Of a stretch of 64,000 nucleotides of DNA, positions 1 through 64,000 are shown piece after piece. The notes beneath the pieces are model-generated. The model was not told the origin of the DNA. It saw only the letters and a list, made by a program, of their open reading frames with translations, and did no database searches. This DNA comes from Kutzneria viridogrisea. GTDB lineage: Bacteria; Actinomycetota; Actinomycetes; Mycobacteriales; Pseudonocardiaceae. The DNA is taken from contig JACJID010000011.1 of NCBI GenBank assembly GCA_014138725.1, forward strand, positions 1 to 64,000, given 5' to 3'. A program made the position numbers and the translations under genes. How positions within the stretch are numbered: the stretch's first letter is position 1; every line of letters begins with the position of its first letter.

Positions 1-2
1 TC

Positions 3-416
3 GCCAGCGGCCTGTCCTACCAGCAGATCGCCGACCAGAGCCGGGAACGCGAGTTCCCGATGTCCAAGAGCGCCGTGCACGGGCTGTGCCACAAGACGCG
101 GCTGCCCCGCGAGTTCGCCACCGTGGAGTGCTTCCTGTCGGTCTGCGGCGGGGGCCAGGAGCACCGGCGGGCGTGGCGCACCGCCTGGCAGCGGCTGGCC
201 CAGGCCAGCGCGGACACCACCACGACGGAGGAGACCGTCGTGCTCGCCGACACCGCGCCGCTGATCGGCCCGGTGGATGACAGCGAGCAGGACGGCGACG
301 AGTCGGTGGCCTCTGCGAAGACCCAGGCCACGATGATCCACTGGGCGCTGTTCGGGTGCACGCTCGGCGTGACCTTGGTGGTCATCGCCCTGTTGTTCGC
401 CCACGGCCTGCGATAG
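3..416 (+). CDS. Helix-turn-helix membrane-anchored regulator (5' truncated by window edge)
   Basis: The reading frame is already open at the left edge, so the N-terminus lies outside the window. The visible part begins with an HTH-like stretch (SGLSYQQIADQS) followed by a second conserved block ending in FLSVCGGG. This matches the N-terminal DNA-binding fold of many actinobacterial XRE-like proteins. A low-complexity linker follows, and the last 25 residues form one hydrophobic membrane span ending in HGLR. It is probably a cytoplasmic DNA-binding head tethered to the membrane, with unknown ligand and target. The protein at 56330-57331 has a similar HTH region. A strong hairpin follows the stop codon. 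Confidence 0.7.
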   Translation, partial: ASGLSYQQIADQSREREFPMSKSAVHGLCHKTRLPREFATVECFLSVCGGGQEHRRAWRTAWQRLAQASADTTTTEETVVLADTAPLIGPVDDSEQDGDESVASAKTQATMIHWALFGCTLGVTLVVIALLFAHGLR

Positions 417-423
417 GTGACCA

Positions 424-458
424 GGTGGGGGCACCAGTATCGCGCTGGTGCCCCCACC
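424..458. terminator. Bidirectional hairpin terminator
   Basis: A perfect 14-bp stem (GGTGGGGGCACCAG with its complement) and a 7-nt loop lie between two convergent genes, eight bases after one stop and five before the other. There is no long U tract, as is common in actinomycetes. Confidence 0.7.
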
Positions 459-462
459 ACCT

Positions 463-900
463 CTATAGCTTCGGCGGGGTGACGCCGAGTAGGGGGAGCA
501 GTTGCTGCGCGAGGTCGTGCATGTCGGGCCAGCCGTCGCTGCCGGTGGGCACGGTCAGCTCGTGCACCGGTGTGGGTAGCGGCTCGTCGATCGAGGTGTC
601 GGCGAACCGGTAGGCGTGCAGGGTGGTGGCCCGGGGGATGAGCGGCACGAGCAGTTCCTGCTCTCCTTTTCCGGCCTGCACGCCGAGTACTTGGGCGTTG
701 GGGGAGATGCGCCGTACCTGGCCCACCTGGGCGGGCACCTCGGCGCGCCGCAGGACGGCCACGACCTGCTCGGCCAGTGTGGCGCTGCACGCGATCAGGG
801 CGGCGCGGCCGTTGTAGTCGACCGGGTCGAGGGTCTCGCCCGCGCGTGACCACCATTCCTGTGGGGTGCGCTGCTTGGATCCCTGGACGGAGCTGGTCAC
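463..900 (-). CDS. Hypothetical protein, 145 aa
   Basis: I do not recognise the family. The GTG start (VTSSVQGSKQ) is chosen because AGGAGG lies about eight bases upstream; the frame stays open further upstream but without a ribosome site. The protein has an alanine/valine-rich middle (LAEQVVAVLRRAEVPAQVGQ) and no membrane segment or signal peptide, so it is probably cytoplasmic. It converges on the HTH gene at the window start and shares its terminator hairpin. Confidence 0.6.
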   Translation of the reverse strand: MTSSVQGSKQRTPQEWWSRAGETLDPVDYNGRAALIACSATLAEQVVAVLRRAEVPAQVGQVRRISPNAQVLGVQAGKGEQELLVPLIPRATTLHAYRFADTSIDEPLPTPVHELTVPTGSDGWPDMHDLAQQLLPLLGVTPPKL

Positions 901-1196
901 CGGTGGTCCTCCTGACGGCGTGGTGCTGGTGGCCCGCGGCCGCTGGGGTGCGGGGACCGGCCGCGGGCCTGGTGGGCCCGGCACCTTCCCCGCGCCGTAG
1001 CAGCTCACCAGTGGTTATCAGAACACACGTTCACGGTCGGGTGGGTAGGCCGTACGCGTCGCGGTGGCCGACCTGGCAGAGGGACCAGCCTGATGATCCG
1101 GTCGTGGGCTGACCGAGTGAAACCGCGCCCGAGACGAGTTCAGCCGCACTTCCCGCCGCGACAATCCGACGGACGCGCACAGGGGAGGCCGCATCA

Positions 1197-1475
1197 ATGC
1201 AGTGCCCGGACTGCAACCGCAGGATCAAGCGAAACAAGAACGGCACGATCCCCGTCCACTACCTCGAGGAGTGCGACTGGAAGTGGGTGCAGAAGAAGTG
1301 CCCAGCGGTGGGCAGCACAAGCGGCCGAGCCTTGACCAGGCGGTGGGCCAACGCCAGCACGATGAAGTGCGGGGCCTGCCACAAGACCGTGGGCAAGAAG
1401 TCCGACGGCCGCATGCGCGTCCACGACGATCCGGCCACGCTGCGCGAGTGCAAGGCATCCAAAGCCAACCGCTGA
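1197..1475 (+). CDS. Small double zinc-ribbon-like protein, 92 aa
   Basis: Two repeated halves each carry a CxxC pair followed later by His/Cys: CPDC near residue 3 with HYLEEC, then CGAC near residue 58 with HDDPATLREC. This spacing suggests two small zinc-binding modules in a basic, lysine-rich protein that may bind nucleic acid. A GGGGAGG ribosome site precedes the ATG. No named family is recognised. It stands alone, 130 bp before the left PadR arm. Confidence 0.65.
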   Translation: MQCPDCNRRIKRNKNGTIPVHYLEECDWKWVQKKCPAVGSTSGRALTRRWANASTMKCGACHKTVGKKSDGRMRVHDDPATLRECKASKANR

Positions 1476-1664
1476 GACCCCTGCGGTGATCGTTGCCGGT
1501 CAGCCGGGGTAGACCGGCACGCCCTGGTCCTGTGCGGCCAGGGCAGGGTCATCGCCTGGTACCTGGAGGTCGAGATCGCTACTGCCTCAGGTTCCAGCGG
1601 ACCCACTCAGCGGCGTGCGCAGAAACGATGTCTGCTTGGAGTGGGTGTCGCTGGTGGATTGTGT

Positions 1665-1686
1665 TCTAGCTAGCCCCCTAGCTAGA
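1665..1686. promoter_or_regulatory. Operator palindrome upstream of padR (left copy)
   Basis: TCTAGCTAG, a CCCC spacer and the exact complement CTAGCTAGA lie nine bases before the padR start codon. The position fits PadR autorepression at or downstream of its promoter. An identical copy is at 60799-60820. Confidence 0.7.
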
Positions 1687-1694
1687 GTTGGAGC

Positions 1695-2039
1695 ATGGCG
1701 GGTTCACGGACTGGGCCGAAGATGACGTTGCCCACGCAGCTGGTGTTGCTGGCGTTGCTGGAGGAGCCGGACCGGGAGCGGTACGGGTTGGAGTTGAGTG
1801 AGGTGGCCGGGTTGGCCACGGGCACGATTCACCCGATCCTGGCCCGGCTGGAGGGCTGTGGGTGGGTGCGCTCCCGGTGGGAGGAGATCGATCCCCATCA
1901 GCAGGGCCGGCCTCGGCGGCGTTACTACCGGCTGAATCCCGACAGCATCGCCCTGGTCCGGGCGGCCTTGGCCCGTACTCAGGCCGCCCGGTCCGGTGTG
2001 TTGCGGTTGCGGCCTGACCTGGCCGGAGGCACCCCATGA
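1695..2039 (+). CDS. PadR-family transcriptional regulator (left copy)
   Basis: A 114-residue protein of usual length for short PadR regulators. It has the winged-helix core LLALLEEPDRERYGLEL, a recognition region TGTIHPILARLEGCGWV, and the wing GRPRRRYYRLN. It probably binds the CTAGCTAG palindrome nine bases upstream and represses its own operon; the inducer is unknown. Its stop overlaps the start of the RDL-repeat gene (ATGA), so translation is coupled. The predicted protein is identical to the right-arm copy at 60446-60790. Confidence 0.9.
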   Translation: MAGSRTGPKMTLPTQLVLLALLEEPDRERYGLELSEVAGLATGTIHPILARLEGCGWVRSRWEEIDPHQQGRPRRRYYRLNPDSIALVRAALARTQAARSGVLRLRPDLAGGTP

Positions 2040-2776
2040 CCAGCCACATCAACGTCGCCAACGCCCGCGCCCTCAACTACGCCCGCGACCTCGAGCACAA
2101 CCGTGCCTGCAACCTCGCCCTCATCCTCAACCGTGCCCATGAACTCGCCCTCACCCTCGAACTCGCCCTCGCCCTCGCCCCCGCCCACGTCTCCATCCGC
2201 GACCTCGCCCTCCCCCGCGCCCGCGACCGCAAACTCGTCCCCGCCCCCGCCCTCACGACCCCCGCCCTCACCCCCGCCCGCGAGGTCGTCCGCGACCTCG
2301 CTCGCGACCTTCACGTCGCCCGCGACCTCGCCCGCGACCTCAACTACGTCCGCGACCTCGACCACGACCTCAACAGCGCCTACGCCCTCGCCCACGACCT
2401 CACCCTCGACCTCGAGGTCGTCCGCGACCTCGTCCACGACCTCGCCTTCAATCTCGACCGCGCCAGCGCCAGCGCCCGCGCCCTTGTGGACAGGCTGGAC
2501 GTTGCGAGGGCGCCAGCCCTGGGTTCCCGGGACGTTGCCGGTCCGCGAGGGGCGCGGCCGGGATGGATGTCCCGGCACCTGGTCCAGCGGGCGGTGTGGT
2601 GCCTGCCCAGCGCCCACCGGGCGCGGTACCGGGAAGAGTTCGATGCCGAGTTGGCCGAGATCGCCGAGACTAGGGGCCGGGTGCGGCAGTGGGGCTACGC
2701 GGTGCGCTTGGTGGGGCGTGCGGTGGCGTTGCGGCACGCGGTGCAGGCTGCGGTTCCCCAGCGGGAACAGTCGTGA
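2036..2776 (+). CDS. Hypervariable RDL-repeat helical protein (left copy), 246 aa
   Basis: Residues 1 to about 165 are repeats built on ARDL/VRDL/HDL units with leucines spaced 3-4, predicting a long amphipathic helix. The C-terminal 80 residues form a conserved domain with RYREEFDAELAEI, a motif like one near the start of many actinobacterial membrane proteins. The repeat DNA is a degenerate GCGACCTCGCCC tract open in several frames on both strands. The ATG overlaps the padR stop, and the stop overlaps the next gene's GTG. The right-arm homologue (59742-60449) matches this protein over the last ~80 residues but not over the repeats. I infer a scaffold or partner-binding role, without direct evidence. 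Confidence 0.75.
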   Translation: MTSHINVANARALNYARDLEHNRACNLALILNRAHELALTLELALALAPAHVSIRDLALPRARDRKLVPAPALTTPALTPAREVVRDLARDLHVARDLARDLNYVRDLDHDLNSAYALAHDLTLDLEVVRDLVHDLAFNLDRASASARALVDRLDVARAPALGSRDVAGPRGARPGWMSRHLVQRAVWCLPSAHRARYREEFDAELAEIAETRGRVRQWGYAVRLVGRAVALRHAVQAAVPQREQS

Positions 2777-3162
2777 CGACGCCACCCGAAGTGACCGTGA
2801 CGGCGCCACCCGAGGTGACGAGACCGCTAGGCCCCTCGCCCTCTACCTCGGCGGCGGGGTGGAGGGAGTGGCTGCGCTGGTTGTTGGACGATGACGCCCG
2901 CACCCGGCGGGCACGCAGCCTGCTGCTGGTGGTGTGCGGGACGGTGATTGTGCTGATCATGGGCGTGCTGGCGATGGTGCTGCTGCCGCTGGCGTTCATC
3001 GGGGTCGGCGGCAGCGTGGCCGGGGGCGGCGGCAGCGCACTGCTAGGACTGGCGGCGCTTCGCCGCCGCCGAGGTCGGCAGGGCAAGACCGGCGGCCGCG
3101 GTCTACCTCGGCCCGGCCGGCGCGCTGGTGACGCATCCTGCCGCCCGGGATCAGCCCACTAA
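2773..3162 (+). CDS. Small two-span membrane protein of the PadR operon (left copy), 129 aa
   Basis: The GTG start overlaps the previous stop (GTGA). The N-terminus is Thr/Pro-rich (TTPPEVTVTAPPEVT) and is followed by WREWLRWLLDDD, a hydrophobic segment (LLLVVCGTVIVLIMGVLAM) and a second short hydrophobic/glycine segment. It ends in a basic Arg/Gly tail. It is probably an inner-membrane protein working with the RDL protein. The right-arm copy differs by one visible residue (GSAH versus GAAH at the end). No named family is recognised. Confidence 0.75.
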   Translation: MTTPPEVTVTAPPEVTRPLGPSPSTSAAGWREWLRWLLDDDARTRRARSLLLVVCGTVIVLIMGVLAMVLLPLAFIGVGGSVAGGGGSALLGLAALRRRRGRQGKTGGRGLPRPGRRAGDASCRPGSAH

Positions 3163-3271
3163 CAGACTTTCCGCACCATCACCGACATCCGGCTGCGCAT
3201 CCCACTCACGCGCAAGTGCGGTGATCACGTCCGCCGGGCCCCTTCCACGCCCTCCGGCGCGGAGTGGAGCT

Positions 3272-3832
3272 TCAGGCCTGGGGGTGATCCTCGCCGAGGA
3301 AGTCGGCGATCTCCTCGGGCACCGGCAGGGGCGGGACCCAGCCCAGGCGGATCAGCGCGGTGTACAGCGTGGTGCGCGCGGCGATCAGCCGGTCTCGCGC
3401 GGCGGTGTCCGGGGTCGCGGTGTCGCCGAGGATGGACGCGTCGTGGGCGTCGGCCAGGGTGCGGGCGGCCGCGACCACCGGGCCGGGCAGCTGCCGCGCC
3501 AGGTCCGCGCCGCGTGCGCTGTTGGCCTCGAGGGCCCGCTCGATCAGCGGGTCGGCGGACTCCAGGCGGTGGATCACCGCGATAGCGGTGGCCGGCCCGG
3601 CCTCGGCGGTCAGCTCGACCAGTACCACGGCCATCCGTGTCAGCTTGATGTTGTGGTGCTGGGACAGGCGCACCAGGTGCTCGAAGGCGGTGTCGGGGTC
3701 GATGCCGTGGGCCCCGGCGAGGACGCCGATGGCCTGCTCGATGACCGACCGCGAGTCCAGCGCCCGACGCATACCCGCCACAGCCCGCCGCAACCGCGTC
3801 AGCTCGTCGTCCTGACCGCCCCCGGTACTCAT
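3272..3832 (-). CDS. ANTAR-domain regulator, 186 aa
   Basis: Residues 20-75 carry an ANTAR-like three-helix segment (SRSVIEQAIGVLAGAHG then HLVRLSQHHNIKLTRMAVVLV). ANTAR domains bind paired RNA hairpins and cause transcription antitermination. There is no GAF or receiver domain, so the input is unclear; the C-terminal half is helical and ends PVPEEIADFLGEDHPQA. A C-terminal fragment of a close paralogue survives at 8743-8870, so this module was once duplicated. Confidence 0.7.
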   Translation of the reverse strand: MSTGGGQDDELTRLRRAVAGMRRALDSRSVIEQAIGVLAGAHGIDPDTAFEHLVRLSQHHNIKLTRMAVVLVELTAEAGPATAIAVIHRLESADPLIERALEANSARGADLARQLPGPVVAAARTLADAHDASILGDTATPDTAARDRLIAARTTLYTALIRLGWVPPLPVPEEIADFLGEDHPQA

Positions 3833-3889
3833 GATCCTGATTCTGCGGGGACAGCCACTGGACGGCCACGGCTGGCCGCGCGGGCCGCC

Positions 3890-4099
3890 TCACAGCAGCC
3901 CGGCCTGGTGCAGCTTGAGGACCGCGGTGATGCCGGTGCCGGTCCCCGCGTCCAGGACACGCACGCCCTCGCGCACGCCGGCGGCGTCCAGCAACGCTGG
4001 CACGGTGTGCGCGCACAGCGCGGCGAAACTGGTGGCATAGGCATAGGCATCGGCGCGCCCGGCCCATGCCCGACGCTCGGCCTGATCAGACGCTGTCAC
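3890..4099 (-). pseudogene. Truncated SAM-methyltransferase fused to an LHQAGLL tail
   Basis: The first ~55 residues are the N-terminus of a class I methyltransferase: helical AYAYATSFAALC, then motif I VRVLDAGTGTG. Immediately after motif I the frame passes into TAVLKLHQAGLL and stops. The rest of the methyltransferase is missing, so catalysis is impossible. The tail is the same short 3' sequence that ends the intact gene at 9399-9599 and the remnant at 13192-13250, pointing to a recombination junction. Confidence 0.7.
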
Positions 4100-4133
4100 T
4101 GCACGCCGATACCTGGTCCCGCGCCGAGCCTGT

Positions 4134-4715
4134 CTAGCGCTTGGCCAGGACGGTCTGCACAGCCAGGTCCGCGCCCGCCTGTGCCTTGGCGCACGCGGTG
4201 TCGGTGGTGTCGGCGTGCCCTGTCAGGCCGGCGAACTGGATGTCCAGGATCTGCTGGGGAGAGACCTCGACCAGCGCGTTGCAGCTGACCTGCTGCTCGG
4301 TCTTGTGGGCCAGGGTGCCTGGCTTGCCCGCCGTGGTGAAGGTCGAGGTCTGGGTGAGCGCGCTGTCGTGGAGGTAGGACTGCACGCTGGTCCCGGAGGC
4401 CAGGGTCACCAGGTAGTTCTCGGCTGGTTCCAGGCCGGGCTGTGAGTAGGAGCAGGACCGCGTCGTCTTCTGCGCGCTGCCCGCCGGTGGTACCGCTCGC
4501 GGGCTGGGATCGAGTTGCAGTTGCTGACGCTGCGGCTCGGTCAGGACCGCGCAGGGATCCACCGCGGCCCAGGACGCGGTGGGCGCCGGACTGGTGGACA
4601 AGGTGGGCGTGGCGCCGGACTGCTCCCCCGATGAGGTGCAGGCGGCGAGGCCGAGCGCCAGCGTTGCCGCAGCGAGACCGGCTATCGATGCCCTGACTGG
4701 CAACCCCACGCTCAT
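4134..4715 (-). CDS. DUF3558-like lipoprotein, 193 aa
   Basis: A lipoprotein signal peptide ends in the lipobox LAAC, followed by a Ser/Thr/Pro linker. The body starts DPCAVLTEPQRQQLQLD and contains paired cysteines (RSCSYS and VSCNAL). This is the layout of the DUF3558 lipoproteins that are numerous in Pseudonocardiaceae. It should be anchored on the outer face of the membrane; its function is unknown. It stands alone. Confidence 0.75.
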   Translation of the reverse strand: MSVGLPVRASIAGLAAATLALGLAACTSSGEQSGATPTLSTSPAPTASWAAVDPCAVLTEPQRQQLQLDPSPRAVPPAGSAQKTTRSCSYSQPGLEPAENYLVTLASGTSVQSYLHDSALTQTSTFTTAGKPGTLAHKTEQQVSCNALVEVSPQQILDIQFAGLTGHADTTDTACAKAQAGADLAVQTVLAKR

Positions 4716-5127
4716 CCCCCATGCCGTTCACCGACTCGCTGCCTGAAGCACTGCTCTTTCTCACCCTACTACGGCCCGGATCGTCTTCGCTGGCACTGAA
4801 TCACACCCGGCGACAGTCCTTATCGGACGATTGGATGTCCATTTTTGTCATACCCCCGAGCGAACATCTCGTCCATTCACTCAAGTGGCGGTTGTGTCAC
4901 AGAAATGTCACCCATTCAATTATTTCACCCGCTCTTGGTGGCCGTTTCGGATGACAGGAGAAGCGTCATCTGATAGTGCGTCGACTCCGGTCGCCCGCTC
5001 TTCCGGGGAACCGTTGACCCACCGTGGTGATGCTGTTACGTTCGGATTGGCCAGAGGGGGGACTGGCGAGGCCACCCCCTTGCTGTGTCGAAGTCATTCT
5101 TCGTCCACTTTCAAGGGGGATGTGCGA
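4716..5127. other. Intergenic region, AT-richer, divergent promoters
   Basis: About 410 bp separate the leftward lipoprotein from the rightward secreted SH3 protein. The segment 4830-4930 is clearly AT-richer than its surroundings and probably holds the promoters of both genes. I see no convincing gene or strong hairpin. Confidence 0.5.
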
Positions 5128-5508
5128 ATGAAGCCAGTTCGATCATTATTCGCATTGTTCGCGGCGATGACGCTCGCCCTCGCCGCGATGATGCTGACCG
5201 GGGCCAGCGCCCAGGCCGGCACCAGCGCGCACCTCGCGTCACCGAAGACCGTCAGCGAGTCCTGCCCCGGGCATTTGCCCGTGGAGTCGCACTTCAACGA
5301 CGACGGCATCAACGTCCGTTCGGGTCCGGGCACCGGCTACACCTCGCTGGGCCTGGGCTACCGCGGTGACCTGTTCTGCCACACCGGCAACTACGCCGAT
5401 GGCGACATGCTGACCTGCGCTAACGGGATGCAGCTCAACGGGTGGACCGAGGGCACCGTGAACCGCACCGGGGTCCGCGGCTGGGTCCACATGTGCTACC
5501 TGAGCTAG
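5128..5508 (+). CDS. Secreted SH3-like protein, 126 aa
   Basis: A signal peptide (positive MKPVR, hydrophobic core, cleavage near ASAQA) precedes a mature domain with GINVRSGPGTGYTSLGLG, the signature of bacterial SH3 domains that often bind cell-wall peptides. It ends GVRGWVHMCYLS, with four mature cysteines that may pair. The ATG is chosen because AAGGGGGA lies about seven bases upstream. It is probably an extracellular wall-associated protein. Another small secreted protein follows in the same direction. Confidence 0.8.
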   Translation: MKPVRSLFALFAAMTLALAAMMLTGASAQAGTSAHLASPKTVSESCPGHLPVESHFNDDGINVRSGPGTGYTSLGLGYRGDLFCHTGNYADGDMLTCANGMQLNGWTEGTVNRTGVRGWVHMCYLS

Positions 5509-5776
5509 GCCCCGCCCCGAGCGCGTCCCGCGCCCCCAGGCCACGTCACCGGACGGCGCGCGTACGCGCCGAGGCTCCGAGTAACGCGTGGTTCACGGTG
5601 GCGGACTCTCTATGCTCGGTAGCTTTTCTCGACACGGCTCGGTATTCACGAGCTCCTTCGTGATGTCGGCACGCGGGCCTGCGTGCTGCGGGCCCGCGCG
5701 CGCCAAATCTCCTGCGGTGAGCATTTTCTTGCGGCAGGTTAATTTATTCCATCGTCACACTCGAACGGGGGTTGTA

Positions 5777-6064
5777 ATGAAGACTGTGGTGAAGCGCTGT
5801 TTACTCGCTGCCGGTACTCTGTCCGCACTGGTTGCGTTCGCCGCACCGGCCAACGCTCTCATCTTCGACAACGATGCGTGCCTCGACCTCAGCCAGATCG
5901 AGGATTGCCGCAGCGACAACTGGTGCTATGGGTTCCGTGAGCTGCCCGACCTGAATCAGTACGGGTGCCACAAGTACGAGGATTACCCGCTGCGCCCGGC
6001 CTCGTTCCACTCGCGCACGCACGTCACCTTGGTCAACGGCACTCCGGTGATCTCCACCCAGTAG
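5777..6064 (+). CDS. Small secreted cysteine-containing protein, 95 aa
   Basis: A clear signal peptide (MKTVVKRCLLAAGTLSALV, cleavage near ANA) precedes a ~68-residue mature protein with four cysteines (ACLDL, EDCRS, NWCYG, YGCHK), suggesting two disulfides. No family is recognised. GGGGGTT sits just upstream of the ATG. A perfect terminator hairpin follows. Its size, cysteines and partner gene fit an exported effector or inhibitor, but this is inference. Confidence 0.75.
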   Translation: MKTVVKRCLLAAGTLSALVAFAAPANALIFDNDACLDLSQIEDCRSDNWCYGFRELPDLNQYGCHKYEDYPLRPASFHSRTHVTLVNGTPVISTQ

Positions 6065-6090
6065 GTACCGGCTGACACGGCACGCACGAC

Positions 6091-6125
6091 CTGTGGGCGC
6101 CACCGGATGACGGTGGCGCCCACAG
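6091..6125 (+). terminator. Hairpin terminator
   Basis: A perfect 15-bp stem (CTGTGGGCGCCACCG with its complement) and a 5-nt loop lie 27 bp after the stop of the small secreted protein. Confidence 0.8.
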
Positions 6126-6296
6126 GCGCGCCGTGGGATGCGGCCACGCGTCAGCGCAGCCCGGGGACACCGCACGCGTGATCGGTACTTGCTCGGGGTC
6201 AGGGGCGCGACGCACGGTGATGCCGGCGAGCAGCACCTCGTCGGTGGCCGTTCCGGCCGGGCGGTATTTCAGCTCCTGGCAGCGGCGCCTGGGTGG

Positions 6297-6842
6297 TCAA
6301 CTGCTCCTGCCGGCGGCCTCGTCCTGGTGCTGACCGTGGCCGGACGGGACCAGGTGCAGCCCAGCGATGCGGCCGAGCTGGTCGTGCCAGGCCTGGTGGG
6401 CGCCGTAGTCCAGGACCACCGCGCTGCACCGCTCGCACGCGGTGAGCGCGACCTGCCCCAGCTGCGGGTGCTCCGCGGTGAGCACGACCGGGCCGACGGC
6501 GGGCTCGGTCGGAGTCTGGCCGTGCTGGGCCTGCTCCCAGCAGCGGCGCCAGGCCAGGGCGAGCCTGCTGCCCGTGACGCCCACGGCGCGCAGGATCGCG
6601 GCGGTGACCGCCCAACTGGGGAAGGTCCGCCCGGTCAGGGTCCGGCTGATCGTGGCCACCGTCAGGTAGCGGCCCCCGTGGCCCCCGGGTGCGCCGGCGG
6701 GCGGGCGCTGCGGGTTCGCCGTGGCGCACATGGACCGGTAGGACGGTGCTCCCGCGCGGCGGTGCACCTCGCGCAGCAGCTGGCAGAACTGGGCCCGGGC
6801 CGCCGAGGCCGGGCCGGACGAACTGGTGGAGACGGAGTACAT
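6297..6842 (-). CDS. Helix-turn-helix regulator, 181 aa
   Basis: The N-terminal half has FCQLLREVHRRAG, YLTVATISRTLTGRTFPSW and AILRAVGV, the usual HTH layout of actinobacterial XRE-like regulators. The C-terminal half is a separate domain (VALTACERCSAVVLDYG) of unknown ligand. The ATG was chosen because GGGAGG lies five bases upstream. A hairpin separates it from the upstream membrane gene, so it is probably transcribed alone. Confidence 0.65.
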   Translation of the reverse strand: MYSVSTSSSGPASAARAQFCQLLREVHRRAGAPSYRSMCATANPQRPPAGAPGGHGGRYLTVATISRTLTGRTFPSWAVTAAILRAVGVTGSRLALAWRRCWEQAQHGQTPTEPAVGPVVLTAEHPQLGQVALTACERCSAVVLDYGAHQAWHDQLGRIAGLHLVPSGHGQHQDEAAGRSS

Positions 6843-6864
6843 CGCGGCCTCCCACACAACGGAG

Positions 6865-6909
6865 GCGCTGGTGCCCGACCGTCGAGCCAGGCGCGGCGGG
6901 CACCAGCGC
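6865..6909 (-). terminator. Hairpin terminator
   Basis: A perfect 13-bp stem (GCGCTGGTGCCCG with its complement) encloses a 19-nt loop. It lies just after the stop of the leftward small membrane protein and before the HTH gene. Confidence 0.65.
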
Positions 6910-6915
6910 GATGGG

Positions 6916-7134
6916 TCAGGACTGGGGGACCGGCGGGAGGTGCCGCCGGACGAGCTCGGAGACGACGGCGCCGATCAGGCCGGTCACCATCGCCGTCCAG
7001 GCCACTGCCCCGGCGACCGTGCCGAGCACGGTCAGTGCGAAGACGACGACCACCACGATCACCCTGATCACCTTCGTGCGGGTCCGGCCGCTGGACGCTT
7101 TACCGGGTTCTGGCACACATGCGTTTCCGAACAC
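6916..7134 (-). CDS. Small membrane protein, 72 aa
   Basis: Two hydrophobic stretches (VIRVIVVVVVFALTVLGTV and AVAWTAMVTGLIGAVV) are preceded by a short polar, basic N-terminus (GKASSGRTRTK). GTG is the chosen start because GAGGAG sits about nine bases upstream; the longer open frame has no ribosome site. The family is unknown. A terminator hairpin follows the stop. Confidence 0.6.
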   Translation of the reverse strand: MFGNACVPEPGKASSGRTRTKVIRVIVVVVVFALTVLGTVAGAVAWTAMVTGLIGAVVSELVRRHLPPVPQS

Positions 7135-8146
7135 TGGAATCCACTCCTCGCGGCCCCGTCGGGCCGTTTGCTGGGCGGGCACTCCAGGAACCGGCTCCCC
7201 CGTTGTGCGGTGGTCCCGTTGACAGTCGGGACGGTCCCCACGGCGATGATGAACCAATTCAGTGGGTCTGCCTAGCCCTTCGCGCGAGGACTGCCGAACG
7301 GGTGACGCGGCCACGGTCGGCGTAGTCGCCGGGACTGACTTCGCGCGACAATCACCGGTCAATGCCAGCGTGCCCATTCCTCTCGCCGGTCGGCGAAGGG
7401 AATGGGCACGCGAGTGCTCTCCACTGTGTTCGGGTATCGATGCTCCCTGCTGTCAACCAGGAAGCGGAGCGTACTGTGGCGCGGCCCGCCCAGGGCGCGC
7501 GTGATTCCGGATTCCAGCCCTCTGACCTCGTCAGCTTCCTACTCCGGTACCTTCCAGGGCTTCTGGACCCCGCGAGGCATAGCAGCAATAGTGCACACCT
7601 GTCCGGTGAGGGTCAACGGTTCCGGCGGAAACGGAACAGGACGGAACGACATGCGCTCCCGGCGCGTCGAGTGAGCGCACCTGAACCTGCCGTAAGCCCG
7701 AGCGCCTCAGATCGACGCGGAGCGGTGCGGAACACCCCGCGGGCTCATCGAATCGAGTGCCGGCCGCCGGTTCCCGGATTCTTCCTCGTCATCGATGGAT
7801 ACGTGTTCCCGCATCTAGCGAGAGCCAACTCCTGATCTGGTGCGGCGCGGGCGGGGATTTCTGCGGTCATGCGGATGGTTTCGTTGTGCGACGCACGCCT
7901 GTCGGTCCTTCCCCGATTGCTGGCCCGTCTCCGTATCCAGCGGGAAAGGCGGGCGCCCCGGCGGCGCGACACCGGGGAGTCCTTCTTGTGACACCGGTGA
8001 TCCACGGTCCGGAAGGGGCGGGGCGGGGCTTCCCGAGGCGGGAGAATGTGACGCAAGTCACTCGGTGATGGTTGGGGGTGGCCGTAGAGCCTGGGACACA
8101 CGGCACCCCGGTCGACCGGCTCGACCGCGGCCGGCGGTGGCCTGGC
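7135..8146. other. About 1 kb without a convincing gene
   Basis: Several frames are open on both strands, but none has a credible ribosome site, protein-like composition or recognisable motif. The region holds a long hairpin (7368-7411) and the palindrome GTGACGCAAGTCAC at 8048-8061. It may be decayed DNA between accessory genes. Confidence 0.5.
7368..7411. terminator. Long hairpin, terminator-like
   Basis: A perfect 13-bp stem (GCGTGCCCATTCC with its complement) has a second inner stem (TCGCCG/CGGCGA). It is isolated in a gene-poor stretch, so it could be a terminator of a lost gene or a recombination site. Confidence 0.5.
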
Positions 8147-8494
8147 CTACTCGCAGCCGTCGGCGGCATGGGTCCGGTACCAGTGCAGGATCAGCGTGGC
8201 GAGGTCCGCGGGTAGGTGCACCGCCTCGCCGTCGACGGCCAGCACCAGGGCCTGGTCGCTGGTGGGGTCCACGGCGAGGCGGATCGTGTCGGGGTGGCCG
8301 ACCGCCCAGATGGTTTCCACGCCCGGGTCGAACCACAGCGGCAGGCCCGCGAGCACCAGTTCGTCGTACAGGTGCGGGTCACCGGGCTGCCGATGCCAGG
8401 TCCGCGTCACGGCGCCGGCCTGGTCCAGCAGCGCCACCCGGTCGACGGTGACCACCAGGTGCTCCCACACGCCGTCCACGGCCACGATCGTCAC
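8147..8494 (-). CDS. Hypothetical protein, 115 aa
   Basis: It reads like a real globular protein (VDRVALLDQAGAVTRTWH, LAGLPLWFDPGVETIWAVG) with an alternating beta pattern and no membrane segment. The start is GTG with a weak ribosome site. No family is recognised. It has no close same-strand neighbour. Confidence 0.55.
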   Translation of the reverse strand: MTIVAVDGVWEHLVVTVDRVALLDQAGAVTRTWHRQPGDPHLYDELVLAGLPLWFDPGVETIWAVGHPDTIRLAVDPTSDQALVLAVDGEAVHLPADLATLILHWYRTHAADGCE

Positions 8495-8742
8495 CGGTCA
8501 CCGCGATCCGCGCAGGTCGGGCCACCCACACGGATGGTCGGGGCAGTGGGGGCACGGCCACGACCGGGACTGGTGGTGGGGGTGGCGACGGGTGCGGGCC
8601 GGGTCTGTTGCAGGCCGGGGAGCTGACCACCGGTCGCCGGGTGGGCGACGGGGATAAGCGTCCAGCTCCGTTCACCGTCGGCCACCACACGGGCGGGTAC
8701 CCCGGCCCCCGACGATCACACCGCTCCCGCGCGGAGCGGAGC

Positions 8743-8870
8743 TCAGTCCTGGGGGTGATCGGCGCCGAGGAAGTCGACGATCTCCTCGGGCACCGGCAGG
8801 GGCGGGACCCAGCCCAGGCGGATCAGTTCGGTGTACAGGGTGGTGCGCGCGGCGATCAGCCGGTCCGGGG
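8743..8870 (-). pseudogene. C-terminal remnant of an ANTAR regulator
   Basis: The DNA closely matches the last ~125 bp of the intact ANTAR gene at 3272-3832, including the stop codon; the encoded end reads PVPEEIVDFLGADHPQD. Homology stops abruptly where the next gene's stop codon begins. The DNA-binding or RNA-binding part is gone, so it is non-functional. Confidence 0.85.
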
Positions 8871-8871
8871 A

Positions 8872-9288
8872 CTACTGCGCGTACAGCAGTTGCTCGGGCT
8901 TGAGCTGAGCCACGAAGAGGCGACCCAGCTCGTGCCAGTCTGCGGTGGACGCTCGTTCGTCAGCGTGCAGGTCGAGACACTCGTCCACGGTCCAGTCCTC
9001 AAGCGTGATGAACGGCTCGACCCACGGGCCGTTCCTGTACCAGGCGGCGCGAACGGCTTTTCGGCTCTCCGATTTGATCACGCCGATCCAGAACAGGTTC
9101 CCGGGATCGGGCTGGGCCTTATCGACACTGGGGAACTCCGAGGCACGCGACCAGCGACGCCACGCGGCACGGAACGCCAGCTCGAGCGTCGGCTTCCCGC
9201 TGGTCACCGCCGCGACGCCGGTGGCCAGCACGCCGAGCGCGGCGCCCTCCACAAGGTGCTTGACCTGCTGGTCCTTCGTCGCCGCCAC
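8872..9288 (-). CDS. Hypothetical protein, 138 aa
   Basis: A soluble protein with a hydrophobic N-terminal helix (LGVLATGVAAVTSG) and a tryptophan-rich middle (WRRWSRASEF, WYRNGPWVEPF, WTVDECLDLHADE). The GTG start has no strong ribosome site. No family is recognised. Its stop codon abuts the ANTAR remnant, so its 3' end may have been set by recombination. Confidence 0.55.
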   Translation of the reverse strand: MAATKDQQVKHLVEGAALGVLATGVAAVTSGKPTLELAFRAAWRRWSRASEFPSVDKAQPDPGNLFWIGVIKSESRKAVRAAWYRNGPWVEPFITLEDWTVDECLDLHADERASTADWHELGRLFVAQLKPEQLLYAQ

Positions 9289-9398
9289 GCGGTGAGCCTA
9301 GCCAAGCCCTCCCGATTCTCGGCGGATGCTGCGAGCGCCGCGTGCGGCCGCCGATCAGATCCACCGGGGATCGGGGTGGTGAGCGCGGCCGGGTCGCC

Positions 9399-9599
9399 TC
9401 ACAGCAGTCCGGTCTGGTGCAGGCGGATGAGCACCGCGGCAACCGTGCCGACGCCCAGGCCGCCGGGGGCGAGGTACTTGAGGACCTTGAGGGCGTCCGC
9501 GCGCTGGCGGGCCTCGCGGGCGCAGCAGGAGACCAGGGCGGCGCACCCGGCGACCACCGCGAAGAAGACGGCGTAGCCGCCGAAGAACCAGGCCCACAT
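9399..9599 (-). CDS. Small membrane protein ending in LHQTGLL, 66 aa
   Basis: The ATG (MWAWFFGGYAVFF) follows GAAGGGA by about ten bases. One N-terminal membrane span is followed by a basic linker (REARQRADALKVLKYLAPGG) and a hydrophobic end (VAAVLIRLHQTGLL). I take this as the intact member of a family whose pieces recur in the window: the tail at 3890-3945 and 13192-13250, and the middle at 17880-17965. Function is unknown. Confidence 0.65.
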   Translation of the reverse strand: MWAWFFGGYAVFFAVVAGCAALVSCCAREARQRADALKVLKYLAPGGLGVGTVAAVLIRLHQTGLL

Positions 9600-10147
9600 G
9601 GGCAGCAGTCCCTTCAACCCGAACCGACAGGTGTGAAGGGAGGGGGAGCCGGTACCACAGGGTGGCTCAGTGGTCACCCGAACGCGCTGTAGGGCTAAAG
9701 ACCCATAAAGAGTAACGAGGGGGCTCCCATCCCCATCCTGGCACGACTGGCCCCCTGCGCGTGATCGGGGGCGGCCAGTGGGTCGGGCGCCCAGGGCTGG
9801 GCGGTCGCGCCCGGTTCGGGATGCCCTGGTCAGGGCCTCGGCGTACGCGGCGGGGGGTCGGCACGTGTCCCCTGGAGCCGCTCTGGCTTCCCGGACCGTT
9901 CCCGTCCGGCAAACATGAATTATATTCTCTTTTTTCGCAAAAATGAACGATAGTCACGTTTTGAGGGGTCGTGTGCCTGCGTCTGGTCAACCGGACGAAA
10001 CTAGAATTTCGTCAGGTTGTAAGTGATCGTGGAGACATATCCGGAACCGCTCCCGAATCTCGCCTTCTCGCCACATCCGTGCGACCCTTGGCCATCTCCG
10101 CCCAAACTGCTAGATTTCCGGAAACTGGCGGATTGGGATGGAGACTG
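9600..10147. other. Intergenic region with an AT-rich promoter zone
   Basis: The first 300 bp contain no convincing gene. Positions 9905-9965 are unusually AT-rich (TTATATTCTCTTTTTTCGC) and probably carry the promoter for the rightward gene group starting at 10148. Confidence 0.45.
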
Positions 10148-10453
10148 ATGGACACGCCACGGGTGCTCACGTTGACCTTCAAGTTGCAGGTTCCGTCCGG
10201 GCTGCGCGCGAACATCCACTTCCCGCGCATCGAGTCGGCGATCGCCGCGTTCACCGGCGCGGTACAGGGTTTGGCCGGAACGGTGTTCCCCTGGGCCGAT
10301 CGGCTCCAGGTCCAGCAGAGCTGGTCCTACGAGTGGTTCGCCACCACCACCGACATCGACCTGCCCCAGACCGCGAAGAACACGGTGGCACCCAAGGCCG
10401 AGCCGGCCGCGGATGCGGAAGTGGAAGCCACCACGGCCGGGGAGCGGGCGTGA
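10148..10453 (+). CDS. Hypothetical protein, 101 aa
   Basis: A small soluble protein with an alternating pattern (VLTLTFKLQVPSGLRANIHF) followed by a tryptophan-containing segment (WSYEWFATTTDIDLP) and an acidic, alanine-rich tail. GGATGGAG precedes the ATG. It lies 56 bp before the pentapeptide-repeat gene and is probably co-transcribed with it. No family is recognised. Confidence 0.6.
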   Translation: MDTPRVLTLTFKLQVPSGLRANIHFPRIESAIAAFTGAVQGLAGTVFPWADRLQVQQSWSYEWFATTTDIDLPQTAKNTVAPKAEPAADAEVEATTAGERA

Positions 10454-10509
10454 CGGTCACCCCGGCACTGCGGCCGGGGCGGCGAGTGTGGTCCTAAAGG
10501 GACGGTCCC

Positions 10510-11880
10510 ATGCCCGAGACCACTGACACCGAAGACCCGCCCCCGCCGAACCCACCGGAACCGACCGGGTTGCCCGCGCTCCCGCGCGGGCTCGTGCCGA
10601 TCGTCGTCACGACGGTGCTGGTCGTCTCCGGTCTCCTGCTGCTCGCGCTGCTGTGGTGGTTGGACACCGGCGAGCACCTCGACCCGCGCGACCACGCCAC
10701 CGCCCGCCTGGACGCGGTCAAGATCGCCCTGTCCGTCGCCGCCGGCGGCGGCGCCCTGTTCGCGCTGTGGCTGGGGGTGCGTCGGCAGCGCACCAGCGAA
10801 CACGACCTGCGGCTGCGTGACCGCGCCCAAGCGCATACCGAGGCCGTCGCCGCACAGAACCAACTGCACCAGGAGCGCGTCGCGGCCGCGACCGAGCGCG
10901 ACGCGGAGGCTCGAAGGGTCACCGAGCTGTACAGCAAGTCCATCGAGCAGCTCGGGTCGGCCCAGGCACCGGTGCGGCTCGGCGGGCTGTACGCGCTGGA
11001 ACGCCTCGCCCAGGACAACCCCGGCCAACGGCAGACCATCGCCAACGTGTTCTGCGCGTACCTGCGCATGCCCTTCGACCTGCCCAATGACCCACCCGAG
11101 GACGCCACCGAACAGCAGGTCGGCGATGGCCACAACGAACAACTGGAACAGGACGACGCCCACCGCGATCGGGTGCAGGAGCGCGAGGTCCGACTCACCG
11201 CGCAACGCATCCTGACCAGCCACCTCTACCCTGGTACTGGCGAGAAGCCTCCGGAGACCTTCTGGCCGGACCTCCACCTCGACCTCACCGGCGCCACCCT
11301 CATCAATTTCTCCCTAGGCGGCTGCCATCTGGGCTCCGCCCGGTTCGAGAGGACGAGGTTTCATGGGTTCGCGGTGTTCGAACGGGCGCACTTCCACCGC
11401 ATCGCCGTGTTCGGCGAGGCACGGTTCCACGGATTCGCCCACTTCAGCAGGGCGCACTTTCATCACAGCGGCCTCTTCGACCGCGCATGGTTCCATGGCG
11501 TCGCCGCGTTCGACACGGCGCAGTTCGACGGCCGAGCCAGATTCTGCTGGGCGCAGTTCCATGACGTCGCCACGTTCGCCCAGACTCGGTTCGACGGCAA
11601 GGTCCCGGTCGAGTGGGCGGAGTTCGACGCGGCGCAGTTCCACGCCAACGTCAAGTTCGAGGTCTGGCAGTTCACCCCCACGCCGATCACCCTGTCTGGT
11701 GCTCCGATATGGATACGGCTGGACATACCCGCATTCGACCGGACTTTGCCAACAGGGTGTGTGGTGCGTCCCGTGGACCAGAAGCCCTACGGCGTCGCTG
11801 AGGGCCGGTGGGGGCACCTGGTCCACGAGGACACCGGGCCTGCCGCGACTCCCGACCCGGATCAGGGTGAAACAGGATGA
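10510..11880 (+). CDS. Pentapeptide-repeat membrane protein, 456 aa
   Basis: A proline-rich N-terminus is followed by two membrane spans (near residues 32-52 and 75-92), a coiled segment, and a conserved block (LYSKSIEQLGSAQAPVRLGGLYALERLA) typical of actinobacterial pentapeptide proteins. From about residue 258 there are about a dozen A-x-F / R-F-x-x repeats (RFHGFAVFERAHFHRIAVF), which fold as a square right-handed beta helix. It should be membrane-anchored with a cytoplasmic repeat domain of unknown target. Its stop overlaps the integrase start (ATGA). Confidence 0.85.
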   Translation: MPETTDTEDPPPPNPPEPTGLPALPRGLVPIVVTTVLVVSGLLLLALLWWLDTGEHLDPRDHATARLDAVKIALSVAAGGGALFALWLGVRRQRTSEHDLRLRDRAQAHTEAVAAQNQLHQERVAAATERDAEARRVTELYSKSIEQLGSAQAPVRLGGLYALERLAQDNPGQRQTIANVFCAYLRMPFDLPNDPPEDATEQQVGDGHNEQLEQDDAHRDRVQEREVRLTAQRILTSHLYPGTGEKPPETFWPDLHLDLTGATLINFSLGGCHLGSARFERTRFHGFAVFERAHFHRIAVFGEARFHGFAHFSRAHFHHSGLFDRAWFHGVAAFDTAQFDGRARFCWAQFHDVATFAQTRFDGKVPVEWAEFDAAQFHANVKFEVWQFTPTPITLSGAPIWIRLDIPAFDRTLPTGCVVRPVDQKPYGVAEGRWGHLVHEDTGPAATPDPDQGETG

Positions 11881-13112
11881 CCAACCTCGACATCCCCGCC
11901 ACGCCAGGTGCCGCAGTGGCGCGGACCGAGGCCAGCCCGGTCGGCCGGGTGCTGGCCGAGCAGGCCGTACGCACAGCGGCGGCCTGGCTGGCGGAGTTCC
12001 GCAAGTCGCCGTCCACCCCGGCCGCCTACGCCCGTGACCTGGGCCTGGCCGCCGTGGTCGAGCACCACCAGCTCCAGGACCTGGTCGAGGCGTTCCCGCT
12101 GCCCTCGGTGCGGACGCTGTTCACCCGGAGCCGGGCCCGGGGCGTGGCCCCGGAGTTGTGCTGGTTCCCGATGCTGCTGGACCTGGGCCTGCACCCGGTC
12201 CTGGACGCCACGCCCGCGCACGTCAAAGGCTGGGTCGCGCTCATGGACGAGCACCGCGACGCCACCGGGCAGCCGGTGCTGTCCCCGGCCGCGCGGGCCC
12301 GCCGGGTCGCCGCCCTGTCCTCCCTGCTGCGCTGGGCCGTCACCGAGGAGCTGATCACGGCCAACCCGGTCGACCGGCTCGACCGCGACCGCGCCGGCCT
12401 GGTCGTGGACCGGCACCACTCGCCGACCCGGGGCCTGTCCGGGGCGCAGCTGGACCTGCTGGTGTGGACCGCCGACCGCTACCCCGGCCCGCAGCGGGCC
12501 CGCACCGCCGCGCTGGTCGCGCTGCTGGCCACCACCGCGATCCGGGTCAGCGAGCTGTGCGGGCTGGCCACCGGCGACTACTTCGCCGACACCGGACGGC
12601 ACGTGATCGAGGTGACCCGCAAGGGCGGCAAACGCCAGCGCATCCCGGTCCCGCCGGCGGCCGCGGCCCGGCTGGACGCCTACCTGGCCACCCGCCCCGA
12701 CTACGGCGCGGTCGCGGTCCCCGGCCAGCACGGCGCCGGGCGGGTGCCGTTGCTGGCCACCACCGCCTGGCGGCCCGGGGCCGGTCGCCGCGGCGGCGGG
12801 CAGCCGCTGAGCCCCGGCGAGGTCTGGGCCACCCTGCGCCGGGTCGCCCGCACCCACCCCGACCTGGCACACCTCGCCGATCAGCTGCACCCGCACCAGC
12901 TGCGGCACAGCGTGGCCACCCGCCTACTGGAGGCCGGGGCACCCCAGCAGCACGTGCAGGACCTGCTCGGCCACGTCGACCCCGCGATGACCCAGCGCTA
13001 CAACCGCGCCCGCGACCAGCTACACAACTCCCCGACCCCGCTGGCCGGACAGCTCCTCGAGCGCGGCCTGGCCGCACTGGACCAGGACCAGGAGCACCAC
13101 CCCGCGGGGTGA
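11877..13112 (+). CDS. Tyrosine recombinase (XerC/D-like integrase), 411 aa
   Basis: An N-terminal SAM-like DNA-binding domain (TPAAYARDLGLAAVVEHH) precedes the catalytic domain. The visible catalytic residues are R223 in TTAIRVSELCGL, H340 and R343 in HQLRHS, H366 in LLGHVDP, and Y375 in TQRYNRA. All conserved positions are present, so it should be active in site-specific strand exchange, either element integration or dimer resolution. Translational overlap with the pentapeptide gene is unusual for an integrase. A hairpin overlaps the stop codon. No clear attP was identified. Confidence 0.9.
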   Translation: MTNLDIPATPGAAVARTEASPVGRVLAEQAVRTAAAWLAEFRKSPSTPAAYARDLGLAAVVEHHQLQDLVEAFPLPSVRTLFTRSRARGVAPELCWFPMLLDLGLHPVLDATPAHVKGWVALMDEHRDATGQPVLSPAARARRVAALSSLLRWAVTEELITANPVDRLDRDRAGLVVDRHHSPTRGLSGAQLDLLVWTADRYPGPQRARTAALVALLATTAIRVSELCGLATGDYFADTGRHVIEVTRKGGKRQRIPVPPAAAARLDAYLATRPDYGAVAVPGQHGAGRVPLLATTAWRPGAGRRGGGQPLSPGEVWATLRRVARTHPDLAHLADQLHPHQLRHSVATRLLEAGAPQQHVQDLLGHVDPAMTQRYNRARDQLHNSPTPLAGQLLERGLAALDQDQEHHPAG

Positions 13113-13130
13113 GGTGGCACCTCACCCCGC
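13104..13130 (+). terminator. Hairpin overlapping the integrase stop codon
   Basis: GCGGGGTGAGGTG and its exact complement are separated by a single base, and the stop codon TGA lies inside the left arm. It probably terminates transcription; the near-zero spacer is also consistent with a protein-binding site. Confidence 0.6.
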
Positions 13131-13191
13131 CCGGCTGTCCGGCGGTGTCCCCCCTCGACGTGATGGTGCCGATCGAGCCCGGGCGCGCTCC

Positions 13192-13250
13192 TCACAGCAG
13201 GCCGGCCTGGTGCAGGGTCACCGCCGCGGTGATCGCGGAGCCGGTCACGC
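13192..13250 (-). pseudogene. Remnant carrying only the LHQAGLL tail
   Basis: About 55 bp encode TAAVTLHQAGLL and a stop, matching the 3' ends at 3890 and 9399. The sequence upstream of it is unrelated to either copy. No start codon or full gene is present. Confidence 0.6.
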
Positions 13251-13344
13251 CTGAGCTGGACGACCTGGTGCGCAGGGCCGACAAGATCGCGCGCCGCCGT
13301 TGACCTCAAGTGATGGGGCCGTAGCTTCGGGAGTACTGGGCCCT

Positions 13345-13647
13345 CTACCGTCCCCGGCGCTTACCCATCCCTGGAAGTCCGCCGGTGACGTCGGGGCGCA
13401 CCCAGGTGGGGTGTTCTGCGGACTCATACAGAGGGCGGCGGGAGTAGATGATGGTCGCTGAGAGGTCACCGATCTTGACTCGCTCCACTATGTCGGTGTC
13501 GTGCCAGCGCACGACGACCTTGGTGCCGCGGGATGTCGACCGGAATTCGACGGTCTCGCCGCAGCGGCCGAGACTGCTCGGGCGCCGATCCCACACGGTC
13601 TGACCGACACGGTCCGGCCTCCGGTGAACGGGACGTGGTTTGCTCAC
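13345..13647 (-). CDS. Hypothetical basic protein, 100 aa
   Basis: A GGAGG motif four bases before the GTG decides the start (VSKPRPVHRRP). The protein is basic with a beta-rich middle (GTKVVVRWHDTDIVERVKIG) and ends GMGKRRGR. It has no membrane segment. The family is unknown. It lies divergent from the hypothetical gene at 13764. Confidence 0.55.
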   Translation of the reverse strand: MSKPRPVHRRPDRVGQTVWDRRPSSLGRCGETVEFRSTSRGTKVVVRWHDTDIVERVKIGDLSATIIYSRRPLYESAEHPTWVRPDVTGGLPGMGKRRGR

Positions 13648-13763
13648 CGATCCTCCAGAAGGTCGGGGTGCGGGCATGGGTGACCGGCGTGCTGATCGTG
13701 GTCATCCCGGTCTACCGCATCGCCACCAGGTGCGAGGCAGGATCACGGTGGCCTGGTGACCAC

Positions 13764-14204
13764 ATGGGCCATGATCGAGGTGTGGACGACGATTTCCGTT
13801 TGCTCCGGTTGAGCTCCCTGGTGGGCTGGGCTGACCCTGAGTCCAACCGCTGCGGCCTGCGCTACGGCTCAGAGGAGCAGCAGCAGCGCCTCACCGAGGC
13901 CGAGCAGGTCTCCGGGCACCTGATGGTCTCCGACTACTCCGGCGCGCTGCTGGCACACCAGGGCAGTACGAGGCAAGGCGACATCCTGGACCGGGATGGT
14001 CTGCCCGGGGTCACGCTGAAGTTCGTGACGAACCTGTCGCCAGACGCGGTGCACGTGCTGGGCATCATGATCCGCAGCTCGCTGATGCTGGCGCCCGAGG
14101 TCGATCCGGACGTGCTGGGTGCGCAGTGGGTACGGGATGTGACCGACACCTGCTGGCGGTTGGCGATGACCCGTCGGCAGGACCGATTCGGCCTGGACTC
14201 CTAG
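13764..14204 (+). CDS. Hypothetical protein, 146 aa
   Basis: A soluble protein with LLRLSSLVGWADPESNRCG, a middle HLMVSDYSGALLAHQG, and a helical end. The start is uncertain: this ATG lacks a clear ribosome site, and an in-frame GTG lies 18 bp downstream. No family is recognised. It converges with the helicase remnant that follows. Confidence 0.5.
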   Translation: MGHDRGVDDDFRLLRLSSLVGWADPESNRCGLRYGSEEQQQRLTEAEQVSGHLMVSDYSGALLAHQGSTRQGDILDRDGLPGVTLKFVTNLSPDAVHVLGIMIRSSLMLAPEVDPDVLGAQWVRDVTDTCWRLAMTRRQDRFGLDS

Positions 14205-14278
14205 GCCAGTGCCGCAGCCCAGGTCGGGCAGGGTGGCGTCGACCCAGCCGCACTCGGGGTGTAGCGCGGTGAAGGCCA

Positions 14279-14640
14279 CTACCGGCTCACCACGGTCGAG
14301 GACGTCGTGGTGGTGGGGTTGCCGTCGGGGTGCTGGTTGATCCAGGACAGGCCGCCCAGGTCGAGCTGGTGCTGGGCGCGGGTGACCGCGACATAGGCCA
14401 GGCGGGCCTCGGACGGCTCGATCTCCCCGGGCCGCGGGTCCCCGCCCAGGGTGGTGTCCTCCTCGTCGAGGGGCTCGGGGAAGTCGCCGGCGATACGGAC
14501 CGTGGACCACTCGCGGCCCTTGGCGGCGTGCGCGGTGGACACGGTGACCTCGGCGCTGAGCTTGGACAGGGTCGCCAGCACGACGTCAACGCCGTGTTCG
14601 TCGATGACATCGACACCGGCCAAGAATACGCCGGTATGAC
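14279..14640 (-). pseudogene. C-terminal remnant of a UvrD-type helicase
   Basis: The frame encodes VTVSTAHAAKGREWSTVRI and later EARLAYVAVTRAQHQLDLG, the two closing motifs of superfamily 1 UvrD/PcrA helicases. Everything before them, including the Walker A motif, is missing. Readable homology ends where the rightward gene at 14636 begins, which marks a deletion or insertion junction. Confidence 0.75.
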
Positions 14641-14923
14641 CACAGAGCCTGGTCAGCCCAGCAAATTCGACCTGGACCAGATCAACGACTGGGCCTATAA
14701 GCACCACTTTTCCCGGCAAGCTATTCGTAATGAGAATTACAACGATGTGGAAGGATTCGTACGACGCTTGCGGCGCCTCCGTGGCGGCATTCTGGATCTA
14801 CTTCCCCGTGAAGCGTACCCCGGCCAGGTCCGCGACATCCTCATCCGCAACGGCATCACCTACCAGTGCCTACCCGAGGACCTGGCGGACATGGTCGGCC
14901 TCAAGCGCGGCGGGGGAGCATAA
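14636..14923 (+). CDS. Hypothetical protein, 95 aa
   Basis: A small soluble protein starting MTTEPGQPSKFDLDQINDW, with a basic helix (VEGFVRRLRRLRGG) and an end (ITYQCLPEDLADMVGLKRG). Its 5' end abuts the UvrD remnant. The ribosome site is weak. No family is recognised. Confidence 0.5.
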   Translation: MTTEPGQPSKFDLDQINDWAYKHHFSRQAIRNENYNDVEGFVRRLRRLRGGILDLLPREAYPGQVRDILIRNGITYQCLPEDLADMVGLKRGGGA

Positions 14924-15144
14924 GCGAGTGGACTACTGCCGCTGGTGGATGCCCAGCAGGTACGACAGATTGCCGGTGAACTCCTCGGCGTGCCGCACGT
15001 ACTCGCGCCCCAGGCCGTGAGCAGCCAGCAGCGCCTGCGCCACGTGCCCGAACTGCGCGGCCTTCTTCACACGTTGTTCCGGAGAAGGCATTTCGGGTCG
15101 TTCATCCTCGGGAGGTCAGCCACGCCTTCAAGAATCCGCGCTGC

Positions 15145-15330
15145 CTAGATCGCCGCGTCTTGTGCGGGCACGCCGTCCTCCAGGTGCGGGCGCAGCACGG
15201 CGAACCGCTCCTGCGCCCGCCGCCGTTCCGGCTCGCGCAGCTCGGCCAGCGCCAGCGCGCGGTCGGACTCAGCCGGCGTGGTGTCCATGTCGACCACGAT
15301 CTCCCGCAGCTGATGCCGGCGATAGTGGCC
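15145..15330 (-). pseudogene. N-terminal remnant of a Mu-type transposase
   Basis: The frame reads ESDRALALAELREPERRRA then ERFAVLRPHLEDGVPAQDAA and stops. The motif VLRPHLEDGVP is typical of the N-terminal helix-turn-helix domain of Mu/TnsB-like transposases of actinobacteria. The catalytic DDE domain is absent. Confidence 0.55.
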
Positions 15331-15553
15331 AACGGTGCGCGGCGGCCGAATGACGGCCCTGGCCGTCAGGTCGCGGCAGCTGCCTCGGCGGCCTTCACCT
15401 CGGCGCGGCCCGATCGTCCAGCGCGCGGGGCTACGAAGGTGACCCAGCCAGCGTGGAGGTGACGACACCGGGCGGCCAGGAAGACAGGGGGCCGGGCGGG
15501 AATGGTCCACTGTGGCCGGTCAAGGCATTGTTGAACGCCTTGACCGGGGTGGG

Positions 15554-16129
15554 TCAGGGTTGCCTGCGGCGGGGGCCGGTCAGCGCGGTCAGGTCGAGGG
15601 TGACCGGGTGGCCGGCGATGGCGCCGGTGTAGGTGCCGGTGATCGGCGTGGTGATGTGGTACCGACCGGTCTCGTCCAGGGCGTAGACGGTCAGGCTGAT
15701 GGGGTTCTCCTGGATGTCGAGGACCCAGGTGGTGGGGATGCCATTGGCGGCGTACTCGGCGGGCTTCTTGATGTAGTCACGCGCCGCGGACTCGCCGGGG
15801 GACACGATCTCGACCGCCAGCAGGATCTGATCCGCGCGCACACGTACCTGCTCGCACACCTCGGCGGCGCAGACCACCAGGTCAGGGATGCGCCGTGGTG
15901 ACGGGCCGGTCAGCTCGGCCTGGAACTCGACCATGGCTTCCAGCTCGTCGGGTAACTCGTCGTTGAGGTAGCTGACCAGGCGCTGCGCCGCTTTGATGTG
16001 CGGGCCAGCGGGGCGGTTCATCACGAGCAGCCGACCGTCCTCGATCTCCAGGCGGTACGCGTTGTCGGCAGGGAGCACGTCGAACTCCTCGACGCTGATC
16101 GGGCTGCCGTGCGCGAGTGCTGTGGTCAC
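15554..16129 (-). CDS. Uma2-like (DUF820) nuclease-fold protein, 191 aa
   Basis: The order SVEEFDVLPADNAYRLEIEDG, RIPDLVVCAAE, QILLAVEIVSPGESAARDY and KPAEYAANGIPTTWVLD matches the Uma2/DUF820 family, a restriction-endonuclease-like fold. The putative active site is D in RIPDLVV and E in AVEIVSP, with K in IKKPAEY. The GTG start has GGAGCG just upstream. The biological role of the family is not settled. It stands alone. Confidence 0.85.
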   Translation of the reverse strand: MTTALAHGSPISVEEFDVLPADNAYRLEIEDGRLLVMNRPAGPHIKAAQRLVSYLNDELPDELEAMVEFQAELTGPSPRRIPDLVVCAAEVCEQVRVRADQILLAVEIVSPGESAARDYIKKPAEYAANGIPTTWVLDIQENPISLTVYALDETGRYHITTPITGTYTGAIAGHPVTLDLTALTGPRRRQP

Positions 16130-16317
16130 GCTGCACGCTCCGATCGGTCGTTTCCGGAGGACACGCCCATCGTCCCACGTGGGCATGTCCTCGGGTATCA
16201 CGCGATGGGCGGGCAGCTACCGCGGTGCGTGGTCACACTCCCGCGCGCATGAGGGCGCCGGGTGTCGGTGCCGCTCAACACGGGCTCATCGGGAGTGTGA
16301 GGGTGGGGGCGAGCGGG

Positions 16318-16665
16318 TTAGCGCAGGGAGGCCCGGTTCATCGCGTCGGCGTTGCCCGCGAGGTGCCGGGCCATGTGGAACTCCGCCGAGGCGGCGGAGT
16401 TGAGCGCCTTGGTGTGGGCCTTGAGCGCGGCGGTGTGCTCGGCCAGTTGGTCGTGACCGTGGCGCAGCTCGTGGTAGACGGCCTGGAGCAGGGTGGACTG
16501 CGCGGAGAGCAGCAGTTCGGTCCGCGACCGCGCGGCCAGCTCGGCCGGGAGTATGTCCGTGAGGCGGTCTTCGACCTCGCCGACGCCCTGGCAGGTCAGG
16601 GTGTAGAGCACCTCTGCCTGCTCGCGATGGTTCTTGGTGGGCTGGTCCTCAGGCTGGTCCGTCAT
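16318..16665 (-). CDS. Helical hypothetical protein, 115 aa
   Basis: It is almost wholly alpha-helical (SRTELLLSAQSTLLQAVYHE, DQLAEHTAALKAHTKALNSA) with no cysteines or membrane segments and may form a coiled coil. The family is unknown. About 300 bp to its right carry no convincing gene. Confidence 0.55.
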   Translation of the reverse strand: MTDQPEDQPTKNHREQAEVLYTLTCQGVGEVEDRLTDILPAELAARSRTELLLSAQSTLLQAVYHELRHGHDQLAEHTAALKAHTKALNSAASAEFHMARHLAGNADAMNRASLR

Positions 16666-16961
16666 GGTTCAGACGGTAGCGATCAATCATGCGAATCAAC
16701 CTGCGCCGGATGGCGATCAGACGTACACCACTCGACTGGATCAGACCATGCCTGACAGCGTCGCGCCGAGCACGCCACCCTCAGCGAGTTCCCCAACGAC
16801 AACCAGCCATTGACCACCGCGCCGCTCAACCTGACGAAACCACCGTGGTCGCCGGACTGTGCGCGGACCTGTGGAGCCGCGGCGCGGGTGAAGCCTGTGC
16901 TTACCGAGGGCGGTGTGGACGGACTACCGTGATGGTCATCCCCGCATGTGAGGTGGCCAGG

Positions 16962-17135
16962 ATGGGCGATCGCGCGGCGTGCACGGTGTGCGGCAACCAT
17001 GGGGCCCACCTGTGCCGGGGGCACTGGCGGCTGGCTGACGGACGGATCGTCAAACGCCCCAAGGGCGGGCGCGTGCACACGGTGCGTGGTGGTCTGCCCG
17101 GTCTGGGCCGAGGCAAGGGCAAGCCGAGCCCCTAA
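16962..17135 (+). CDS. Small zinc-knuckle-like protein, 57 aa
   Basis: GAGG eight bases upstream supports this ATG. The first 25 residues carry CTVCGNHGAHLCRGHW, a CxxC...C..H cluster that could bind one zinc ion. The rest is basic and glycine-rich (RGGLPGLGRGKGK). It may bind nucleic acid. No family is recognised. Confidence 0.45.
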   Translation: MGDRAACTVCGNHGAHLCRGHWRLADGRIVKRPKGGRVHTVRGGLPGLGRGKGKPSP

Positions 17136-17289
17136 GCGCACCTCGGGCTACGCCGGCAAACAACATCGTCATTCACGAGCAGACCTCCCGCAGGCAGCGC
17201 GGCACCAGCAGCGCGTCCGTGTGCCGTGCACAGTGGACTGGGCTTGCCTCGAGTCTGATACTGACAAGTATCAGAAGCTGGGTGTGGGG

Positions 17290-17775
17290 TTACTCCGTGG
17301 CGTCCAGCGGTTCGCGGTATGTCGTGTGTTGCCCCGGCCTTTCGCCATGCTCGATGAGCAGCCGCCACGCCGTGGTCTTCGCGTCCTCGACCCACAGTCG
17401 GCCGACCTCGCGCGAGTCCGCGTGCTCAATGCACAACACCTTCTTCACCCACGACCCGATCAGCAGCACCACGTCCTCGGGCAGCGCGCTCACCGCGCCG
17501 AGCACGAGCGCGGGCAGTCGGTGGGCGTCCAGGCAGTCGCCCTGGGTACCGCCGCTGCGATACCACAGGTCCGCCGTCGGGATGCATTCAGTCATGTCGG
17601 CCAGCCAGTGCCCAGCCGCCTCGGCGGGCGTCTTGTACTCCACCAGAGTGCGCTCGGCGTCGCCGCCACACTCCTTCAGGTCGACCACCTTCCGAGTCCC
17701 AACCGGCCGGTGCCACTCCTGAATCCGCCCCTCGACCATCATCAGAAGTCGAATCAGGCGCTCACGATCGTCCAC
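17290..17775 (-). CDS. Hypothetical protein, 161 aa
   Basis: A soluble, mostly helical protein with MMVEGRIQEWHRPVGTRKVV, KTPAEAAGHWLADMTECIP and a cysteine/tryptophan-rich end. The GTG start has AAGGG about seven bases upstream. The open frame extends further upstream into the degenerate remnant at 17880, which I exclude. The family is unknown. Confidence 0.55.
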   Translation of the reverse strand: MDDRERLIRLLMMVEGRIQEWHRPVGTRKVVDLKECGGDAERTLVEYKTPAEAAGHWLADMTECIPTADLWYRSGGTQGDCLDAHRLPALVLGAVSALPEDVVLLIGSWVKKVLCIEHADSREVGRLWVEDAKTTAWRLLIEHGERPGQHTTYREPLDATE

Positions 17776-17879
17776 GAAGGTGCCCTTCTCGCGCTCGGCT
17801 ACGGCACCGGCCCGTACGGCCGGCTCAGCCGTCAACTTTGGCCGTCCGTCGGCCGGTTCGGCCAGCTGTCGGGTAAGTC

Positions 17880-17965
17880 GCAGGATCCTGAACGACCTGG
17901 CGCCGGGTCTCGCGGGCCACAGCAGGAGACCAGGGCGGCACACCGGACGACCACCGCGAAGGGCC
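17880..17965 (-). pseudogene. Remnant of the LHQTGLL-type membrane-protein gene
   Basis: GCAGGAGACCAGGGCGGC and the following GACCACCGCGAAG match the middle of the intact gene near 9520-9570, with degenerate similarity on the left side. No start or tail survives. Confidence 0.6.
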
Positions 17966-18065
17966 GGTCATCGGAACCCAGAAACACACGAAAACCGAAC
18001 ACGCGTTCGAGTTATCCCCAGGTGTGGATCATGGTGTGCACAACTCCGTCCGAGTGACACCATCT

Positions 18066-18096
18066 GCCCCTTCTGGCAAAAAAAACCGGAAGGGGC
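18066..18096 (+). promoter_or_regulatory. Hairpin covering the ribosome site of the 18102 gene
   Basis: GCCCCTTCTGG pairs with CCGGAAGGGGC (one mismatch), and the loop contains a run of A residues. The right arm includes the GGAAGGGG that serves as ribosome-binding site, so folding would hide it. This could regulate the small-gene train that follows. Confidence 0.55.
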
Positions 18097-18101
18097 GTAG
18101 A

Positions 18102-18545
18102 GTGTCAGACATGGCAACCGATGACATGTGTGACCACCTGGCGGCCCTGGCGCTGCCCCTGCCCACCGAGGGACAGGTGACTCCCCCCGAGGCGTTCGCC
18201 GAGGCCGTCGACGCCGTACTCGAGCGCCGCGAGGCCTACGCCGAGCAGCTGCGCACCCTCTACGACGCCGCCGACCAGGACCCGCTGCTCACCGAGCTGG
18301 CCGTCGCGGGCCGCCAGCGGGCCGAGGCCGACCGGCAGATCCGCCGACTGATCGCCTACGGCCGCGAGTTCACCCCCGGCCCCCGGCCCTACGCGCTGAC
18401 CGCCCTGGCCACCGCCGCCGGGCTGGGCGGGCACTCCAGCGCCCGCGTGGCCTACGGCGACGCCGAGATCACCGAGGTCGCCGCGATCACCGGCGCCCGG
18501 CCACGCCGCCGCACCACCGACGACCAGACCCCCGACCAGCAGTGA
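18102..18545 (+). CDS. Hypothetical helical protein, 147 aa
   Basis: It begins VSDMATDDMCDHLAALALPL. A helical body (AEAVDAVLERREAYAEQLRTL) precedes a C-terminal HTH-like segment (PRPYALTALATAAGLGGHS then RVAYGDAEITEV). It may recognise DNA like a sigma-factor or replicon accessory protein, but the family is not certain. The GTG start is set by GGAAGGGG six bases upstream. It leads a train of small rightward genes. Confidence 0.65.
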   Translation: MSDMATDDMCDHLAALALPLPTEGQVTPPEAFAEAVDAVLERREAYAEQLRTLYDAADQDPLLTELAVAGRQRAEADRQIRRLIAYGREFTPGPRPYALTALATAAGLGGHSSARVAYGDAEITEVAAITGARPRRRTTDDQTPDQQ

Positions 18546-18554
18546 GGTGCAGCG

Positions 18555-18860
18555 GTGAGCTTCCTCGACCGCTTCCGCCGCGACCGACGACCCCATCAGT
18601 ACGCGGCGCCGCGCATGGGCTACACAGCCATCCCGCTCACCCCTGACGAGGTCGCCTTGTACGTCGAGGCTCAGCAGGAGGCACACCGGTCGGTCAGGCG
18701 CGCCCGGCCGGACATTGGCGGCGCGAGCAGTTGGTCCACCATGCAGGCCAACGAGATGCTGCGCCGCGCCGGGATCGCCGCAGCCCAGGGCGGGGGCTCA
18801 CCGCTCGATCGCCGCCCTGCCCGGCACATCCCCGGTGCCGGGCTCCTTCTCCCACACTGA
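18555..18860 (+). CDS. Hypothetical protein, 101 aa
   Basis: It starts nine bases after the previous stop, with GTG and the GAGGTG ribosome site. It begins MSFLDRFRRDRRPHQYAAP, with helices (LTPDEVALYVEAQQEAHRS) but no known motif. It is probably co-transcribed with the 18102 gene. Confidence 0.55.
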   Translation: MSFLDRFRRDRRPHQYAAPRMGYTAIPLTPDEVALYVEAQQEAHRSVRRARPDIGGASSWSTMQANEMLRRAGIAAAQGGGSPLDRRPARHIPGAGLLLPH

Positions 18861-18985
18861 CCGAGGTCAGTGAGTTCCGCCAGGCCCGGGACATCCCGCC
18901 GGGCCGCCCGGTCTGGGGCTTCGTGTACGTCACCGGGACCCCCTCGACCCCGTCGGCCTGATCGCCCAGCTTCGAAGGGAACATC

Positions 18986-19273
18986 ATGCCCAGCGACACG
19001 ACTACCCGGGTGTTTCGTACCGCGCTCGGTGACCTGACCACCCGCTCCGTCCCGATGTCCACGCTTGCGGTAGGAGATCGGTTCGTTGGCCCGGACCAGA
19101 AGACCGTCTACACGGTGACCGCCGACTGTGCCAGCCACCCGCACGGCTGGCTGTTCGTACGCGACCTGACGATGACCGACGAGCAGGCCGTCAGCCTGGA
19201 AGACGGGGACGGCGATCCCCGCATCGGGTTCTTCAACTACCCAACGACCACCCTCCTGCACCGCGTGGTCTGA
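18986..19273 (+). CDS. Hypothetical protein, 95 aa
   Basis: A beta-rich small protein (STLAVGDRFVGPDQKTVYTV, HGWLFVRDLTMTDEQ) that may form a small barrel. GAAGGGA precedes the ATG. It has no membrane segment and no recognised family. It is part of the small rightward train. Confidence 0.6.
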   Translation: MPSDTTTRVFRTALGDLTTRSVPMSTLAVGDRFVGPDQKTVYTVTADCASHPHGWLFVRDLTMTDEQAVSLEDGDGDPRIGFFNYPTTTLLHRVV

Positions 19274-19422
19274 ACGAGGACCGGCGCCTCAGGGCGGTCA
19301 CCGGACACCAGTACCGGTGGCCTGCCCGGGACGCCCGTCCCACCACACACAGCGACCCCGCTCGGACCTCCCGCGAAGAAGTTCCCGAGCAGGGCCGCCT
19401 GACCTCCCGCAGGAGGGTGACC

Positions 19423-19578
19423 ATGTCTACCAGGGACCACTACGAGACCACCAACGTGGACCGGCAGCGCGAGGCCGCCGCCGAGTTGGCCCGCCGGTTC
19501 GTCAACGGCGACGACGACACGCGCCGCGCCATCGCCGATGGCCACGGCGACCGCGCCAACGCGCGCAAGGGCCGGTGA
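19423..19578 (+). CDS. Small hypothetical protein, 51 aa
   Basis: A strong AGGAGGG ribosome site precedes this ATG. The protein begins MSTRDHYETTNVDRQREAA, is helical and highly charged, and ends RANARKGR. Its stop overlaps the next gene's GTG (GTGA). It is likely real given the signal strength and the coupling. Confidence 0.6.
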   Translation: MSTRDHYETTNVDRQREAAAELARRFVNGDDDTRRAIADGHGDRANARKGR

Positions 19579-19736
19579 CCAGGGTGACCGCCACGATCAG
19601 CACCAGCACCGACCAGGCCGCCAGCACCGAGGACGACCAGGCCAGCGGCATGTGCTGCTGCCCGCTGATCCGCAGCCCTCGCGGTGGACGCGCCTACCAC
19701 CGCATCGGCGAGCACCCGGCGGAGGAGAGCCGGTGA
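19575..19736 (+). CDS. Small protein with a CCC motif, 53 aa
   Basis: The GTG overlaps the preceding stop by GTGA. The middle carries ASGMCCCPLIRSPRGG, three consecutive cysteines that could bind metal or a lipid. Its stop in turn overlaps the following gene. No family is recognised; the reading frame is supported mainly by the overlaps. Confidence 0.5.
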   Translation: MTRVTATISTSTDQAASTEDDQASGMCCCPLIRSPRGGRAYHRIGEHPAEESR

Positions 19737-19939
19737 GCGACAAGGAGACGATCAAGGCGATCAGGGACGCGCTGCTCGCGGCGAAGTTGGCCGAGCGGGG
19801 TTCCCCGGAGCGGGCGGCGGCGTTGAACCGGGTCAACGATCTGGGCAAGGCCGCGATCGAGTCCATCCCCGACCGCCACCAGCGCCAGCAGTTCACCCGG
19901 AGCCTGGGGGCGGAGATGGGCGAGGCCCGCAACGCCTGA
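19733..19939 (+). CDS. Small helical protein, 68 aa
   Basis: It starts at GTG in a GTGA overlap with the previous gene, with GGAGGAG upstream. It begins MSDKETIKAIRDALLAAKLA and is entirely helical and charged. It is the third gene of a coupled trio. Function is unknown. Confidence 0.6.
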   Translation: MSDKETIKAIRDALLAAKLAERGSPERAAALNRVNDLGKAAIESIPDRHQRQQFTRSLGAEMGEARNA

Positions 19940-19952
19940 CCTACCCCGGCAT

Positions 19953-19990
19953 GATCGAGGGGTACGCCCACCTGGGTGTGCCCCTCGATC
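19953..19990 (+). terminator. Hairpin after the small-gene trio
   Basis: GATCGAGGGG and its exact complement CCCCTCGATC flank an 18-nt loop that itself contains a short stem. Confidence 0.6.
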
Positions 19991-20003
19991 CTTGGAGCCC
20001 ACG

Positions 20004-20228
20004 ATGACGATCCCTCGGATTGGTCCGGGCGATCAGCCGCCGACCACCGACGAGGTCCTGGCGGTGATCGACCAGCTGCTCGAAGCCGACCGCGAGGACC
20101 CTGGCCAGCTGACCGTGCAGGGCGTTCTCGGGATCGTGCGGACTATGGCGGCCGCAGTGCCGTGCTCCTGCCAGCCCGCCGACACCGGGTACCGGGCACC
20201 GGTGTTGCACTTACCCACCCGCTCGTGA
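20004..20228 (+). CDS. Hypothetical protein, 74 aa
   Basis: It begins MTIPRIGPGDQPPTTDEVLA with a helical middle (VIDQLLEADREDPGQLTVQG) and ends with a CSCQ pair. GGAGCCC precedes the ATG. It follows the hairpin at 19953, so it may be a separate unit. The family is unknown. Confidence 0.5.
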   Translation: MTIPRIGPGDQPPTTDEVLAVIDQLLEADREDPGQLTVQGVLGIVRTMAAAVPCSCQPADTGYRAPVLHLPTRS

Positions 20229-20272
20229 GTTGCATCGTGAGCAGCCAGGTCCTGCGCACCGCATAGGGATGA

Positions 20273-20318
20273 GCCCCGCGCACCGGGGGAGGGGAATCGG
20301 GGGGATGGTGCGCGGGGC
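20273..20318. terminator. Bidirectional hairpin terminator
   Basis: A perfect 12-bp stem (GCCCCGCGCACC with its complement) and a G-rich loop separate convergent genes. Confidence 0.7.
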
Positions 20319-20353
20319 CCTGCCACCGGGGGATGGCAGTTCGTGGGGGGCCG

Positions 20354-20737
20354 TCAGCAGGCCGGAGGTGGCTGCGATGGCGCGGTACTCGCGTCGAGCG
20401 GGATGGAGATGACACACCGGGCGCAGGGCATGCCCTCGACTCGCGCCACGATGTCGACCTCGCCGAGCAGCATCGGCATCCCGCAGTACGCGGTGAGCAG
20501 CGTCTGCTCGCCCGCGCCGGCGCCCGGAGCCAGGGCCAGGTGCACCACCCAGTCCCACAGGCCCAGCAGCCGCTCAGCGCCAGGCAGCAGCGCCGTCCCG
20601 ATCAGCGCCCGCCGCCACCGCACCCCGATCACCGGGCGGGCGCCCAGGTAGTGGCGGACCGGCTGCTGCTGGGCCTCGGCACCGACGCGGGGTGGCATGC
20701 CGGGGTTGGGTGCCCGGGTGATCTCGTAGTCCGCCAC
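20354..20737 (-). CDS. Hypothetical protein, 127 aa
   Basis: The GTG (VADYEITRAPNPGMPPR) follows GAGGGA. The body includes a hydrophobic stretch (LLGLWDWVVHLALAPG) and a C-terminal VEGMPCARCVISIPLD with one CxxC. It may be peripheral to the membrane. It lies downstream of the XRE regulator on the same strand. Confidence 0.55.
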   Translation of the reverse strand: MADYEITRAPNPGMPPRVGAEAQQQPVRHYLGARPVIGVRWRRALIGTALLPGAERLLGLWDWVVHLALAPGAGAGEQTLLTAYCGMPMLLGEVDIVARVEGMPCARCVISIPLDASTAPSQPPPAC

Positions 20738-20842
20738 TGCCCGTCGTCCCTCGTGTCGCTGGTCGTGTGAGAGGGAAACCGTAGGAACGACTGGCACAAC
20801 ACAAGGGGTACAGGGTGTACCCCTACCTGGTCGGGCGACGGC

Positions 20843-22078
20843 CTACTGGAGTACGCCCAGCCGGTCGGCGACCTCGCGCAGCATCGGCGACAACCGCCGC
20901 TGTTCGGCGACGAGCTCGGCCGCGACCTGCCGGGGCAGCCGCTGGTGCGGCAGCCAGTCCGGGGCCAGGTGCACCAGGGCCCGCAACGTGCTGGTCGCCG
21001 CGTCGTGCTGCCCCAGCCGGGTCTGGCACAGCGCACGGTCGGCCAGGCCGCGGGCGCGGATCGCGACCGGCAGCGCGGCGTCGCGGGGGATCCGCTGCCC
21101 CAGGGCCAGGCCCCGCGTGTAGTCCTCGGCCACCACCGCGCAGTCCACGCCCAGCGCGGTGATCTTGGCCGGGCCGAACACGCTCTGCGCCACCGACCGC
21201 TCATGGCCGACCCGGGCGGCCATCTCCGTCGACACCGCGAGCAGGGTGGCGGCCTGATCGGCGTCGCCATCGCGGGCCGTGGCGGTGGCCGCCGCCGCGG
21301 TGAGCAGGCCGTAGACGCTGACCTGGTCGATCGAGGCGGTCCCGCCCGGAGTGATCTGACGGGCAGCGGTCAGCGCGACCGCCGAGGCATCCGTGTAGGA
21401 GCCCTGCACCAACAGCTGCCAGGACACCGAGAGCCGCAGCGCGGCCGCCAGCAGCTCGTCGTCGCCGTGCCCGGCGGCGGTGATCGCTTCGCGGACCGCG
21501 AGCCAGGCCAGGTCCGGCTGACCGAGGTGGACCGCGGTGTCTCCCGCGACCTGCAGCCCCCGGGCCAGTGCCTCCTGCGCGGCGGCCCGCTGTGCCGCCG
21601 GGACCGCGCGCACGGTGGCGCGCAGCTGAGCGAGCAGGGTGGGCACCAGGCCAGTCAGCAGTTCGTAGCGGCCCGCCCAGTAGGCGCCCCAGGCGTAGGA
21701 CACCGCGCGGTTGGCCGCGTCCAGGGTCAACTCGTCCTCGCCGAACACCGGCTCCGGCTCTGTAGGCCGCAGGTCGGCCGCGATCAGGTCGGCCACCGGG
21801 GTCAGTGCCGCGCGTAGTGCGAGGACGCCGCTGCCCGGGGTGGCCGAGGGCAACGCGGTGGGCTGGCCGAGGAGCTGGCCGACCGTGGTGTCCAGGGCCC
21901 GCGCCAGCCGGTGCAGGGTCCGCACCGTGGTCGAGGCCCGTTTGCCCTGCTCCAGGGACTTGATCAGGTCGAGGCTGACCTCGGCGCGCTCGGCGAGTTC
22001 GCGCTGGGTCATTCGGCGGCCCCGCGCCGCCTTGAGACGGTCGCCCAGCATCAGGCTGTCCTCGGCCCCGGTCACCAT
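20843..22078 (-). CDS. XRE-family regulator with TPR-like C-terminus, 411 aa
   Basis: Residues ~10-65 form a classic XRE HTH (MTQRELAERAEVSLDLIKSL then LHRLARALDTTVGQLLG). The remaining 330 residues are alanine-rich helical hairpins (AAAQEALARGLQVAGDTAVH) resembling tetratricopeptide repeats, used by such regulators to sense a partner or peptide. The ATG is placed eight bases after GAGG. It probably regulates the leftward transfer genes, a guess based on position. Confidence 0.8.
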   Translation of the reverse strand: MVTGAEDSLMLGDRLKAARGRRMTQRELAERAEVSLDLIKSLEQGKRASTTVRTLHRLARALDTTVGQLLGQPTALPSATPGSGVLALRAALTPVADLIAADLRPTEPEPVFGEDELTLDAANRAVSYAWGAYWAGRYELLTGLVPTLLAQLRATVRAVPAAQRAAAQEALARGLQVAGDTAVHLGQPDLAWLAVREAITAAGHGDDELLAAALRLSVSWQLLVQGSYTDASAVALTAARQITPGGTASIDQVSVYGLLTAAAATATARDGDADQAATLLAVSTEMAARVGHERSVAQSVFGPAKITALGVDCAVVAEDYTRGLALGQRIPRDAALPVAIRARGLADRALCQTRLGQHDAATSTLRALVHLAPDWLPHQRLPRQVAAELVAEQRRLSPMLREVADRLGVLQ

Positions 22079-22547
22079 GACCACCACCTCAGGTGTTGAC
22101 TACCCGACCAGCATGCAGCACCCGGTACACCACGCTGTCCCGCGATCTCGCTGTCCTCGCACCGCGGGAGGGGCTGCCCGCAACGGCGAGTTCGGCAAGT
22201 AGCAGGTGGCCCGGCACGACCTGGGGTCACCATCATCATTTCCCCGGGTCGTGAGGGGCACCGATCCAGGCGGCGGGACCGAGAGTGAGCAACTCCCTGC
22301 ATCCGTGTTCCCGCCGCCCGGCCGGCGACCGATCCCACCCCTGTTCTGGAGTGGGTTCACCGCGCATCCTTCCCGATCCCGGCCTCCACCTCGAACGCCG
22401 ATGTCCTTCGAGCCGAGGTGTTCCGGCCCAGGAGAACTCACAACAGCGTAAATTCAGTCACCACTGAAAAAATAGTGATATTTAGGATTGCGGTTTCGTC
22501 GGTCGCTGCTAGAGCTGTCCTGGCAGCGACCGCCACGCACTATGTGC
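22079..22547. other. Intergenic region, 470 bp
   Basis: It lies upstream of the XRE regulator and downstream of a leftward small gene. No convincing gene is seen. An AT-rich patch at 22440-22500 with a near-palindrome (TCACCACTGAAAAAATAGTGA) is a likely promoter or operator. Confidence 0.45.
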
Positions 22548-22727
22548 TCACGTGCGCTGCGCCATCTGTTGGGCGGTCATCGCGGCCATCGCGGCCAGCG
22601 ACATCGTCTGGATCGCCTGGAGCTCCTCGGGGGACCCGTCCTTGGACTTCCGCCAGGCCGTCTCGGCTGTGTCCAGCCACGTCCACGCCATACGGGCGAT
22701 GTCCTCAGGGTCGCGGCCTCGCGCCAT
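22548..22727 (-). CDS. Small helical protein, 59 aa
   Basis: CGGAGG five bases upstream makes this ATG very credible (MARGRDPEDIARMAWTW). The protein is amphipathic-helical and ends with a methionine-rich segment (MSLAAMAAMTAQQMAQ). The family is unknown. A terminator separates it from the Nudix gene. Confidence 0.6.
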   Translation of the reverse strand: MARGRDPEDIARMAWTWLDTAETAWRKSKDGSPEELQAIQTMSLAAMAAMTAQQMAQRT

Positions 22728-22790
22728 GGTTCCTCCGTAAGTTGTTCGGTCGATAGGGCATGGTCGCGTTGTCCAGCCCAGAAAGCACAA

Positions 22791-22819
22791 ATGCCCCGCC
22801 GGGGAACCCGGCGGGGCAT
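22791..22819 (-). terminator. Hairpin terminator after the Nudix gene
   Basis: A perfect 13-bp stem (ATGCCCCGCCGGG with its complement) and a GAA loop. Confidence 0.8.
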
Positions 22820-22869
22820 TGGGGTGCTCCCAGCGGCGCCGCCCAGACATCTCCCGGGTGGTGCGTTGT

Positions 22870-23307
22870 TCAGCAGGTCAGGGCGCGGGTGCGCACGTGG
22901 GCGAGGGTGTCGGTCAGGATCGGGTGATGGTCGAAGGCCAGCAGGTGCGGGGTGGCCAGCACCTCCGCGAGGGGCCACCACCGGACCTCACGGGCGTCGG
23001 ACCCGGCCGTGGGCTCGACCCTCTCGGGCAGCAGGGCCACGAACGCCCAGGTGACGTAACGGCCGCGCGGGTCACGGCCGGGCGTGCTGTAGACGCCGAC
23101 CAGGTCCAGCGGCACCTCGCTCACCCCGGTCTCCTCGGCCAGCTCGCGCTGCCCGGCCGCGGTGACCTCCTCCCCGGCGTCAACGTGACCACCGGGCAAA
23201 GCCCACCGGTCGGCGAACGGGTCCCAGCGCCGCCGCACGAGCAGGACGTGATTCTCAGCCAGCACCAGCACGTCCGCGGTCAGCCTCGCCGTCTCATCGG
23301 TCGCCAC
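22870..23307 (-). CDS. Nudix hydrolase, 145 aa
   Basis: The Nudix box is complete: GHVDAGEEVTAAGQ followed by RELAEETGV, so a divalent metal and hydrolysis of a nucleoside-diphosphate derivative are expected. The start is GTG with GGAGG five bases upstream, overlapping the end of the HD gene. In pSAM2, the transfer-immunity factor Pif is a Nudix protein; position in the transfer block allows a similar role here, which is inference. Confidence 0.85.
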   Translation of the reverse strand: MATDETARLTADVLVLAENHVLLVRRRWDPFADRWALPGGHVDAGEEVTAAGQRELAEETGVSEVPLDLVGVYSTPGRDPRGRYVTWAFVALLPERVEPTAGSDAREVRWWPLAEVLATPHLLAFDHHPILTDTLAHVRTRALTC

Positions 23308-24034
23308 TACGTCCTCCGTCTCGCGTTGTCGGTTCGGCGGTTCCGGGCGCGGGGAAGAAACCCCAGGCCGGGTGTCGTAGCACGCGGGCCACCAGGTTGG
23401 CGTGCACCTCGAGCAGCAGCGCGAACTCCTCACCCACCTGCTCCTGCAGCTGGCGGGCCTGCGCGACCATCGAGTCGGCGAACTCGGTGCGGCTGATGCC
23501 GAACTCCAGCAACCCGTAGAGCTCGTCGAGCAGGTGAGTGATCTTGGGCAGGACCTTGTCCAGGACGCGCACGAACCGCGCTTCGGGGTCCGTCTGCCGC
23601 TCGTAGCGGCTGATCATCTCCGGGAACCACGGCAGCCGGTCGCGGAACTCGGTGTGGATGCGCGCGGTGGCCCTGGCCTCGCGGTCAGCCTTGGCCTGGC
23701 GTTCCTCGGGGGAGATCAGCAGGGTCTGGGTGTCCCCGGCGTACACCTCCACCGCATCGTGGATCAGCGCGTACTGCGCGACCAGGCCGGTGTCCAGGTG
23801 CGGGTAGCAGCGGGCGGCCAGCGCGGGGGCGGTCCAGCCCAGCATCACCGTGTGATCGGTGACAGTCTCCCGGGCGGCCTGGTCGGGGTGGTAGCAGGCG
23901 GTCCGCTCGACCCCGCCGAGCACCAGGGCCAGGCGCCCCAGATCGAGCAGCGCGTCGACCACCGCACCCACCGGGGAACACGGGGACTGTCCCATCCTGT
24001 TGTCGGGCACGGGAAAACCGGTCCGCGTGGTCAC
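23294..24034 (-). CDS. HD-domain hydrolase, 246 aa
   Basis: The HD signature appears as DHTVMLGWTAPALAARC and QYALIHDAVEVYAGD, like YfbR/HD_3 phosphohydrolases acting on deoxynucleotides. The C-terminal half is helical (VLDKVLPKITHLLDELYG) and longer than in short family members. The GTG start overlaps the upstream stop (GTGA), and its end overlaps the Nudix start. With the Nudix enzyme it may form a nucleotide-processing pair. Confidence 0.75.
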   Translation of the reverse strand: MTTRTGFPVPDNRMGQSPCSPVGAVVDALLDLGRLALVLGGVERTACYHPDQAARETVTDHTVMLGWTAPALAARCYPHLDTGLVAQYALIHDAVEVYAGDTQTLLISPEERQAKADREARATARIHTEFRDRLPWFPEMISRYERQTDPEARFVRVLDKVLPKITHLLDELYGLLEFGISRTEFADSMVAQARQLQEQVGEEFALLLEVHANLVARVLRHPAWGFFPAPGTAEPTTRDGGRSGDR

Positions 24035-24627
24035 CGGCACCGCCCGAAGCGCAGGGCGATCGCGGTGCGGACCAGCGCGGAGCCCACGCCGATCACCTCG
24101 TGCAGCGCGGCGTCCAGCTCGATCCAGGCCGTGCCCGGCCCGTTGGGGCAGGCAGGCCCGTCCGGGGTGCGCACCACGGTGGCGCGCTCCAGGTACTCCG
24201 CCTTGTTGAACTTCGCGGCCAACCACTGGAACACCGGTCCGCGGTCGATGACCGCGTGCGTCGTCGCGTTGATCACCGCCCCGGCGAGCAGCGCGGGCAC
24301 CGGCACCCGGTAGCCGCAGGTGCGGGTGGCGGCCAGGGTCGCGGCCACCTGCACAGCCTCATAGGAGAAGGCGTGGCGGATCGCCGCGAACCAGCCGCGC
24401 TGGGTCTCGGTGCAGGTTCGGGCTCCCGGCCGGGCCGGGGTGTCGGCCACCAGGGCGCCGTCGGAGAGGTAGACCTGCTGGTCACCGAACCGGCGCTTGT
24501 CCCGGGCGTCGCCATCACCCTGACACCACTGGTCAGCGAAACCGTGTGTGCCCTCGTAGACCGCGACCAGCAGCGCGGCCAGGGCCATCGCGCCCACGGC
24601 GCGAGAGTCCATGCCGGGCGCGCTCAT
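24031..24627 (-). CDS. Polytopic membrane protein, DUF3307-like, 198 aa
   Basis: Several hydrophobic helices carry conserved polar residues in order: THGFADQWCQGD, AIRHAFSYEAVQVAATLAAT, INATTHAVIDRG and ALHEVIGVG. The repeated His/Asp in membrane helices recalls the DUF3307 layout; the match is tentative. Its ATG overlaps the stop of a 23-residue ORF, and its stop overlaps the HD gene start. It lies in the transfer block. Confidence 0.6.
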   Translation of the reverse strand: MSAPGMDSRAVGAMALAALLVAVYEGTHGFADQWCQGDGDARDKRRFGDQQVYLSDGALVADTPARPGARTCTETQRGWFAAIRHAFSYEAVQVAATLAATRTCGYRVPVPALLAGAVINATTHAVIDRGPVFQWLAAKFNKAEYLERATVVRTPDGPACPNGPGTAWIELDAALHEVIGVGSALVRTAIALRFGRCR

Positions 24628-24695
24628 CGCTGTCCCATCACGACGTCGACGGTCAGGTGGGCGGTCGTGATCTCCGTGGTCACGGACTGGTTCAC
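24624..24695 (-). CDS. 23-residue coupled ORF
   Basis: GTG in a GTGA overlap with the 44-aa gene opens a frame encoding VNQSVTTEITTAHLTVDVV plus four residues, ending in an ATGA overlap with the membrane-protein start. Both overlaps are exact. It may be a real peptide or just a translational relay between neighbours. Confidence 0.4.
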   Translation of the reverse strand: MNQSVTTEITTAHLTVDVVMGQR

Positions 24696-24826
24696 TGTCC
24701 GTACCCCTCGTCCGCGAGCAGCTGATGGACCGCAGCCCAACCGCCCTGCTCCCGGGCCTGGTTGAGCGAGTCGAGGGTGGTCTTCTCCTCCGAGGTCAGA
24801 GGGCGGGGGATGTCGTGGTCACTCAT
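24692..24826 (-). CDS. Small protein, 44 aa
   Basis: It begins MSDHDIPRPLTSEEKTTLDS and is acidic and helical. GGGAACG precedes the ATG. It heads the five-gene chain of overlapping genes that ends with the Nudix hydrolase. Function is unknown. Confidence 0.55.
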   Translation of the reverse strand: MSDHDIPRPLTSEEKTTLDSLNQAREQGGWAAVHQLLADEGYGQ

Positions 24827-24981
24827 GATCGTTCCCGTTCTGCTGGTAGGGGACTCATCAGCGCCGGCTTGACCAGCGGACGCGGCCGGGACCGCGTTTC
24901 GTCCTGGGAGCGGATATCGCCGCTGGTGGGCCCGCTCGATCAGGCGGGCCCACCAGCGGTACGGGGTTGAGTGGCGGAACG

Positions 24982-25182
24982 TCAGCAGTGCGGGCACGGC
25001 AGCGAGGGGGCGATCAGCGGTTCCCCCGGCGCTGCGCCCAGGTAGACGCCGCAGCGCGCCCGGGGTGCGCGGCGGCCGAGCACGGCGAGCAGGTCCTGCC
25101 AGAACCCGACCTCGTGCAGGTAGTGCTCAGGGCCGAGCGGCGTGGTGGGAGTCGTGGAGTCGCTGGTCAGGGGCGTGTTCAT
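24982..25182 (-). CDS. Small cysteine-tailed protein, 66 aa
   Basis: A strong GAGGAGG ribosome site precedes the ATG. It begins MNTPLTSDSTTPTTPLGPE, has a helix (EVGFWQDLLAVLGRRAPRA) and ends with LPCPHC, a CxxC pair. It probably follows the membrane-protein gene at 25203 in one transcript. The family is unknown. Confidence 0.6.
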   Translation of the reverse strand: MNTPLTSDSTTPTTPLGPEHYLHEVGFWQDLLAVLGRRAPRARCGVYLGAAPGEPLIAPSLPCPHC

Positions 25183-25202
25183 CGGGTCTCCTCCTCAGGT
25201 GT

Positions 25203-25808
25203 TCAGGCGTGGACGCGCCGCAGGGCGGGGATGGACAGCACCGCCCAGGCCAGCACCACCAGCGCGGTGCTGATCGGCCGGTGCACCTCGGTGTCGCCGC
25301 ACCAGACCGCCGCGGCGGCGGCCAGGCCGGTGAGCACCCAGCCGAGCTGGCCACCCCGGCTGCCACAGGACGCGGCGATCCACAGCACAACCGTGATGAC
25401 CAGCCAGGCCAGCAGGATCTCCGCAGCCGGGACCGACAGCCCCGTGGCATGGGTGTCGACGAAGCTGGCCAGTGGGCCACCGACGATGGGGGCCAGATCG
25501 CCGATGCCGTGGGCGGTGCCGGTCCCGACCGAGTGCGCCCCGGTCAGCAGGCCGGTGGTCATCCGCCACACGGCGTTGAGCAGCATGCCCAGCAGGAAGA
25601 GCAGTGCCACGCCGAGCACGGTGGTCGCACCGAGGACGGCGATGCGCCGCACCAGCGTGTGGATCCTGCCCGTGCGCAGCACCGTCTGAGCCTCGGCCGG
25701 GTCGCCGGTGCTGCTGGTGATGGCGGCGGCCTTGTCCCGGGCCTGCTCGTAGGGCTCGTTGATCCAGTCGCGAGCGTCCTCGACACGCTCGAACAGGAAG
25801 TCCTTCAC
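25203..25808 (-). CDS. Transfer-region membrane protein, 201 aa
   Basis: A charged N-terminus (VKDFLFERVEDARDWINEP) is followed by four to five hydrophobic helices (IAVLGATTVLGVALLFLLGM, AEILLAWLVITVVLWIAA, and others). GTG is chosen because GAGGAG lies about ten bases upstream. It is probably an inner-membrane component of the conjugation apparatus, inferred from location beside the FtsK-like gene. Confidence 0.65.
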   Translation of the reverse strand: MKDFLFERVEDARDWINEPYEQARDKAAAITSSTGDPAEAQTVLRTGRIHTLVRRIAVLGATTVLGVALLFLLGMLLNAVWRMTTGLLTGAHSVGTGTAHGIGDLAPIVGGPLASFVDTHATGLSVPAAEILLAWLVITVVLWIAASCGSRGGQLGWVLTGLAAAAAVWCGDTEVHRPISTALVVLAWAVLSIPALRRVHA

Positions 25809-25835
25809 CTGGCGGTTCTCCTCACACAAACGTCG

Positions 25836-25882
25836 CCCGGGTGGGCGGTGCCGCCACGCCGTGGCGGCACCGCCCACCCGGG
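25836..25882 (-). terminator. Very strong hairpin terminator
   Basis: A 22-bp perfect stem with a 3-nt loop lies between two leftward genes, downstream of the 25991 gene. Confidence 0.8.
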
Positions 25883-25990
25883 GTTGGTGATGGTGCGGTG
25901 ATGTCGGCACACGTGTGCCGGTGACTGGTCCTGGTGGACCCCCACGTGCCCAGGTGGCTGGGCACGAAGGCGAGCACCAGGCGGTGGTGG

Positions 25991-26293
25991 TCAGGCGGCG
26001 GTGCGGCGCGGGCGCACGTCGTCGGCGACGCGCTCCAGCTCGCCGATCAGCGCGTCGGCGGCCCCCAGGGCTTCTTCCAGGTTGTTGGTGGCCTCGCCGC
26101 GGCCCATCTCCTCCACGGCGTCGGTCAACGCCTCGCCGACCGTGCTGACCACGCTCGCGGCCTGCGCCAGGACGCCGAGGATCTCGGCCAGTTCGGAGCG
26201 GGTCAGGTCCAGTGCGCCCACTGCGGCATCCTTCAGATCGGTCTTCTGATGGACCAGGTGCAGCTCGCGCAGGGCGGCCATCACGTCACGCAT
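25991..26293 (-). CDS. Helical protein, 100 aa
   Basis: The ATG (MRDVMAALRELHLVHQ) follows GGAGG. The whole protein is predicted helical with long amphipathic segments (VLAQAASVVSTVGEALTDAV, ALGAADALIGELERVADDV), suggesting a coiled-coil partner. The protein at 29041 has a similar helical C-terminus. No family is recognised. Confidence 0.6.
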   Translation of the reverse strand: MRDVMAALRELHLVHQKTDLKDAAVGALDLTRSELAEILGVLAQAASVVSTVGEALTDAVEEMGRGEATNNLEEALGAADALIGELERVADDVRPRRTAA

Positions 26294-26492
26294 GGGGTGC
26301 CTCCAGTCATCGCGGTGGGACGGTGGTGGGACGGTCAATCGCGGTGCCCACGCCGCGGCGCAGGCAGCAGTTGCGCCAGTGCCTCGGGCCAGGAGCCCCG
26401 CTCACGCACGCGTCAGGGCGTGCCCCGGTGGCAATGTGGGTCTGGTGGTCGCGGATAGCGAGGTGTGCGTGCTCAATCGGGTGTGGCGGGGG

Positions 26493-26562
26493 CTGAACGG
26501 CCCAGCCAGCACCCGGACCCGCGCTGGTGGGCGCGGGGGCCGGGTGCTGGAGTGCGGTTCAG
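26493..26562 (-). terminator. Covarying terminator, copy 1
   Basis: Inner 11-bp stem CCAGCACCCGG/CCGGGTGCTGG plus outer stem CTGAAC/GTTCAG; the stop codon of the FtsK-like gene lies in the outer arm. It shares flanks with four other copies in this block. Confidence 0.75.
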
Positions 26563-28910
26563 TCGAGGACCTCGTAGCGGCCGTCGGGCAGCTTGAGCGC
26601 CTGGTCCTTGGCCGCCAGGTTGCGCAGGTGCCGCCCCGCGGCCTGCGGGGAGACCGCCAGCTCGGCGGCCAGGGTCGTGGGGGACTGCGGGGACGTCCGC
26701 AGGATGTCCAGGACCCGCTGCTCGGTCTCGGTCAGCGCCTGCTGGACCTCGCTGGGCTCAGCAGGCTCGGGCGGCGGCGCCGGTGCCGCCGTGGTCTGGA
26801 CACCCGCGGCCTGCGCGCGGCGCTGGGCCGGAGACAGCAGCGTGGTCACCGACCCACCCCGCCCCGGCGTCGATGCCGGGGTGTTCTCGGACTGCTGGCC
26901 GAACGAGGGCAGCGCCGAGGCATCCCCCTCATGCGCGTCGAGGGCGTCCAGCCAGGCCTGCGCCGCGGACAGGTCCGCGTCGAACTTTTCGAAGCGCTTG
27001 AGGTAGGTGTCCCCGATGCGCTTCTGCGCCCGCTCGTCCAGCACGGACTTCGGCTTGGCCGCCAGCCACGGCTGGAAGTCCGAGGTGTAACGAGCCTGCC
27101 AGCGGGCGTGCGGGCGCTCGCCCTTGGGGTTGAACCCGTAGCCCAGGTTGGTTGGCAGCGCCGCGGCCGGCTGGCCGTCATAGCCCGGCGCCAACCCCAG
27201 GTTCTTCCCGCCGTAGGACATCAGGTACACGTTCACCGCGCACATGCCGTCCCGCAGCACCGCGGCCTTGTTGCCCGTGCCGAAGGTGTCCTGCGTGATG
27301 GACTGGCTGGCACCGAACAGGCCGATGCCGTTCTTGCGCATCTCCCGGTCCAGGTCGGCGAAGTCCGCGCCGAAGCTGCTACCAGTCGCGGGGTTCTCCG
27401 CCTGGAACACCCCGTGGCACTCGTCAATCATCACCATGATCGCTGGGCGCTGACGGGTGTGCTGGAAGCCCTGGTCCCCGGCGGCCGCGCCCTCAGCCGA
27501 GCGCAGCTCGTTGACGACCTTGATCGCCTTCCACAGGTCCACGACGTTGGAGTAGGCGCCTCCGATGCCGTGCACACCCGACAGCGGCCAGTCGGCCTCG
27601 GCCATGAGCGCCGGGGACGACTTGCCGCACTGCGGGTCCAGATAACAGACCACGATGCCCAACTCACGCAGCCCATCGGCGATGGCCTCCATCAACCGCG
27701 ATTTGCCCGAGCCCTTGGTGCCCAGCACGAACCCGCCGTTCATGCTGCCGCGGGGACGCTCTCCGGCGGCGAGCTGGGCGGCGGTGAGCTGCCCGGCCAG
27801 TACGTGGAACCGCTCAGCGCCGAGGCCGTCCTGGTAGGGGCCGATCTCGATGTAGATGTTCTCGCCCTCGCGGATGATGCGGGGCCCGTCGTAGGTGTTG
27901 GTGACCTCGGAGGTGATCACGGTGAGCACCACGGTGCTCAGGTCTCGGCCGTTCTTCTGGTGGTCGATGCTGACCGAGTTGGCGTTGAGGTTGAGCGCGG
28001 CGGCAAACTTGGTCTTGGCCGTGCGTGCGTCCTCAATGGTCTGCTTGCCGCGCACCAGGTGCAGCCAGAAGGTCCAGCCGTACTCGATGTGGCGGGGATG
28101 GCTCAGCGTCGAGCCGGGCAGCGTGCCCTGACCGGCGACGTAGGTGCCCCAGTCGGCCACCAGCTGCTCGGCGAACGCCCGCTGCGCGACGGTCGGCTCG
28201 TGCTGGCCCGCCGCACCGGTGCTGTCGGCCAGGTCGGCGACCTCCAGCCCGGCCAGCTCGGGCGACAGCGGGATCGGCACATCGTGCTCGCGCCACCAGC
28301 CCAGCCCCAGCCACGCGGTGCCCGCCAGCGCGGCCAGCCACATGCCCCACACACCCGCGCCCCCGACCAGCGGCATCCCAGCGGTGAACGCGCACCCGAG
28401 CCCCAGCCCGGCCTTGACCTTCTTGGCGAACTTCGCGGGGGTGCGCTGGGCAATCTTCTTGCGCCAGGCCAGGATCGACGCGCCGGTGGCGCTGGCGGCA
28501 CACAGCGCGGACAGCCCGATCGGCTGTCCGTTGCCGTACTGGGTGGCCAGGTTGGCGACCTCACCGACCGCGGCGAACGGCGCGGCCAACAGCCACGGCG
28601 CCAGCTGACGCCGGTTGCGGTGCACCACGCTGGCGACCTCGGCGTGCACGTTGGTCACCACCGCGCGGCCGAACTCCTTGGTCTTCTCCGCCACGATCTG
28701 GCGGCGCACCTGGGAAGCGGCCTCCTTGCGGGCGTCCCTCCACAGCTCGGTGGAGGTGCGCCGCTCGACCGGCGCCTTGCGCAGCTGGGCCCGCTCCCAC
28801 TCGCGCAGCAGCTGCTCGGCGAGCGTGGTCACGCGCTGGGTGTAGTCGGGGGTGGCCTGCACCGCGCCGTCCTCGGCGGTGGTGTCAGGGGCCGGGGCAG
28901 TCGCGGCCAT
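26559..28910 (-). CDS. FtsK/SpoIIIE-type conjugative DNA translocase, 783 aa
   Basis: The N-terminal third has several membrane spans (near LLAAPFAAVGEVANL and LSALCAASATGASILAW). The motor domain has Walker A GTKGSGKSRLMEA near residue 400 and a Walker B-like MVMIDECHG. The last 65 residues form a winged helix (TEQRVLDILRTSPQSPTTLA, SPQAAGRHLRNLA) like the sequence-reading gamma domain of FtsK or the TRS-binding end of TraB. This layout fits the proteins that pump double-stranded DNA in actinobacterial conjugation. The ATG follows GGAGACGGAG. It stops within a terminator hairpin. Confidence 0.85.
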   Translation of the reverse strand: MAATAPAPDTTAEDGAVQATPDYTQRVTTLAEQLLREWERAQLRKAPVERRTSTELWRDARKEAASQVRRQIVAEKTKEFGRAVVTNVHAEVASVVHRNRRQLAPWLLAAPFAAVGEVANLATQYGNGQPIGLSALCAASATGASILAWRKKIAQRTPAKFAKKVKAGLGLGCAFTAGMPLVGGAGVWGMWLAALAGTAWLGLGWWREHDVPIPLSPELAGLEVADLADSTGAAGQHEPTVAQRAFAEQLVADWGTYVAGQGTLPGSTLSHPRHIEYGWTFWLHLVRGKQTIEDARTAKTKFAAALNLNANSVSIDHQKNGRDLSTVVLTVITSEVTNTYDGPRIIREGENIYIEIGPYQDGLGAERFHVLAGQLTAAQLAAGERPRGSMNGGFVLGTKGSGKSRLMEAIADGLRELGIVVCYLDPQCGKSSPALMAEADWPLSGVHGIGGAYSNVVDLWKAIKVVNELRSAEGAAAGDQGFQHTRQRPAIMVMIDECHGVFQAENPATGSSFGADFADLDREMRKNGIGLFGASQSITQDTFGTGNKAAVLRDGMCAVNVYLMSYGGKNLGLAPGYDGQPAAALPTNLGYGFNPKGERPHARWQARYTSDFQPWLAAKPKSVLDERAQKRIGDTYLKRFEKFDADLSAAQAWLDALDAHEGDASALPSFGQQSENTPASTPGRGGSVTTLLSPAQRRAQAAGVQTTAAPAPPPEPAEPSEVQQALTETEQRVLDILRTSPQSPTTLAAELAVSPQAAGRHLRNLAAKDQALKLPDGRYEVLD

Positions 28911-28964
28911 CTCCGTCTCCGTTCCGTACTGGTCAGTTCTGTGCGGGTCAGGCTGGTCACAGGG

Positions 28965-29035
28965 CTGAACAACCCAGGGACGCCGCCGCCCCACCCTGTG
29001 GTGGGGGTGGGGCGGCGGCGTCGAGTGCGGTTCAG
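28965..29035 (-). terminator. Covarying terminator, copy 2
   Basis: A perfect 18-bp inner stem starting GACGCCGCCGCCCC, with outer stem CTGAAC/GTTCAG and the shared GAGTGCGG flank. It lies just after the stop of the 29041 gene. Confidence 0.75.
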
Positions 29036-29040
29036 ACCGG

Positions 29041-30195
29041 TCAGGCGGTGGGGGAGTAGAACGAGGTGCGCCTGGAGACCCCGGCGTCCTGCTGGGCCGC
29101 GCCAACGGTCTCGGCCACGGCCAGTTGGTCGGAGAACACCCGGCTGGCCGCGCGCATCTCGGTACCGGCACTGCTGACCTGCTCGGAGGAGGCCGTCACC
29201 CGGTCCCGTGCGGTCTTGAGCGTCTCGACCGCCAGCTGCAGTGCCTCGGCGGCCGCGTCCAGCTTGCTGGTGACCTTCTGCCCGAAGCCCTCCTCGACCA
29301 GCTTGGACTTGGCCTGGTCGTACTGGGTGGCCTCGGCCTGCAGGCCCTGCACCGCGCCGTCGATCTGTCCCACGATGTCGGCCAGCGTGCCCGCGACGGT
29401 GTCGGCGTAGCGGGCGGTCTCGGTGCTGTAGGAGATCGCGGTGTCCAGGTCGGTGATCTCGGTGGAGGAGTTCTGCGTGGTGGGGGCGGCGCTCATCTGG
29501 GGAGTCCCTTCGGTAGTGGTGTCGGTGCTGTCCGGGTCGGTGGGGTGGGGGTCCTGGTCCTCGCCGTGCTGCTCGCTGTCCTCCTCGGTGCTCGGGGTCT
29601 CGGCCTGCTCGGGGCGGCGGAAGGGCAGCACGTCGGCCTCGGGGCCCTCCTCCTCGCCCGGGGTCTCGGCGGGGGTGTTCGGGTCGGCGGCCTCGAGGTC
29701 CTGCGGGGTGAGGTCGGCGTCGAGCAGCACCTCTCCCATCTGCTCGTTCTTCTTCCATGCCTTGCGCTCGTCGCGGGCGTCCTTGGCCTGGGCGGCGGCG
29801 TTCTTGGCCGCCTCCCAGGAGTCCTGGCCCCAGCCCGCGACCGTGGAGCCGATGGCGTCCCAGCGCTGTGCGCGCCGCGCGAGCTTGGCCTTGTGGCGGT
29901 TGACGTTGTCGCGGCCGTTGTCGCGCAGGAACTCCATGCGCGCCGTGTGCTTCTGCGCGGCCTTGGCGCTGCGGTGTTCCACCGCGTTGCGCCAGCGCCG
30001 TAGCCACGGCCCGGGTTCGCGTTCCGGGGCCTCGCCGCGGGCGGCCCGCGCGGCCTGGCGCTGCTTCCACTTCTCCAGGCTGGGCGGGGTCTGCCCGCGG
30101 ACCTGGGCGGCCACGTCGGTCGCCGCCGCCCCCACGGTCTTGGTCAGCAGCGCGGCCAGAACGCCGGACAGCAGCAGCAGTGAGAAGGGGTCCAC
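29041..30195 (-). CDS. Membrane-anchored helical transfer protein, 384 aa
   Basis: One N-terminal membrane span (SLLLLSGVLAALLTKTVG) is followed by a basic region (EKWKQRQAARAARGEAPERE), an acidic linker, and a C-terminal 150-residue helical domain (AVQGLQAEATQYDQAKSKLV, EALQLAVETLKTARDRVTAS) reminiscent of WXG-like or chemoreceptor helices. GTG is chosen for the AAGGAG upstream. It is probably a structural partner of the translocase. No named family is certain. Confidence 0.65.
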   Translation of the reverse strand: MDPFSLLLLSGVLAALLTKTVGAAATDVAAQVRGQTPPSLEKWKQRQAARAARGEAPEREPGPWLRRWRNAVEHRSAKAAQKHTARMEFLRDNGRDNVNRHKAKLARRAQRWDAIGSTVAGWGQDSWEAAKNAAAQAKDARDERKAWKKNEQMGEVLLDADLTPQDLEAADPNTPAETPGEEEGPEADVLPFRRPEQAETPSTEEDSEQHGEDQDPHPTDPDSTDTTTEGTPQMSAAPTTQNSSTEITDLDTAISYSTETARYADTVAGTLADIVGQIDGAVQGLQAEATQYDQAKSKLVEEGFGQKVTSKLDAAAEALQLAVETLKTARDRVTASSEQVSSAGTEMRAASRVFSDQLAVAETVGAAQQDAGVSRRTSFYSPTA

Positions 30196-30251
30196 GATTC
30201 GTTCGCTCCTTTCTGCACAAGGGCAGCGGGTGATCAGGAAGTGCGGTGAGT

Positions 30252-30315
30252 GCCCGTACCGGGAGTCGAACCCGGCCACCCCCGTGGGCCTCACGGGGGT
30301 GCGCGCCATGCGGGC
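30252..30315 (-). ncRNA. tRNA-like element lacking a D arm
   Basis: Read on the minus strand, GCCCGCA can pair with TACGGGC (one mismatch) as an acceptor stem. A 9-bp hairpin ACCCCCGTG/CACGGGGGT follows, then a perfect T arm CCGGG-TTCGACT-CCCGG. At 64 nt there is no room for a D arm, and the hairpin loop has no usable anticodon. It may be a decayed tRNA, an attachment-site relic or a structured leader for the 29041 gene. Confidence 0.5.
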
Positions 30316-30334
30316 TGCCAGATCGGCCGGCGGG

Positions 30335-30772
30335 TCATCCGGTGATGCTGTTGACCACGGTCGGGCCGACACCGCCGACCAGGTGGCTGAACTCCAAGAG
30401 CTTCGTGGCCAGCGTTCCGCTGGCGACCACGGTCAGCACCGGCAGGGAGAACAGCATCGTGCGGGCCCAGCCGTCAGGCTTGTGGTCCTTGATCAGGTCG
30501 TGCAGGCCCAGTACCAGCACGATGACCAGCAGGACGCCAGCGGCGACCTGGGCGTTGACACCGAACAGGCCGCCCACCCAGCCCAGCACCCAGCCGACCA
30601 GCTTCGCGGCGATCCCGGCCACGGTGCCCCACCCGAACGGCAGCGGGGCCACGGCCAGGGCGAACACCGCCAGGGCCAGGAACGTGAACGGCAGGAACCA
30701 CACGTACTTGTTCGTCCACTTCTTCGCGACCTTGCGCAGTACCAGGAACAGCAGCCCGGCGAGCCAGAGCAT
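30335..30772 (-). CDS. Polytopic membrane protein, 145 aa
   Basis: Four hydrophobic helices (LWLAGLLFLVLRKVA, FLALAVFALAVAPLPFG, VAAGVLLVIVLVLGL, MLFSLPVLTVVASGTLA) are joined by short polar loops. The ATG is preferred because GGAGG lies five bases upstream. It sits in the leftward transfer block and is probably part of the mating channel; the exact role is unknown. Confidence 0.65.
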   Translation of the reverse strand: MLWLAGLLFLVLRKVAKKWTNKYVWFLPFTFLALAVFALAVAPLPFGWGTVAGIAAKLVGWVLGWVGGLFGVNAQVAAGVLLVIVLVLGLHDLIKDHKPDGWARTMLFSLPVLTVVASGTLATKLLEFSHLVGGVGPTVVNSITG

Positions 30773-30802
30773 GGGGTCCTCCAAGGGGTTGTGCGGAAAA
30801 CG

Positions 30803-30873
30803 GGGCTCAAGCTGCCCAGGGCCGTCACCAGCCCTGACCGGCCAGGGGGCTGGTGACGACGAGTGCGGCTCAG
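30803..30873 (-). terminator. Covarying terminator, copy 3
   Basis: Inner stem GTCACCAGCCC/GGGCTGGTGAC with the family flanks; the outer stem is weaker here (CTCAAGC instead of CTGAGC). It overlaps the stop codon of the 30870 gene. Confidence 0.7.
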
Positions 30874-31409
30874 TCCAGTGCCTGCTGCACCCAGGTGATC
30901 GGGGTGAGCAGCACCGCGAGCAGGTGGCGGGTGACGGGGAACGCGATGGCCAGGACGACCAGGGCGCTGACCATGATCAGCCGACTGGGGTGGGCCACGA
31001 TCCACACCCAGGTGTCGCAGATCGCCTTGTTCGCCGCGGCCACGTACCCGTGGGCGGTGGCCAGGGCCCGCAGCGGGCCCCGCTCGGACAGTTGGGCACC
31101 GGCCTTGGCGCGGCGCAGGATCTCCGCGATCGAGGGCTGCCGGTCGGCGTACAGCCCCGACTCGGGGGTGAACGCCGACCGCAGCCAGGCCACGGCCCGC
31201 GGTGTAGCCGACGGGCCGTCCTCGACCTCGGTGTCGGGGGCGGTGTCCTCGGCCGGGCCCTCAGCGGGAGTGGGGGTGGGGTTGTCGCTGGCGTGGATGG
31301 CGTACAGGTGCCGGGGACCGGGCCCGTGCTGGTCGGCCGCCGGGGAGGCGTCCGCCGCACTCGGCTGCGGCCCGGGGGTCCCGGGGGTGTTGTTGGGCAG
31401 CGCGGACAC
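30870..31409 (-). CDS. Membrane protein with Pro-rich N-terminus, 179 aa
   Basis: A disordered Pro/Thr/Ala-rich N-terminus leads to a helical basic middle (SIAEILRRAKAGAQLSE) and one or two C-terminal membrane spans (LIMVSALVVLAIAFPV then LLAVLLTPITWV). GTG is set by GAGGAGG. It is probably a transfer-apparatus membrane protein, by location. Confidence 0.6.
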   Translation of the reverse strand: MSALPNNTPGTPGPQPSAADASPAADQHGPGPRHLYAIHASDNPTPTPAEGPAEDTAPDTEVEDGPSATPRAVAWLRSAFTPESGLYADRQPSIAEILRRAKAGAQLSERGPLRALATAHGYVAAANKAICDTWVWIVAHPSRLIMVSALVVLAIAFPVTRHLLAVLLTPITWVQQALD

Positions 31410-31450
31410 GGCTACCTCCTCTGCTGGTGCGTGTTGGGCTGGCGACAGGG

Positions 31451-31519
31451 GGCTGAGCAGCCCAGGGCCGTCACCAGCCCCGGTCGGCCAGGGGGCTGGT
31501 GACGACGAGTGCGGCTCAG
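31451..31519 (-). terminator. Covarying terminator, copy 4
   Basis: Inner 12-bp stem GTCACCAGCCCC/GGGGCTGGTGAC, outer stem CTGAGC/GCTCAG; the stop of the 31516 gene is inside. Confidence 0.8.
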
Positions 31520-32052
31520 TCATTGAGTCCGAAACAGGCCGGGCACGGCGGCCGGACCTCGGAAAAGCCGGTGGCGGGCAGGCCCTTGCTGGAGAACCCG
31601 CAGCGCGCCGTCGGGGCGCGACCGGTGACCATGGCGCTCAGTCCCGCGAGGAACCCGACCAGGTGGGTCTGCTCGGCGGGTCCGGCCGGCGGCAGGTCCA
31701 GCACGGGGTCCTGGCGCAGCAGCATCCGCAGGTGGCTGAGCAGCCCCTCCGCCTTGCCCCACCGGCGCAGCTCGTCTCGCCACTGGGCGTGCTCGGCGTG
31801 CAGCCCGGCCAGGATCGCGGCCCAGACCGCGCGGGCGGTGTCCCGGGTCGCCGTGGTCTCGCAGTCGGGCAGCAGCACCGCCAGCTCCTCGATCAGCTGC
31901 GCCGCCTTGATCACGAGGGTGCCCTCGGCGCCACTGTTGAGCAGGTCCCAGTGGACTGCGGCCATTCCCTCGATGGTGTCGGGCATCGGCGTGTCGACGG
32001 CGGGCATCTGCGGCCCGGCCTGCGTGGTCTGGTCGAGCAGGACCTCGGACAT
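31516..32052 (-). CDS. Hypothetical cytoplasmic protein, 178 aa
   Basis: It begins MSEVLLDQTTQAGPQMPAV and is helical through LVIKAAQLIEELAVLLPDC and LSHLRMLLRQDP. It ends with a cysteine-containing stretch (ARCGFSS then VRPPCPACFGLND) that may bind zinc. GAGAGGACGACCCC precedes the ATG. No family is recognised. It belongs to the transfer block. Confidence 0.6.
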   Translation of the reverse strand: MSEVLLDQTTQAGPQMPAVDTPMPDTIEGMAAVHWDLLNSGAEGTLVIKAAQLIEELAVLLPDCETTATRDTARAVWAAILAGLHAEHAQWRDELRRWGKAEGLLSHLRMLLRQDPVLDLPPAGPAEQTHLVGFLAGLSAMVTGRAPTARCGFSSKGLPATGFSEVRPPCPACFGLND

Positions 32053-32140
32053 GGGGTCGTCCTCTCAAAGCGCGTGGGCGTGCGGGGATGCCCGCGTGGA
32101 CCACGCGGGTACGAACAAGGGGAGAAGAAGAGGGGAGGGG

Positions 32141-32203
32141 CTGAGCTGCCCAGGGCCGCCACCAGCCCGGGGAGACGGGCTGGTGGCGACGAGTGCGGCT
32201 CAG
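32141..32203 (-). terminator. Covarying terminator, copy 5
   Basis: Inner stem GCCACCAGCCCG/CGGGCTGGTGGC, outer stem CTGAGC/GCTCAG. Compared with copy 4, one inner pair has changed on both sides (TC to CC with GA to GG), preserving the fold. Confidence 0.8.
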
Positions 32204-32209
32204 AGCCGG

Positions 32210-32659
32210 TCAGGAAGCGGTGCGCGACTCGCTCTGCTGGCGGCGCACCGCGGCACGGCCCTCACGCAGCAGCAGCTGATTGCGCTGCCGCTGCTGGCGG
32301 TGCCGCTCAGCACTCTGGCGTCGGGTCCGCTTGGTGCTGGCGGACACCGGAGTCCCGGTGGTGAAGACCTGGTCGCCGACCTGCAGCAGAGCCTGTACGG
32401 CGACCTGGAGAACCGCGTCGGTGGCGGTGTACTTGGCGGCGGCCGAGCGGACGTACTCGCGGGCGATGTCCAACTGCCGCAGCGGGTCGGTGGTCCGGGC
32501 GATCCGGTCGGCGGCCGCAGCGCGGGCGCCGAGGTGCTGCTTGCGGCGTTTGGCCAGCGCGACCTGCCCGGGTGGGAGGTGTTCGCGGACCCGGCGGGCC
32601 CGGCCGCTGGGGGTCTGACGGGCCTTGCCGGTGTCGACCGAGCGCAGATGACCGGCCAC
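32210..32659 (-). CDS. Basic helical protein, 149 aa
   Basis: A strongly basic, arginine-rich protein (ALAKRRKQHLGARAAAADRI, RTRRQSAERHRQQRQRNQLL) with a helical centre. It may bind DNA or RNA. GTG is placed seven bases after TAGGAGG. No family is recognised. It follows the Spd-like membrane gene in the leftward block. Confidence 0.6.
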   Translation of the reverse strand: MAGHLRSVDTGKARQTPSGRARRVREHLPPGQVALAKRRKQHLGARAAAADRIARTTDPLRQLDIAREYVRSAAAKYTATDAVLQVAVQALLQVGDQVFTTGTPVSASTKRTRRQSAERHRQQRQRNQLLLREGRAAVRRQQSESRTAS

Positions 32660-32699
32660 GTTCACCTCCTATGTGGTGGTGGGCGAGCCGTCCGACTCC

Positions 32700-32745
32700 C
32701 ACACTGCCCAGGCCCCCGAGGTGTTCCCGGGGCCTGGGCAGTGTG
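32700..32745 (-). terminator. Strong hairpin terminator
   Basis: A 17-bp stem (CACACTGCCCAGGCCCC with its complement) lies downstream of the Spd-like gene. It lacks the flanks of the covarying family. Confidence 0.8.
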
Positions 32746-32762
32746 AATACGGGCGGGTCAGT

Positions 32763-33902
32763 TCAGTTCTTGTCGTTCTTGACCTCCGAGAGCCAGCCGC
32801 GCACGGCCCGGTCGCTGGGCAGCGGCCGCTGGGTGGGCTCGAAGTACCGCAGCACGTCACCGGAGGTGGGCAGTTCGTCCTGGCGCAGTGCCCAGGCCAG
32901 GACCTCTTCCCGCCCGACTTTCTCGCCGTCGGTGCTCCCCGGGTTCACCGGCGGGGCCGGGGGAGGCGGGGTGTCGCGCTGGGGCGGGGCGGCCGGTGCC
33001 GGACGGGGCGCGGGCTGCGGCGGCTCGACCACAGCAATCGGTGCGGGCGGGGCGGGCGGCGGCGGGAGGACTGGGGCCGGGGCGGGTCGGGCGTGCTCGG
33101 CCCGTCGCTTCTGCTCGCGGTCGAGCTCGGCCACCGCGTCCTCGTAGGCCTTCTTCTTGGTCTCGTAGTCCTTGGCGGCCAAGTGTTCGGCGACGGTGTG
33201 GGCGGTGAACCCGACCAGGGAGCCGCCACCGAACATCACCGCCAGGGCCCCGGAGATCGGCGCCCAGTGGATCACGTTGAGCGCAGTGGCGTAGAGGCAG
33301 ACGATCCAGGCGATGGTCGCCAGCATCTTCCAGGTGCCGTCCTCGTAGCGGCGCCGCAGTGCCGCCGTGCCGGAGCCGATCATGGTGATCTCGGCGAAGG
33401 CGGCGCCCATGGCCGCGGCCCCGTACCCGGCCCACTTGTAGTCGGGGGGCAGTGACTCCGCGATCAGGCCACCGAAGGAGGCGACCTGGCCGACCACGCC
33501 GACGCCCACCGACATCCAGTAGCCGACGCTGAGCGCTTTCTCCATCTTGAAGTGCTTGGGGTCCGGCTTGGTCGGCGGAGCGAGGACACGCTGCTCGCGC
33601 TGCACGATCACCTCAGGCTCGGGCAGCGGGGGCAGCGGGGTGGAGCTGGCCGGGGCCTGCGGTACGGGGAACGCGGTGGCCTCGGGGCCCGGTGCGACCA
33701 CCGCCGGTTGCGGCTGGGGCGCCACGGGGGCGGGGGGCTGGTCGGCATCGGCGGCAATGTCGCGCTCGATGGCGGTCGGGTCGATGTCGAGGTCTTGCGT
33801 GATCGCCTCGAACATCCGCTGGTCGTCGGGGTATTCGGCGTTGCGGGGGTCCACGGCGATCCTCTCTGGTCGGGTCCCAGCAGGGGCTTGATCGGGGGTC
33901 AT
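32763..33902 (-). CDS. SpdB/DUF2637-like transfer membrane protein, 379 aa
   Basis: A proline-rich N-terminus precedes four membrane helices (ALSVGYWMSVGVGVVGQVA, YGAAAMGAAFAEITMIGSG, MLATIAWIVCLYATALNV, SGALAVMFGGGSLVGF). A charged coiled segment (KKKAYEDAVAELDREQKRRA), a long Pro/Ala linker and a small C-terminal winged-helix-like end (GDVLRYFEPTQRPLPSDRAV) follow. The layout resembles the Spd (plasmid spread) membrane proteins with a DUF2637-type core. It would act at the membrane in spreading of transferred DNA; the identification is tentative. Confidence 0.6.
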   Translation of the reverse strand: MTPDQAPAGTRPERIAVDPRNAEYPDDQRMFEAITQDLDIDPTAIERDIAADADQPPAPVAPQPQPAVVAPGPEATAFPVPQAPASSTPLPPLPEPEVIVQREQRVLAPPTKPDPKHFKMEKALSVGYWMSVGVGVVGQVASFGGLIAESLPPDYKWAGYGAAAMGAAFAEITMIGSGTAALRRRYEDGTWKMLATIAWIVCLYATALNVIHWAPISGALAVMFGGGSLVGFTAHTVAEHLAAKDYETKKKAYEDAVAELDREQKRRAEHARPAPAPVLPPPPAPPAPIAVVEPPQPAPRPAPAAPPQRDTPPPPAPPVNPGSTDGEKVGREEVLAWALRQDELPTSGDVLRYFEPTQRPLPSDRAVRGWLSEVKNDKN

Positions 33903-33996
33903 GATCCGGGGACCGGGCGCGGGCACCACCAGCGGGTCAGGGCTGGGTGTGGTGCCCGTGCCCGAGCTCCGGAGCAGGGAAGGTCAGCAGGGGAGA

Positions 33997-34197
33997 TCAG
34001 TGCAGCGGGCGGACCTGCTGGAGGTTGGCCAGCCCGTCCCACAGCTGGGCCTGCCGGTCGACCGGGTCGGCGCCGTGCGGCGCGTCCGTGGGCTGGTTGT
34101 GCAGGGCCTTCTCGGTGGTGGCGATCTCGGCGCACAGGCTGCGACGCACCTGGCGGCCGAGGCTGATGACGACGTCGGCATCGGTGATCATCACCAT
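33997..34197 (-). CDS. Small hypothetical protein, 66 aa
   Basis: AAGGGG three bases before ATG supports the start (MVMITDADVVISLGRQVRR). It is helical and soluble. It is the first gene of the leftward transfer block after a 550-bp gap. The family is unknown. Confidence 0.55.
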   Translation of the reverse strand: MVMITDADVVISLGRQVRRSLCAEIATTEKALHNQPTDAPHGADPVDRQAQLWDGLANLQQVRPLH

Positions 34198-34752
34198 GTT
34201 CCCCTTCCGGTGGTTGTGGTCTCCCGCAGACCCGCACCCGAACCACCAGAACGACCATAACGGGCGGTGCTGGTGACGCGTGGTGCGGGACCGGCAAGCC
34301 ACAGAGCAGCGGCTTGAAAGGGGGCAAAGACGTGGTGCCCGCCGACACGAGGTGTCGGCGGTGCCTCCGGTGACCGGGGAGGCGTGCGGGGTGCTCTTTC
34401 TCAGCCGTGTGCTGGGCGGGATTCCACTCCCGCCCCGGATGTGAGCCGTGTTCCCCAGCTCAGGGGAACACGCAGAGCACCGGTGCTCTTGCGGGGGCAG
34501 CCTCCACCGTGGATCTCCCAACCGCGGCTCGCCGAGATGCAAGCTCTCCGTGGGCCGTGAGGCCCCAGTCGCACGGTCAGGGGTGCGGGCTTTACTACCC
34601 CTTTTCGGTTGTCAAGGAACAAAGGCTGGCGTTGGCCAGGCCCCAGGGATCGGGGCTGGTCCAGCGGCCTGGGCAACACACCGGCGGTCGGGGTGGCGAC
34701 GGTGTGTTCCCCCGGTGCTGGCACCGGATGGAGCGCGCGCTGACCTGGGGGG
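34198..34752. other. Gene-free structured region upstream of the transfer block
   Basis: No credible gene is visible in 555 bp. It contains two perfect hairpins: CCGCCGACAC/GTGTCGGCGG at 34339-34361 and GTGTTCCCC/GGGGAACAC at 34448-34471. An AT-richer patch at 34595-34615 (CCCCTTTTCGGTTGTCAAGG) may be the promoter of the transfer genes. Confidence 0.5.
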
Positions 34753-35061
34753 TTAGGCAGCGCAGCGCGTGGTCTGTGTGGTCCGGGGAACGAGCTGGTC
34801 GGCCGGGATCGGCAGGCGCAGCACCGGGGTCGGCGCGACACCGGCCAGGGCGCGGTAGGCGTGGATCTCCTCGATCGACAGCACCGAGCGGCAGTAGTCC
34901 TCGGCCAGCAGGTCCAGCGCCGCCTCGCCGAAGCAGTTCTCGATCCACAGCGAGTCGAGCAACGCGACGTCCAGCTCGTCGTCCTCGGCGGGGGCGCTGA
35001 ACTCGGCCTCGACCAACGCCTTGAACTCCCACTCGTCGCTGTGCTGCTGGCTGCCGCGCAT
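34753..35061 (-). CDS. Hypothetical acidic protein, 102 aa
   Basis: It begins MRGSQQHSDEWEFKALVEAE and is acidic and helical in the first 75 residues (AALDLLAEDYCRSVLSIEEI). GGAGGACGAG precedes the ATG. It is divergent from the GntR gene and shares the operator palindrome between them, so it is probably regulated by that repressor. Confidence 0.6.
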   Translation of the reverse strand: MRGSQQHSDEWEFKALVEAEFSAPAEDDELDVALLDSLWIENCFGEAALDLLAEDYCRSVLSIEEIHAYRALAGVAPTPVLRLPIPADQLVPRTTQTTRCAA

Positions 35062-35114
35062 CTCGTCCTCCGGTCCGTGTGGTGCCTGTTCGACCAGTTA
35101 CCCGGTTCGAGTAT

Positions 35115-35148
35115 CTCGTGTAGCTTGTGTATTCACAAGCTACACGAG
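35115..35148. promoter_or_regulatory. 34-bp operator palindrome of the GntR regulator
   Basis: CTCGTGTAGCTTGTG and its exact complement are separated by TATT, between the divergent gene at 34753 and the GntR gene. A related half-site (TGCACAAGCT) occurs at about 35190. This is a likely repressor binding site controlling both directions. Confidence 0.75.
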
Positions 35149-35240
35149 GCCATGCGTTGGTTGTCAAGAGAAAGTTGAGGTGCTTGGGTATGCACAAGCT
35201 CAGCCGCAGGCGCAGAGGCCATCACGAGGGAGGCAACTGG

Positions 35241-36065
35241 GTGCCACTACATGAGTACGAGCGGGTGGCCGCCGAGTTGCGGACCGACATCCTGGCCGAC
35301 CGCTACCCGGTCGGAACCCGTCTACCAGCCATGACCGAGCTGATGACCCGGTTCGCGGTCTCACAGATCACAGTGCGCAAGGCCATCGGCGAGCTGCAGA
35401 AGCAGGGCCTGGTCTACACCGGCTACCTCGACGGCCTGCGCGGCGTGATCGTCCGCAGCCGAGGCCGGGTGCCGCATTACCCGACCGACTCGCTGCGTGC
35501 CCTGCGCTCCGACTTCACGCCGTCCAAGCGGGACTCGTTCACCACGTCCGTGATCAAGGCCGGGCGCGAACCGGGCAAGAAGTTCACGATGAAGATCGCC
35601 GCGCCCCCAGCCGACATCGCCGCGCTGCTCGGCGTCGACCCTGGCGCTCTCGTCGTCCAGCGCACCATCTACCAGCTGCTCGACGGCGAGCCCTGGTCCC
35701 GGGAGACCTCCTACTTCCCAACCGACCTCGCGGCCGAGACCGGCGTGGACTCCTCCAGCGACATCGCCGAGGGCACCATGCGCAGGCTGCGCGACCGCGG
35801 CGTAATCGAGGCGGCCTGGACCGACGTCATCACCGACGAGACCGCCAGCCCGGAAGACGCCGTCGACCTGTCGATCGCCGTGGGCTCCCCGCTGCTGGTG
35901 CAGACCCGGATCGCCGCGACCGAGGACCGGATCACCCGCGTGGTCCGCACCGTCCGGCTCGGCGGCCGCAGTGAGCTGCTGTTCGAGTACGGCCCCGACA
36001 ACGCCCTGGCCCTGATCCAGCAGGCGCACAAGCGCGCCCACAGCCGCCCCCAGGAGAACACGTGA
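35241..36065 (+). CDS. GntR/UTRA-type regulator (KorSA-like), 274 aa
   Basis: An N-terminal GntR winged helix (YERVAAELRTDILADRYPVG, MTRFAVSQITVRKAIGELQK) is followed by a UTRA-like effector domain (ALVVQRTIYQLLDGEPWSRE, DITDETASPEDAV-like segment, ELLFEYGPDN at the end). KorSA of pSAM2 is of this family and represses transfer and replication genes. GTG is set by GGGAGG; the frame is open further upstream across the operator. Its stop overlaps the acetyltransferase start. Confidence 0.85.
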   Translation: MPLHEYERVAAELRTDILADRYPVGTRLPAMTELMTRFAVSQITVRKAIGELQKQGLVYTGYLDGLRGVIVRSRGRVPHYPTDSLRALRSDFTPSKRDSFTTSVIKAGREPGKKFTMKIAAPPADIAALLGVDPGALVVQRTIYQLLDGEPWSRETSYFPTDLAAETGVDSSSDIAEGTMRRLRDRGVIEAAWTDVITDETASPEDAVDLSIAVGSPLLVQTRIAATEDRITRVVRTVRLGGRSELLFEYGPDNALALIQQAHKRAHSRPQENT

Positions 36066-36940
36066 TCATCCGGCAGGCCGTCGCCGAGGATGCCAGCGCC
36101 ATCCTCGACCTGCGACGTGAGCGCCGCCAGTGGCTACAGGAACGCGGCTCCGACCAGTGGAGCGTGGGCCTGACCGAGGACGGCTTCCTCGACCGGGTCT
36201 CCCAGTCGATCAACGATGGGGCGACGTGGGTCGCTGTCGATGACAACGGCCAGGTCCTCGCCTGCATCGCGATCGACCAGTGGACCAACCCTGGTCTGTG
36301 GTCGGACAAGGAGCTCGCCGAGGCGGTCATCGTGCACCGCATGATCACCCGGCGTTCAGCCGCCGGCCGCGGCATCGGCGACATGCTGCTGGAGCACGCC
36401 AACCGGATCGCGATCGCATCTGGACGCAGGTGGATCCGGCTCGACGCCTGGACCACCAACACCGGCCTGCACCGCTACTACCTGGACCGCGGGTTCCGGT
36501 ACGTCCGGACCGGGCCCAACATCAGCACCTCCACCGCGCTGTTCGAACGCGAGGCGGCCGTGACGGTGGCCAGCACCGTGCAACAGGTCCTGGGAGCGGG
36601 GGCCGGGCTAGCTGGTGACCTCGCCGGGAACACCCTGCCGCCGCAGCACATCCACGTGATCGACGACCTCATCGTCCAGCGTCCCCCGGCTCTGGGCGAG
36701 GACCCCTCGTTGGAGATCAGCCCCGACACCACCTGGCGCTTGTGGTGGGAACAGGACGCCTGGCGGATCGCGCGCCCGGGGACCGGCGGCCGCACCGAGC
36801 GAGCTGACCGCGACCTGGGCGCCTTCTGCCAGGTGCTCGCGTGGCCGTCCATGCCGGTGCTGGACCAGTCCAGCGAGTACCTGCTGCGCCACCGCGACAG
36901 CGACACCTGCCAGGCCGAGCTGGTCGTCGCCACGCCATAG
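36062..36940 (+). CDS. GNAT acetyltransferase with extra C-terminal domain, 292 aa
   Basis: Residues 1-165 are a GNAT fold: MIIRQAVAEDASAILDLRRE, the acetyl-CoA loop region RRSAAGRGIGDMLLEHA, and LHRYYLDRGFRYVRTGP. Residues 170-292 form an extra, unrelated domain (TTWRLWWEQDAWRIARPG) of unknown role. GTG overlaps the GntR stop, so the two are coupled. The substrate is unknown. A textbook terminator follows. Confidence 0.8.
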   Translation: MIIRQAVAEDASAILDLRRERRQWLQERGSDQWSVGLTEDGFLDRVSQSINDGATWVAVDDNGQVLACIAIDQWTNPGLWSDKELAEAVIVHRMITRRSAAGRGIGDMLLEHANRIAIASGRRWIRLDAWTTNTGLHRYYLDRGFRYVRTGPNISTSTALFEREAAVTVASTVQQVLGAGAGLAGDLAGNTLPPQHIHVIDDLIVQRPPALGEDPSLEISPDTTWRLWWEQDAWRIARPGTGGRTERADRDLGAFCQVLAWPSMPVLDQSSEYLLRHRDSDTCQAELVVATP

Positions 36941-36962
36941 AACCAGCACCTACGCCGCCGGG

Positions 36963-37004
36963 GAGGGTGGTGACCAGCTTTGCGCTGGTCACCACCCTCT
37001 TTTT
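36963..37004 (+). terminator. Intrinsic terminator with U tract
   Basis: A perfect 16-bp stem (GAGGGTGGTGACCAGC with its complement) is followed by TTTTT, one of the few classic rho-independent terminators in this window. Confidence 0.9.
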
Positions 37005-37094
37005 GGCTTCCACTGTGGAGTTCTCAAAGAGCAGGTGCAGCGCCACATCGAGTCACTTTCATAACTTGAGTTAGTGACTCACTTGCGGCATGAC

Positions 37095-37988
37095 TCAGGA
37101 CCAAGGGGACGTCACAGCAACCTCCTGGAGGAAGGTGGCAAGTTGGTCGCCGGTGATCGCGATCTTCGCGAGTTCGTCGTAGTGCTGGGCGTAGCCGGTG
37201 ATTTCCTCGGTGGACCGGATGGTCAAGCCTCGGGTCACGGTCTCCACCAAGACGATCGCGTCATCGTCGACAGCGGGGTCTCCCAGCACGGCGAAGCCGT
37301 GGTAGATGTGCGTGGTTTCCTTGGCGGAGAAGGGAATCACCCCGAACTCCACATTGGACAGTCTGGCGACTTCCAGCACGCGGTCGATCTGCTCGATCAT
37401 GTCGTCGCGAGGAAGCAGGCTGCGGCGGAACGCGGTCTCGGTACACAGCAGCTTGAACGTCTTGTCGGAGTTCCCCAACGCCTCTTGCCTGGTCAACCGC
37501 TCTATGACCGCACCTTCGTTGTCCTGTTCGACATCGGCCTGCTCAGCGTCGGGGACTTGGTGCTGGCCGAGCTTGAACATGACCTCGGCGTAGGCCTGCG
37601 TCTGCGCCAGGCCAGGGATGACGTCCATGCCGAACAGCCGGATCACCGAGGCGCCGGCCTCCTTGCGACCGATCTCGGCTTGGACTCGGCGACGGCCGGG
37701 CGCGACTTCGCGGCGCCACTCGGTCAGCTGCAGCCCTGCCTTCCTAGCCAGGTCGACCAGATGCCTGCGCACCTCAGCGGGGGCGGAGAGCTCGTGCGCC
37801 CATTGCTCGACCTCGTCGGGCTTGGGCAGGGTGGCGCCGCGGCTGATCCGGCTGACCTTCGACTGTGACCAGCCCAGGCGTACGGCGAGGTGGTGCGTGC
37901 TGACGCCTTGGTCCTGGTGCAGGGCCCGAAGACCGGCGGCGAGTTCTCGCCGCCGGTCTTCGTGGATCCGATCGTCGTGGATACTCAC
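37095..37988 (-). CDS. XRE regulator with DUF5753 domain, 297 aa
   Basis: The HTH (THHLAVRLGWSQSKVSRISR) is followed by the conserved core of DUF5753 (GMDVIPGLAQTQAYAEVMF, RRSLLPRDDMIEQIDRVLE, FGVIPFSAKETTHIYHGFAV). Such proteins are common actinobacterial regulators, often paired with small DUF397-type or other partners. Its start overlaps the stop of the DUF6879 gene, giving a three-gene leftward operon. Confidence 0.85.
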   Translation of the reverse strand: MSIHDDRIHEDRRRELAAGLRALHQDQGVSTHHLAVRLGWSQSKVSRISRGATLPKPDEVEQWAHELSAPAEVRRHLVDLARKAGLQLTEWRREVAPGRRRVQAEIGRKEAGASVIRLFGMDVIPGLAQTQAYAEVMFKLGQHQVPDAEQADVEQDNEGAVIERLTRQEALGNSDKTFKLLCTETAFRRSLLPRDDMIEQIDRVLEVARLSNVEFGVIPFSAKETTHIYHGFAVLGDPAVDDDAIVLVETVTRGLTIRSTEEITGYAQHYDELAKIAITGDQLATFLQEVAVTSPWS

Positions 37989-38512
37989 GCGATCAGCCGG
38001 GGTTCGTTGCGGTTCAGGAACTCGGCCAGCGGGACGGCGTGGCGAATCGCGATCGAGCGCAGCCCCAGGTAATGCCTGGTGTCGGTGACATGCTCGGGGC
38101 GCACGAAGCGCCCGTCCTCGTCGTAGATCATCCGCACCACGATCTCGTTGTCGAAGATCCAGAAGTCGTCACGCAGCTCGACCAGCTCAGCAGACCAGGC
38201 TCGGTCGGCGATGTAGATGTCCTCGCCCGCCGCGGCGTTGGCTTGGTATCCGTGCAGCTCATAGGTGCTGTAGTCGGTCAGCGGGTAGTCGACGATGCGT
38301 GCACGCCACCAGTGCACGCCGGTTGCGGTGGTGTCGCGAATGTGCTGGAGCCAGGGGTCATTCTCGACCGTGAGCAGGGTGCGGTTGCCTCGCTGCCAGG
38401 CGGCGAAGTCCTCAGCCTCCTCGTCGACGAGGTAGGTCGGCAGGGTCTCCAGCCGGAACTGGTCGGTTGCGGTAGCACCGATGCGCCCGAGTTCAGCGAG
38501 GTCCATGATCAT
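37985..38512 (-). CDS. DUF6879-like protein, 175 aa
   Basis: The opening FRLETLPTYLVDEEAEDFAA and the following WWRARIVDYPLTDYSTYELHG match the DUF6879 proteins found beside XRE regulators in actinobacteria. It is soluble. The ATG overlaps the upstream stop (ATGA). It probably works with the XRE protein as a regulatory partner. Confidence 0.75.
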   Translation of the reverse strand: MIMDLAELGRIGATATDQFRLETLPTYLVDEEAEDFAAWQRGNRTLLTVENDPWLQHIRDTTATGVHWWRARIVDYPLTDYSTYELHGYQANAAAGEDIYIADRAWSAELVELRDDFWIFDNEIVVRMIYDEDGRFVRPEHVTDTRHYLGLRSIAIRHAVPLAEFLNRNEPRLIA

Positions 38513-38703
38513 CCGATCTTGGCATCCGCGACGACCTGCCGCTTGATCCGGATGGCGATCTCGCCCTCGGCCATGGGCACGGTCTCGTTTGGCACTTGGT
38601 GTCCGACCACGACGAGGTACTCCGGGTCGGTGTCGTCCTCCCAGACCGAGGGACAGGTGTAGGCCGCCTTGCACATCTGGTCCACGGACAGTCGTCGCAA
38701 CAT
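38509..38703 (-). CDS. Small partner protein of the XRE/DUF6879 operon, 64 aa
   Basis: It begins MLRRLSVDQMCKAAYTCPSV and has a beta-rich centre (EYLVVVGHQVPNETVPMAEG). GGAAGGA precedes the ATG. Proteins of this size often open XRE/DUF6879 operons; the operon overlaps support function together. Confidence 0.65.
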   Translation of the reverse strand: MLRRLSVDQMCKAAYTCPSVWEDDTDPEYLVVVGHQVPNETVPMAEGEIAIRIKRQVVADAKIG

Positions 38704-38826
38704 GCCAGTCCTTCCGGGCCGAGTCGTTCTCACAGCATCAAGCACTGACTCGTGGCCGTCAAGACCAGCTGCCGTGCCGCAGAACAGCGGGGGCGGCAAC
38801 CCGAACACTGGTTAGGGTGCCCGGTT

Positions 38827-39141
38827 GTGGACACCCCAGAACCGAACATGATCATCGCTGGCTACGCCCGGCTGTTCGGGAGCCTGCTCGACGACAAGGT
38901 GCTCTCCGAGCTGCGGCAGGTCGGCGACTCACCCGACAACATCTGGGCAGCGATCTTCATCTATGACCTCAACGACGACGGCACCCGCACCAAGTGGACC
39001 TTGATGACCGCCGACCACCGCTACGCCGAGATGCTCGCGCAGGAAGTCGGCCGGATCGAGTTGTCCACGACTCTCGTACGGGAGCGTTTTCCGGCGTTCC
39101 AGCGTGGCTGGGTCATCGATGACGAGGCACCCAACCAGTAG
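38827..39141 (+). CDS. Hypothetical protein, 104 aa
   Basis: A soluble alpha/beta protein (IIAGYARLFGSLLDDKVLSE, WAAIFIYDLNDDGTRTKWTL). The GTG start has a weak ribosome site. It is divergent from the XRE operon. No family is recognised. Confidence 0.55.
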   Translation: MDTPEPNMIIAGYARLFGSLLDDKVLSELRQVGDSPDNIWAAIFIYDLNDDGTRTKWTLMTADHRYAEMLAQEVGRIELSTTLVRERFPAFQRGWVIDDEAPNQ

Positions 39142-39256
39142 CAGCTCGGACAGCCTCACCACGAAGCAGCGACACGCCGGGCGACCACGCACGACTGGCA
39201 AACAGGACCATTTTGGGTATATTGATCGCCCAGATGGAGATCACCGGGAGCCGAGC

Positions 39257-39478
39257 ATGACGACGATCAGCACGCACCAGCTCAAGCAGCACGCTGGCGT
39301 CCTTCGCCGAACGATGCTTGACGGCAAAGAGTTGGCGATCACGTTCCACTCCAAGCTCATTGGGGTGTTGGTCCCTCATGATCGACTGGAGCAGGAGCGA
39401 GCCGAGCTGCAGCAGCTACGGAAGCTCGCCGCCGAACACGGCCTGACCATTCAGGCCGGGGAGGTGCCAGCAACGTGA
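39257..39478 (+). CDS. Phd/YefM-like antitoxin, 73 aa
   Basis: It begins MTTISTHQLKQHAGVLRRTM, then KELAITFHSKLIGVLVPHDR, the usual DNA-binding half of Phd/YefM antitoxins, with a charged helical end. A TATATT -10-like box lies about 40 bp upstream. No toxin gene is adjacent, so it may be orphaned or act as a stand-alone regulator or counter-toxin. Confidence 0.7.
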   Translation: MTTISTHQLKQHAGVLRRTMLDGKELAITFHSKLIGVLVPHDRLEQERAELQQLRKLAAEHGLTIQAGEVPAT

Positions 39479-39813
39479 TCTGACGACGATCCTTGCGTGG
39501 TGCACGTTGACTGGCGACTCGTGGCCGGGCTGACCGGCCAGATCATCAGAGAACTGCCCACGCACATGACCTCAGACAGCAGAAGACCCCCGCCCCATGA
39601 CTTTGGCCGGTCGGTGGCGAGGGACTTCTGAAATGTGCGAGTGGAGACCACTCCGCCCGCTCCTGATGCTACAGCACGGGTCGCGAAACTACAGATTTTC
39701 GAGGCGGCTGTCACCAGACGGATCGGGTTCAGGGTGTGCTCCACATGATCAACCAGGAGCGCTCGGACCATGCACCGCAACACAGCCTCTCCGGCCCTGG
39801 CCGGTGAGGCTCG
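39479..39813. other. Intergenic region before the replication gene
   Basis: 335 bp without a convincing gene. It probably carries the promoter of the replication module; no strong hairpin or repeat is seen. Confidence 0.45.
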
Positions 39814-41229
39814 ATGACCGCGACCCGCACGAAGCCACCAGTGGCTATTGCAGCAGATGAGGACGCACGCGGTCCTTTCACCATCGGTCTGACGTCGGCG
39901 ACGAACGTAGGGTTGTCGCCGCGCTGGGTCCAGTACAGCGGCGTGTCACCGCACGCGCGTGCGGCCGCGGAAGTTCTGGCCGACATGGCCACGATGCACA
40001 CCAGCGGGGATCAGGCCCCGACCCTGGACCGCGAACGGGTGGCCTACCACGTCGGGATTGGTCGCGCGGACAAGCTCGCCCCCGTGCTGGACGAGCTGGT
40101 CGCGATCGGGTTCCTGACGATCTACAGCGGCGGGGTCGACCCGATAACCGGCAAGCGCCGCCAACGTCGAGACAGCCAGGGTCGGCCCATCCCGGACCGG
40201 TTCTCGATCACTCTGCACCCGCCCGTTGGCTACGTCGGGCCATCCAACCTAACCGAGGCCGACATCGAGTTCGCCTGCGATCGTGATGCGGCGTACGAGG
40301 CCGCGAAGGACGCCGGAAAGCGCGTCCGTGCGGGCAACATCACCATCCATCGAACCTCGGTCGGCCGCCACATAAAGCCGCAGGTCAGCCCTGACACCCA
40401 GATCCGGGGTCAGGCTGCCGGAGCTGACCCCGGAATCGGGGGTCAGCTCACGTTTCCGCAGGTCAGCCCTGACACCCAGATCCGGGGTCAGGCTGCCGGA
40501 GCTGACCCCGGAATCGGGGGTCAGCTCACGTTTCCGCAGGTCAGCCCTGACACCCAGATCCGGGGTCACCTTCAGATTGATCGATCTTCGATCTCTGAAA
40601 GAGAGATCGAAGGATCGATCGAGCCCGTGCCGGGCGGGGCGGCACAGCCGCCCGCCACGGGCAAGGACGAGGCGCTGCTCGCGCAGGTGCGCCGGTTGGT
40701 CGCGCGGATCCCGTGGGCACCGTGGGCAAAGCGGCAGGAAGTCCAGTACCAGTTCAACTTGATGGACGCTCGCCTGGTCGCTGAGCCGATCTACGCGGCC
40801 ATCGCCGCGAACCGGCTGACCATCGAGCAGGCCGAGCTGATCGGCCCCGCCGCCCTCAACGAGGTAACCCGGTCAGCCAAGCCCGCGGACTACGTGGCCT
40901 CGGCGTTCGGCGTGCACCTGGACAAGTGGCTCGACCGGATCACCCCGGTGCTCCCGGAGGAGGATCTGCTGCCGCTGCCCGGTGTCCCGGCTGCGGCGCC
41001 CAGTGGACCTGGCCGCGACAAGCGGCAGGGACCTCGCCCAGCAACCACTGAGCCCGACGGCGGCGAGGAGCCCAAGCGCGTTCTACCGGCCTGCGCGACC
41101 TGCCGCGCTGAGGAAAACGAGCACTACCCGTCGGCTCGCACGGTCACCGGCGCGGATGGCCGTGAGGTGCCCTGTCCCGACTGCGACGCCCTCGGCCTGT
41201 GCCGCCCCATCGGCAAGTCGGCCCGCTGA
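39814..41229 (+). CDS. Replication initiator (O-like) carrying internal iterons, 471 aa
   Basis: The N-terminal domain (PHARAAAEVLADMATMHTS, ERVAYHVGIGRADKLAPVLD) is a winged helix like phage replication initiators. The centre contains 2.4 copies of a 26-residue repeat (QVSPDTQIRGQAAGADPGIG...) produced by 78-bp direct repeats. A helical C-terminal region (PWAPWAKRQEVQYQFNLMDA) and a four-cysteine zinc-like end (CATCRAEE then CPDCDALG) follow. The next gene is DnaB. As with lambda O, the origin probably lies inside the gene; the protein binds it and recruits helicase. Confidence 0.75.
   Translation: MTATRTKPPVAIAADEDARGPFTIGLTSATNVGLSPRWVQYSGVSPHARAAAEVLADMATMHTSGDQAPTLDRERVAYHVGIGRADKLAPVLDELVAIGFLTIYSGGVDPITGKRRQRRDSQGRPIPDRFSITLHPPVGYVGPSNLTEADIEFACDRDAAYEAAKDAGKRVRAGNITIHRTSVGRHIKPQVSPDTQIRGQAAGADPGIGGQLTFPQVSPDTQIRGQAAGADPGIGGQLTFPQVSPDTQIRGHLQIDRSSISEREIEGSIEPVPGGAAQPPATGKDEALLAQVRRLVARIPWAPWAKRQEVQYQFNLMDARLVAEPIYAAIAANRLTIEQAELIGPAALNEVTRSAKPADYVASAFGVHLDKWLDRITPVLPEEDLLPLPGVPAAAPSGPGRDKRQGPRPATTEPDGGEEPKRVLPACATCRAEENEHYPSARTVTGADGREVPCPDCDALGLCRPIGKSAR
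40381..40568. repeat. Direct repeats (iterons) inside the replication gene
   Basis: Two exact 78-bp units (from 40381 and 40459) are followed by a 32-bp partial unit (from 40537). Each unit contains nested GGTCAG/CTGACC motifs, including GGGGTCAG and CTGACCCC as inverted pairs. An array of this type is expected for an initiator-binding origin. Confidence 0.85.
40575..40622. promoter_or_regulatory. AT-richer inverted repeat beside the iterons (possible unwinding site)
   Basis: Immediately after the iterons a near-perfect inverted repeat occurs (GATCGATCTTCGATCTCT with a one-base bulge in its partner) in a locally AT-rich patch. Its place matches the unwinding element next to lambda-type iterons. 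Confidence 0.5.
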
Positions 41230-41253
41230 CCTGGACGAAGTGGAGACCCCAAC

Positions 41254-42627
41254 ATGTCCAACACGATGATCGTCGACCCGGGCCTGACCTCTGCCGACTT
41301 TCCGATGCCGCCGCAGGACCTGGGCGCCGAGCAGTCGGTGCTCGGCGGGATGTTGCTCAGCGCCGAGATCATCTCCGAGGTCATGGAGACCCTCGACGCG
41401 GGTGACTTCTACCGCCCCGCGCACTCCGCGATCTACGAGGCGATCCTCGCCCTGTACGGCAAGGGTGACCCGGCTGACCCGATGACGGTGGCGTTCGAGT
41501 TGGAGCGTCGTGGCGAACTCGGTCGGGTCGGTGGCGCTCCCTACCTGCACACCCTGATCGCCACGGTGCCCACCGCTCGCAACGCGGCCTACTACGCCGA
41601 GGAAGTCGCCGACAAGGCCGTCGTGCGGCGGCTGAGCGAGGCCGGGACGCGCATCACCCAGCTCGGCTACACCGGAATCCAGGGCGCGGACGAGATCGCC
41701 GAAGTCCTCGACCAGGCCCAGGCCGCGCTGGACTCGGTGACCGACAAGCGCAGCGTCAACGCCGGGTACACCCTGCTGTCCGACATGCGCGCCGCGCGGA
41801 TGTCGGCACTGGACGACGTCCAGGCCGGCCGGGTCGACCCGGGCCTGCCCACCGGGTTCCTGGACCTGGACGCGGTGACCGGGGGGTGGAAGCCCGGACA
41901 GCTCATCGTGGTCGCGGGGCGCCCCGGGATGGGCAAGTCGACGCTGGCTGCGGACATGGCCCGCACTGCCTCGGTCAAGCACGGCAAGACCAGCCTGATC
42001 GTCTCGCTGGAGATGTCGAAGGACGAGCTGTGGGACCGCATCGTCTCGGCCGAGGCCAAGGTCCGGCTGCGCGCCATGAAGACCGCCAACGGCCTGCAGC
42101 CCACCGACTACGACGACATCGACCAGGCGCTGGACCGCCTGCAGGCGGGCGGTCCCCTGATCATCGACGACACGCCCACCTCGACGGTGGCCCAGATCCG
42201 GGCCAAGGCCCGCCGGATCAAGGCCCGACACGGCCTGGACCTGATCGTCGTGGACTACCTCCAGCTGATGACCTCCGGGCGGCGCGTGGAGAACCGGCAG
42301 GTCGAGGTCAGCGAGTTCTCCCGCCAGCTGAAGATCCTGGCCAAGGAGCTCGAGGTCCCGGTGATCGCCTTGTCCCAGCTCAACCGTGGTCCCGAGCAGC
42401 GTGCCGACAAGCGGCCCATGCTGTCTGACCTGCGTGAATCCGGAGCCTTGGAGCAGGACGCCGACGTGGTGGTCCTGGTCCACCGCCCCGAGGTCTACGA
42501 GGAGGACTCGGGGCGCGACGGCGAGGCCGACCTGATCCTGGCCAAGCACCGCGGTGGCCCGACGACCACGGTGACCGTCGCGCAGCAGCTGCACTACAGC
42601 CGCTTCGTTGACCTCGCCCAGCCGTAG
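41254..42627 (+). CDS. dnaB: Replicative DNA helicase DnaB, 457 aa
   Basis: The N-terminal domain begins PPQDLGAEQSVLGGMLLSAE. The RecA-like domain has Walker A GRPGMGKST with K228, Walker B DLIVVDYLQLM, and the arginine-finger region near the C-terminus. Length is normal for DnaB. It forms hexamers that unwind DNA at forks. Placement 25 bp after the initiator gene shows a dedicated replicon. A terminator hairpin follows. Confidence 0.95.
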   Translation: MSNTMIVDPGLTSADFPMPPQDLGAEQSVLGGMLLSAEIISEVMETLDAGDFYRPAHSAIYEAILALYGKGDPADPMTVAFELERRGELGRVGGAPYLHTLIATVPTARNAAYYAEEVADKAVVRRLSEAGTRITQLGYTGIQGADEIAEVLDQAQAALDSVTDKRSVNAGYTLLSDMRAARMSALDDVQAGRVDPGLPTGFLDLDAVTGGWKPGQLIVVAGRPGMGKSTLAADMARTASVKHGKTSLIVSLEMSKDELWDRIVSAEAKVRLRAMKTANGLQPTDYDDIDQALDRLQAGGPLIIDDTPTSTVAQIRAKARRIKARHGLDLIVVDYLQLMTSGRRVENRQVEVSEFSRQLKILAKELEVPVIALSQLNRGPEQRADKRPMLSDLRESGALEQDADVVVLVHRPEVYEEDSGRDGEADLILAKHRGGPTTTVTVAQQLHYSRFVDLAQP

Positions 42628-42662
42628 GCAAGATCGAAGATCACTGTCAGGCCCCTTCGTGA

Positions 42663-42713
42663 AACGCCCCGCGCGACCGCCTCAGCGCCCCGCTGACGGC
42701 CGTGCGGGGCGTT
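42663..42713 (+). terminator. Hairpin terminator after dnaB
   Basis: AACGCCCCGC and GCGGGGCGTT form a 10-bp outer stem, with an inner CAGCG/CGCTG stem in the loop. Confidence 0.75.
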
Positions 42714-42813
42714 GTGATGTTCCTGGTGCGGAGATCGTCTTTGGGGTACTGGAGAGCCCGTGAAGAAGGGCGTGGAATCTGCGGATCTACCTGGTGACGA
42801 TGATCAACAATTG

Positions 42814-42837
42814 GTGTTGAAAACGCGCGTTTACGAC
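42814..42837 (+). repeat. 24-bp element, first copy
   Basis: GTGTTGAAAACGCGCGTTTA followed by CGAC. A copy with 22 of 24 identical bases lies inverted at 46010-46033, so the two flank the palindrome, the TTCCG array and the coiled-coil gene. The GAAAACG/CGTTT core is nearly palindromic, like a regulator site. Confidence 0.65.
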
Positions 42838-43116
42838 ATTCGATAGGCGGGTTGCCGAGCCGCTCCAGTGTCCGACCCGAGTGCCGGTTGGCGGTCGGCG
42901 AAACGTGCGCCTGGGTCTGGGTCTCGATCGCCCGGGTGCGCCCACCTAAGCGCCGCGTCGCGCGCGCGTATACGTGCGCGAGGCGTTTCCGCAGGTCGGG
43001 AGGTTTTCGCCAAACGCGGTGAAACCTGCCCTGAAACCCTCGAAACATCAACGCAGAGTCACCGAAACTCTCACATTTCGTGACCCTGGGTAGAAGCTGT
43101 GTGGCGTTGAACGGGG

Positions 43117-43178
43117 CCCCGAGGCGCCTCCTGCCTCGTGCGGCGGGCCCGCCGCACGAGGCAGGAGGCGCCTCGGGG
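43117..43178. repeat. Perfect 62-bp palindrome without spacer
   Basis: The 31-bp arm beginning CCCCGAGGCGCCTCCTGCCT is followed directly by its exact complement. Such a sequence can extrude as a cruciform. No gene end is nearby, so it is unlikely to be a plain terminator. Confidence 0.9.
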
Positions 43179-43475
43179 AATACCGCGATGCCGCTGGCGC
43201 TGGGTAGCTGCGGCATCGGCATCGCACGGGACGCCGCCCTGCGGGGACGCCAGGCCCCGGCTGGAGCTCCCGCGCGGGCCATCGACCTGGCGGAGAACAC
43301 CGCCGGCACCGCCTTCAACGGGGGCTGCGGCCGTCGACGAACCCCTCCAGGCTCGCTGCGGCCGGTGCTGGCGCCCACGACGGCCGGAGCGCCGGGCCAC
43401 CGCAGACGCTCACCACGACAGAGTGCTGCTTTTTCCATAGTGCAAGTCTCTGGTTAGTACTAGCGGTAGGGCAGC

Positions 43476-44025
43476 GCCGGAAGACGGCCGGAAGGCGGAA
43501 GTGGCCCTTCCGGAAGCGGAGCGGAAGTCCGGCATTGGTCCGGAAATGGAGCCGGAAGGCCACCGGAAACGCGAGTGGTCTTCACATGGTCGTCACGGTG
43601 CCGGAGGCCCCCTCCGGCGGAACGGATCGGCCTGCTTCCGCCGCCGGCGGAAGCACTTCCGGAAGCAGCCCCGCAGGGCTGGATCGCTTCCGGAAGCGCA
43701 GGCCCCGCGACGGCGGCCCAGCCTGCCCCCGCCGACGTGCTTCCGGAAGCCCGAGCGGAACGAACTGGCTACTTCCGCCCCCTCCGATCAGGGCGCTTCC
43801 GCCTCAGGCCCGGTTGCTTCCGCCTCGCTTCCGCCCTCGTTCCGCCCGCTTCCGGAAGCAGGCGCGGCCCCCGCGTTCCGGTCAGTTTTCGTTCCGGAAG
43901 CGAGGCCGTCCAACCCTGCCGCGAAGGCGTCGGAGGCACCGCGGCTTCCGCCTCGGTTCCGGCGCGCTTCCGCCGCTTCCGGAAGCGGCGTTCCGCCGGC
44001 CGGAAGTACCTTTTCAACGTTCCGG
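43476..44025. repeat. Dense TTCCG/CGGAA array
   Basis: By eye I count about 18 CGGAA and 19 TTCCG pentamers in 550 bp, including seven full TTCCGGAAG palindromes (near 43508, 43657, 43687, 43740, 43850, 43892, 43977). Orientation is mixed and spacing irregular. This suggests a multi-copy binding site for one DNA-binding protein, such as a partition or transfer factor. Confidence 0.8.
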
Positions 44026-44086
44026 GAATTCGAAGCAAGCACGCTATAGGTGTGGGAAGCCATTGGCAGAACCCATGATTGCGAAG

Positions 44087-44175
44087 TCAACACATATCAT
44101 CACTATCAACACATACATATCGTAACTGTAAGTGTTTGTAATGATATGCTTGTGTTGATTTGATAGTATGTGTTA
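44087..44175. promoter_or_regulatory. AT-rich operator array before the coiled-coil gene
   Basis: TCAACACATATCA and ATCAACACATACATATC are mirrored by TGATATGCTTGTGTTGA and GATAGTATGTGTTA. Four half-sites in two inverted pairs lie 40-125 bp before the next start codon, in one of the most AT-rich stretches of the window. Confidence 0.7.
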
Positions 44176-44212
44176 CGGTTGCGCAGCCGAGCAGCGGAGC
44201 CGAGAGGACGCG

Positions 44213-45436
44213 ATGACGATGACCAGTGCGGGCCCCAGCGGAGAGCGCCCCACGTGCGCCTACCCGGGCTGCGAGCGGCCGGTGCGGGAGCAGGCCGGAG
44301 ATGGCCGGGGCAACCTGCCGCTGTACTGCGACCTGCTCAACGAGCGCACGCAGAAGTACGCGCACACCTCCCTGACCGCCGCCCGGGCGCGTGAGGCGGC
44401 GGAGCGCAACGCCCGGCAGCGGAGCACGGGTCAGGCCACCGCCCCGGTGGAGGAGCAGGCGCCCGCCAGCACCGCCGTGGCCCGTGCCGAGACCCTGCTC
44501 CAGCAGTTCCGGGGCACCGCCGAGCAGATGTCAGGTGTCCTGATCGGGGCGATCGAGCAGCTCACCCTGGCCGCCGACCCCGCGAACGTCAGCGCCGAGC
44601 TGGCCGCCGCGCGGCGCGCGACCGAGCGGGCCCGGCTGGAGAACGAGGAACGTCTGCAGCAGCTGACCGAGCAGCGCGACCAGGCCCACGCCGAGGTGGA
44701 GCGGATCCGGGAGCAGCTGCGCCGGACCGAGGGCACCGCGGCGGAGGCCGAGGCCGCCCGGGATGAGGCCATCGGCGAGCTGGACCAGGCCCTGGCCGCC
44801 GCCCAGGCCGCACAGGGTGAGTACGAGGAGCAACTGCGGAGGCTGCATGCCGAGCACGAGGAGCAGGTGACCGCGGTGCGCGCGATGGCCGCGGGCGAAC
44901 TGGAAGCTGCCCGTGCTGAGGCTGAGCAGCAGGTCACCACCGCCCGTGCCGACGCCGAGCAGCAGATCGCCGGGGTGAAGCGGGCAGCCGCTGAGCAGAT
45001 TCAGCAGGCCCAGCAGGAGGTCACGGAGATCCGCGCCCAGGCCCAAGCACAGGTGCAGGCCGCCGAGGCCGCACGCGTGCTGGCCGTGGCCGATGAGTCC
45101 GCGGCCCGGCAGGCCGCCGCCGACGCGCGGACCAGCGCCGAGCAGGCCCGCGAGGACGCCGACAGGCTCCGCACCGAGCTGGCCCAGGCCCGGGCCGAGC
45201 ACCGCGAGGAGATGGACAAGCTACGCGGCGAGCACCGTGCCGAGCTGGCCCAGGCCCGTGGCGAGCACCGCACCGAGCTGGAGACCCTGCGTGGCGAGCA
45301 CCGCCGGGAGGTCGCCACGCTGCAGGCCGCCCTGACCGACCTGCGCGCGCTGATGGCCACGCAACAGACCGCGCCGGACCCCGTTCCGACCGCCCCCGCG
45401 CCGGTCGAGGCCGCTGCGGAACCTCCGAAGAAGTAA
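44213..45436 (+). CDS. Long coiled-coil protein (KfrA-like), 407 aa
   Basis: The N-terminus has a small cysteine/histidine segment (PTCAYPGCERPVREQ ... YCDLL) and a short helical domain. From about residue 125 to 385 the sequence is continuous heptad coiled coil (ERLQQLTEQRDQAHAEVERI, EHRAELAQARGEHRTELETL). KfrA proteins are plasmid DNA-binding coiled coils that aid stability and bind operators upstream of their own genes. Here the AT-rich array just upstream and the TTCCG array fit such a role. The ATG is preceded by GAGAGGACGCG. Confidence 0.65.
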   Translation: MTMTSAGPSGERPTCAYPGCERPVREQAGDGRGNLPLYCDLLNERTQKYAHTSLTAARAREAAERNARQRSTGQATAPVEEQAPASTAVARAETLLQQFRGTAEQMSGVLIGAIEQLTLAADPANVSAELAAARRATERARLENEERLQQLTEQRDQAHAEVERIREQLRRTEGTAAEAEAARDEAIGELDQALAAAQAAQGEYEEQLRRLHAEHEEQVTAVRAMAAGELEAARAEAEQQVTTARADAEQQIAGVKRAAAEQIQQAQQEVTEIRAQAQAQVQAAEAARVLAVADESAARQAAADARTSAEQAREDADRLRTELAQARAEHREEMDKLRGEHRAELAQARGEHRTELETLRGEHRREVATLQAALTDLRALMATQQTAPDPVPTAPAPVEAAAEPPKK

Positions 45437-45609
45437 CCCGCCCGCCCCGTGGTGTGTGCCCCGCGCGTCGCGACCGCCCCACCGAGGCGCGCGGCCAGGG
45501 CCCAGCCAGCAGAAGGCACACCACCTCACTTGTATCCGAACCGCCATAACCACCAGAAGCCAGAACGGCCAGAACTACACACCAGTCCAGCCAGCCCAGG
45601 AGGAACGTC

Positions 45610-45957
45610 ATGCCCGGTATTCGCCCGGCGGCCCAGGTCGCCGTCGTGTCCCTCGCCCTGGCCGCCGTCGTGCTCACCGCCTGCACCCCACCCCGCGGCA
45701 CCGGTGACTCCGGCGCCAGCGGCACCAGCCGCTGGGTGGTCGACGGTGGGGTGCTGACCACCCGTACCCACGGCCAGACCGAGCACCACGTGCGCTGTGT
45801 GCCCGAGGCCGCCCTCTCCCGCTCCCCGCTGATCGACCAGCCGGTGTGGCGGGACGTCGTGATTCCTGCGGCCCAGGCGTACACCGGGCGCTACCAGACC
45901 GGCAGCGCCTGCCCCGACGGCCCGGTCCGCGACGCCAGCGCGGCGTCCGCGCCCTGA
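45610..45957 (+). CDS. Small lipoprotein, 115 aa
   Basis: The signal peptide ends in the lipobox LTAC; the mature part (RWVVDGGVLTTRTHGQTEH) has two further cysteines (VRCVPE and SACPDG). It would be anchored outside the membrane. GAGGAACGTC precedes the ATG. The family is unknown. Surface exclusion or signalling is possible but unproven. Confidence 0.65.
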   Translation: MPGIRPAAQVAVVSLALAAVVLTACTPPRGTGDSGASGTSRWVVDGGVLTTRTHGQTEHHVRCVPEAALSRSPLIDQPVWRDVVIPAAQAYTGRYQTGSACPDGPVRDASAASAP

Positions 45958-46009
45958 TCGATGCCCCCACCAGGCCAGGCGAGAACTGGACAGGATCTCT
46001 GCTCATTTA

Positions 46010-46033
46010 GTCGAAAACGTGCGTTTTCAACAC
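46010..46033 (-). repeat. 24-bp element, second (inverted) copy
   Basis: Read on the minus strand it is GTGTTGAAAACGCACGTTTT then CGAC, differing at two bases from the copy at 42814. It lies 64 bp before the start of the DUF5131 operon, a typical operator position. Confidence 0.65.
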
Positions 46034-46096
46034 TGGTGCCAGAACGGCCAGAACGAAGGGATGGATCTCATGAACGCAGTCATCAGAGGTGGGCCC

Positions 46097-46657
46097 ATGA
46101 CCCAGCTCGACCTGTTCGGGGAGGTGCTCTCCGCCGAGCGGCAGCGCCACTACGACGCCCTGGTCTGCCTGCGTGATGCCATGCCCGACGCACTGGAACT
46201 CGTCGTCGCGCTGCGGCGCCAGCAGCCCCGGGACACCCGGTCCCCTCGTGCGGGCGGGGGCTGGGCGTACTGCGTGAGCCACGCGGGCCTGCGGGTCGAA
46301 GCCGCGGACCAGTGGAGTGCCGGTGCGCGCGAGCGCGGCGAGACCTGGGGATGGGACCGCACCCCGGCCCACCTGGTCACCTGGGACGAGCTGACCGCGC
46401 TGATCGGACAGGACCCCCGGCGTGCCGAGATCGCCGCCTGGGCGAACAGCCTCCCCGAGCCGCGCTGGCGACTGCTGGCCCGCCCGCACGAGCTGTGGCC
46501 CGACCCCGAGGGCTGGCACCTCAGCTACCTCTGCCACGACCACGTGCACGAGCAGTGGCCCCGGCGCCGCCGCGCCTGGCAGCTCCTGCTCGACCTGCTC
46601 ACCGACGCGATCACCCGGGTCGCGTCCACGCCGACGAACCAGGAGCCCGCCGCATGA
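46097..46657 (+). CDS. Hypothetical protein, 186 aa
   Basis: It begins MTQLDLFGEVLSAERQRHYD. Later blocks are GGGWAYCVSHAGLRVEAADQ, AHLVTWDELTALIG and GWHLSYLCHDHVHEQWP, with conserved Trp, His and Cys. It is soluble. The ATG is supported by GAGG seven bases upstream; earlier in-frame ATGs exist at 46061 and 46070. Its stop overlaps the DUF5131 start, so the two are coupled. Confidence 0.6.
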   Translation: MTQLDLFGEVLSAERQRHYDALVCLRDAMPDALELVVALRRQQPRDTRSPRAGGGWAYCVSHAGLRVEAADQWSAGARERGETWGWDRTPAHLVTWDELTALIGQDPRRAEIAAWANSLPEPRWRLLARPHELWPDPEGWHLSYLCHDHVHEQWPRRRRAWQLLLDLLTDAITRVASTPTNQEPAA

Positions 46658-47775
46658 CCTCCACGATCGAGTGGACGCAGTCCACCTGGAACCCCACCAC
46701 CGGCTGCGACCGCCTCTCCCCTGGCTGCGACAACTGCTACGCCCTGACCCTGGCCAAGCGGCTGAAGGCGATGGGCTCGGCCAAGTACCAGCACGACGGC
46801 GACCCGCGCACCAGCGGCCCCGGGTTCGGCGTCACCGTCCACGGCGATGTGCTCGGCCTGCCCCTGCGGTGGCGCACGCCCCGCACGGTGTTCGTGAACT
46901 CGATGAGCGACCTGTTCCACGACCGCGTGCCGGACGAGTACATCGCGGCCGTGTGGGTCCGGATGCTGTGGACCTCCCCGCACGGGGCCGTCTACCGGCG
47001 ACCGAACGCGCCGTGCCACACCTACCAGGTGCTGACCAAGCGGCCCGGCCGGATGCGCAGCTGGGTCCGCCGCTGGGCCGACCCTGACCAGAGGGCCGCC
47101 TGGATGGCCGCGGCCGCCGACCGCGGCTGGTGCCACCCGCGCGACGCGGTGGAGGCACCGTGGTGGCCCGCCGTGTTGTCCAACGTCTGGCTGGGCGTCT
47201 CGGTCGAGTCCCAGCGGTGGGCCGATGTCCGCGTGCCCGTCCTGCTGGACACCCCCGCCGCCGTGCGCTGGCTGAGCTGTGAACCGCTGCTGGGGCCGAT
47301 CGATCTGGACGGCCCGGTCGTCGACGGCCACCGCCCACGCCTGACGTACTGGCTGACCGGGCGACCCGGGTGGGGACCCGAGCAGGTCCAGCCGTCCGGG
47401 CTGATCACCCAGGAACGCGCCACCGGCGCCAGCATCGACTGGGTCGTCGCCGGCGGCGAGTCCGGCGGCGCGAAAGCCCGCCCGATGCACCCGGACTGGG
47501 CGCGGACGCTGCGGGACCAGTGCGCGGCCGCCGACGTCCCGTTCTTCTTCAAGCAGTGGGGCGACTGGTCACCCGCCGGCTTGGGCATCGGCATGGCACA
47601 GCACAACGTCGGCCGCGAAGTGCTGGTCGGCCCGCGCCTGGACGAGATGGGGCACCGACAGGTCATGCGCCGCGTCGGCAAGGGCCGCGCCGGTCGGGAG
47701 CTGGACGGGCGTATCTGGGACGAGTACCCGACCAGCGAGCACCAGGCGGAGGTCCCCGCCCCGTCGGGACCGTGA
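46654..47775 (+). CDS. DUF5131 (phage Gp37/Gp68-like) protein, 373 aa
   Basis: The N-terminus IEWTQSTWNPTTGCDRLSPG followed by CDNCYALTLAKRL has the cysteine triplet of the Gp37/Gp68 family. Other signatures are VFVNSMSDLFHDRVP, VLTKRPGRM, WLGVSVESQ, WLSCEPLLGPI and FFFKQWG. The family is phage- and element-borne and may bind a metal cluster; its reaction is unknown. It lies in a four-gene rightward cassette. Confidence 0.85.
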   Translation: MTSTIEWTQSTWNPTTGCDRLSPGCDNCYALTLAKRLKAMGSAKYQHDGDPRTSGPGFGVTVHGDVLGLPLRWRTPRTVFVNSMSDLFHDRVPDEYIAAVWVRMLWTSPHGAVYRRPNAPCHTYQVLTKRPGRMRSWVRRWADPDQRAAWMAAAADRGWCHPRDAVEAPWWPAVLSNVWLGVSVESQRWADVRVPVLLDTPAAVRWLSCEPLLGPIDLDGPVVDGHRPRLTYWLTGRPGWGPEQVQPSGLITQERATGASIDWVVAGGESGGAKARPMHPDWARTLRDQCAAADVPFFFKQWGDWSPAGLGIGMAQHNVGREVLVGPRLDEMGHRQVMRRVGKGRAGRELDGRIWDEYPTSEHQAEVPAPSGP

Positions 47776-47837
47776 GCAGCACGGGCCGCGATCAGCCCAC
47801 CGCATCGTCCTGCTCACCACCACCCGGAGGGACCACC

Positions 47838-48248
47838 ATGCTCATCCCCCACCCGCCGAACACACCCGTCGATGCCGACCAGGTCCTGCTCGACCGCGAC
47901 CTGGACCCGGAGAACACCGCGCTACAGGTCCGCGGCCTCTACCGGGAGCGCGCGCACCTGTTGGCCGCCCTGGCCACCCACCCGGCGCTGCACGCGGTGC
48001 TGGCCATCGACCCCGATCCGCTGCTGCCCGACTGCGCCACCGTGCTCTATCTCTGGCTGGGCGGCCAGCAGATGAGCTGGCACCTGCACGACCTCGACCT
48101 GCCGCTGTTCGGCCACGTCGCCGCCGTGGAGCCGGGCGACCCCGACATCCGGGGCCAGTGGGACGGCCACAGCACCCACACCAAGTACACCCACCGGTTG
48201 CGGACACTGGTGGTTCACGGTCAGCGCACCCGCCAGGAGGACGCGTGA
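47838..48248 (+). CDS. Hypothetical protein, 136 aa
   Basis: GGAGGGACCACC precedes the ATG. It begins MLIPHPPNTPVDADQVLLDR and continues with helical and beta segments (AHLLAALATHPALHAVLAID, VLYLWLGGQQMSWHLHDLDL). It is soluble. The family is unknown. Its stop overlaps the DUF4326 start. Confidence 0.65.
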   Translation: MLIPHPPNTPVDADQVLLDRDLDPENTALQVRGLYRERAHLLAALATHPALHAVLAIDPDPLLPDCATVLYLWLGGQQMSWHLHDLDLPLFGHVAAVEPGDPDIRGQWDGHSTHTKYTHRLRTLVVHGQRTRQEDA

Positions 48249-48580
48249 TCACCCTCAGCGAGGCCTGCGGACCCCGCGGGGTCCGGGTGACCGGTGACCT
48301 GTTCCACGGCCGGGTGCCCGAGGGCGCGGTGTACGTCGGTCGGGCCGTCCCCGGCCTGGCTCGCAGCCCGTACGCCAACCCGTTCCGCGCCGAGCGGATC
48401 CCGCAGGGCCGGGCTGATGCCGTGCGGCAGTTCCGTGCGTGGCTGCTGCACCCCGACCAGAGCGACCTGTTGGCCGCCGCGCGCGCCGAGCTGGCCGGTC
48501 GGGATCTGGCCTGCTGGTGCCCGCTGGATCAGCCCTGCCACCGGACCGTGCTGCTGGAGCTGGTCAACAGCCCAGGCTGA
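48245..48580 (+). CDS. DUF4326 protein, 111 aa
   Basis: AVYVGRAVPGLARSPYANPF and ELAGRDLACWCPLDQPCHRT are the two defining blocks of DUF4326, with a CWCPLDQPCH motif that probably binds metal. Such proteins occur in phages and elements and have unknown function. GTG overlaps the previous stop. Two palindromes of the par locus follow the stop codon. Confidence 0.85.
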   Translation: MITLSEACGPRGVRVTGDLFHGRVPEGAVYVGRAVPGLARSPYANPFRAERIPQGRADAVRQFRAWLLHPDQSDLLAAARAELAGRDLACWCPLDQPCHRTVLLELVNSPG

Positions 48581-48605
48581 GCGGGAACTAACGAGTCCAG
48601 CCCGA

Positions 48606-48624
48606 GTGGATACGCCGTATCCAC
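48606..48624. promoter_or_regulatory. parS-like palindrome 1
   Basis: GTGGATACGCCGTATCCAC lies downstream of parB, preceded by GGAACTAACGAGTCC. Four such sites flank parBA. Confidence 0.85.
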
Positions 48625-48650
48625 TCCGGGAACTAACGAGTCCGGCCGGG

Positions 48651-48669
48651 GTGGATACGGCGTATCCAC
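48651..48669. promoter_or_regulatory. parS-like palindrome 2
   Basis: GTGGATACGGCGTATCCAC, 45 bp after site 1, with the same GGAACTAACGAGTCC leader. The two form a 45-bp composite direct repeat. Confidence 0.85.
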
Positions 48670-48705
48670 CCCGGCCGGAGATGTCACAACAGGAGCCCCA
48701 GCGTC

Positions 48706-49653
48706 CTACCGGGTCTCGGTCAGCTCCCGCACGAGGTCGGCGACCTCCTCGTCCGACAGCTGATCCCGCAGGGTGGCCGCGATCGAGGAGGTCGTGCGCT
48801 CCATGACGCGGAACACCAGCACCGGCTTGGCACGCACCGGCTTGGGCGGTACGTCTGCTGCTGGCGGTGCGTCCTTGACGGGATCGACCTCGAACGGGGC
48901 GCCCGCCACCCAGCGGCGCCACTGCTCATCCGCATCGATGCGCAGCTTGACCAGCCATGCCTTCGCCACGTCGGACGGCAGATCACCCGCGGCCAGGGCG
49001 GGCTGCAGATCCTGGTGCAGCCGGACGCACTCCCGCGCGAGCTCGAACGTGATGCCGTTGTTCTCCACGGCGTCCTGGAGATCCTGGTGCAGCCGAGTCA
49101 GACCGACGTACTGCACCACCCAGGGGTGCTTCTTGTTCAGCGCCGCGGCGAGCTTGCGCATGGAGGGCTTGTCTCCCGGCCCCCGGTACTTCGGACGCTC
49201 CAGCATCCGAGTCAACTGCCTGCCGAGCAGCATCGGGTTGAGCCGGTCCCGCTGCTCGTTCTCCGCGACGACCGCCTCGTCGATGTCATCGGCGTTCCAC
49301 TCGTCGCGAACCTCGTACTTCAACCCCTCGAGACCGGCCAGCGGTGCGGCGGCAAGGCGGATGCAGCCGTTGATGACCACGTACGGCTTGCTGATGCGGT
49401 CCGCCAGGTACGGCTTCTCAGTCAGGAACCGCTCGCGGGTCATCACGTTGATGTTCTGCAACTGCCCCCGCGCCCGCAGGTCGGCGGCCTTCTCCTCCAA
49501 TTCGAGCGAGGAGGGACGAGGGTTCTCCGGGTTGGCCTGCATCTGGTCAAGCGCAAGAGTCCGTGGTGGGACTGGACCAGTAGGAAGCGCGGCCGCCACG
49601 GCGGCGACGGGGGCTTCATCGTCGTCCTCGGCGATGAGACTGACACGGGCCAC
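48706..49653 (-). CDS. parB: ParB-type centromere-binding protein, 315 aa
   Basis: The start region has ALDQMQANPENPRPSSLELE, then the ParB N-terminal fold (GQLQNINVMTRERFL, YVVINGCIRLAAA in place of the usual GERRxRA). An HTH follows (MRKLAAALNKKHPWVVQYVG). The end is a dimerisation-like helix. It should bind the GTGGATAC palindromes. The gene starts two bases after the parA stop. The altered GERR motif makes CTP use uncertain. Confidence 0.85.
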   Translation of the reverse strand: MARVSLIAEDDDEAPVAAVAAALPTGPVPPRTLALDQMQANPENPRPSSLELEEKAADLRARGQLQNINVMTRERFLTEKPYLADRISKPYVVINGCIRLAAAPLAGLEGLKYEVRDEWNADDIDEAVVAENEQRDRLNPMLLGRQLTRMLERPKYRGPGDKPSMRKLAAALNKKHPWVVQYVGLTRLHQDLQDAVENNGITFELARECVRLHQDLQPALAAGDLPSDVAKAWLVKLRIDADEQWRRWVAGAPFEVDPVKDAPPAADVPPKPVRAKPVLVFRVMERTTSSIAATLRDQLSDEEVADLVRELTETR

Positions 49654-49655
49654 GG

Positions 49656-50609
49656 TTACCTCCCCGCCGTGATTTCGAGGTTGAGTTCGGTGTAGTCCTG
49701 CACGGCCTCGCTGGTCTTGCGGTTCGGCTTGTAGCTCGTGCAGAGCAGCCCCGCCGCAGGTGCGGACGTGTGCATCTTGTACCGCCTGACCGTGGTCTTC
49801 GCGACTGGCCAGCCCTGCTTGTGGCAGCGGGTGAGCGTGTCGTTGAGATCGCCCTCACCGTCGCGCGGATCCCAGTTGTTGATCACTACGAGGAACGGGA
49901 TTCCCGCGGGCTTGATCACGTCGTTGATCGTCTGTTTGGTCGGCGTGAACGCCAGGTCCTCGGGCTCGATGACCACGATCGCCATGTCCGCTGACTCAAG
50001 AGATTTGCCGAGGATCGCCTTCTTGTTCTCCTCGTCCTCCCCAGGAAGCCAGCCCGGGGAGTCCACCCAAATGCGCCGGTACCGGCGCATCTGCTTGAGC
50101 TTGCCGAGCACGTGCGGGTTCTTGTCCTCCTGCGCGTAGTCCATCGGCATGGGCCGCCCTTCGCGCAGCCGGGTCTTCTCAACCCGGGTCAGCCACTCCA
50201 GCAGCGACTTCTGCGGGTCGGTGGAGATCGCCAGAACCTGCGGCTCCACCTCTTGCAGCATGGCTACCAGCGCGGCGTGGACGGCATCCTCCTCCACCCC
50301 GGCGATCGAGGGCCTGCTCAGAGGGCCGATGGTGGTGCGCAGGTCGTTCAGCACGGCTGGAGGGCAGTCGAGCAGCTTGTCCTTGCCGGTGCAGAGTGCG
50401 AGCAGCCGGGTTGCCGCAACGTGGCTGACCACATCCATGCCCCCAGGCTGTGCGGACAGCGCCTGGATCCGGTCCAGGAGTCGCTGGGAGATCTGGGGCG
50501 GGAACACCTTCGCGTCGATCGCAGCGAGGTTGTTCGTGGTGGTCGTCTTGCCTACGCCGCCTTTTTGGCAGCAAACGACGTACACGCGCGTGTCGTGATC
50601 TTGATTCAT
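49656..50609 (-). CDS. parA: ParA-type partition ATPase, 317 aa
   Basis: The deviant Walker A motif QKGGVGKTTTTNNLA carries the signature lysine K16 and K21. Instead of the usual ~25 residues, about 90 residues separate it from the next motif (VLAISTDPQKSLLEWL). Later motifs RIWVDSPGW and VVIEPEDLAFTPT are present. It positions plasmid copies by moving on the nucleoid with ParB. The ATG follows GGAG. Two palindromes lie upstream. Confidence 0.9.
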   Translation of the reverse strand: MNQDHDTRVYVVCCQKGGVGKTTTTNNLAAIDAKVFPPQISQRLLDRIQALSAQPGGMDVVSHVAATRLLALCTGKDKLLDCPPAVLNDLRTTIGPLSRPSIAGVEEDAVHAALVAMLQEVEPQVLAISTDPQKSLLEWLTRVEKTRLREGRPMPMDYAQEDKNPHVLGKLKQMRRYRRIWVDSPGWLPGEDEENKKAILGKSLESADMAIVVIEPEDLAFTPTKQTINDVIKPAGIPFLVVINNWDPRDGEGDLNDTLTRCHKQGWPVAKTTVRRYKMHTSAPAAGLLCTSYKPNRKTSEAVQDYTELNLEITAGR

Positions 50610-50736
50610 CTCCGTGTGCTTCCCATCTTCACTGGTACTTCGGAGTGATCCCCACTATCGCAGGCCGATCGAGCCGAGGCGGCAGGACATCGACGTGTCG
50701 CACTGGGTACTACCGCGACATGGGACTGGCGGCATC

Positions 50737-50755
50737 GTGGATACGCCGTATCCAC
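50737..50755. promoter_or_regulatory. parS-like palindrome 3
   Basis: GTGGATACGCCGTATCCAC, upstream of parA; identical to site 1. Binding here could also autoregulate the operon. Confidence 0.85.
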
Positions 50756-50781
50756 CCCGGTCGGACTCGCTGGTTCCCCGG

Positions 50782-50800
50782 GTGGATACGGCGTATCCAC
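50782..50800. promoter_or_regulatory. parS-like palindrome 4
   Basis: GTGGATACGGCGTATCCAC, identical to site 2, again 45 bp from its neighbour. Confidence 0.85.
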
Positions 50801-50831
50801 GATGCCGACCTTCAAGAGCGGCGCGGCGCGG

Positions 50832-52496
50832 TCAGGACGTGGTGAGCCACTGGGTCCAGGCCACCGGGTCGGTGCCCACGCCCTCGGGGATGCCCAGCTG
50901 GGCCAGCGCCCCGGGGTAGACCCGCTCGTAGGCAGCGTTGATCGCGGTGGCCTGGGGCGCGGAGCGCAGCAGCCAGGGCGCGGGCAGGCGACGGCATCGC
51001 AGCACGGTGTCCAGCTCGTGTGCGGGGCCGTCCAGGTCAGCGTCGAGGATCCGGTGCCGGATCAGCCCGCTGATCAGGGCGTGGCGTCCCTGGGTGTGCT
51101 GCTCCAGATCCCACGCACCGTCGTGGTCCCCGACCAGAATGCTGTACATCGTCCACGCGGGCGGGATGGCGTAGTGGGTGACGGTGGTGGCCAGCCAGGG
51201 CAGCCGCAGCATCCGGGCGGTGTGCACCCGGTGGTTGCCGTTCACGCTCACCCGGTAGACCGGTCCCGCCCACGCGGCGATACGTTCGAGGTGCATCTGG
51301 TCCCCGCCGAACAGCGTGTCGGTGAACTCCTCCAGGTCGCCGGTGTGCGCCAGGGCCTGGGCGATCTGGGCGGGCATCCGGGGGCGGTGGGTGCCGAACT
51401 CGCCCCACGGGCGGGCGTGGGTGGTCACGACCAGGCGAGTCGGGACCCAGCACACGCCTTCCACGTTGCCCCCGTGGTCGGAGTTGGCCGCGTCGCCGAC
51501 CTCGAACGCCGCCTCGTCCACCTCCCACTGCGGGTCCTCGGCGTTGAGCACGGCGGCTCGTTCCCGCAGGTGCTCGACCACGTCGAGACTGGCCAGCCGG
51601 TCGCGTGCCTCCGCACAGGCCTGTAGGTGCTGTGCATAGATCGCGCCGCGCGCGGCCAGCAGGTCGCGGGTGCCGGGGCTGTCCGCGGAGACATCCGAGT
51701 CCCAGGTGCACCGCCACCAGGGTTGCGGATGGTCGGGGAGCGGGGGCGTGAAGTCGATGGTGGGCGGCTGGTCAAAGTAGCTGGCCAGGGTGGCGGCCGC
51801 GGAGCGGGCGGTGGGCGCGTAGCCCCAGAACTGGGTGGGTGTGGTGCCGCCCGGGGTGCTGGTGGTGTGGGCGATGAATCCGCCGTGGTCCCGGTAGTCG
51901 ATCGTCCAGGCCTGCGTGTCGGTGGCCGGGTGGGGTCCAGGGGCGGGGAGTTCGGCGTCAACGCGTTGGGCGCGGTGGACATCGATGCGGTGGTTGATCA
52001 GGCCGAGGTCGTCGTACCGGTCCAGGCGGAGTCCGTCGATGCGGGCGGCGGTGTACAGCGTCTCGTCGGCGGCGCTGGTGTTCTTCGCCAGTGCTCTGGC
52101 GTCCCTGGCCAGGTCAGCCACGTCGAAGAACAGCGCCGGGTCGCGCAGGACCTGTTCTGTGCGGACGGCCAAGGCGTTCGCGAGCAGCATTCGGGATCGG
52201 AGGTGGTCCCAATCCGGGGTGTCCGGTCCCGCGGCGCCGCGCCCAGTGTCGCCGTCGTCGGGGACCCAGACCGACCGCAGCAACTGCAGCACGAGGTCAT
52301 CCCGCTCGACGACGGGAACTCGTCGCGCCAGTGCGCTGATGACTGCGATCAGCCCGGCGAGCAGGATCCGCTGCAGGTGCGGGCGGCGGATGTTGCCCTG
52401 CCGGTCGCGGCAGCGTCGCAGGACCCCGGCCGCGCAGGCCGGGCATTGCCGCTTCTCGATCATGCTGAGTCCGTACTCCCACGTCACGGTCACCAT
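50832..52496 (-). CDS. Large protein with a ParB-like motif, 554 aa
   Basis: A cysteine pair near the N-terminus (KRQCPACAAGVLRRC) may bind zinc. Near residue 410 the block YRVSVNGNHRVHTARMLRL resembles the nuclease-like ParB N-terminal fold (N-G-x-H-R). The rest (FWGYAPTARSAAATLASYFD, GGNVEGVCWVPTRLVVTTHA) is unrecognised. The start is uncertain: ATG at 52463 is an alternative. It is transcribed toward the parS sites, beside the partition locus, and may act on DNA. Confidence 0.6.
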   Translation of the reverse strand: MVTVTWEYGLSMIEKRQCPACAAGVLRRCRDRQGNIRRPHLQRILLAGLIAVISALARRVPVVERDDLVLQLLRSVWVPDDGDTGRGAAGPDTPDWDHLRSRMLLANALAVRTEQVLRDPALFFDVADLARDARALAKNTSAADETLYTAARIDGLRLDRYDDLGLINHRIDVHRAQRVDAELPAPGPHPATDTQAWTIDYRDHGGFIAHTTSTPGGTTPTQFWGYAPTARSAAATLASYFDQPPTIDFTPPLPDHPQPWWRCTWDSDVSADSPGTRDLLAARGAIYAQHLQACAEARDRLASLDVVEHLRERAAVLNAEDPQWEVDEAAFEVGDAANSDHGGNVEGVCWVPTRLVVTTHARPWGEFGTHRPRMPAQIAQALAHTGDLEEFTDTLFGGDQMHLERIAAWAGPVYRVSVNGNHRVHTARMLRLPWLATTVTHYAIPPAWTMYSILVGDHDGAWDLEQHTQGRHALISGLIRHRILDADLDGPAHELDTVLRCRRLPAPWLLRSAPQATAINAAYERVYPGALAQLGIPEGVGTDPVAWTQWLTTS

Positions 52497-52644
52497 CGGG
52501 CATCGGGCAGCCGCTCCTGCCCCGGTCTGGTACGCCGGTGCGGCCTGCACCAGTAGGCCATCATGGACTCACCCGGACGCAGCTTGCCCCCGCCTACCGC
52601 CCCGAGCAGGGTCACCAAGCGAGGCACAGTAAGGGAGGTGGCCC

Positions 52645-52746
52645 GTGGGCAGGCACGACCCCAGCCGGGACGGTGACGTGCATCCCGACACGACGATCGA
52701 CCCGAAGGACTTCGAGCAGGACACCGCCGACGATGACGACGACTGA
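52645..52746 (+). CDS. Acidic 33-residue peptide
   Basis: GGGAGG precedes GTG. The peptide begins MGRHDPSRDGDVHPDTTIDP and ends with a run of five aspartates. Its last bases overlap the start of the methyltransferase gene by 14 nt. The close coupling to a protein-isoaspartyl methyltransferase raises the possibility of a modified peptide substrate; no other peptide-modifying enzyme is adjacent. Confidence 0.45.
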   Translation: MGRHDPSRDGDVHPDTTIDPKDFEQDTADDDDD

Positions 52747-53890
52747 GCATCTGGCCACCGCGCTCCGGGCCGCCGGGCACCTGCCGGACGCCTGGCGGGA
52801 CCCGGTGTTGGCTGTGCCCCGCCACGCCTTCCTCCCGGATCGGGTGTGGATCGACGACAACCGTGGCCGCCCGCACCCGCTCAGCCGCACCACCGACCCG
52901 GACCAGTGGCTGGCGGCGGCCTACTCCGACATCCCGGTGCTCACCCAGTTCGACGACGGCCACACTGCCTGGCCCTCGGCCGCCGGGTTGGTGTGCACCA
53001 GCTCGGCGAGCAAACCCACCCACGTGCTGGCCATGCTCACCGCCCTGGACGCCCGCCCCGGTCACCGGGTACTGGAGATCGGCACCGGGACCGGCTACAA
53101 CGCCGCGCTGCTGGCCGCCCGCCTCGGCGCGGCGAACGTGACCACCGTGGAGATCGATCCCGCGCTGGCCGAGCGCGCCCGGGCCGCGCTGGTGGCGGCC
53201 GGGCAGCCCGTCACGGTGATCACCGGCGACGGCACCCGAGGCCACCCGGCCGGGGTGCTGTTCGACCGGGTGCTCTCCACCGCCGCGGTCCGCGTGGGTG
53301 CCCTGCCGTCCGCGTGGGTGGCCCAGACCCGGCCGGGCGGGGTGATCGTGACCCCGACCCGCACCGACTTCGGCGGCGCGGTCGCGCTGGTCGCGTTCAC
53401 CGTGACCGGTGACGGGACCGCGGTGGGGCACCCGGTCGGCAGGCTGGGGTTCATGGCCGTACGTGGGCACCGCACCCCCGCCTGGTCCACCGACCACCTG
53501 GATCCCGAGGACCCGGCCGCCGAGATCTCCACGACGACGTTGCGCCCGTGGCGGATCGCCGAGACCCACGACGCCCGCTGGGCCATCGGCACCCGGGTAC
53601 CCGACTGCGTGTGGGAGCACCAGCCCCCGGTCCCCGGACGGCCGCAGCACCAGCTGTGGCTGCTCGACCCGGTCGGGGGTTCCTGGGCGCTGGCTCGCTA
53701 CGACAGCACCACCGGCCCCCGTCAGATCCGCCAGTGCGGTCCCCGCCGCCTGTGGGACGAGACTGAGGCCGCGTTCCGGCAGTGGGCGGCTCTGGGCAAG
53801 CCTCCGCTGGAGCGGTCTCGGCTCATCGTCACCCGCACCACGCAGACCGTCCAGGTCGAGCAGGCCGAGGCAACCGCTGCCGCCAGTTGA
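52733..53890 (+). CDS. Protein-L-isoaspartate O-methyltransferase-like enzyme, 385 aa
   Basis: Typical blocks are VLAVPRHAFLPDRVW, then SSASKPTHVLAMLTALD, motif I RVLEIGTGTGYNAALLA and VEIDPALAERARAAL. This matches the PIMT family, including those that methylate aspartate in ribosomal peptides of actinobacteria. A C-terminal 150-residue extension (WALARYDSTTGPRQIRQCGP) follows. It uses S-adenosylmethionine. Its substrate may be the adjacent acidic peptide, which is speculation. Confidence 0.85.
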   Translation: MTTTEHLATALRAAGHLPDAWRDPVLAVPRHAFLPDRVWIDDNRGRPHPLSRTTDPDQWLAAAYSDIPVLTQFDDGHTAWPSAAGLVCTSSASKPTHVLAMLTALDARPGHRVLEIGTGTGYNAALLAARLGAANVTTVEIDPALAERARAALVAAGQPVTVITGDGTRGHPAGVLFDRVLSTAAVRVGALPSAWVAQTRPGGVIVTPTRTDFGGAVALVAFTVTGDGTAVGHPVGRLGFMAVRGHRTPAWSTDHLDPEDPAAEISTTTLRPWRIAETHDARWAIGTRVPDCVWEHQPPVPGRPQHQLWLLDPVGGSWALARYDSTTGPRQIRQCGPRRLWDETEAAFRQWAALGKPPLERSRLIVTRTTQTVQVEQAEATAAAS

Positions 53891-54058
53891 TATCCCACGG
53901 CGCTGCCTGAGAGAGCGGGGCCAGGGTCCGGCAGGTGCAGCGGCTGGATGCTGCCGGTCGCGGTGCCTGGGGTTCGCCGTAGTATCGGCCGAGAAACGGG
54001 AGAATCTGCCTCTGACCTGCGCAAACGGGGCCTAATGTAGGCGGCGGCCACAGCTGTC

Positions 54059-55147
54059 TCAGGGCTGTTTGGTGTTGTCTGTCGATGCTGACGGCTGGTG
54101 ACGGTTCTGCGGTGGGTCCGGGTAAATGTGGACGCCGCCGTAAACGGTTCCTGCCTGTACGGCGGGGCCCGTCACCTCTGCCACCGTGTTCGTCGTTCCC
54201 TCAGTCTGGGTGTCGAGTGGTATTCGCCTGATGATCAGACGAAACATAAGCACACGGAACACGAGCATCACGAAGATCAACGCCACCAGGACCATGCCTG
54301 GTGCGGAGCTGACGAAGCTGTTCAAGGCCTTGAAGACGCTCGCTACGGTCCTAGAAAGGGTGGGGGTCACCGTGACTTCCACCTGGCGCCGTAGGTTCTG
54401 GTGAACCACGGTCTTGCCGTCGTCTCCGAGTGAAGACACGAACAACGACAGCTCGTATGTGCCGGGTTGTTCACAGGAGACCTGCCACGACCACCCGATC
54501 TGCGGCCTGTCCTCGTCCAGCGATTGTGGATCAACGGTCAGTCGGAGCACGTTTCCTGGGAAGGCGGGCGCGAGCAGCTGCGCGCTGACCAGATGACCGA
54601 CGCGCACGGGGGTCGCCGAATGTTGACTTGTGGGTTGACACACTTGGTCGTTGCTGATCACCAAGTCGAGTACGGCCGCAGTTCCCGCGTCGAACGTGAC
54701 CGTGCGCCGCATCTCCTCGCAGACGGAGACCAACAGGTGCGGCCTGGTATCGCCCGCCTGCCACAGCGGCCAGGGGCAGAAGAGCAGCAACATGATCAGC
54801 ACGACCGCGAAGAGCATCTGGGTAACCGCCAGAAGGCCCAGCCACCGCGAGGGGGGCGGTCCTGATGGCTGAGTTCTCCTGCGTCGTGCTCTCCGCCAGC
54901 GTGCAAGGCCAACAACGAGCGACCTGAGGAACGCCAGGAACGCGGCCCACCCGACGATCGTGAGCACGAAGATGACGGTGCTCGGGGGAGCTGGGGATCT
55001 CAGGACGAGGACGGCGACGACGAACAGAACGAGCAGGCTCAACGTGCTGGCCCGGGAGGTCAGCGCTTGTGTCAGGTTCGGCGTGCCGGCCTGGTCTGGC
55101 TCGACGTGGTTGGTTGAGGCAGGTGCTGGCGGGCTGTCGCTGTCCAC
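54059..55147 (-). CDS. Membrane protein with an amyloid-signalling-like C-terminus, 362 aa
   Basis: Three membrane helices (TLSLLVLFVVAVLVL, FVLTIVGWAAFLAFL, LLAVTQMLFAVVLIMLLLF) lead to an external beta domain with cysteines (VSCEQPGTYELSLFVSSLG). A fourth helix (VLVALIFVMLVFRVLMF) returns to a cytoplasmic tail. The tail carries GPAVQAGTVYGGVHIY, near residues 327-342, similar to the RHIM-like amyloid motifs (BASS type) described next to bacterial NLR genes. That suggests signal transfer by templated assembly. The start is GTG. No NLR is visible in the window. Confidence 0.65.
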   Translation of the reverse strand: MDSDSPPAPASTNHVEPDQAGTPNLTQALTSRASTLSLLVLFVVAVLVLRSPAPPSTVIFVLTIVGWAAFLAFLRSLVVGLARWRRARRRRTQPSGPPPSRWLGLLAVTQMLFAVVLIMLLLFCPWPLWQAGDTRPHLLVSVCEEMRRTVTFDAGTAAVLDLVISNDQVCQPTSQHSATPVRVGHLVSAQLLAPAFPGNVLRLTVDPQSLDEDRPQIGWSWQVSCEQPGTYELSLFVSSLGDDGKTVVHQNLRRQVEVTVTPTLSRTVASVFKALNSFVSSAPGMVLVALIFVMLVFRVLMFRLIIRRIPLDTQTEGTTNTVAEVTGPAVQAGTVYGGVHIYPDPPQNRHQPSASTDNTKQP

Positions 55148-55249
55148 GTCGGTCCTCTCCCCGGGTTCCCCGGTGAGTGACTGTCCAGGTGGGTGATGGT
55201 CGAACGGGCTCTCACACGGTACTCAGTGCCGGGGTTATCGCCCCCTTCC

Positions 55250-55523
55250 TCAATTGGAGGAGGAAATGCGCCGGGCGGGATCAATTCGCTCCGGTGAGCC
55301 GGGTCCAGACCGCCGACTCCACCGCTGCGGCAGCTTCGACCAGCGCGACCGCTGGTCGGAAAGGCATTCGAGGATGTCGGTGTTGTACGCCGACCTGACG
55401 TGTACGGGAGCGTCCGGCGCCGCGCCGGCGGCGCTGGCGGCGTCGACGAAGGCCGCCAGCTCGCCGAATGGGGCGGAAGGAGCCCAGGGTGATGTCGTAG
55501 CGCAGCTGCTGGGTGGAGCTCAC
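55250..55523 (-). pseudogene. Frameshifted small protein gene
   Basis: GTG opens a frame reading VSSTQQLRYDITLGSFRP. A credible continuation (FGELAAFVDAASAAGAAP, then DAPVHVRSAYNTDILECLS) lies in another frame starting at the same point. A one-base change near 55465 explains it. It may be a true pseudogene or a sequencing error in a C/G run. The family is unknown. Confidence 0.55.
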
Positions 55524-56069
55524 CGGGCCACCGTAGTGAGGGGCGCGGGTGAGGTGGGTGGATTTGGCGGCCCCCGGGCCAACGGGGGCCGCCTCCCTCG
55601 CTCGGCCGGACCAAACAGCGCGCGTAGGGAACTTTCCAGCCTGTGTCGCCCGATAGTGTGACGATGCGGCTGGAGTCACTGTAGCGGTTGTGTGCAGCTA
55701 TGCAAACCGATGGCGGGTAAATTTTCATGCCCTCGACCTGGGGAAACACGGCAGATTTGAGCCGAATCGTCAGGTGGGGATTCACACGAACGGTTTTGGA
55801 CACTTTTGGGCACTGTTACTGCTGGTCAACAACTCTGGACACGCGTGGACATCGAACCGCTTGGCAGTGCCGTAATGGTTTGAAAGGATGCGGATCACTC
55901 CTTCCGGCATGTGGTCCAGGGGCTAGGCCAATGGTCTATGTGACCGCGCTTTCCGTGCCGGAAAGAGTTGATCATGCCGGATAGCTCGGCTGGACCATGA
56001 TCGCCGTGCGGGGCACCTGCCACGGCGGTCCCTGTGTAGGAGAAGACGTTGCTGGAAGACGGACGTGTG
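55524..56069. other. Intergenic region, about 545 bp
   Basis: No credible gene. Positions 55660-55880 are AT-richer and contain GGTTTGAAAGGATGCGGATC before the rightward membrane gene, so a promoter is likely. Another open frame crosses the region but lacks a ribosome site. Confidence 0.45.
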
Positions 56070-56327
56070 ATGGCGCCTGCCCGGACGGGAACAGGCATGG
56101 GTGCGGCGGTGACCTTGCCGGTGGCCGTGGTGGTCGCCGTGCAGGCGGGGCTCATCCTCGGGCTGATCTCACTGGGAGTGGCCTTGCCGGTGGCGTTCTC
56201 GATCGCGGTGGCCTTGCTGATCGCGACCTTGGTGATCGTCAGCATCAGCGTGGCGGCCCTGTACCAGGTGCTGCTGCGGCTGGCCGCCGCGGTCGCGGCC
56301 GGTGCCCTGCGCCCGCATGGGGGCTGA
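56070..56327 (+). CDS. Small two-span membrane protein, 85 aa
   Basis: Two or three strongly hydrophobic stretches (VTLPVAVVVAVQAGLILGL, FSIAVALLIATLVIVSISVA) follow a short polar start. The ATG is preferred over an upstream TTG. It ends LRPHGG, two bases before the HTH gene start. It may anchor or sense with that regulator. The family is unknown. Confidence 0.6.
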   Translation: MAPARTGTGMGAAVTLPVAVVVAVQAGLILGLISLGVALPVAFSIAVALLIATLVIVSISVAALYQVLLRLAAAVAAGALRPHGG

Positions 56328-56329
56328 GC

Positions 56330-57331
56330 GTGGCCCCGAGCACCACCGAGAGCACTACCCGGTTCTTCGCGTTCCTGCACGCCCTGACCGGGGTACGGAT
56401 CGGCTATCCCGAGGTGCTGCGACCCTGGGAGGAGTACCTCGGGCTGTTGCACGAGGACACCGTGACCACCAAGGAGGTCGCCCAGCTCAAGTCCCTGTGG
56501 TTGGCCGCCGCCCGTGACGTTGCGGTGCAGCAGGTCTACACGCCGGTGGAACACACACCCATCGAGGAGTTGCGGGCGTCCACTCCGGTGGAGTTCGTCA
56601 CGCTGCTGCGCCTGCTGCAGCAGCGGTCCGGGGTCACCGCCGGGCGCCTATGCGCGCGGGGTCCGAGCGCGGGGCCGGGCCGGTTCGGCAGGTCTCAGGT
56701 CTACTCCATGACCAACATCGTGCGGGGTGTGCTGCCGACCAAGGGCGAACAGGTACGTGCCTTCGCGGTGGCCTGCGGGCTGGACCAGCACCAGGTCGAG
56801 GAGTTGCTCAGGGTCTGGGTCCGGCTGCTGGCTCGGGAGAAGCACCGCAAGACCAAGCGGGCAGCGGGGGCACCTCGTGCCGGCGGGCGGGGCAGGCGCG
56901 GTCCTGGCCGGGAGCTGGACGTGGTCCGGTCCCTGGCGACGGTGTACAACGCGTGGTCCCACGAGGAGTACCCGGTGGTGCTCCAGCCCCTGGGCCGGCG
57001 GGAGCTCACCCCTGTCCCGAGCCCTGCGGTCATGGCTGAGCTGCGGGAGCTGGTGTCCCAGGCCTACGGCGATCCCCGGGACAGCTCCGAGGACCCGTTG
57101 GGGTTCGCCGCCTACCGGCGTCGGCACGTCGAGCAGTTGCTGGCCGAGTTGGCCCAGCATGGCGACTACGAAGAGGTGTTCCGGGCGCTGACGACCCTGC
57201 TGGGTCCGCTGGACACCCAGGCTGGGCAACGCCTGATGGTCTGGCTGCGCAGTGCGTGGCCGCGCGAGCGCACCGGCGCCGTGCTGCGCAGGGGCGGTCC
57301 ACCGAGCCGCAGGACTGAGGTGAGCGAGTAG
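56330..57331 (+). CDS. Helix-turn-helix protein, 333 aa
   Basis: An N-terminal helical domain (RFFAFLHALTGVRIGYPEVL) precedes an HTH-like segment (EFVTLLRLLQQRSGVTAGRL, SMTNIVRGVLPTKGEQVRAF) akin to the one at the left edge of the window. A basic linker and a C-terminal helical domain with DPLGFAAYRRRHVEQLLAEL follow. It is probably a regulator. The GTG start is two bases after the membrane gene stop. Confidence 0.65.
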   Translation: MAPSTTESTTRFFAFLHALTGVRIGYPEVLRPWEEYLGLLHEDTVTTKEVAQLKSLWLAAARDVAVQQVYTPVEHTPIEELRASTPVEFVTLLRLLQQRSGVTAGRLCARGPSAGPGRFGRSQVYSMTNIVRGVLPTKGEQVRAFAVACGLDQHQVEELLRVWVRLLAREKHRKTKRAAGAPRAGGRGRRGPGRELDVVRSLATVYNAWSHEEYPVVLQPLGRRELTPVPSPAVMAELRELVSQAYGDPRDSSEDPLGFAAYRRRHVEQLLAELAQHGDYEEVFRALTTLLGPLDTQAGQRLMVWLRSAWPRERTGAVLRRGGPPSRRTEVSE

Positions 57332-57337
57332 CCGATC

Positions 57338-57373
57338 GCTGTGCCTGGCCATCCCGAGGTGGTCAGGCACAGC
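57338..57373 (+). terminator. Hairpin terminator
   Basis: GCTGTGCCTG and CAGGCACAGC form a 10-bp stem just after the HTH gene. A second hairpin (GACCCGCCG/CGGCGGGTC, 57392-57425) precedes the convergent gene. Confidence 0.7.
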
Positions 57374-57433
57374 ACGGTGCAGGGCATGGGGGACCCGCCG
57401 GTCCGGGGGGAGTGAACGGCGGGTCGTACCGAG

Positions 57434-57877
57434 CTATTCGTCCTGGCGGGTCCCGGTATTACCGGTGCTTACCGGCTGGTGCTGCGTGGTCGAGTCGAAA
57501 GCGAACGCGCTCTGCTCGTCATCGACATGATGGCGTGGGCGTGCGTCTGGTCGGAGCGAATCCTGCTTGGCACTGTCCTGCTGCGCGGGGATCGACTCGC
57601 TGGAGGGCGCGGCCGCGTGCTTGCGCAGCCGCCGGACCTCCGACTCGGTCAACTCGGTCAGTTCCGCGACCGAGTTGGTGCTGTTCCCCAGCTCCAGCAG
57701 ACCGGCCACCGCAGTGGCCATGTCGTGCTCGGCCTGCCGGTATCGGGTCCGCGCGGCCTCGAAGTCGGTGATGTGGCCTTCCTCGGCCTGTTCCCGAAGA
57801 CGGCGTGCCTCCGCCTTCTTCGCCAGGCGCTCCCGCGCGATCCTGCGTGCATCGGTCTTGATGGAGGTACGTGCCAT
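57434..57877 (-). CDS. Helical hypothetical protein, 147 aa
   Basis: A basic helical N-terminus (MARTSIKTDARRIARERLAK) is followed by a heptad-like region (DFEAARTRYRQAEHDMATAV) and an HTH-like end (NSVAELTELTESEVRRLRKH), then a disordered tail. It may be a DNA-binding accessory to the sigma-like gene upstream in the same direction. The family is unknown. Confidence 0.6.
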   Translation of the reverse strand: MARTSIKTDARRIARERLAKKAEARRLREQAEEGHITDFEAARTRYRQAEHDMATAVAGLLELGNSTNSVAELTELTESEVRRLRKHAAAPSSESIPAQQDSAKQDSLRPDARPRHHVDDEQSAFAFDSTTQHQPVSTGNTGTRQDE

Positions 57878-57942
57878 CACCCCAGGTTAGACACGCTCGC
57901 CGAAAAGATCAGATCCATTACCGCAGGTCAATGGCCACCGGG

Positions 57943-59169
57943 TCACCGTTCGTCGAAGAACCGGACCGCCTGTTCCCGGATCCGTGCGAGGCGCTTCGAG
58001 ACCGCGCTGTGGTTGCTATATCCCATGATCTCGGCGACCTCGGTCAGCTTCGTGACGCCGCTGCGCAGCAGGACCACGATCTCCCGGTCGCGCTCGTTGA
58101 GCAGGGTAAGGAAGTCGCTGACCGCTAGCTGGTCCACGATCTGGGTCTCGGGCCCGTGGACCGGGATGGTGTCGGTCAGTTCGACGAACCGGACCTGAAT
58201 CTTCGCCCGCTTGCGGTGGAGCTTGCGTTCGAAGTCCTCTCGCGCCTTGGTCCATCGTGGGGAGAAGTCGTCCTGGACGCGATGGGACCGGATCGCGTCC
58301 AGGATGCCGCGCAGCCTGCCGTCCGCGTCGGCCTGCTCGACCGTCCATGTCACAAGCTCGGCTGCCTCCTGCTCACCGGCCCAGACGTCTCCGCCGACCC
58401 GAGGGTTGGCCGTCACAGCCCCGCAGAGCGGCGATCCGTCCTCTAGCACCGGGATGATCGGGGTGACCCCGTTGTCCACCTCCGGCAGCTCTCGCAGGAC
58501 TTCCTGGACCACCTCGGTCACCGGCGGCAGCCAGAAGTCGAGGTTGTGGGCGAGCACCCGGATCGGGTCGTTGGCGCTGAACCCGCTGATCGGGGAGACC
58601 GGCATCAGGTGGCGCCACACAGTGGCTGCCCATGCCTTCGCCAGACGTGCTTCGAAATCAGACGGCAGGAAGTCGTCGATGCGAGCGGGATGGGAGAGGA
58701 ACGGCCACTGGCCGGCACGAAGCAGGGGCAGGCCGAACCGTTCGAGGGTGGCCCGGGGCAGGAGATGGAACAGCGGCGCGTACTCGTGGTAGCGCGAGGT
58801 CGTTCGAGGCACGAACACAACGTTGATGTCCCCGCGGTCGGCCACGCGGTACAGCTGGTCGGGCAGGTCCCGAGGAATCCGCCTGCGGAACTGGGCGGCC
58901 TCCCACAGCATGTTCCACTCCGCCACCGACGCCGACAGGTGAGCGTCGTGGTCGTTCATCGGCACGGCCACATACTCAGGCGCCTCGGGCACCTCCGCGC
59001 GGATGATCTTGGTGAACATCATGCCGGCGGAGACGTTCCACAGCCTCGGGTACATCGCGGGGGAGGCGAGCTCGTTCTCCGGATCCAGCAAGAGGTAATC
59101 CCGCAGAAGCGCCTCGCGCTCGTCACCAGTCAGGTCAGGGCCATCGGCCAGGTTCACGTCTGCTGTCAT
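57943..59169 (-). CDS. Protein with sigma-70 region-4-like C-terminus, 408 aa
   Basis: The last 60 residues (FLTLLNERDREIVVLLRSGV, KLTEVAEIMGYSNHSAVSKR) are a sigma region 4-type HTH. The first 340 residues (YPRLWNVSAGMMFTKIIRAE, HEYAPLFHLLPRATLERFGL) are not a known sigma region 2 or 3 and carry many Trp and Pro. It may be an unusual regulator that uses a sigma-like reader head. The ATG follows GTGT with a weak ribosome site. The family is unrecognised. Confidence 0.6.
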   Translation of the reverse strand: MTADVNLADGPDLTGDEREALLRDYLLLDPENELASPAMYPRLWNVSAGMMFTKIIRAEVPEAPEYVAVPMNDHDAHLSASVAEWNMLWEAAQFRRRIPRDLPDQLYRVADRGDINVVFVPRTTSRYHEYAPLFHLLPRATLERFGLPLLRAGQWPFLSHPARIDDFLPSDFEARLAKAWAATVWRHLMPVSPISGFSANDPIRVLAHNLDFWLPPVTEVVQEVLRELPEVDNGVTPIIPVLEDGSPLCGAVTANPRVGGDVWAGEQEAAELVTWTVEQADADGRLRGILDAIRSHRVQDDFSPRWTKAREDFERKLHRKRAKIQVRFVELTDTIPVHGPETQIVDQLAVSDFLTLLNERDREIVVLLRSGVTKLTEVAEIMGYSNHSAVSKRLARIREQAVRFFDER

Positions 59170-59355
59170 ACACCCGTTACGACAGCCAACCGCGTTTTCG
59201 TTCCACCCGATTCGCATCAGGCCGGTGCAGCCGGACCGCAGGCGCATCCGCCTTCGTCTGTGCTCCCCATCTTGATGACCTGCCCCAGCTGTAGGGCGCA
59301 GATTGAATCTCGGCGGGATACGCAGCCGGATGCCGGTGATGGTGCGGAAAGTCTG

Positions 59356-59745
59356 TTAGTGGGCTGCCCCTGGGCGGCAGGATGCGTCACCAGCGCGCCG
59401 GCCGGGCCGAGGTAGACCGCGGCCGCCGGTCTTGCCCTGCCGACCTCGGCGGCGGCGAAGCGCCGCCAGTCCTAGCAGTGCGCTGCCGCCGCCCCCGGCC
59501 ACGCTGCCGCCGACCCCGATGAACGCCAGCGGCAGCAGCACCATCGCCAGCACGCCCATGATCAGCACAATCACCGTCCCGCACACCACCAGCAGCAGGC
59601 TGCGTGCCCGCCGGGTGCGGGCGTCATCGTCCAACAACCAGCGCAGCCACTCCCTCCACCCCGCCGCCGAGGTAGAGGGCGAGGGGCCTAGCGGTCTCGT
59701 CACCTCGGGTGGCGCCGTCACGGTCACTTCGGGTGGCGTCGTCAC
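59356..59745 (-). CDS. Small two-span membrane protein (right copy), 129 aa
   Basis: It is identical to the left copy except for the residue three from the end (A for S). The GTG overlaps the stop of the RDL gene. The same features apply: Thr/Pro N-terminus, a long hydrophobic segment and a basic tail. Confidence 0.75.
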   Translation of the reverse strand: MTTPPEVTVTAPPEVTRPLGPSPSTSAAGWREWLRWLLDDDARTRRARSLLLVVCGTVIVLIMGVLAMVLLPLAFIGVGGSVAGGGGSALLGLAALRRRRGRQGKTGGRGLPRPGRRAGDASCRPGAAH

Positions 59746-60449
59746 GACTGTTCCCGCTGGGGAACCGCAGCCTGCACCGCGTGCCGCAACGCCACCGCAC
59801 GCCCCACCAAGCGCACCGCGTAGCCCCACTGCCGCACCCGGCCCCTAGTCTCGGCGATCTCGGCCAACTCGGCATCGAACTCTTCCCGGTACCGCGCCCG
59901 GTGGGCGCTGGGCAGGCACCACACCGCCCGCTGGACCAGGTGCCGGGACATCCATCCCGGCCGCGCCCCTCGCGGACCGGCAACGGCCGGGGAACTTGGG
60001 ACTGTCACCGTCGCAGGTTCCAGCCCGTTCACAAGAGCGTGGACGCGGCCGCTGGCGCGGGCGAGGTCGCGGACGAGGTGGTTGGCGAGGTCGCGAGCAC
60101 GGTCGCTGGCGCGGGCGGGGGTGAGGTTGAGGTTGAGGTCGTCGGCGAGTCGGCGGACGTGGGCGTGGGCGGCGGCGAGGTCGCGGGCGAGGTCGCGGAC
60201 GTGGTCGTTGGCGAGGTGGTTGGCGAGGTCGCGGGCACGGGCGAGGGTGACGGCGAGGTCGAGGACACGGACACGGCTGAGGGTGAGGGCGAGGTCGCGG
60301 GCGCGTCCGGGGTCGCGTTCGAGGTCGCGGGCACGGACACGGACACGGCTGAGGGTGAGGGCGGCGTCGCGGGCGAGGTCGAGGTCGCAGGCGAGGTCGC
60401 GGATACGGACACGGTTGACGGCGAGGTCGAGGGCGCTGTGGCTGGTCAT
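59742..60449 (-). CDS. Hypervariable RDL-repeat helical protein (right copy), 235 aa
   Basis: The last ~80 residues (from AGPRGARPGWMSR) match the left copy exactly as far as I can see. The N-terminal ~155 residues are built of similar but differently arranged units (TLSRVRVRARDLERD, ARDLANHLANDHVRDLARDL, RRLADDLNLNLTPA). No straightforward alignment to the left repeats is possible. It overlaps padR by ATGA and the membrane gene by GTGA. Confidence 0.75.
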   Translation of the reverse strand: MTSHSALDLAVNRVRIRDLACDLDLARDAALTLSRVRVRARDLERDPGRARDLALTLSRVRVLDLAVTLARARDLANHLANDHVRDLARDLAAAHAHVRRLADDLNLNLTPARASDRARDLANHLVRDLARASGRVHALVNGLEPATVTVPSSPAVAGPRGARPGWMSRHLVQRAVWCLPSAHRARYREEFDAELAEIAETRGRVRQWGYAVRLVGRAVALRHAVQAAVPQREQS

Positions 60450-60790
60450 GGGGTGCCTCCGGCCAGGTCAGGCCGCAACCGCAGCACACCGGACCGGGCG
60501 GCCTGAGTACGGGCCAAGGCCGCCCGGACCAGGGCGATGCTGTCGGGATTCAGCCGGTAGTAGCGCCGCCGGGGCCGGCCCTGCTGATGGGGATCGATCT
60601 CCTCCCACCGGGAGCGCACCCACCCACAGCCCTCCAGTCGGGCCAGGATCGGGTGAATCGTGCCCGTGGCCAACCCGGCCACCTCACTCAACTCCAACCC
60701 GTACCGCTCCCGGTCCGGCTCCTCCAGCAACGCCAGCAACACCAGCTGCGTGGGCAACGTCATCTTCGGCCCAGTCCGTGAACCCGCCAT
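60446..60790 (-). CDS. PadR-family transcriptional regulator (right copy)
   Basis: The protein is identical to the left copy in all 114 residues. Because both copies see the same operator sequence, each could repress both operons. Confidence 0.9.
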   Translation of the reverse strand: MAGSRTGPKMTLPTQLVLLALLEEPDRERYGLELSEVAGLATGTIHPILARLEGCGWVRSRWEEIDPHQQGRPRRRYYRLNPDSIALVRAALARTQAARSGVLRLRPDLAGGTP

Positions 60791-60798
60791 GCTCCAAC

Positions 60799-60820
60799 TC
60801 TAGCTAGGGGGCTAGCTAGA
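60799..60820. promoter_or_regulatory. Operator palindrome upstream of padR (right copy)
   Basis: TCTAGCTAG-GGGG-CTAGCTAGA, identical to the left-arm site after reverse complement, nine bases before the start codon. Confidence 0.7.
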
Positions 60821-60969
60821 ACACAATCCACCAGCGACACCCACTCCAAGCAGACATCATTTCTGCGCACGCCGCTGACGCCAGAGCTGCGTTCAACACC
60901 AGTACCGCCGCCCCGCGCGCCCTCGCTTTCACGCTCCCTCTCCGCAAGATCAACATCGATCACACCTCT

Positions 60970-61040
60970 GGCATTGCAATGTGCGGATGCAAATATCCCT
61001 GATCAGGGGCGTATAGTGGGGATCATGAAGGGGGGACCTT
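60970..61040 (+). promoter_or_regulatory. Relaxase promoter/operator or oriT candidate
   Basis: The 12-bp palindrome CCCTGATCAGGG (60997-61008) is followed by GCGTATAGTGGGG. TATAGT (61012-61017) is a possible -10 box, and GGGGGACC is the ribosome site of the relaxase. MobF relaxases often cut near their own gene next to an inverted repeat, and GCGTAT recalls the R388-type nic flank. Promoter and oriT functions may coincide. Confidence 0.45.
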
Positions 61041-61041
61041 C

Positions 61042-64000
61042 ATGACGATGACCTGTCATGTCCTGCACGCGGGTGACGGCTACACGTACCTGACCAACCA
61101 GGTGGCCGCCGGGGACGTGCAGCGCTCGGCGCACGAGGGCCTGGGCGGCTACTACACCGCGCAGGGCAACCCGCCCGGGCAGTGGGTCGGGTCCGGGATC
61201 GCCGCGCTGGGCATGGCCGGGCAGGTCAGCGAGGAGCACATGCTCGCGCTGTTCGGGGAGGGCCTGCACCCGGAGGCCAACGCGATGATCGAGCGGCGGA
61301 TCGCGGCCGGGCACTCCTACGACGCGGCGCTGCGCTCGGTCCGCCTGGGACGCAAGTACTACACCTTCACCACGTCGCAGACCCCGTTGTCCTGCGCGGT
61401 CACCGAGGCCTACGCGGCGTTCGCCCGGGACCACGCGCGGCGGCCCAGCGTGGCCGAGCGCAGGCGGATCAAGGAGCAGGTCGCGACCCGGCTGCTGACC
61501 GGCCCTGACGGGGTCGTGCCTGCCCCGGAGGTGGTCCGCAAGTACCTCATCGACGAGCTGGGCAGGACCGCCCAGCCGGTGGCCGGGGCGGACCTGGTGT
61601 TCTCCCCGCGCAAGAGCGTGTCGGTGGTCTGGGCGCTGGGGGACGAGCAGACCCGGGCGGTGGTCGAGCAGGTGCACCGGCAGGCCTGGCAGGCCGCGCT
61701 GGCCTACGGCGAGCGCGAGGCGGCGTTCACCCGTGTCGGCCGCAACGGCGTGGCCCAGGTGGAGACCTCCGGTTTCGTCGCGACGGCGTTTGACCACCGG
61801 GATTCCCGGTCCGGGGATCCGGATCTGCACACCCACGTGGTCATCGCCAACCGGGTCCGGGCCGCTGACGGCACGTGGCGGACCTTCGATTCCCAGCAGC
61901 TGCACCGGGTCGCGGTCTCGATGAGCGAGTACTACAACGCCGCGCTGGAACAGGGCCTGACCGAGCGGCTCGGGGTCCGCTGGATCGAGGTCGACAAGGG
62001 CAACGACAAGCGGGTGGTGCGCGAGATCGAGGGCGTCTCGCCGGTGCTGATCACCGGGTTCTCCCAGCGCCGCACGCAGGTGGAGGGCGAGCTGGACGAG
62101 CTGGTCGCGCAGTATGTCCGCGACTACGGGCACACCCCGCCCCGGTCGGTGCAGATCACGCTGGCGCAGCAGGCCACGCTGACCGCCCGGCCCGACAAGG
62201 TGCTGCGCAGCCTGCACGAGCAGATCGCGGACTGGACCGCCCGTGCGCAGGACATGCTGCCCGGTGCGGACATCACCGCCGAGATCTCCCAGGCCCTGCA
62301 CCGGGCACCGGTCCCGGCGGCCGCGGTCGACCTCGATCAGGTCGCCGCGACGGTGATCGGGGTGGTGCAGGCGCACCGATCGTCCTGGACGGTGTACCAC
62401 GTGCGGGCCGAGGCGATCCGCCAGCTCACCGGCCACCCGTTCGCCACCGGTGCGGAGCGGGAGCGGGCCACCGAGCAGGTCGTGGCCACCGCGCTGAACA
62501 CCGGGTCCGTGGTGCTGGGGGCCGCGCCAGGGCCCACGCCGGTGCTGCTGCAGCGCAGCACCGGGGAGTCGATCTTCACCCGGCGCGGGGCGACCCGCTA
62601 CACCTCCCAGGCCCTGCTGGACGCGGAGTCGAGGCTGCTGGCCGCCGCCCGCGCGCAGACCCCGCTGGCGGTCGCCGCGCCGGTGGCGCGGGCGGCGATC
62701 ACCACGTTCGAGCAGCGCACCGGCCGCACCCTCAACCCCGGCCAGCGGGTGCTGGTCGAGCAGGTGACCGGGGGCGGCCGCGAGCTCGCGGTGGCCGTTG
62801 GCCCGCCGGGGACCGGTAAGAGCGTGGCGATGGGCGCGGTGCGGCAGGTGTGGGAGCAGTCCACCGGTGGCCGCGTGATCGGCCTGGCCCCTTCCGCCGC
62901 GGCCGCCCGGGTGCTGGGGGAGGAGCTCGGGGTGCGCGCCGACACCGCGCACCGGCTCATCGCGCTGCACTCCCACGGCCGCGACATCGACGTCAAGCCC
63001 GGGGACATGCTGCTGGTCGACGAGGCAGGGATGGCCGGGACGCTGGTGCTGGACCAGGTCCGCGCGATCGCCGCCGAGCACGGCGCGGTGGTGCGCCTGG
63101 TCGGCGACCACAAGCAGCTCACCGCGGTGGAGGCCGGGGGAGCGTTGCGGCTGCTGGTCCACGAGGTCGGCGGCCCGGAGCTGACGCAGGTGATGCGGTT
63201 CCGCGATCCCGCCGAGGCCACCGCCGTGCTGCAGGTCCGCGACGGCCGCACCGAGGCGATCGACTGGTACGCCGCGCACGAGCGCCTGCACGCCGGTCCC
63301 GGTCCAGCGGTGCGCGACCAGCTCTACCGCGACTGGGCCGCCGACACCGCCGCGGGCACGGCCTCGATCATGATCTCCGACTCCGTCGAGGTCGCCACGG
63401 CGCTGTCCCAGCGCGCGCAGGCCGAGCGCCGCGCCGTCGGCCTGGTCGAGTCGAGGGGGATCGGGCTGCACGACGGGACCGTCGCCGCGGTCGGGGACCG
63501 GATCGTCACCCGTCACAACGACCGGCGCCTGGAGTTGTTCGGCGGCAACGATTTCGTGCGCAACGGGGACCTGTGGGATGTGCTGGCCCGTGACCCCGAG
63601 GGCGGTCTGCGGGTGCGCCACATCGGCCACGGCGCGGTCCTGACCCTGCCGCCCGGCTACGTCGCCGCACACGTCGAACTCGGGTACGCGGCCACGATCC
63701 ACCGTGCCCAGGGCATCACGGTGCAGGTCAGCCGGGCGTACCTGTCCCCGCTGGCGGTGCGCCAGGGCGCGCTGGTCGCGCTGTCGCGGGGCACCGAGGC
63801 CAACCACGCCTATCTCGACGCCGAGACCACCCTGGCCCCGGGTGAACCGGAGACCCTGCCCGGTGACCTGTTCTACCGGTACCGGGAGAGCAATCCGGCC
63901 GCCCTCGCGCTGGCCACCATCGTGCGGCGCGACGGCGCCGAGCCGAGCGCCACCGAACAACTCCGCCAGGCCCTCGAGGAGACCGAGCGCCTGGACCACG
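61042..64000 (+). CDS. MobF-type relaxase-helicase (TrwC/TraI-like), truncated by window edge
   Basis: The N-terminal relaxase domain has an early Tyr region (HAGDGYTYLTNQV), the core VFSPRKSVSVVWAL and the metal-binding HTHVV with H263 and H265. A superfamily 1 helicase domain follows, with Walker A GPPGTGKS near residue 590, Walker B LLVDEAGM near 660 and GYAATIHRAQG near the end. It would nick oriT, attach covalently to the strand and unwind it in conjugation. At least 986 residues are visible; the end is outside. Confidence 0.92.
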   Translation, partial: MTMTCHVLHAGDGYTYLTNQVAAGDVQRSAHEGLGGYYTAQGNPPGQWVGSGIAALGMAGQVSEEHMLALFGEGLHPEANAMIERRIAAGHSYDAALRSVRLGRKYYTFTTSQTPLSCAVTEAYAAFARDHARRPSVAERRRIKEQVATRLLTGPDGVVPAPEVVRKYLIDELGRTAQPVAGADLVFSPRKSVSVVWALGDEQTRAVVEQVHRQAWQAALAYGEREAAFTRVGRNGVAQVETSGFVATAFDHRDSRSGDPDLHTHVVIANRVRAADGTWRTFDSQQLHRVAVSMSEYYNAALEQGLTERLGVRWIEVDKGNDKRVVREIEGVSPVLITGFSQRRTQVEGELDELVAQYVRDYGHTPPRSVQITLAQQATLTARPDKVLRSLHEQIADWTARAQDMLPGADITAEISQALHRAPVPAAAVDLDQVAATVIGVVQAHRSSWTVYHVRAEAIRQLTGHPFATGAERERATEQVVATALNTGSVVLGAAPGPTPVLLQRSTGESIFTRRGATRYTSQALLDAESRLLAAARAQTPLAVAAPVARAAITTFEQRTGRTLNPGQRVLVEQVTGGGRELAVAVGPPGTGKSVAMGAVRQVWEQSTGGRVIGLAPSAAAARVLGEELGVRADTAHRLIALHSHGRDIDVKPGDMLLVDEAGMAGTLVLDQVRAIAAEHGAVVRLVGDHKQLTAVEAGGALRLLVHEVGGPELTQVMRFRDPAEATAVLQVRDGRTEAIDWYAAHERLHAGPGPAVRDQLYRDWAADTAAGTASIMISDSVEVATALSQRAQAERRAVGLVESRGIGLHDGTVAAVGDRIVTRHNDRRLELFGGNDFVRNGDLWDVLARDPEGGLRVRHIGHGAVLTLPPGYVAAHVELGYAATIHRAQGITVQVSRAYLSPLAVRQGALVALSRGTEANHAYLDAETTLAPGEPETLPGDLFYRYRESNPAALALATIVRRDGAEPSATEQLRQALEETERLDH

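Follow-up and report, generated by a model that had tools for sequence, protein, structure and literature searches.

Two inverted PadR operons on a probable Kutzneria viridogrisea plasmid join near-identical flanks to a diverged, repeat-coding block

Two copies of a three-gene PadR operon, lying inverted and facing inward at 1607-3203 (+) and 59315-60878 (-) of the window (bases 1-64,000 of a contig 77,674 bases long, from the 10.25-Mb, 11-contig genome of Kutzneria viridogrisea), are nearly identical on both sides of a block in which they have diverged. Delimited by an inverted-repeat search and base-by-base alignment of the arms, this block (left 2048-2532, 485 bp; right 60437-59986, 452 bp) codes for the first two-thirds of the middle protein and comprises a degenerate hexanucleotide tract followed by a non-repeat linker (Table 1). 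The account towards which we lean, if without great assurance, is that of a self-contained, autoregulated PadR signalling module in which recombination of the flanks is combined with fast turnover of the repeats.

Table 1. Features of the two operon copies, in window coordinates
Feature	Position	Strand	Remarks
PadR operator palindrome TCTAGCTAG-CCCC-CTAGCTAGA, left	1665..1686		inferred operator, overlaps padR promoter
padR, left copy, 114 aa	1695..2039	+	Pfam PadR E 5.4e-08
Middle gene, left copy, 246 aa	2036..2776	+	overlaps padR by ATGA
Degenerate hexanucleotide tract, left copy	2048..2479	+	144 codons, 131 ending in C
Diverged non-repeat linker, left copy, residues 149-166	2480..2532	+	15/53 nt differ
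Constant part including three-helix C-terminal domain, left copy	2533..2776	+	0 differences vs right
Small membrane protein, left copy, 129 aa, two hydrophobic segments	2773..3162	+
Small membrane protein, right copy	59356..59745	-
Middle gene, right copy, 235 aa	59742..60449	-
Diverged linker, right copy	59986..60038	-
Degenerate hexanucleotide tract, right copy	60039..60437	-	133 codons, 120 ending in C
padR, right copy	60446..60790	-
PadR operator palindrome, right copy	60799..60820		exact pattern search

The upstream flank (1607-2048) differs between the arms at 5 of 442 nucleotides. Four of these differences fall in padR and all four are synonymous (0 nonsynonymous in 115 codons, stop included), so that the PadR proteins of the two copies are identical; the left one scores 33.1 bits against PF03551, at a cut-off of 27, as a PadR-like winged helix-turn-helix protein. 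The downstream flank (2533-3146) contains 0 differences in 614 nucleotides, the last 80 residues of the middle protein are the same in both copies, and the membrane genes differ by one amino acid and two synonymous codons. The base-by-base alignment, in which the arms are far from uniformly divergent, thus bears out an earlier reading made from the sequence alone, which had described identical PadR proteins, membrane proteins one residue apart, and a middle gene unalignable over its N-terminal two-thirds with an identical end. The likeness of the flanks also supports its proposal of a recent common origin or homogenisation. Divergence is unequal between the upstream and downstream flanks (Fisher p 0.013, for a comparison picked after the data had been seen), a weak argument for homogenisation in separate events rather than a single duplication. 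As judged from one near-identical pair (n = 1), conversion of the flanks may be part of the account. The idea of an invertible switch was considered only in passing: inversion between the arms would alter nothing visible, because each arm has its own promoter and the 3' parts are identical.

Within the block, the two tracts were aligned globally and the score compared with those obtained after shuffling one of them. When shuffling was done in 12-nt blocks, 19 of 300 shuffles reached the observed score (z 1.5); when it was done by codon, none of 300 did. The left and right tracts have units in common, and the order of these units is not shared. Spacings between leucines are even in 30 of 31 cases on the left and 26 of 26 on the right, counted over the whole N-terminal region, and the periods reported by TRF in the tracts (6, 12, 30, 36, 42, 60, 66 and 72) are all multiples of 6; the basic unit is therefore a hexanucleotide, and a 12-mer is two units. 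A degenerate repeat had been recognised by the sequence-only reading, and this much stands, but its unit is 6 rather than 12 nt and the diverged block runs 53 nt beyond it into the linker. Exact internal duplications were found in the right tract (29 nt at 72-nt spacing and 22 nt at 138) and in the left (20 nt at 132), to be set against a longest match of 20 nt (right) and 16 nt (left) in 40 codon shuffles; they show rearrangement within each tract copy. Contingency-type in-frame coding repeat loci vary by slippage, and the tracts resemble them in their short unit, a multiple of 3, their in-frame rearrangement and their conserved flanks; they differ from them in having degenerate units and in that divergence extends into a linker outside the repeat. 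Reading the RDL repeat as a helical heptad or a coiled coil was rejected, leucines at lags 3 and 7 being absent in both tracts where about 4-6 of each are expected and the even leucine spacings further ruling it out, although AlphaFold does draw long helices in the tract, mostly at middling confidence.

The linker has no such repeat, and between the copies it contains 12 nonsynonymous codons and 1 synonymous codon. This excess is borderline (P 0.026, or 0.10 if the codon with two changes is split into silent and non-silent) and could hint at selection for change, which our best explanation does not need. A linker so diverged, immediately beside 614 identical bases, means that slippage alone is insufficient and that recombination is also needed, which either homogenised the flanks or swapped the block; the divergence of a non-repeat segment points to recombination between alleles rather than to repeat shuffling alone.

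The operator palindrome, matched as an exact pattern, occurs at 2 sites in the whole 10.25-Mb genome, both of them at these operons. PadR would bind this palindrome, and because the exact pattern is confined to the two operons it probably governs little or nothing beyond them. The control by PadR that the sequence-only reading had assumed gains support from this conserved palindrome at both padR promoters, and the membrane partner that it had invoked is encoded in the operon in both copies. Of 83 loci of the wider family, 61 have the motif CTA[AG]NTAGA[GA]T ahead of padR, its end 6 nt (56 loci) or 7 nt (5 loci) from the start of that gene; the motif is found nowhere else on the one strand searched of the same loci (522,649 nt); the full palindrome is present in 31 of the 83. 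CTAG lies within 90 nt upstream of padR in 76 of 83 loci, against an expectation of 0.067 per 90 nt. With a -10-like hexamer so near the start, padR transcription is probably leaderless.

The AlphaFold model of the left middle protein ends in three helices (177-188, 192-212 and 215-239, block means 86-95). The border between variable and constant residues (166/167) sits in a low-confidence coil, 163-176, which separates the predicted N-terminal helices from the C-terminal three-helix domain, modelled with confidence; the linker is for the most part drawn as helix, with only its last four residues inside the coil. Modelled in isolation, the C-terminal domain again forms three helices (2-11, 14-34 and 37-60, mean pLDDT 82.5).

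This arrangement is best compared with HAAS, a small helical domain found beside a stand-alone PadR and fused to changing sensor or membrane domains; the HAAS-PadR dyad has been proposed as an alternative to two-component signalling (mSystems 2024, PMC11237479). The earlier statement that no described system has this layout was too strong, since the dyad, as presented in the accessible part of that article, is a close analogue: both have a helical partner gene beside a stand-alone PadR, and both have three consecutive helices (PMC11237479). Two differences stand out against the same portion of the source, in which HAAS is typically N-terminal in sensors and has a GxP-kinked third helix (PMC11237479), whereas in the window family the domain follows the changing part and lacks GxP, none being present among the invariant or nearly invariant columns of the C-terminal domain alignment (A3). 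The Pfam HAAS profile matched 1 of 40 members, at E 0.077; hhalign against HAAS covered 31 columns of the first helices and left the third helix outside (probability 32, P 4.8e-4). Foldseek with the domain model, a short three-helix model that gives the comparison little power, returned no match at E 0.001 or better, 2O3L, a solved HAAS relative, being outside the 7 matches listed. Since neither GxP nor a convincing match to the Pfam profile was found, HAAS membership is not claimed for the C-terminal domain. As for the N-terminus, pentapeptide repeats are mentioned for HAAS in the part of the article available to us, and a repeat-type N-terminus of the present kind is not (PMC11237479). The LltR-type PadR operon of Listeria is a further relative in layout, with a PadR repressor, its own operon, and a DUF1700 membrane protein plus a further gene; it differs, in the part of the report available to us, in having no variable repeat domain and a multi-spanning LltR partner (Sci Rep 2019, PMC6624303). 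Our literature search found no description of an actinobacterial architecture with PadR, a changeable N-terminus and a constant C-terminal domain.

We propose a mechanism in which PadR would repress its own two operons only. The middle protein would be built from an N-terminal input or interaction block, the linker, and the constant three-helix domain, which most likely couples to PadR; such coupling is suggested by the linkage of the genes and by analogy with HAAS as far as that source (PMC11237479) describes it. The N-terminal block would have a sensing role, and the membrane protein would probably act as anchor or output. Either conversion between the copies, acting on their flanks, or replacement of the block by that of another allele would keep padR, the operator, the coupling domain and the membrane gene alike, while the tract would change through in-frame gain, loss and rearrangement of pieces of 6n nt, with repeat slippage as the probable engine, so that alignable order is soon lost.

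The operon belongs to a widespread actinobacterial family in which PadR is accompanied by a protein that is changeable at its N-terminus and constant in its C-terminal domain, and often by a membrane gene. Screening one genome per species with a four-row PadR alignment yielded 102 relatives, 80 of which were kept, and the C-terminal domain is present in 71 of these 80 PadR-selected loci (in L085 not downstream of a PadR match). Profile matches to the domain occur in 50 of the 390 genomes searched in Kutzneria's own taxonomic family and in 83 of 341 genomes of the family of Streptosporangium carneum, the weaker ones of which may be due to chance. The comparison set comprised 84 distinct loci, including the two window copies; a locus entered it if PadR lay no further than 1,500 nt upstream and the N-terminal part had 40 codons or more, and those that lacked PadR, fell short of this length or duplicated another tract were excluded. 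The N-terminal part of these relatives may be an HD_4 (L162), HTH_31 (L033) or DUF4407 (L043) domain, a non-repeat region, or a region of the repeat type, to which 14 of the 84 loci belong, window copies included, at a codon-shuffle z of at least 5 (a threshold set after the data had been seen). A crude hydropathy scan put a small membrane gene of its own immediately after the middle gene in 29 of 84 loci, and crude scanning likewise showed an in-frame extension of the protein past the C-terminal domain in 23 of 84.

Among non-repeat pairs with a C-terminal identity of at least 0.68, the N-terminus aligns in 24 of 24 (z at least 18.4), 9 of which are HD-type. The two repeat pairs above the same identity give z 9.0 (window left/right, a value that counts the constant stretch ahead of the domain) and z 4.7 (L048/L071), and for two mixed repeat/non-repeat pairs the values are 6.0 and 13.2; these figures come from a small repeat set and from non-independent pairs. 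To the contrary, several non-repeat pairs with PadR identity of at least 0.84 also have unalignable N-termini (for example L160/L174 and L028/L045), at a C-terminal identity of 0.62 or less. Repeat-type N-termini thus align weakly where the constant domains match, and the two repeat pairs support the view that they would change much faster than their flanks between species as well. The sequence-only reading had looked to repeat tracts compared between strains; related operons collected at one genome per species support it at the level of species, on two repeat pairs.

The repeat tracts also stand apart in their codons. Pooled leucine codons CTC:CTG number 238:59 in the repeat tracts and 57:176 in the PadR and C-terminal parts of the same loci, as against 455:607 (N-terminal) and 463:788 (PadR and C-terminal) in non-repeat loci; taken singly at p 0.01, the bias holds in 10 of the 14 repeat loci and fails in L042, L131, L173 and L186. 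In 10 of 10 tracts tested, out of the 14 loci and over their first 420 nt, the tract folds less than its synonymous recodings (z 2.9 to 8.1), with z of -1.5 to 2.2 for eight non-repeat controls chosen out of 69. Both the codon bias and the weaker folding would be expected from common founder units, and equally from selection that keeps the transcript unfolded. A reading of the wobble-C codons as selection against mRNA folding was accordingly not retained, being indistinguishable from inheritance of founder units.

Several other explanations of the twin operons deserve weighing. Were the pair a recent duplication that then drifted by unequal repeat pairing, with neither selection nor recombination, the 6-nt unit, the periods in multiples of 6 and the internal duplications would all follow, but a non-repeat linker differing at 15 of 53 positions beside 614 identical bases would not, and we hold this to be decidedly unlikely. 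Import is unlikely too, if a little easier to entertain: the plasmid would have gained the second operon, or the block alone, from a strain with a long-diverged allele, and no diversification would have occurred in this genome. A putative conjugative plasmid would suit such a transfer, and block-like replacement would take in the linker; however, no donor was found among the six other genomes of the genus, the C-terminal domain being detected in G001 only, where the N-terminus is of a different, Glu-rich (ARAREL-like) kind, and fast tract evolution would still be required somewhere. The middle protein of G001 reads, by eye, the same as that of Kutzneria buriramensis locus L084. That the assembly merged the flanks of two diverged operons into one consensus is scarcely credible: the identical stretch does run to 614 bp, but the upstream differences and both tracts are resolved, the copies lie in different surroundings, and the genome comprises 11 contigs.

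The sequence-only reading had taken the sharp boundary as a sign of active repeat shuffling, and a dedicated diversification system (retroelement, silent cassettes or recombinase) might indeed rewrite the N-terminal block for recognition variants, leaving sharp boundaries on both sides, mostly nonsynonymous linker changes and a block boundary in the coil between predicted domains. The boundary is not decisive, because gene conversion of the flanks gives sharp boundaries equally. A search of the genome with left-tract DNA returned the right tract and weak matches only (40 of 314 candidates scored), the three best of the weak matches overlapping an apparent dehydrogenase gene and two low-complexity genes. 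Two RVT_1 genes were found in the genome, L197 and L198, both on other contigs and with motifs of the QGGILSP and QGAPSSP types; we take them to be group II intron-like and retron-like rather than diversity-generating. With neither a cassette nor a reverse transcriptase of the diversity-generating type detected in these searches, and with ordinary repeat turnover and conversion being enough, a dedicated system seems very improbable to us and the claim of active shuffling is not sustained. A broader and highly doubtful picture would make the module a recognition switch, linked to the membrane and regulating itself, in which diversification of the input domain is purposeful, so that one plasmid would carry several orthogonal specificities; if so, these might serve, for example, rival-plasmid exclusion, phage sensing or kin recognition. 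In that picture, open to the same heavy doubt, the hexanucleotide repeat would keep the block in an easily rearranged, weakly folding form and recombination would hold the flanks constant.

On our preferred account of flank recombination with repeat turnover, the operons outline a widespread actinobacterial PadR module, marked by a palindrome that overlaps a promoter of probably leaderless type and by a C-terminal domain that Pfam does not recognise. The module pairs this constant domain with changing inputs, among which the hexanucleotide-repeat class seems exempt from the conservation seen around it. The operon pair offers a within-genome comparison against near-zero background divergence, in which the rate and mode of repeat turnover become measurable.

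Database searches place the operon as follows. At the thresholds used, searches of Pfam, NCBIfam, PADLOC and PHROGs returned nothing for the left middle gene, and the whole-protein model of its product has no Foldseek match at E 0.001 or better. The PADLOC anti-phage defence search gave no match for either window middle protein or for those of L048 and L099; weak matches were REase_II (E 0.013, L113 middle protein) and ZorA (E 0.29, membrane protein), and PadR matched Csa3 at 5.1e-06, probably via its HTH. A phage origin was rejected, the sole PHROGs match being that of PadR to an unknown family (E 0.066), and a scan of viral contigs with PadR confirmed nothing. In a plasmid collection, the C-terminal domain profile had no match, and PadR relatives were present in 39 records.

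Some relatives show features of their own. By reading, 8 of the 84 loci have a nucleotide-cyclase-like gene, soluble and in place of the membrane gene as the next gene (L029, L057, L061, L113, L115, L116, L117 and L132), the protein of L029 having no Pfam match. In L162, L163, L164, L166 and L181-L184 the C-terminal domain has an HD hydrolase-like N-terminus joined to it, HD_4 being confirmed for L162 alone; this may be a version of the module that works with nucleotide signals. L186 and L161 have an alanine-rich N-terminus, with a periodic pattern of its own in L186, which may reflect a repeat expansion of separate origin. In Actinokineospora inagensis (L026) the repeat-type gene has an in-frame stop in its tract and may be broken or misassembled.

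The contig that carries both operons is most likely a plasmid, since genes for a TrwC relaxase, a DnaB helicase and a ParA-type ATPase lie on it; the relaxase gene (first 500 residues scanned) begins just beyond the right arm, and the plasmid is putatively conjugative. Comparison of the contig ends found no terminal overlap, which leaves a circular form without support. A 123-nt direct repeat, 94% identical and spaced 5.5 kb, occupies 3272-3394 and 8743-8865, the copy at 3272-3394 coinciding with the end of an unrelated reading frame on the minus strand.
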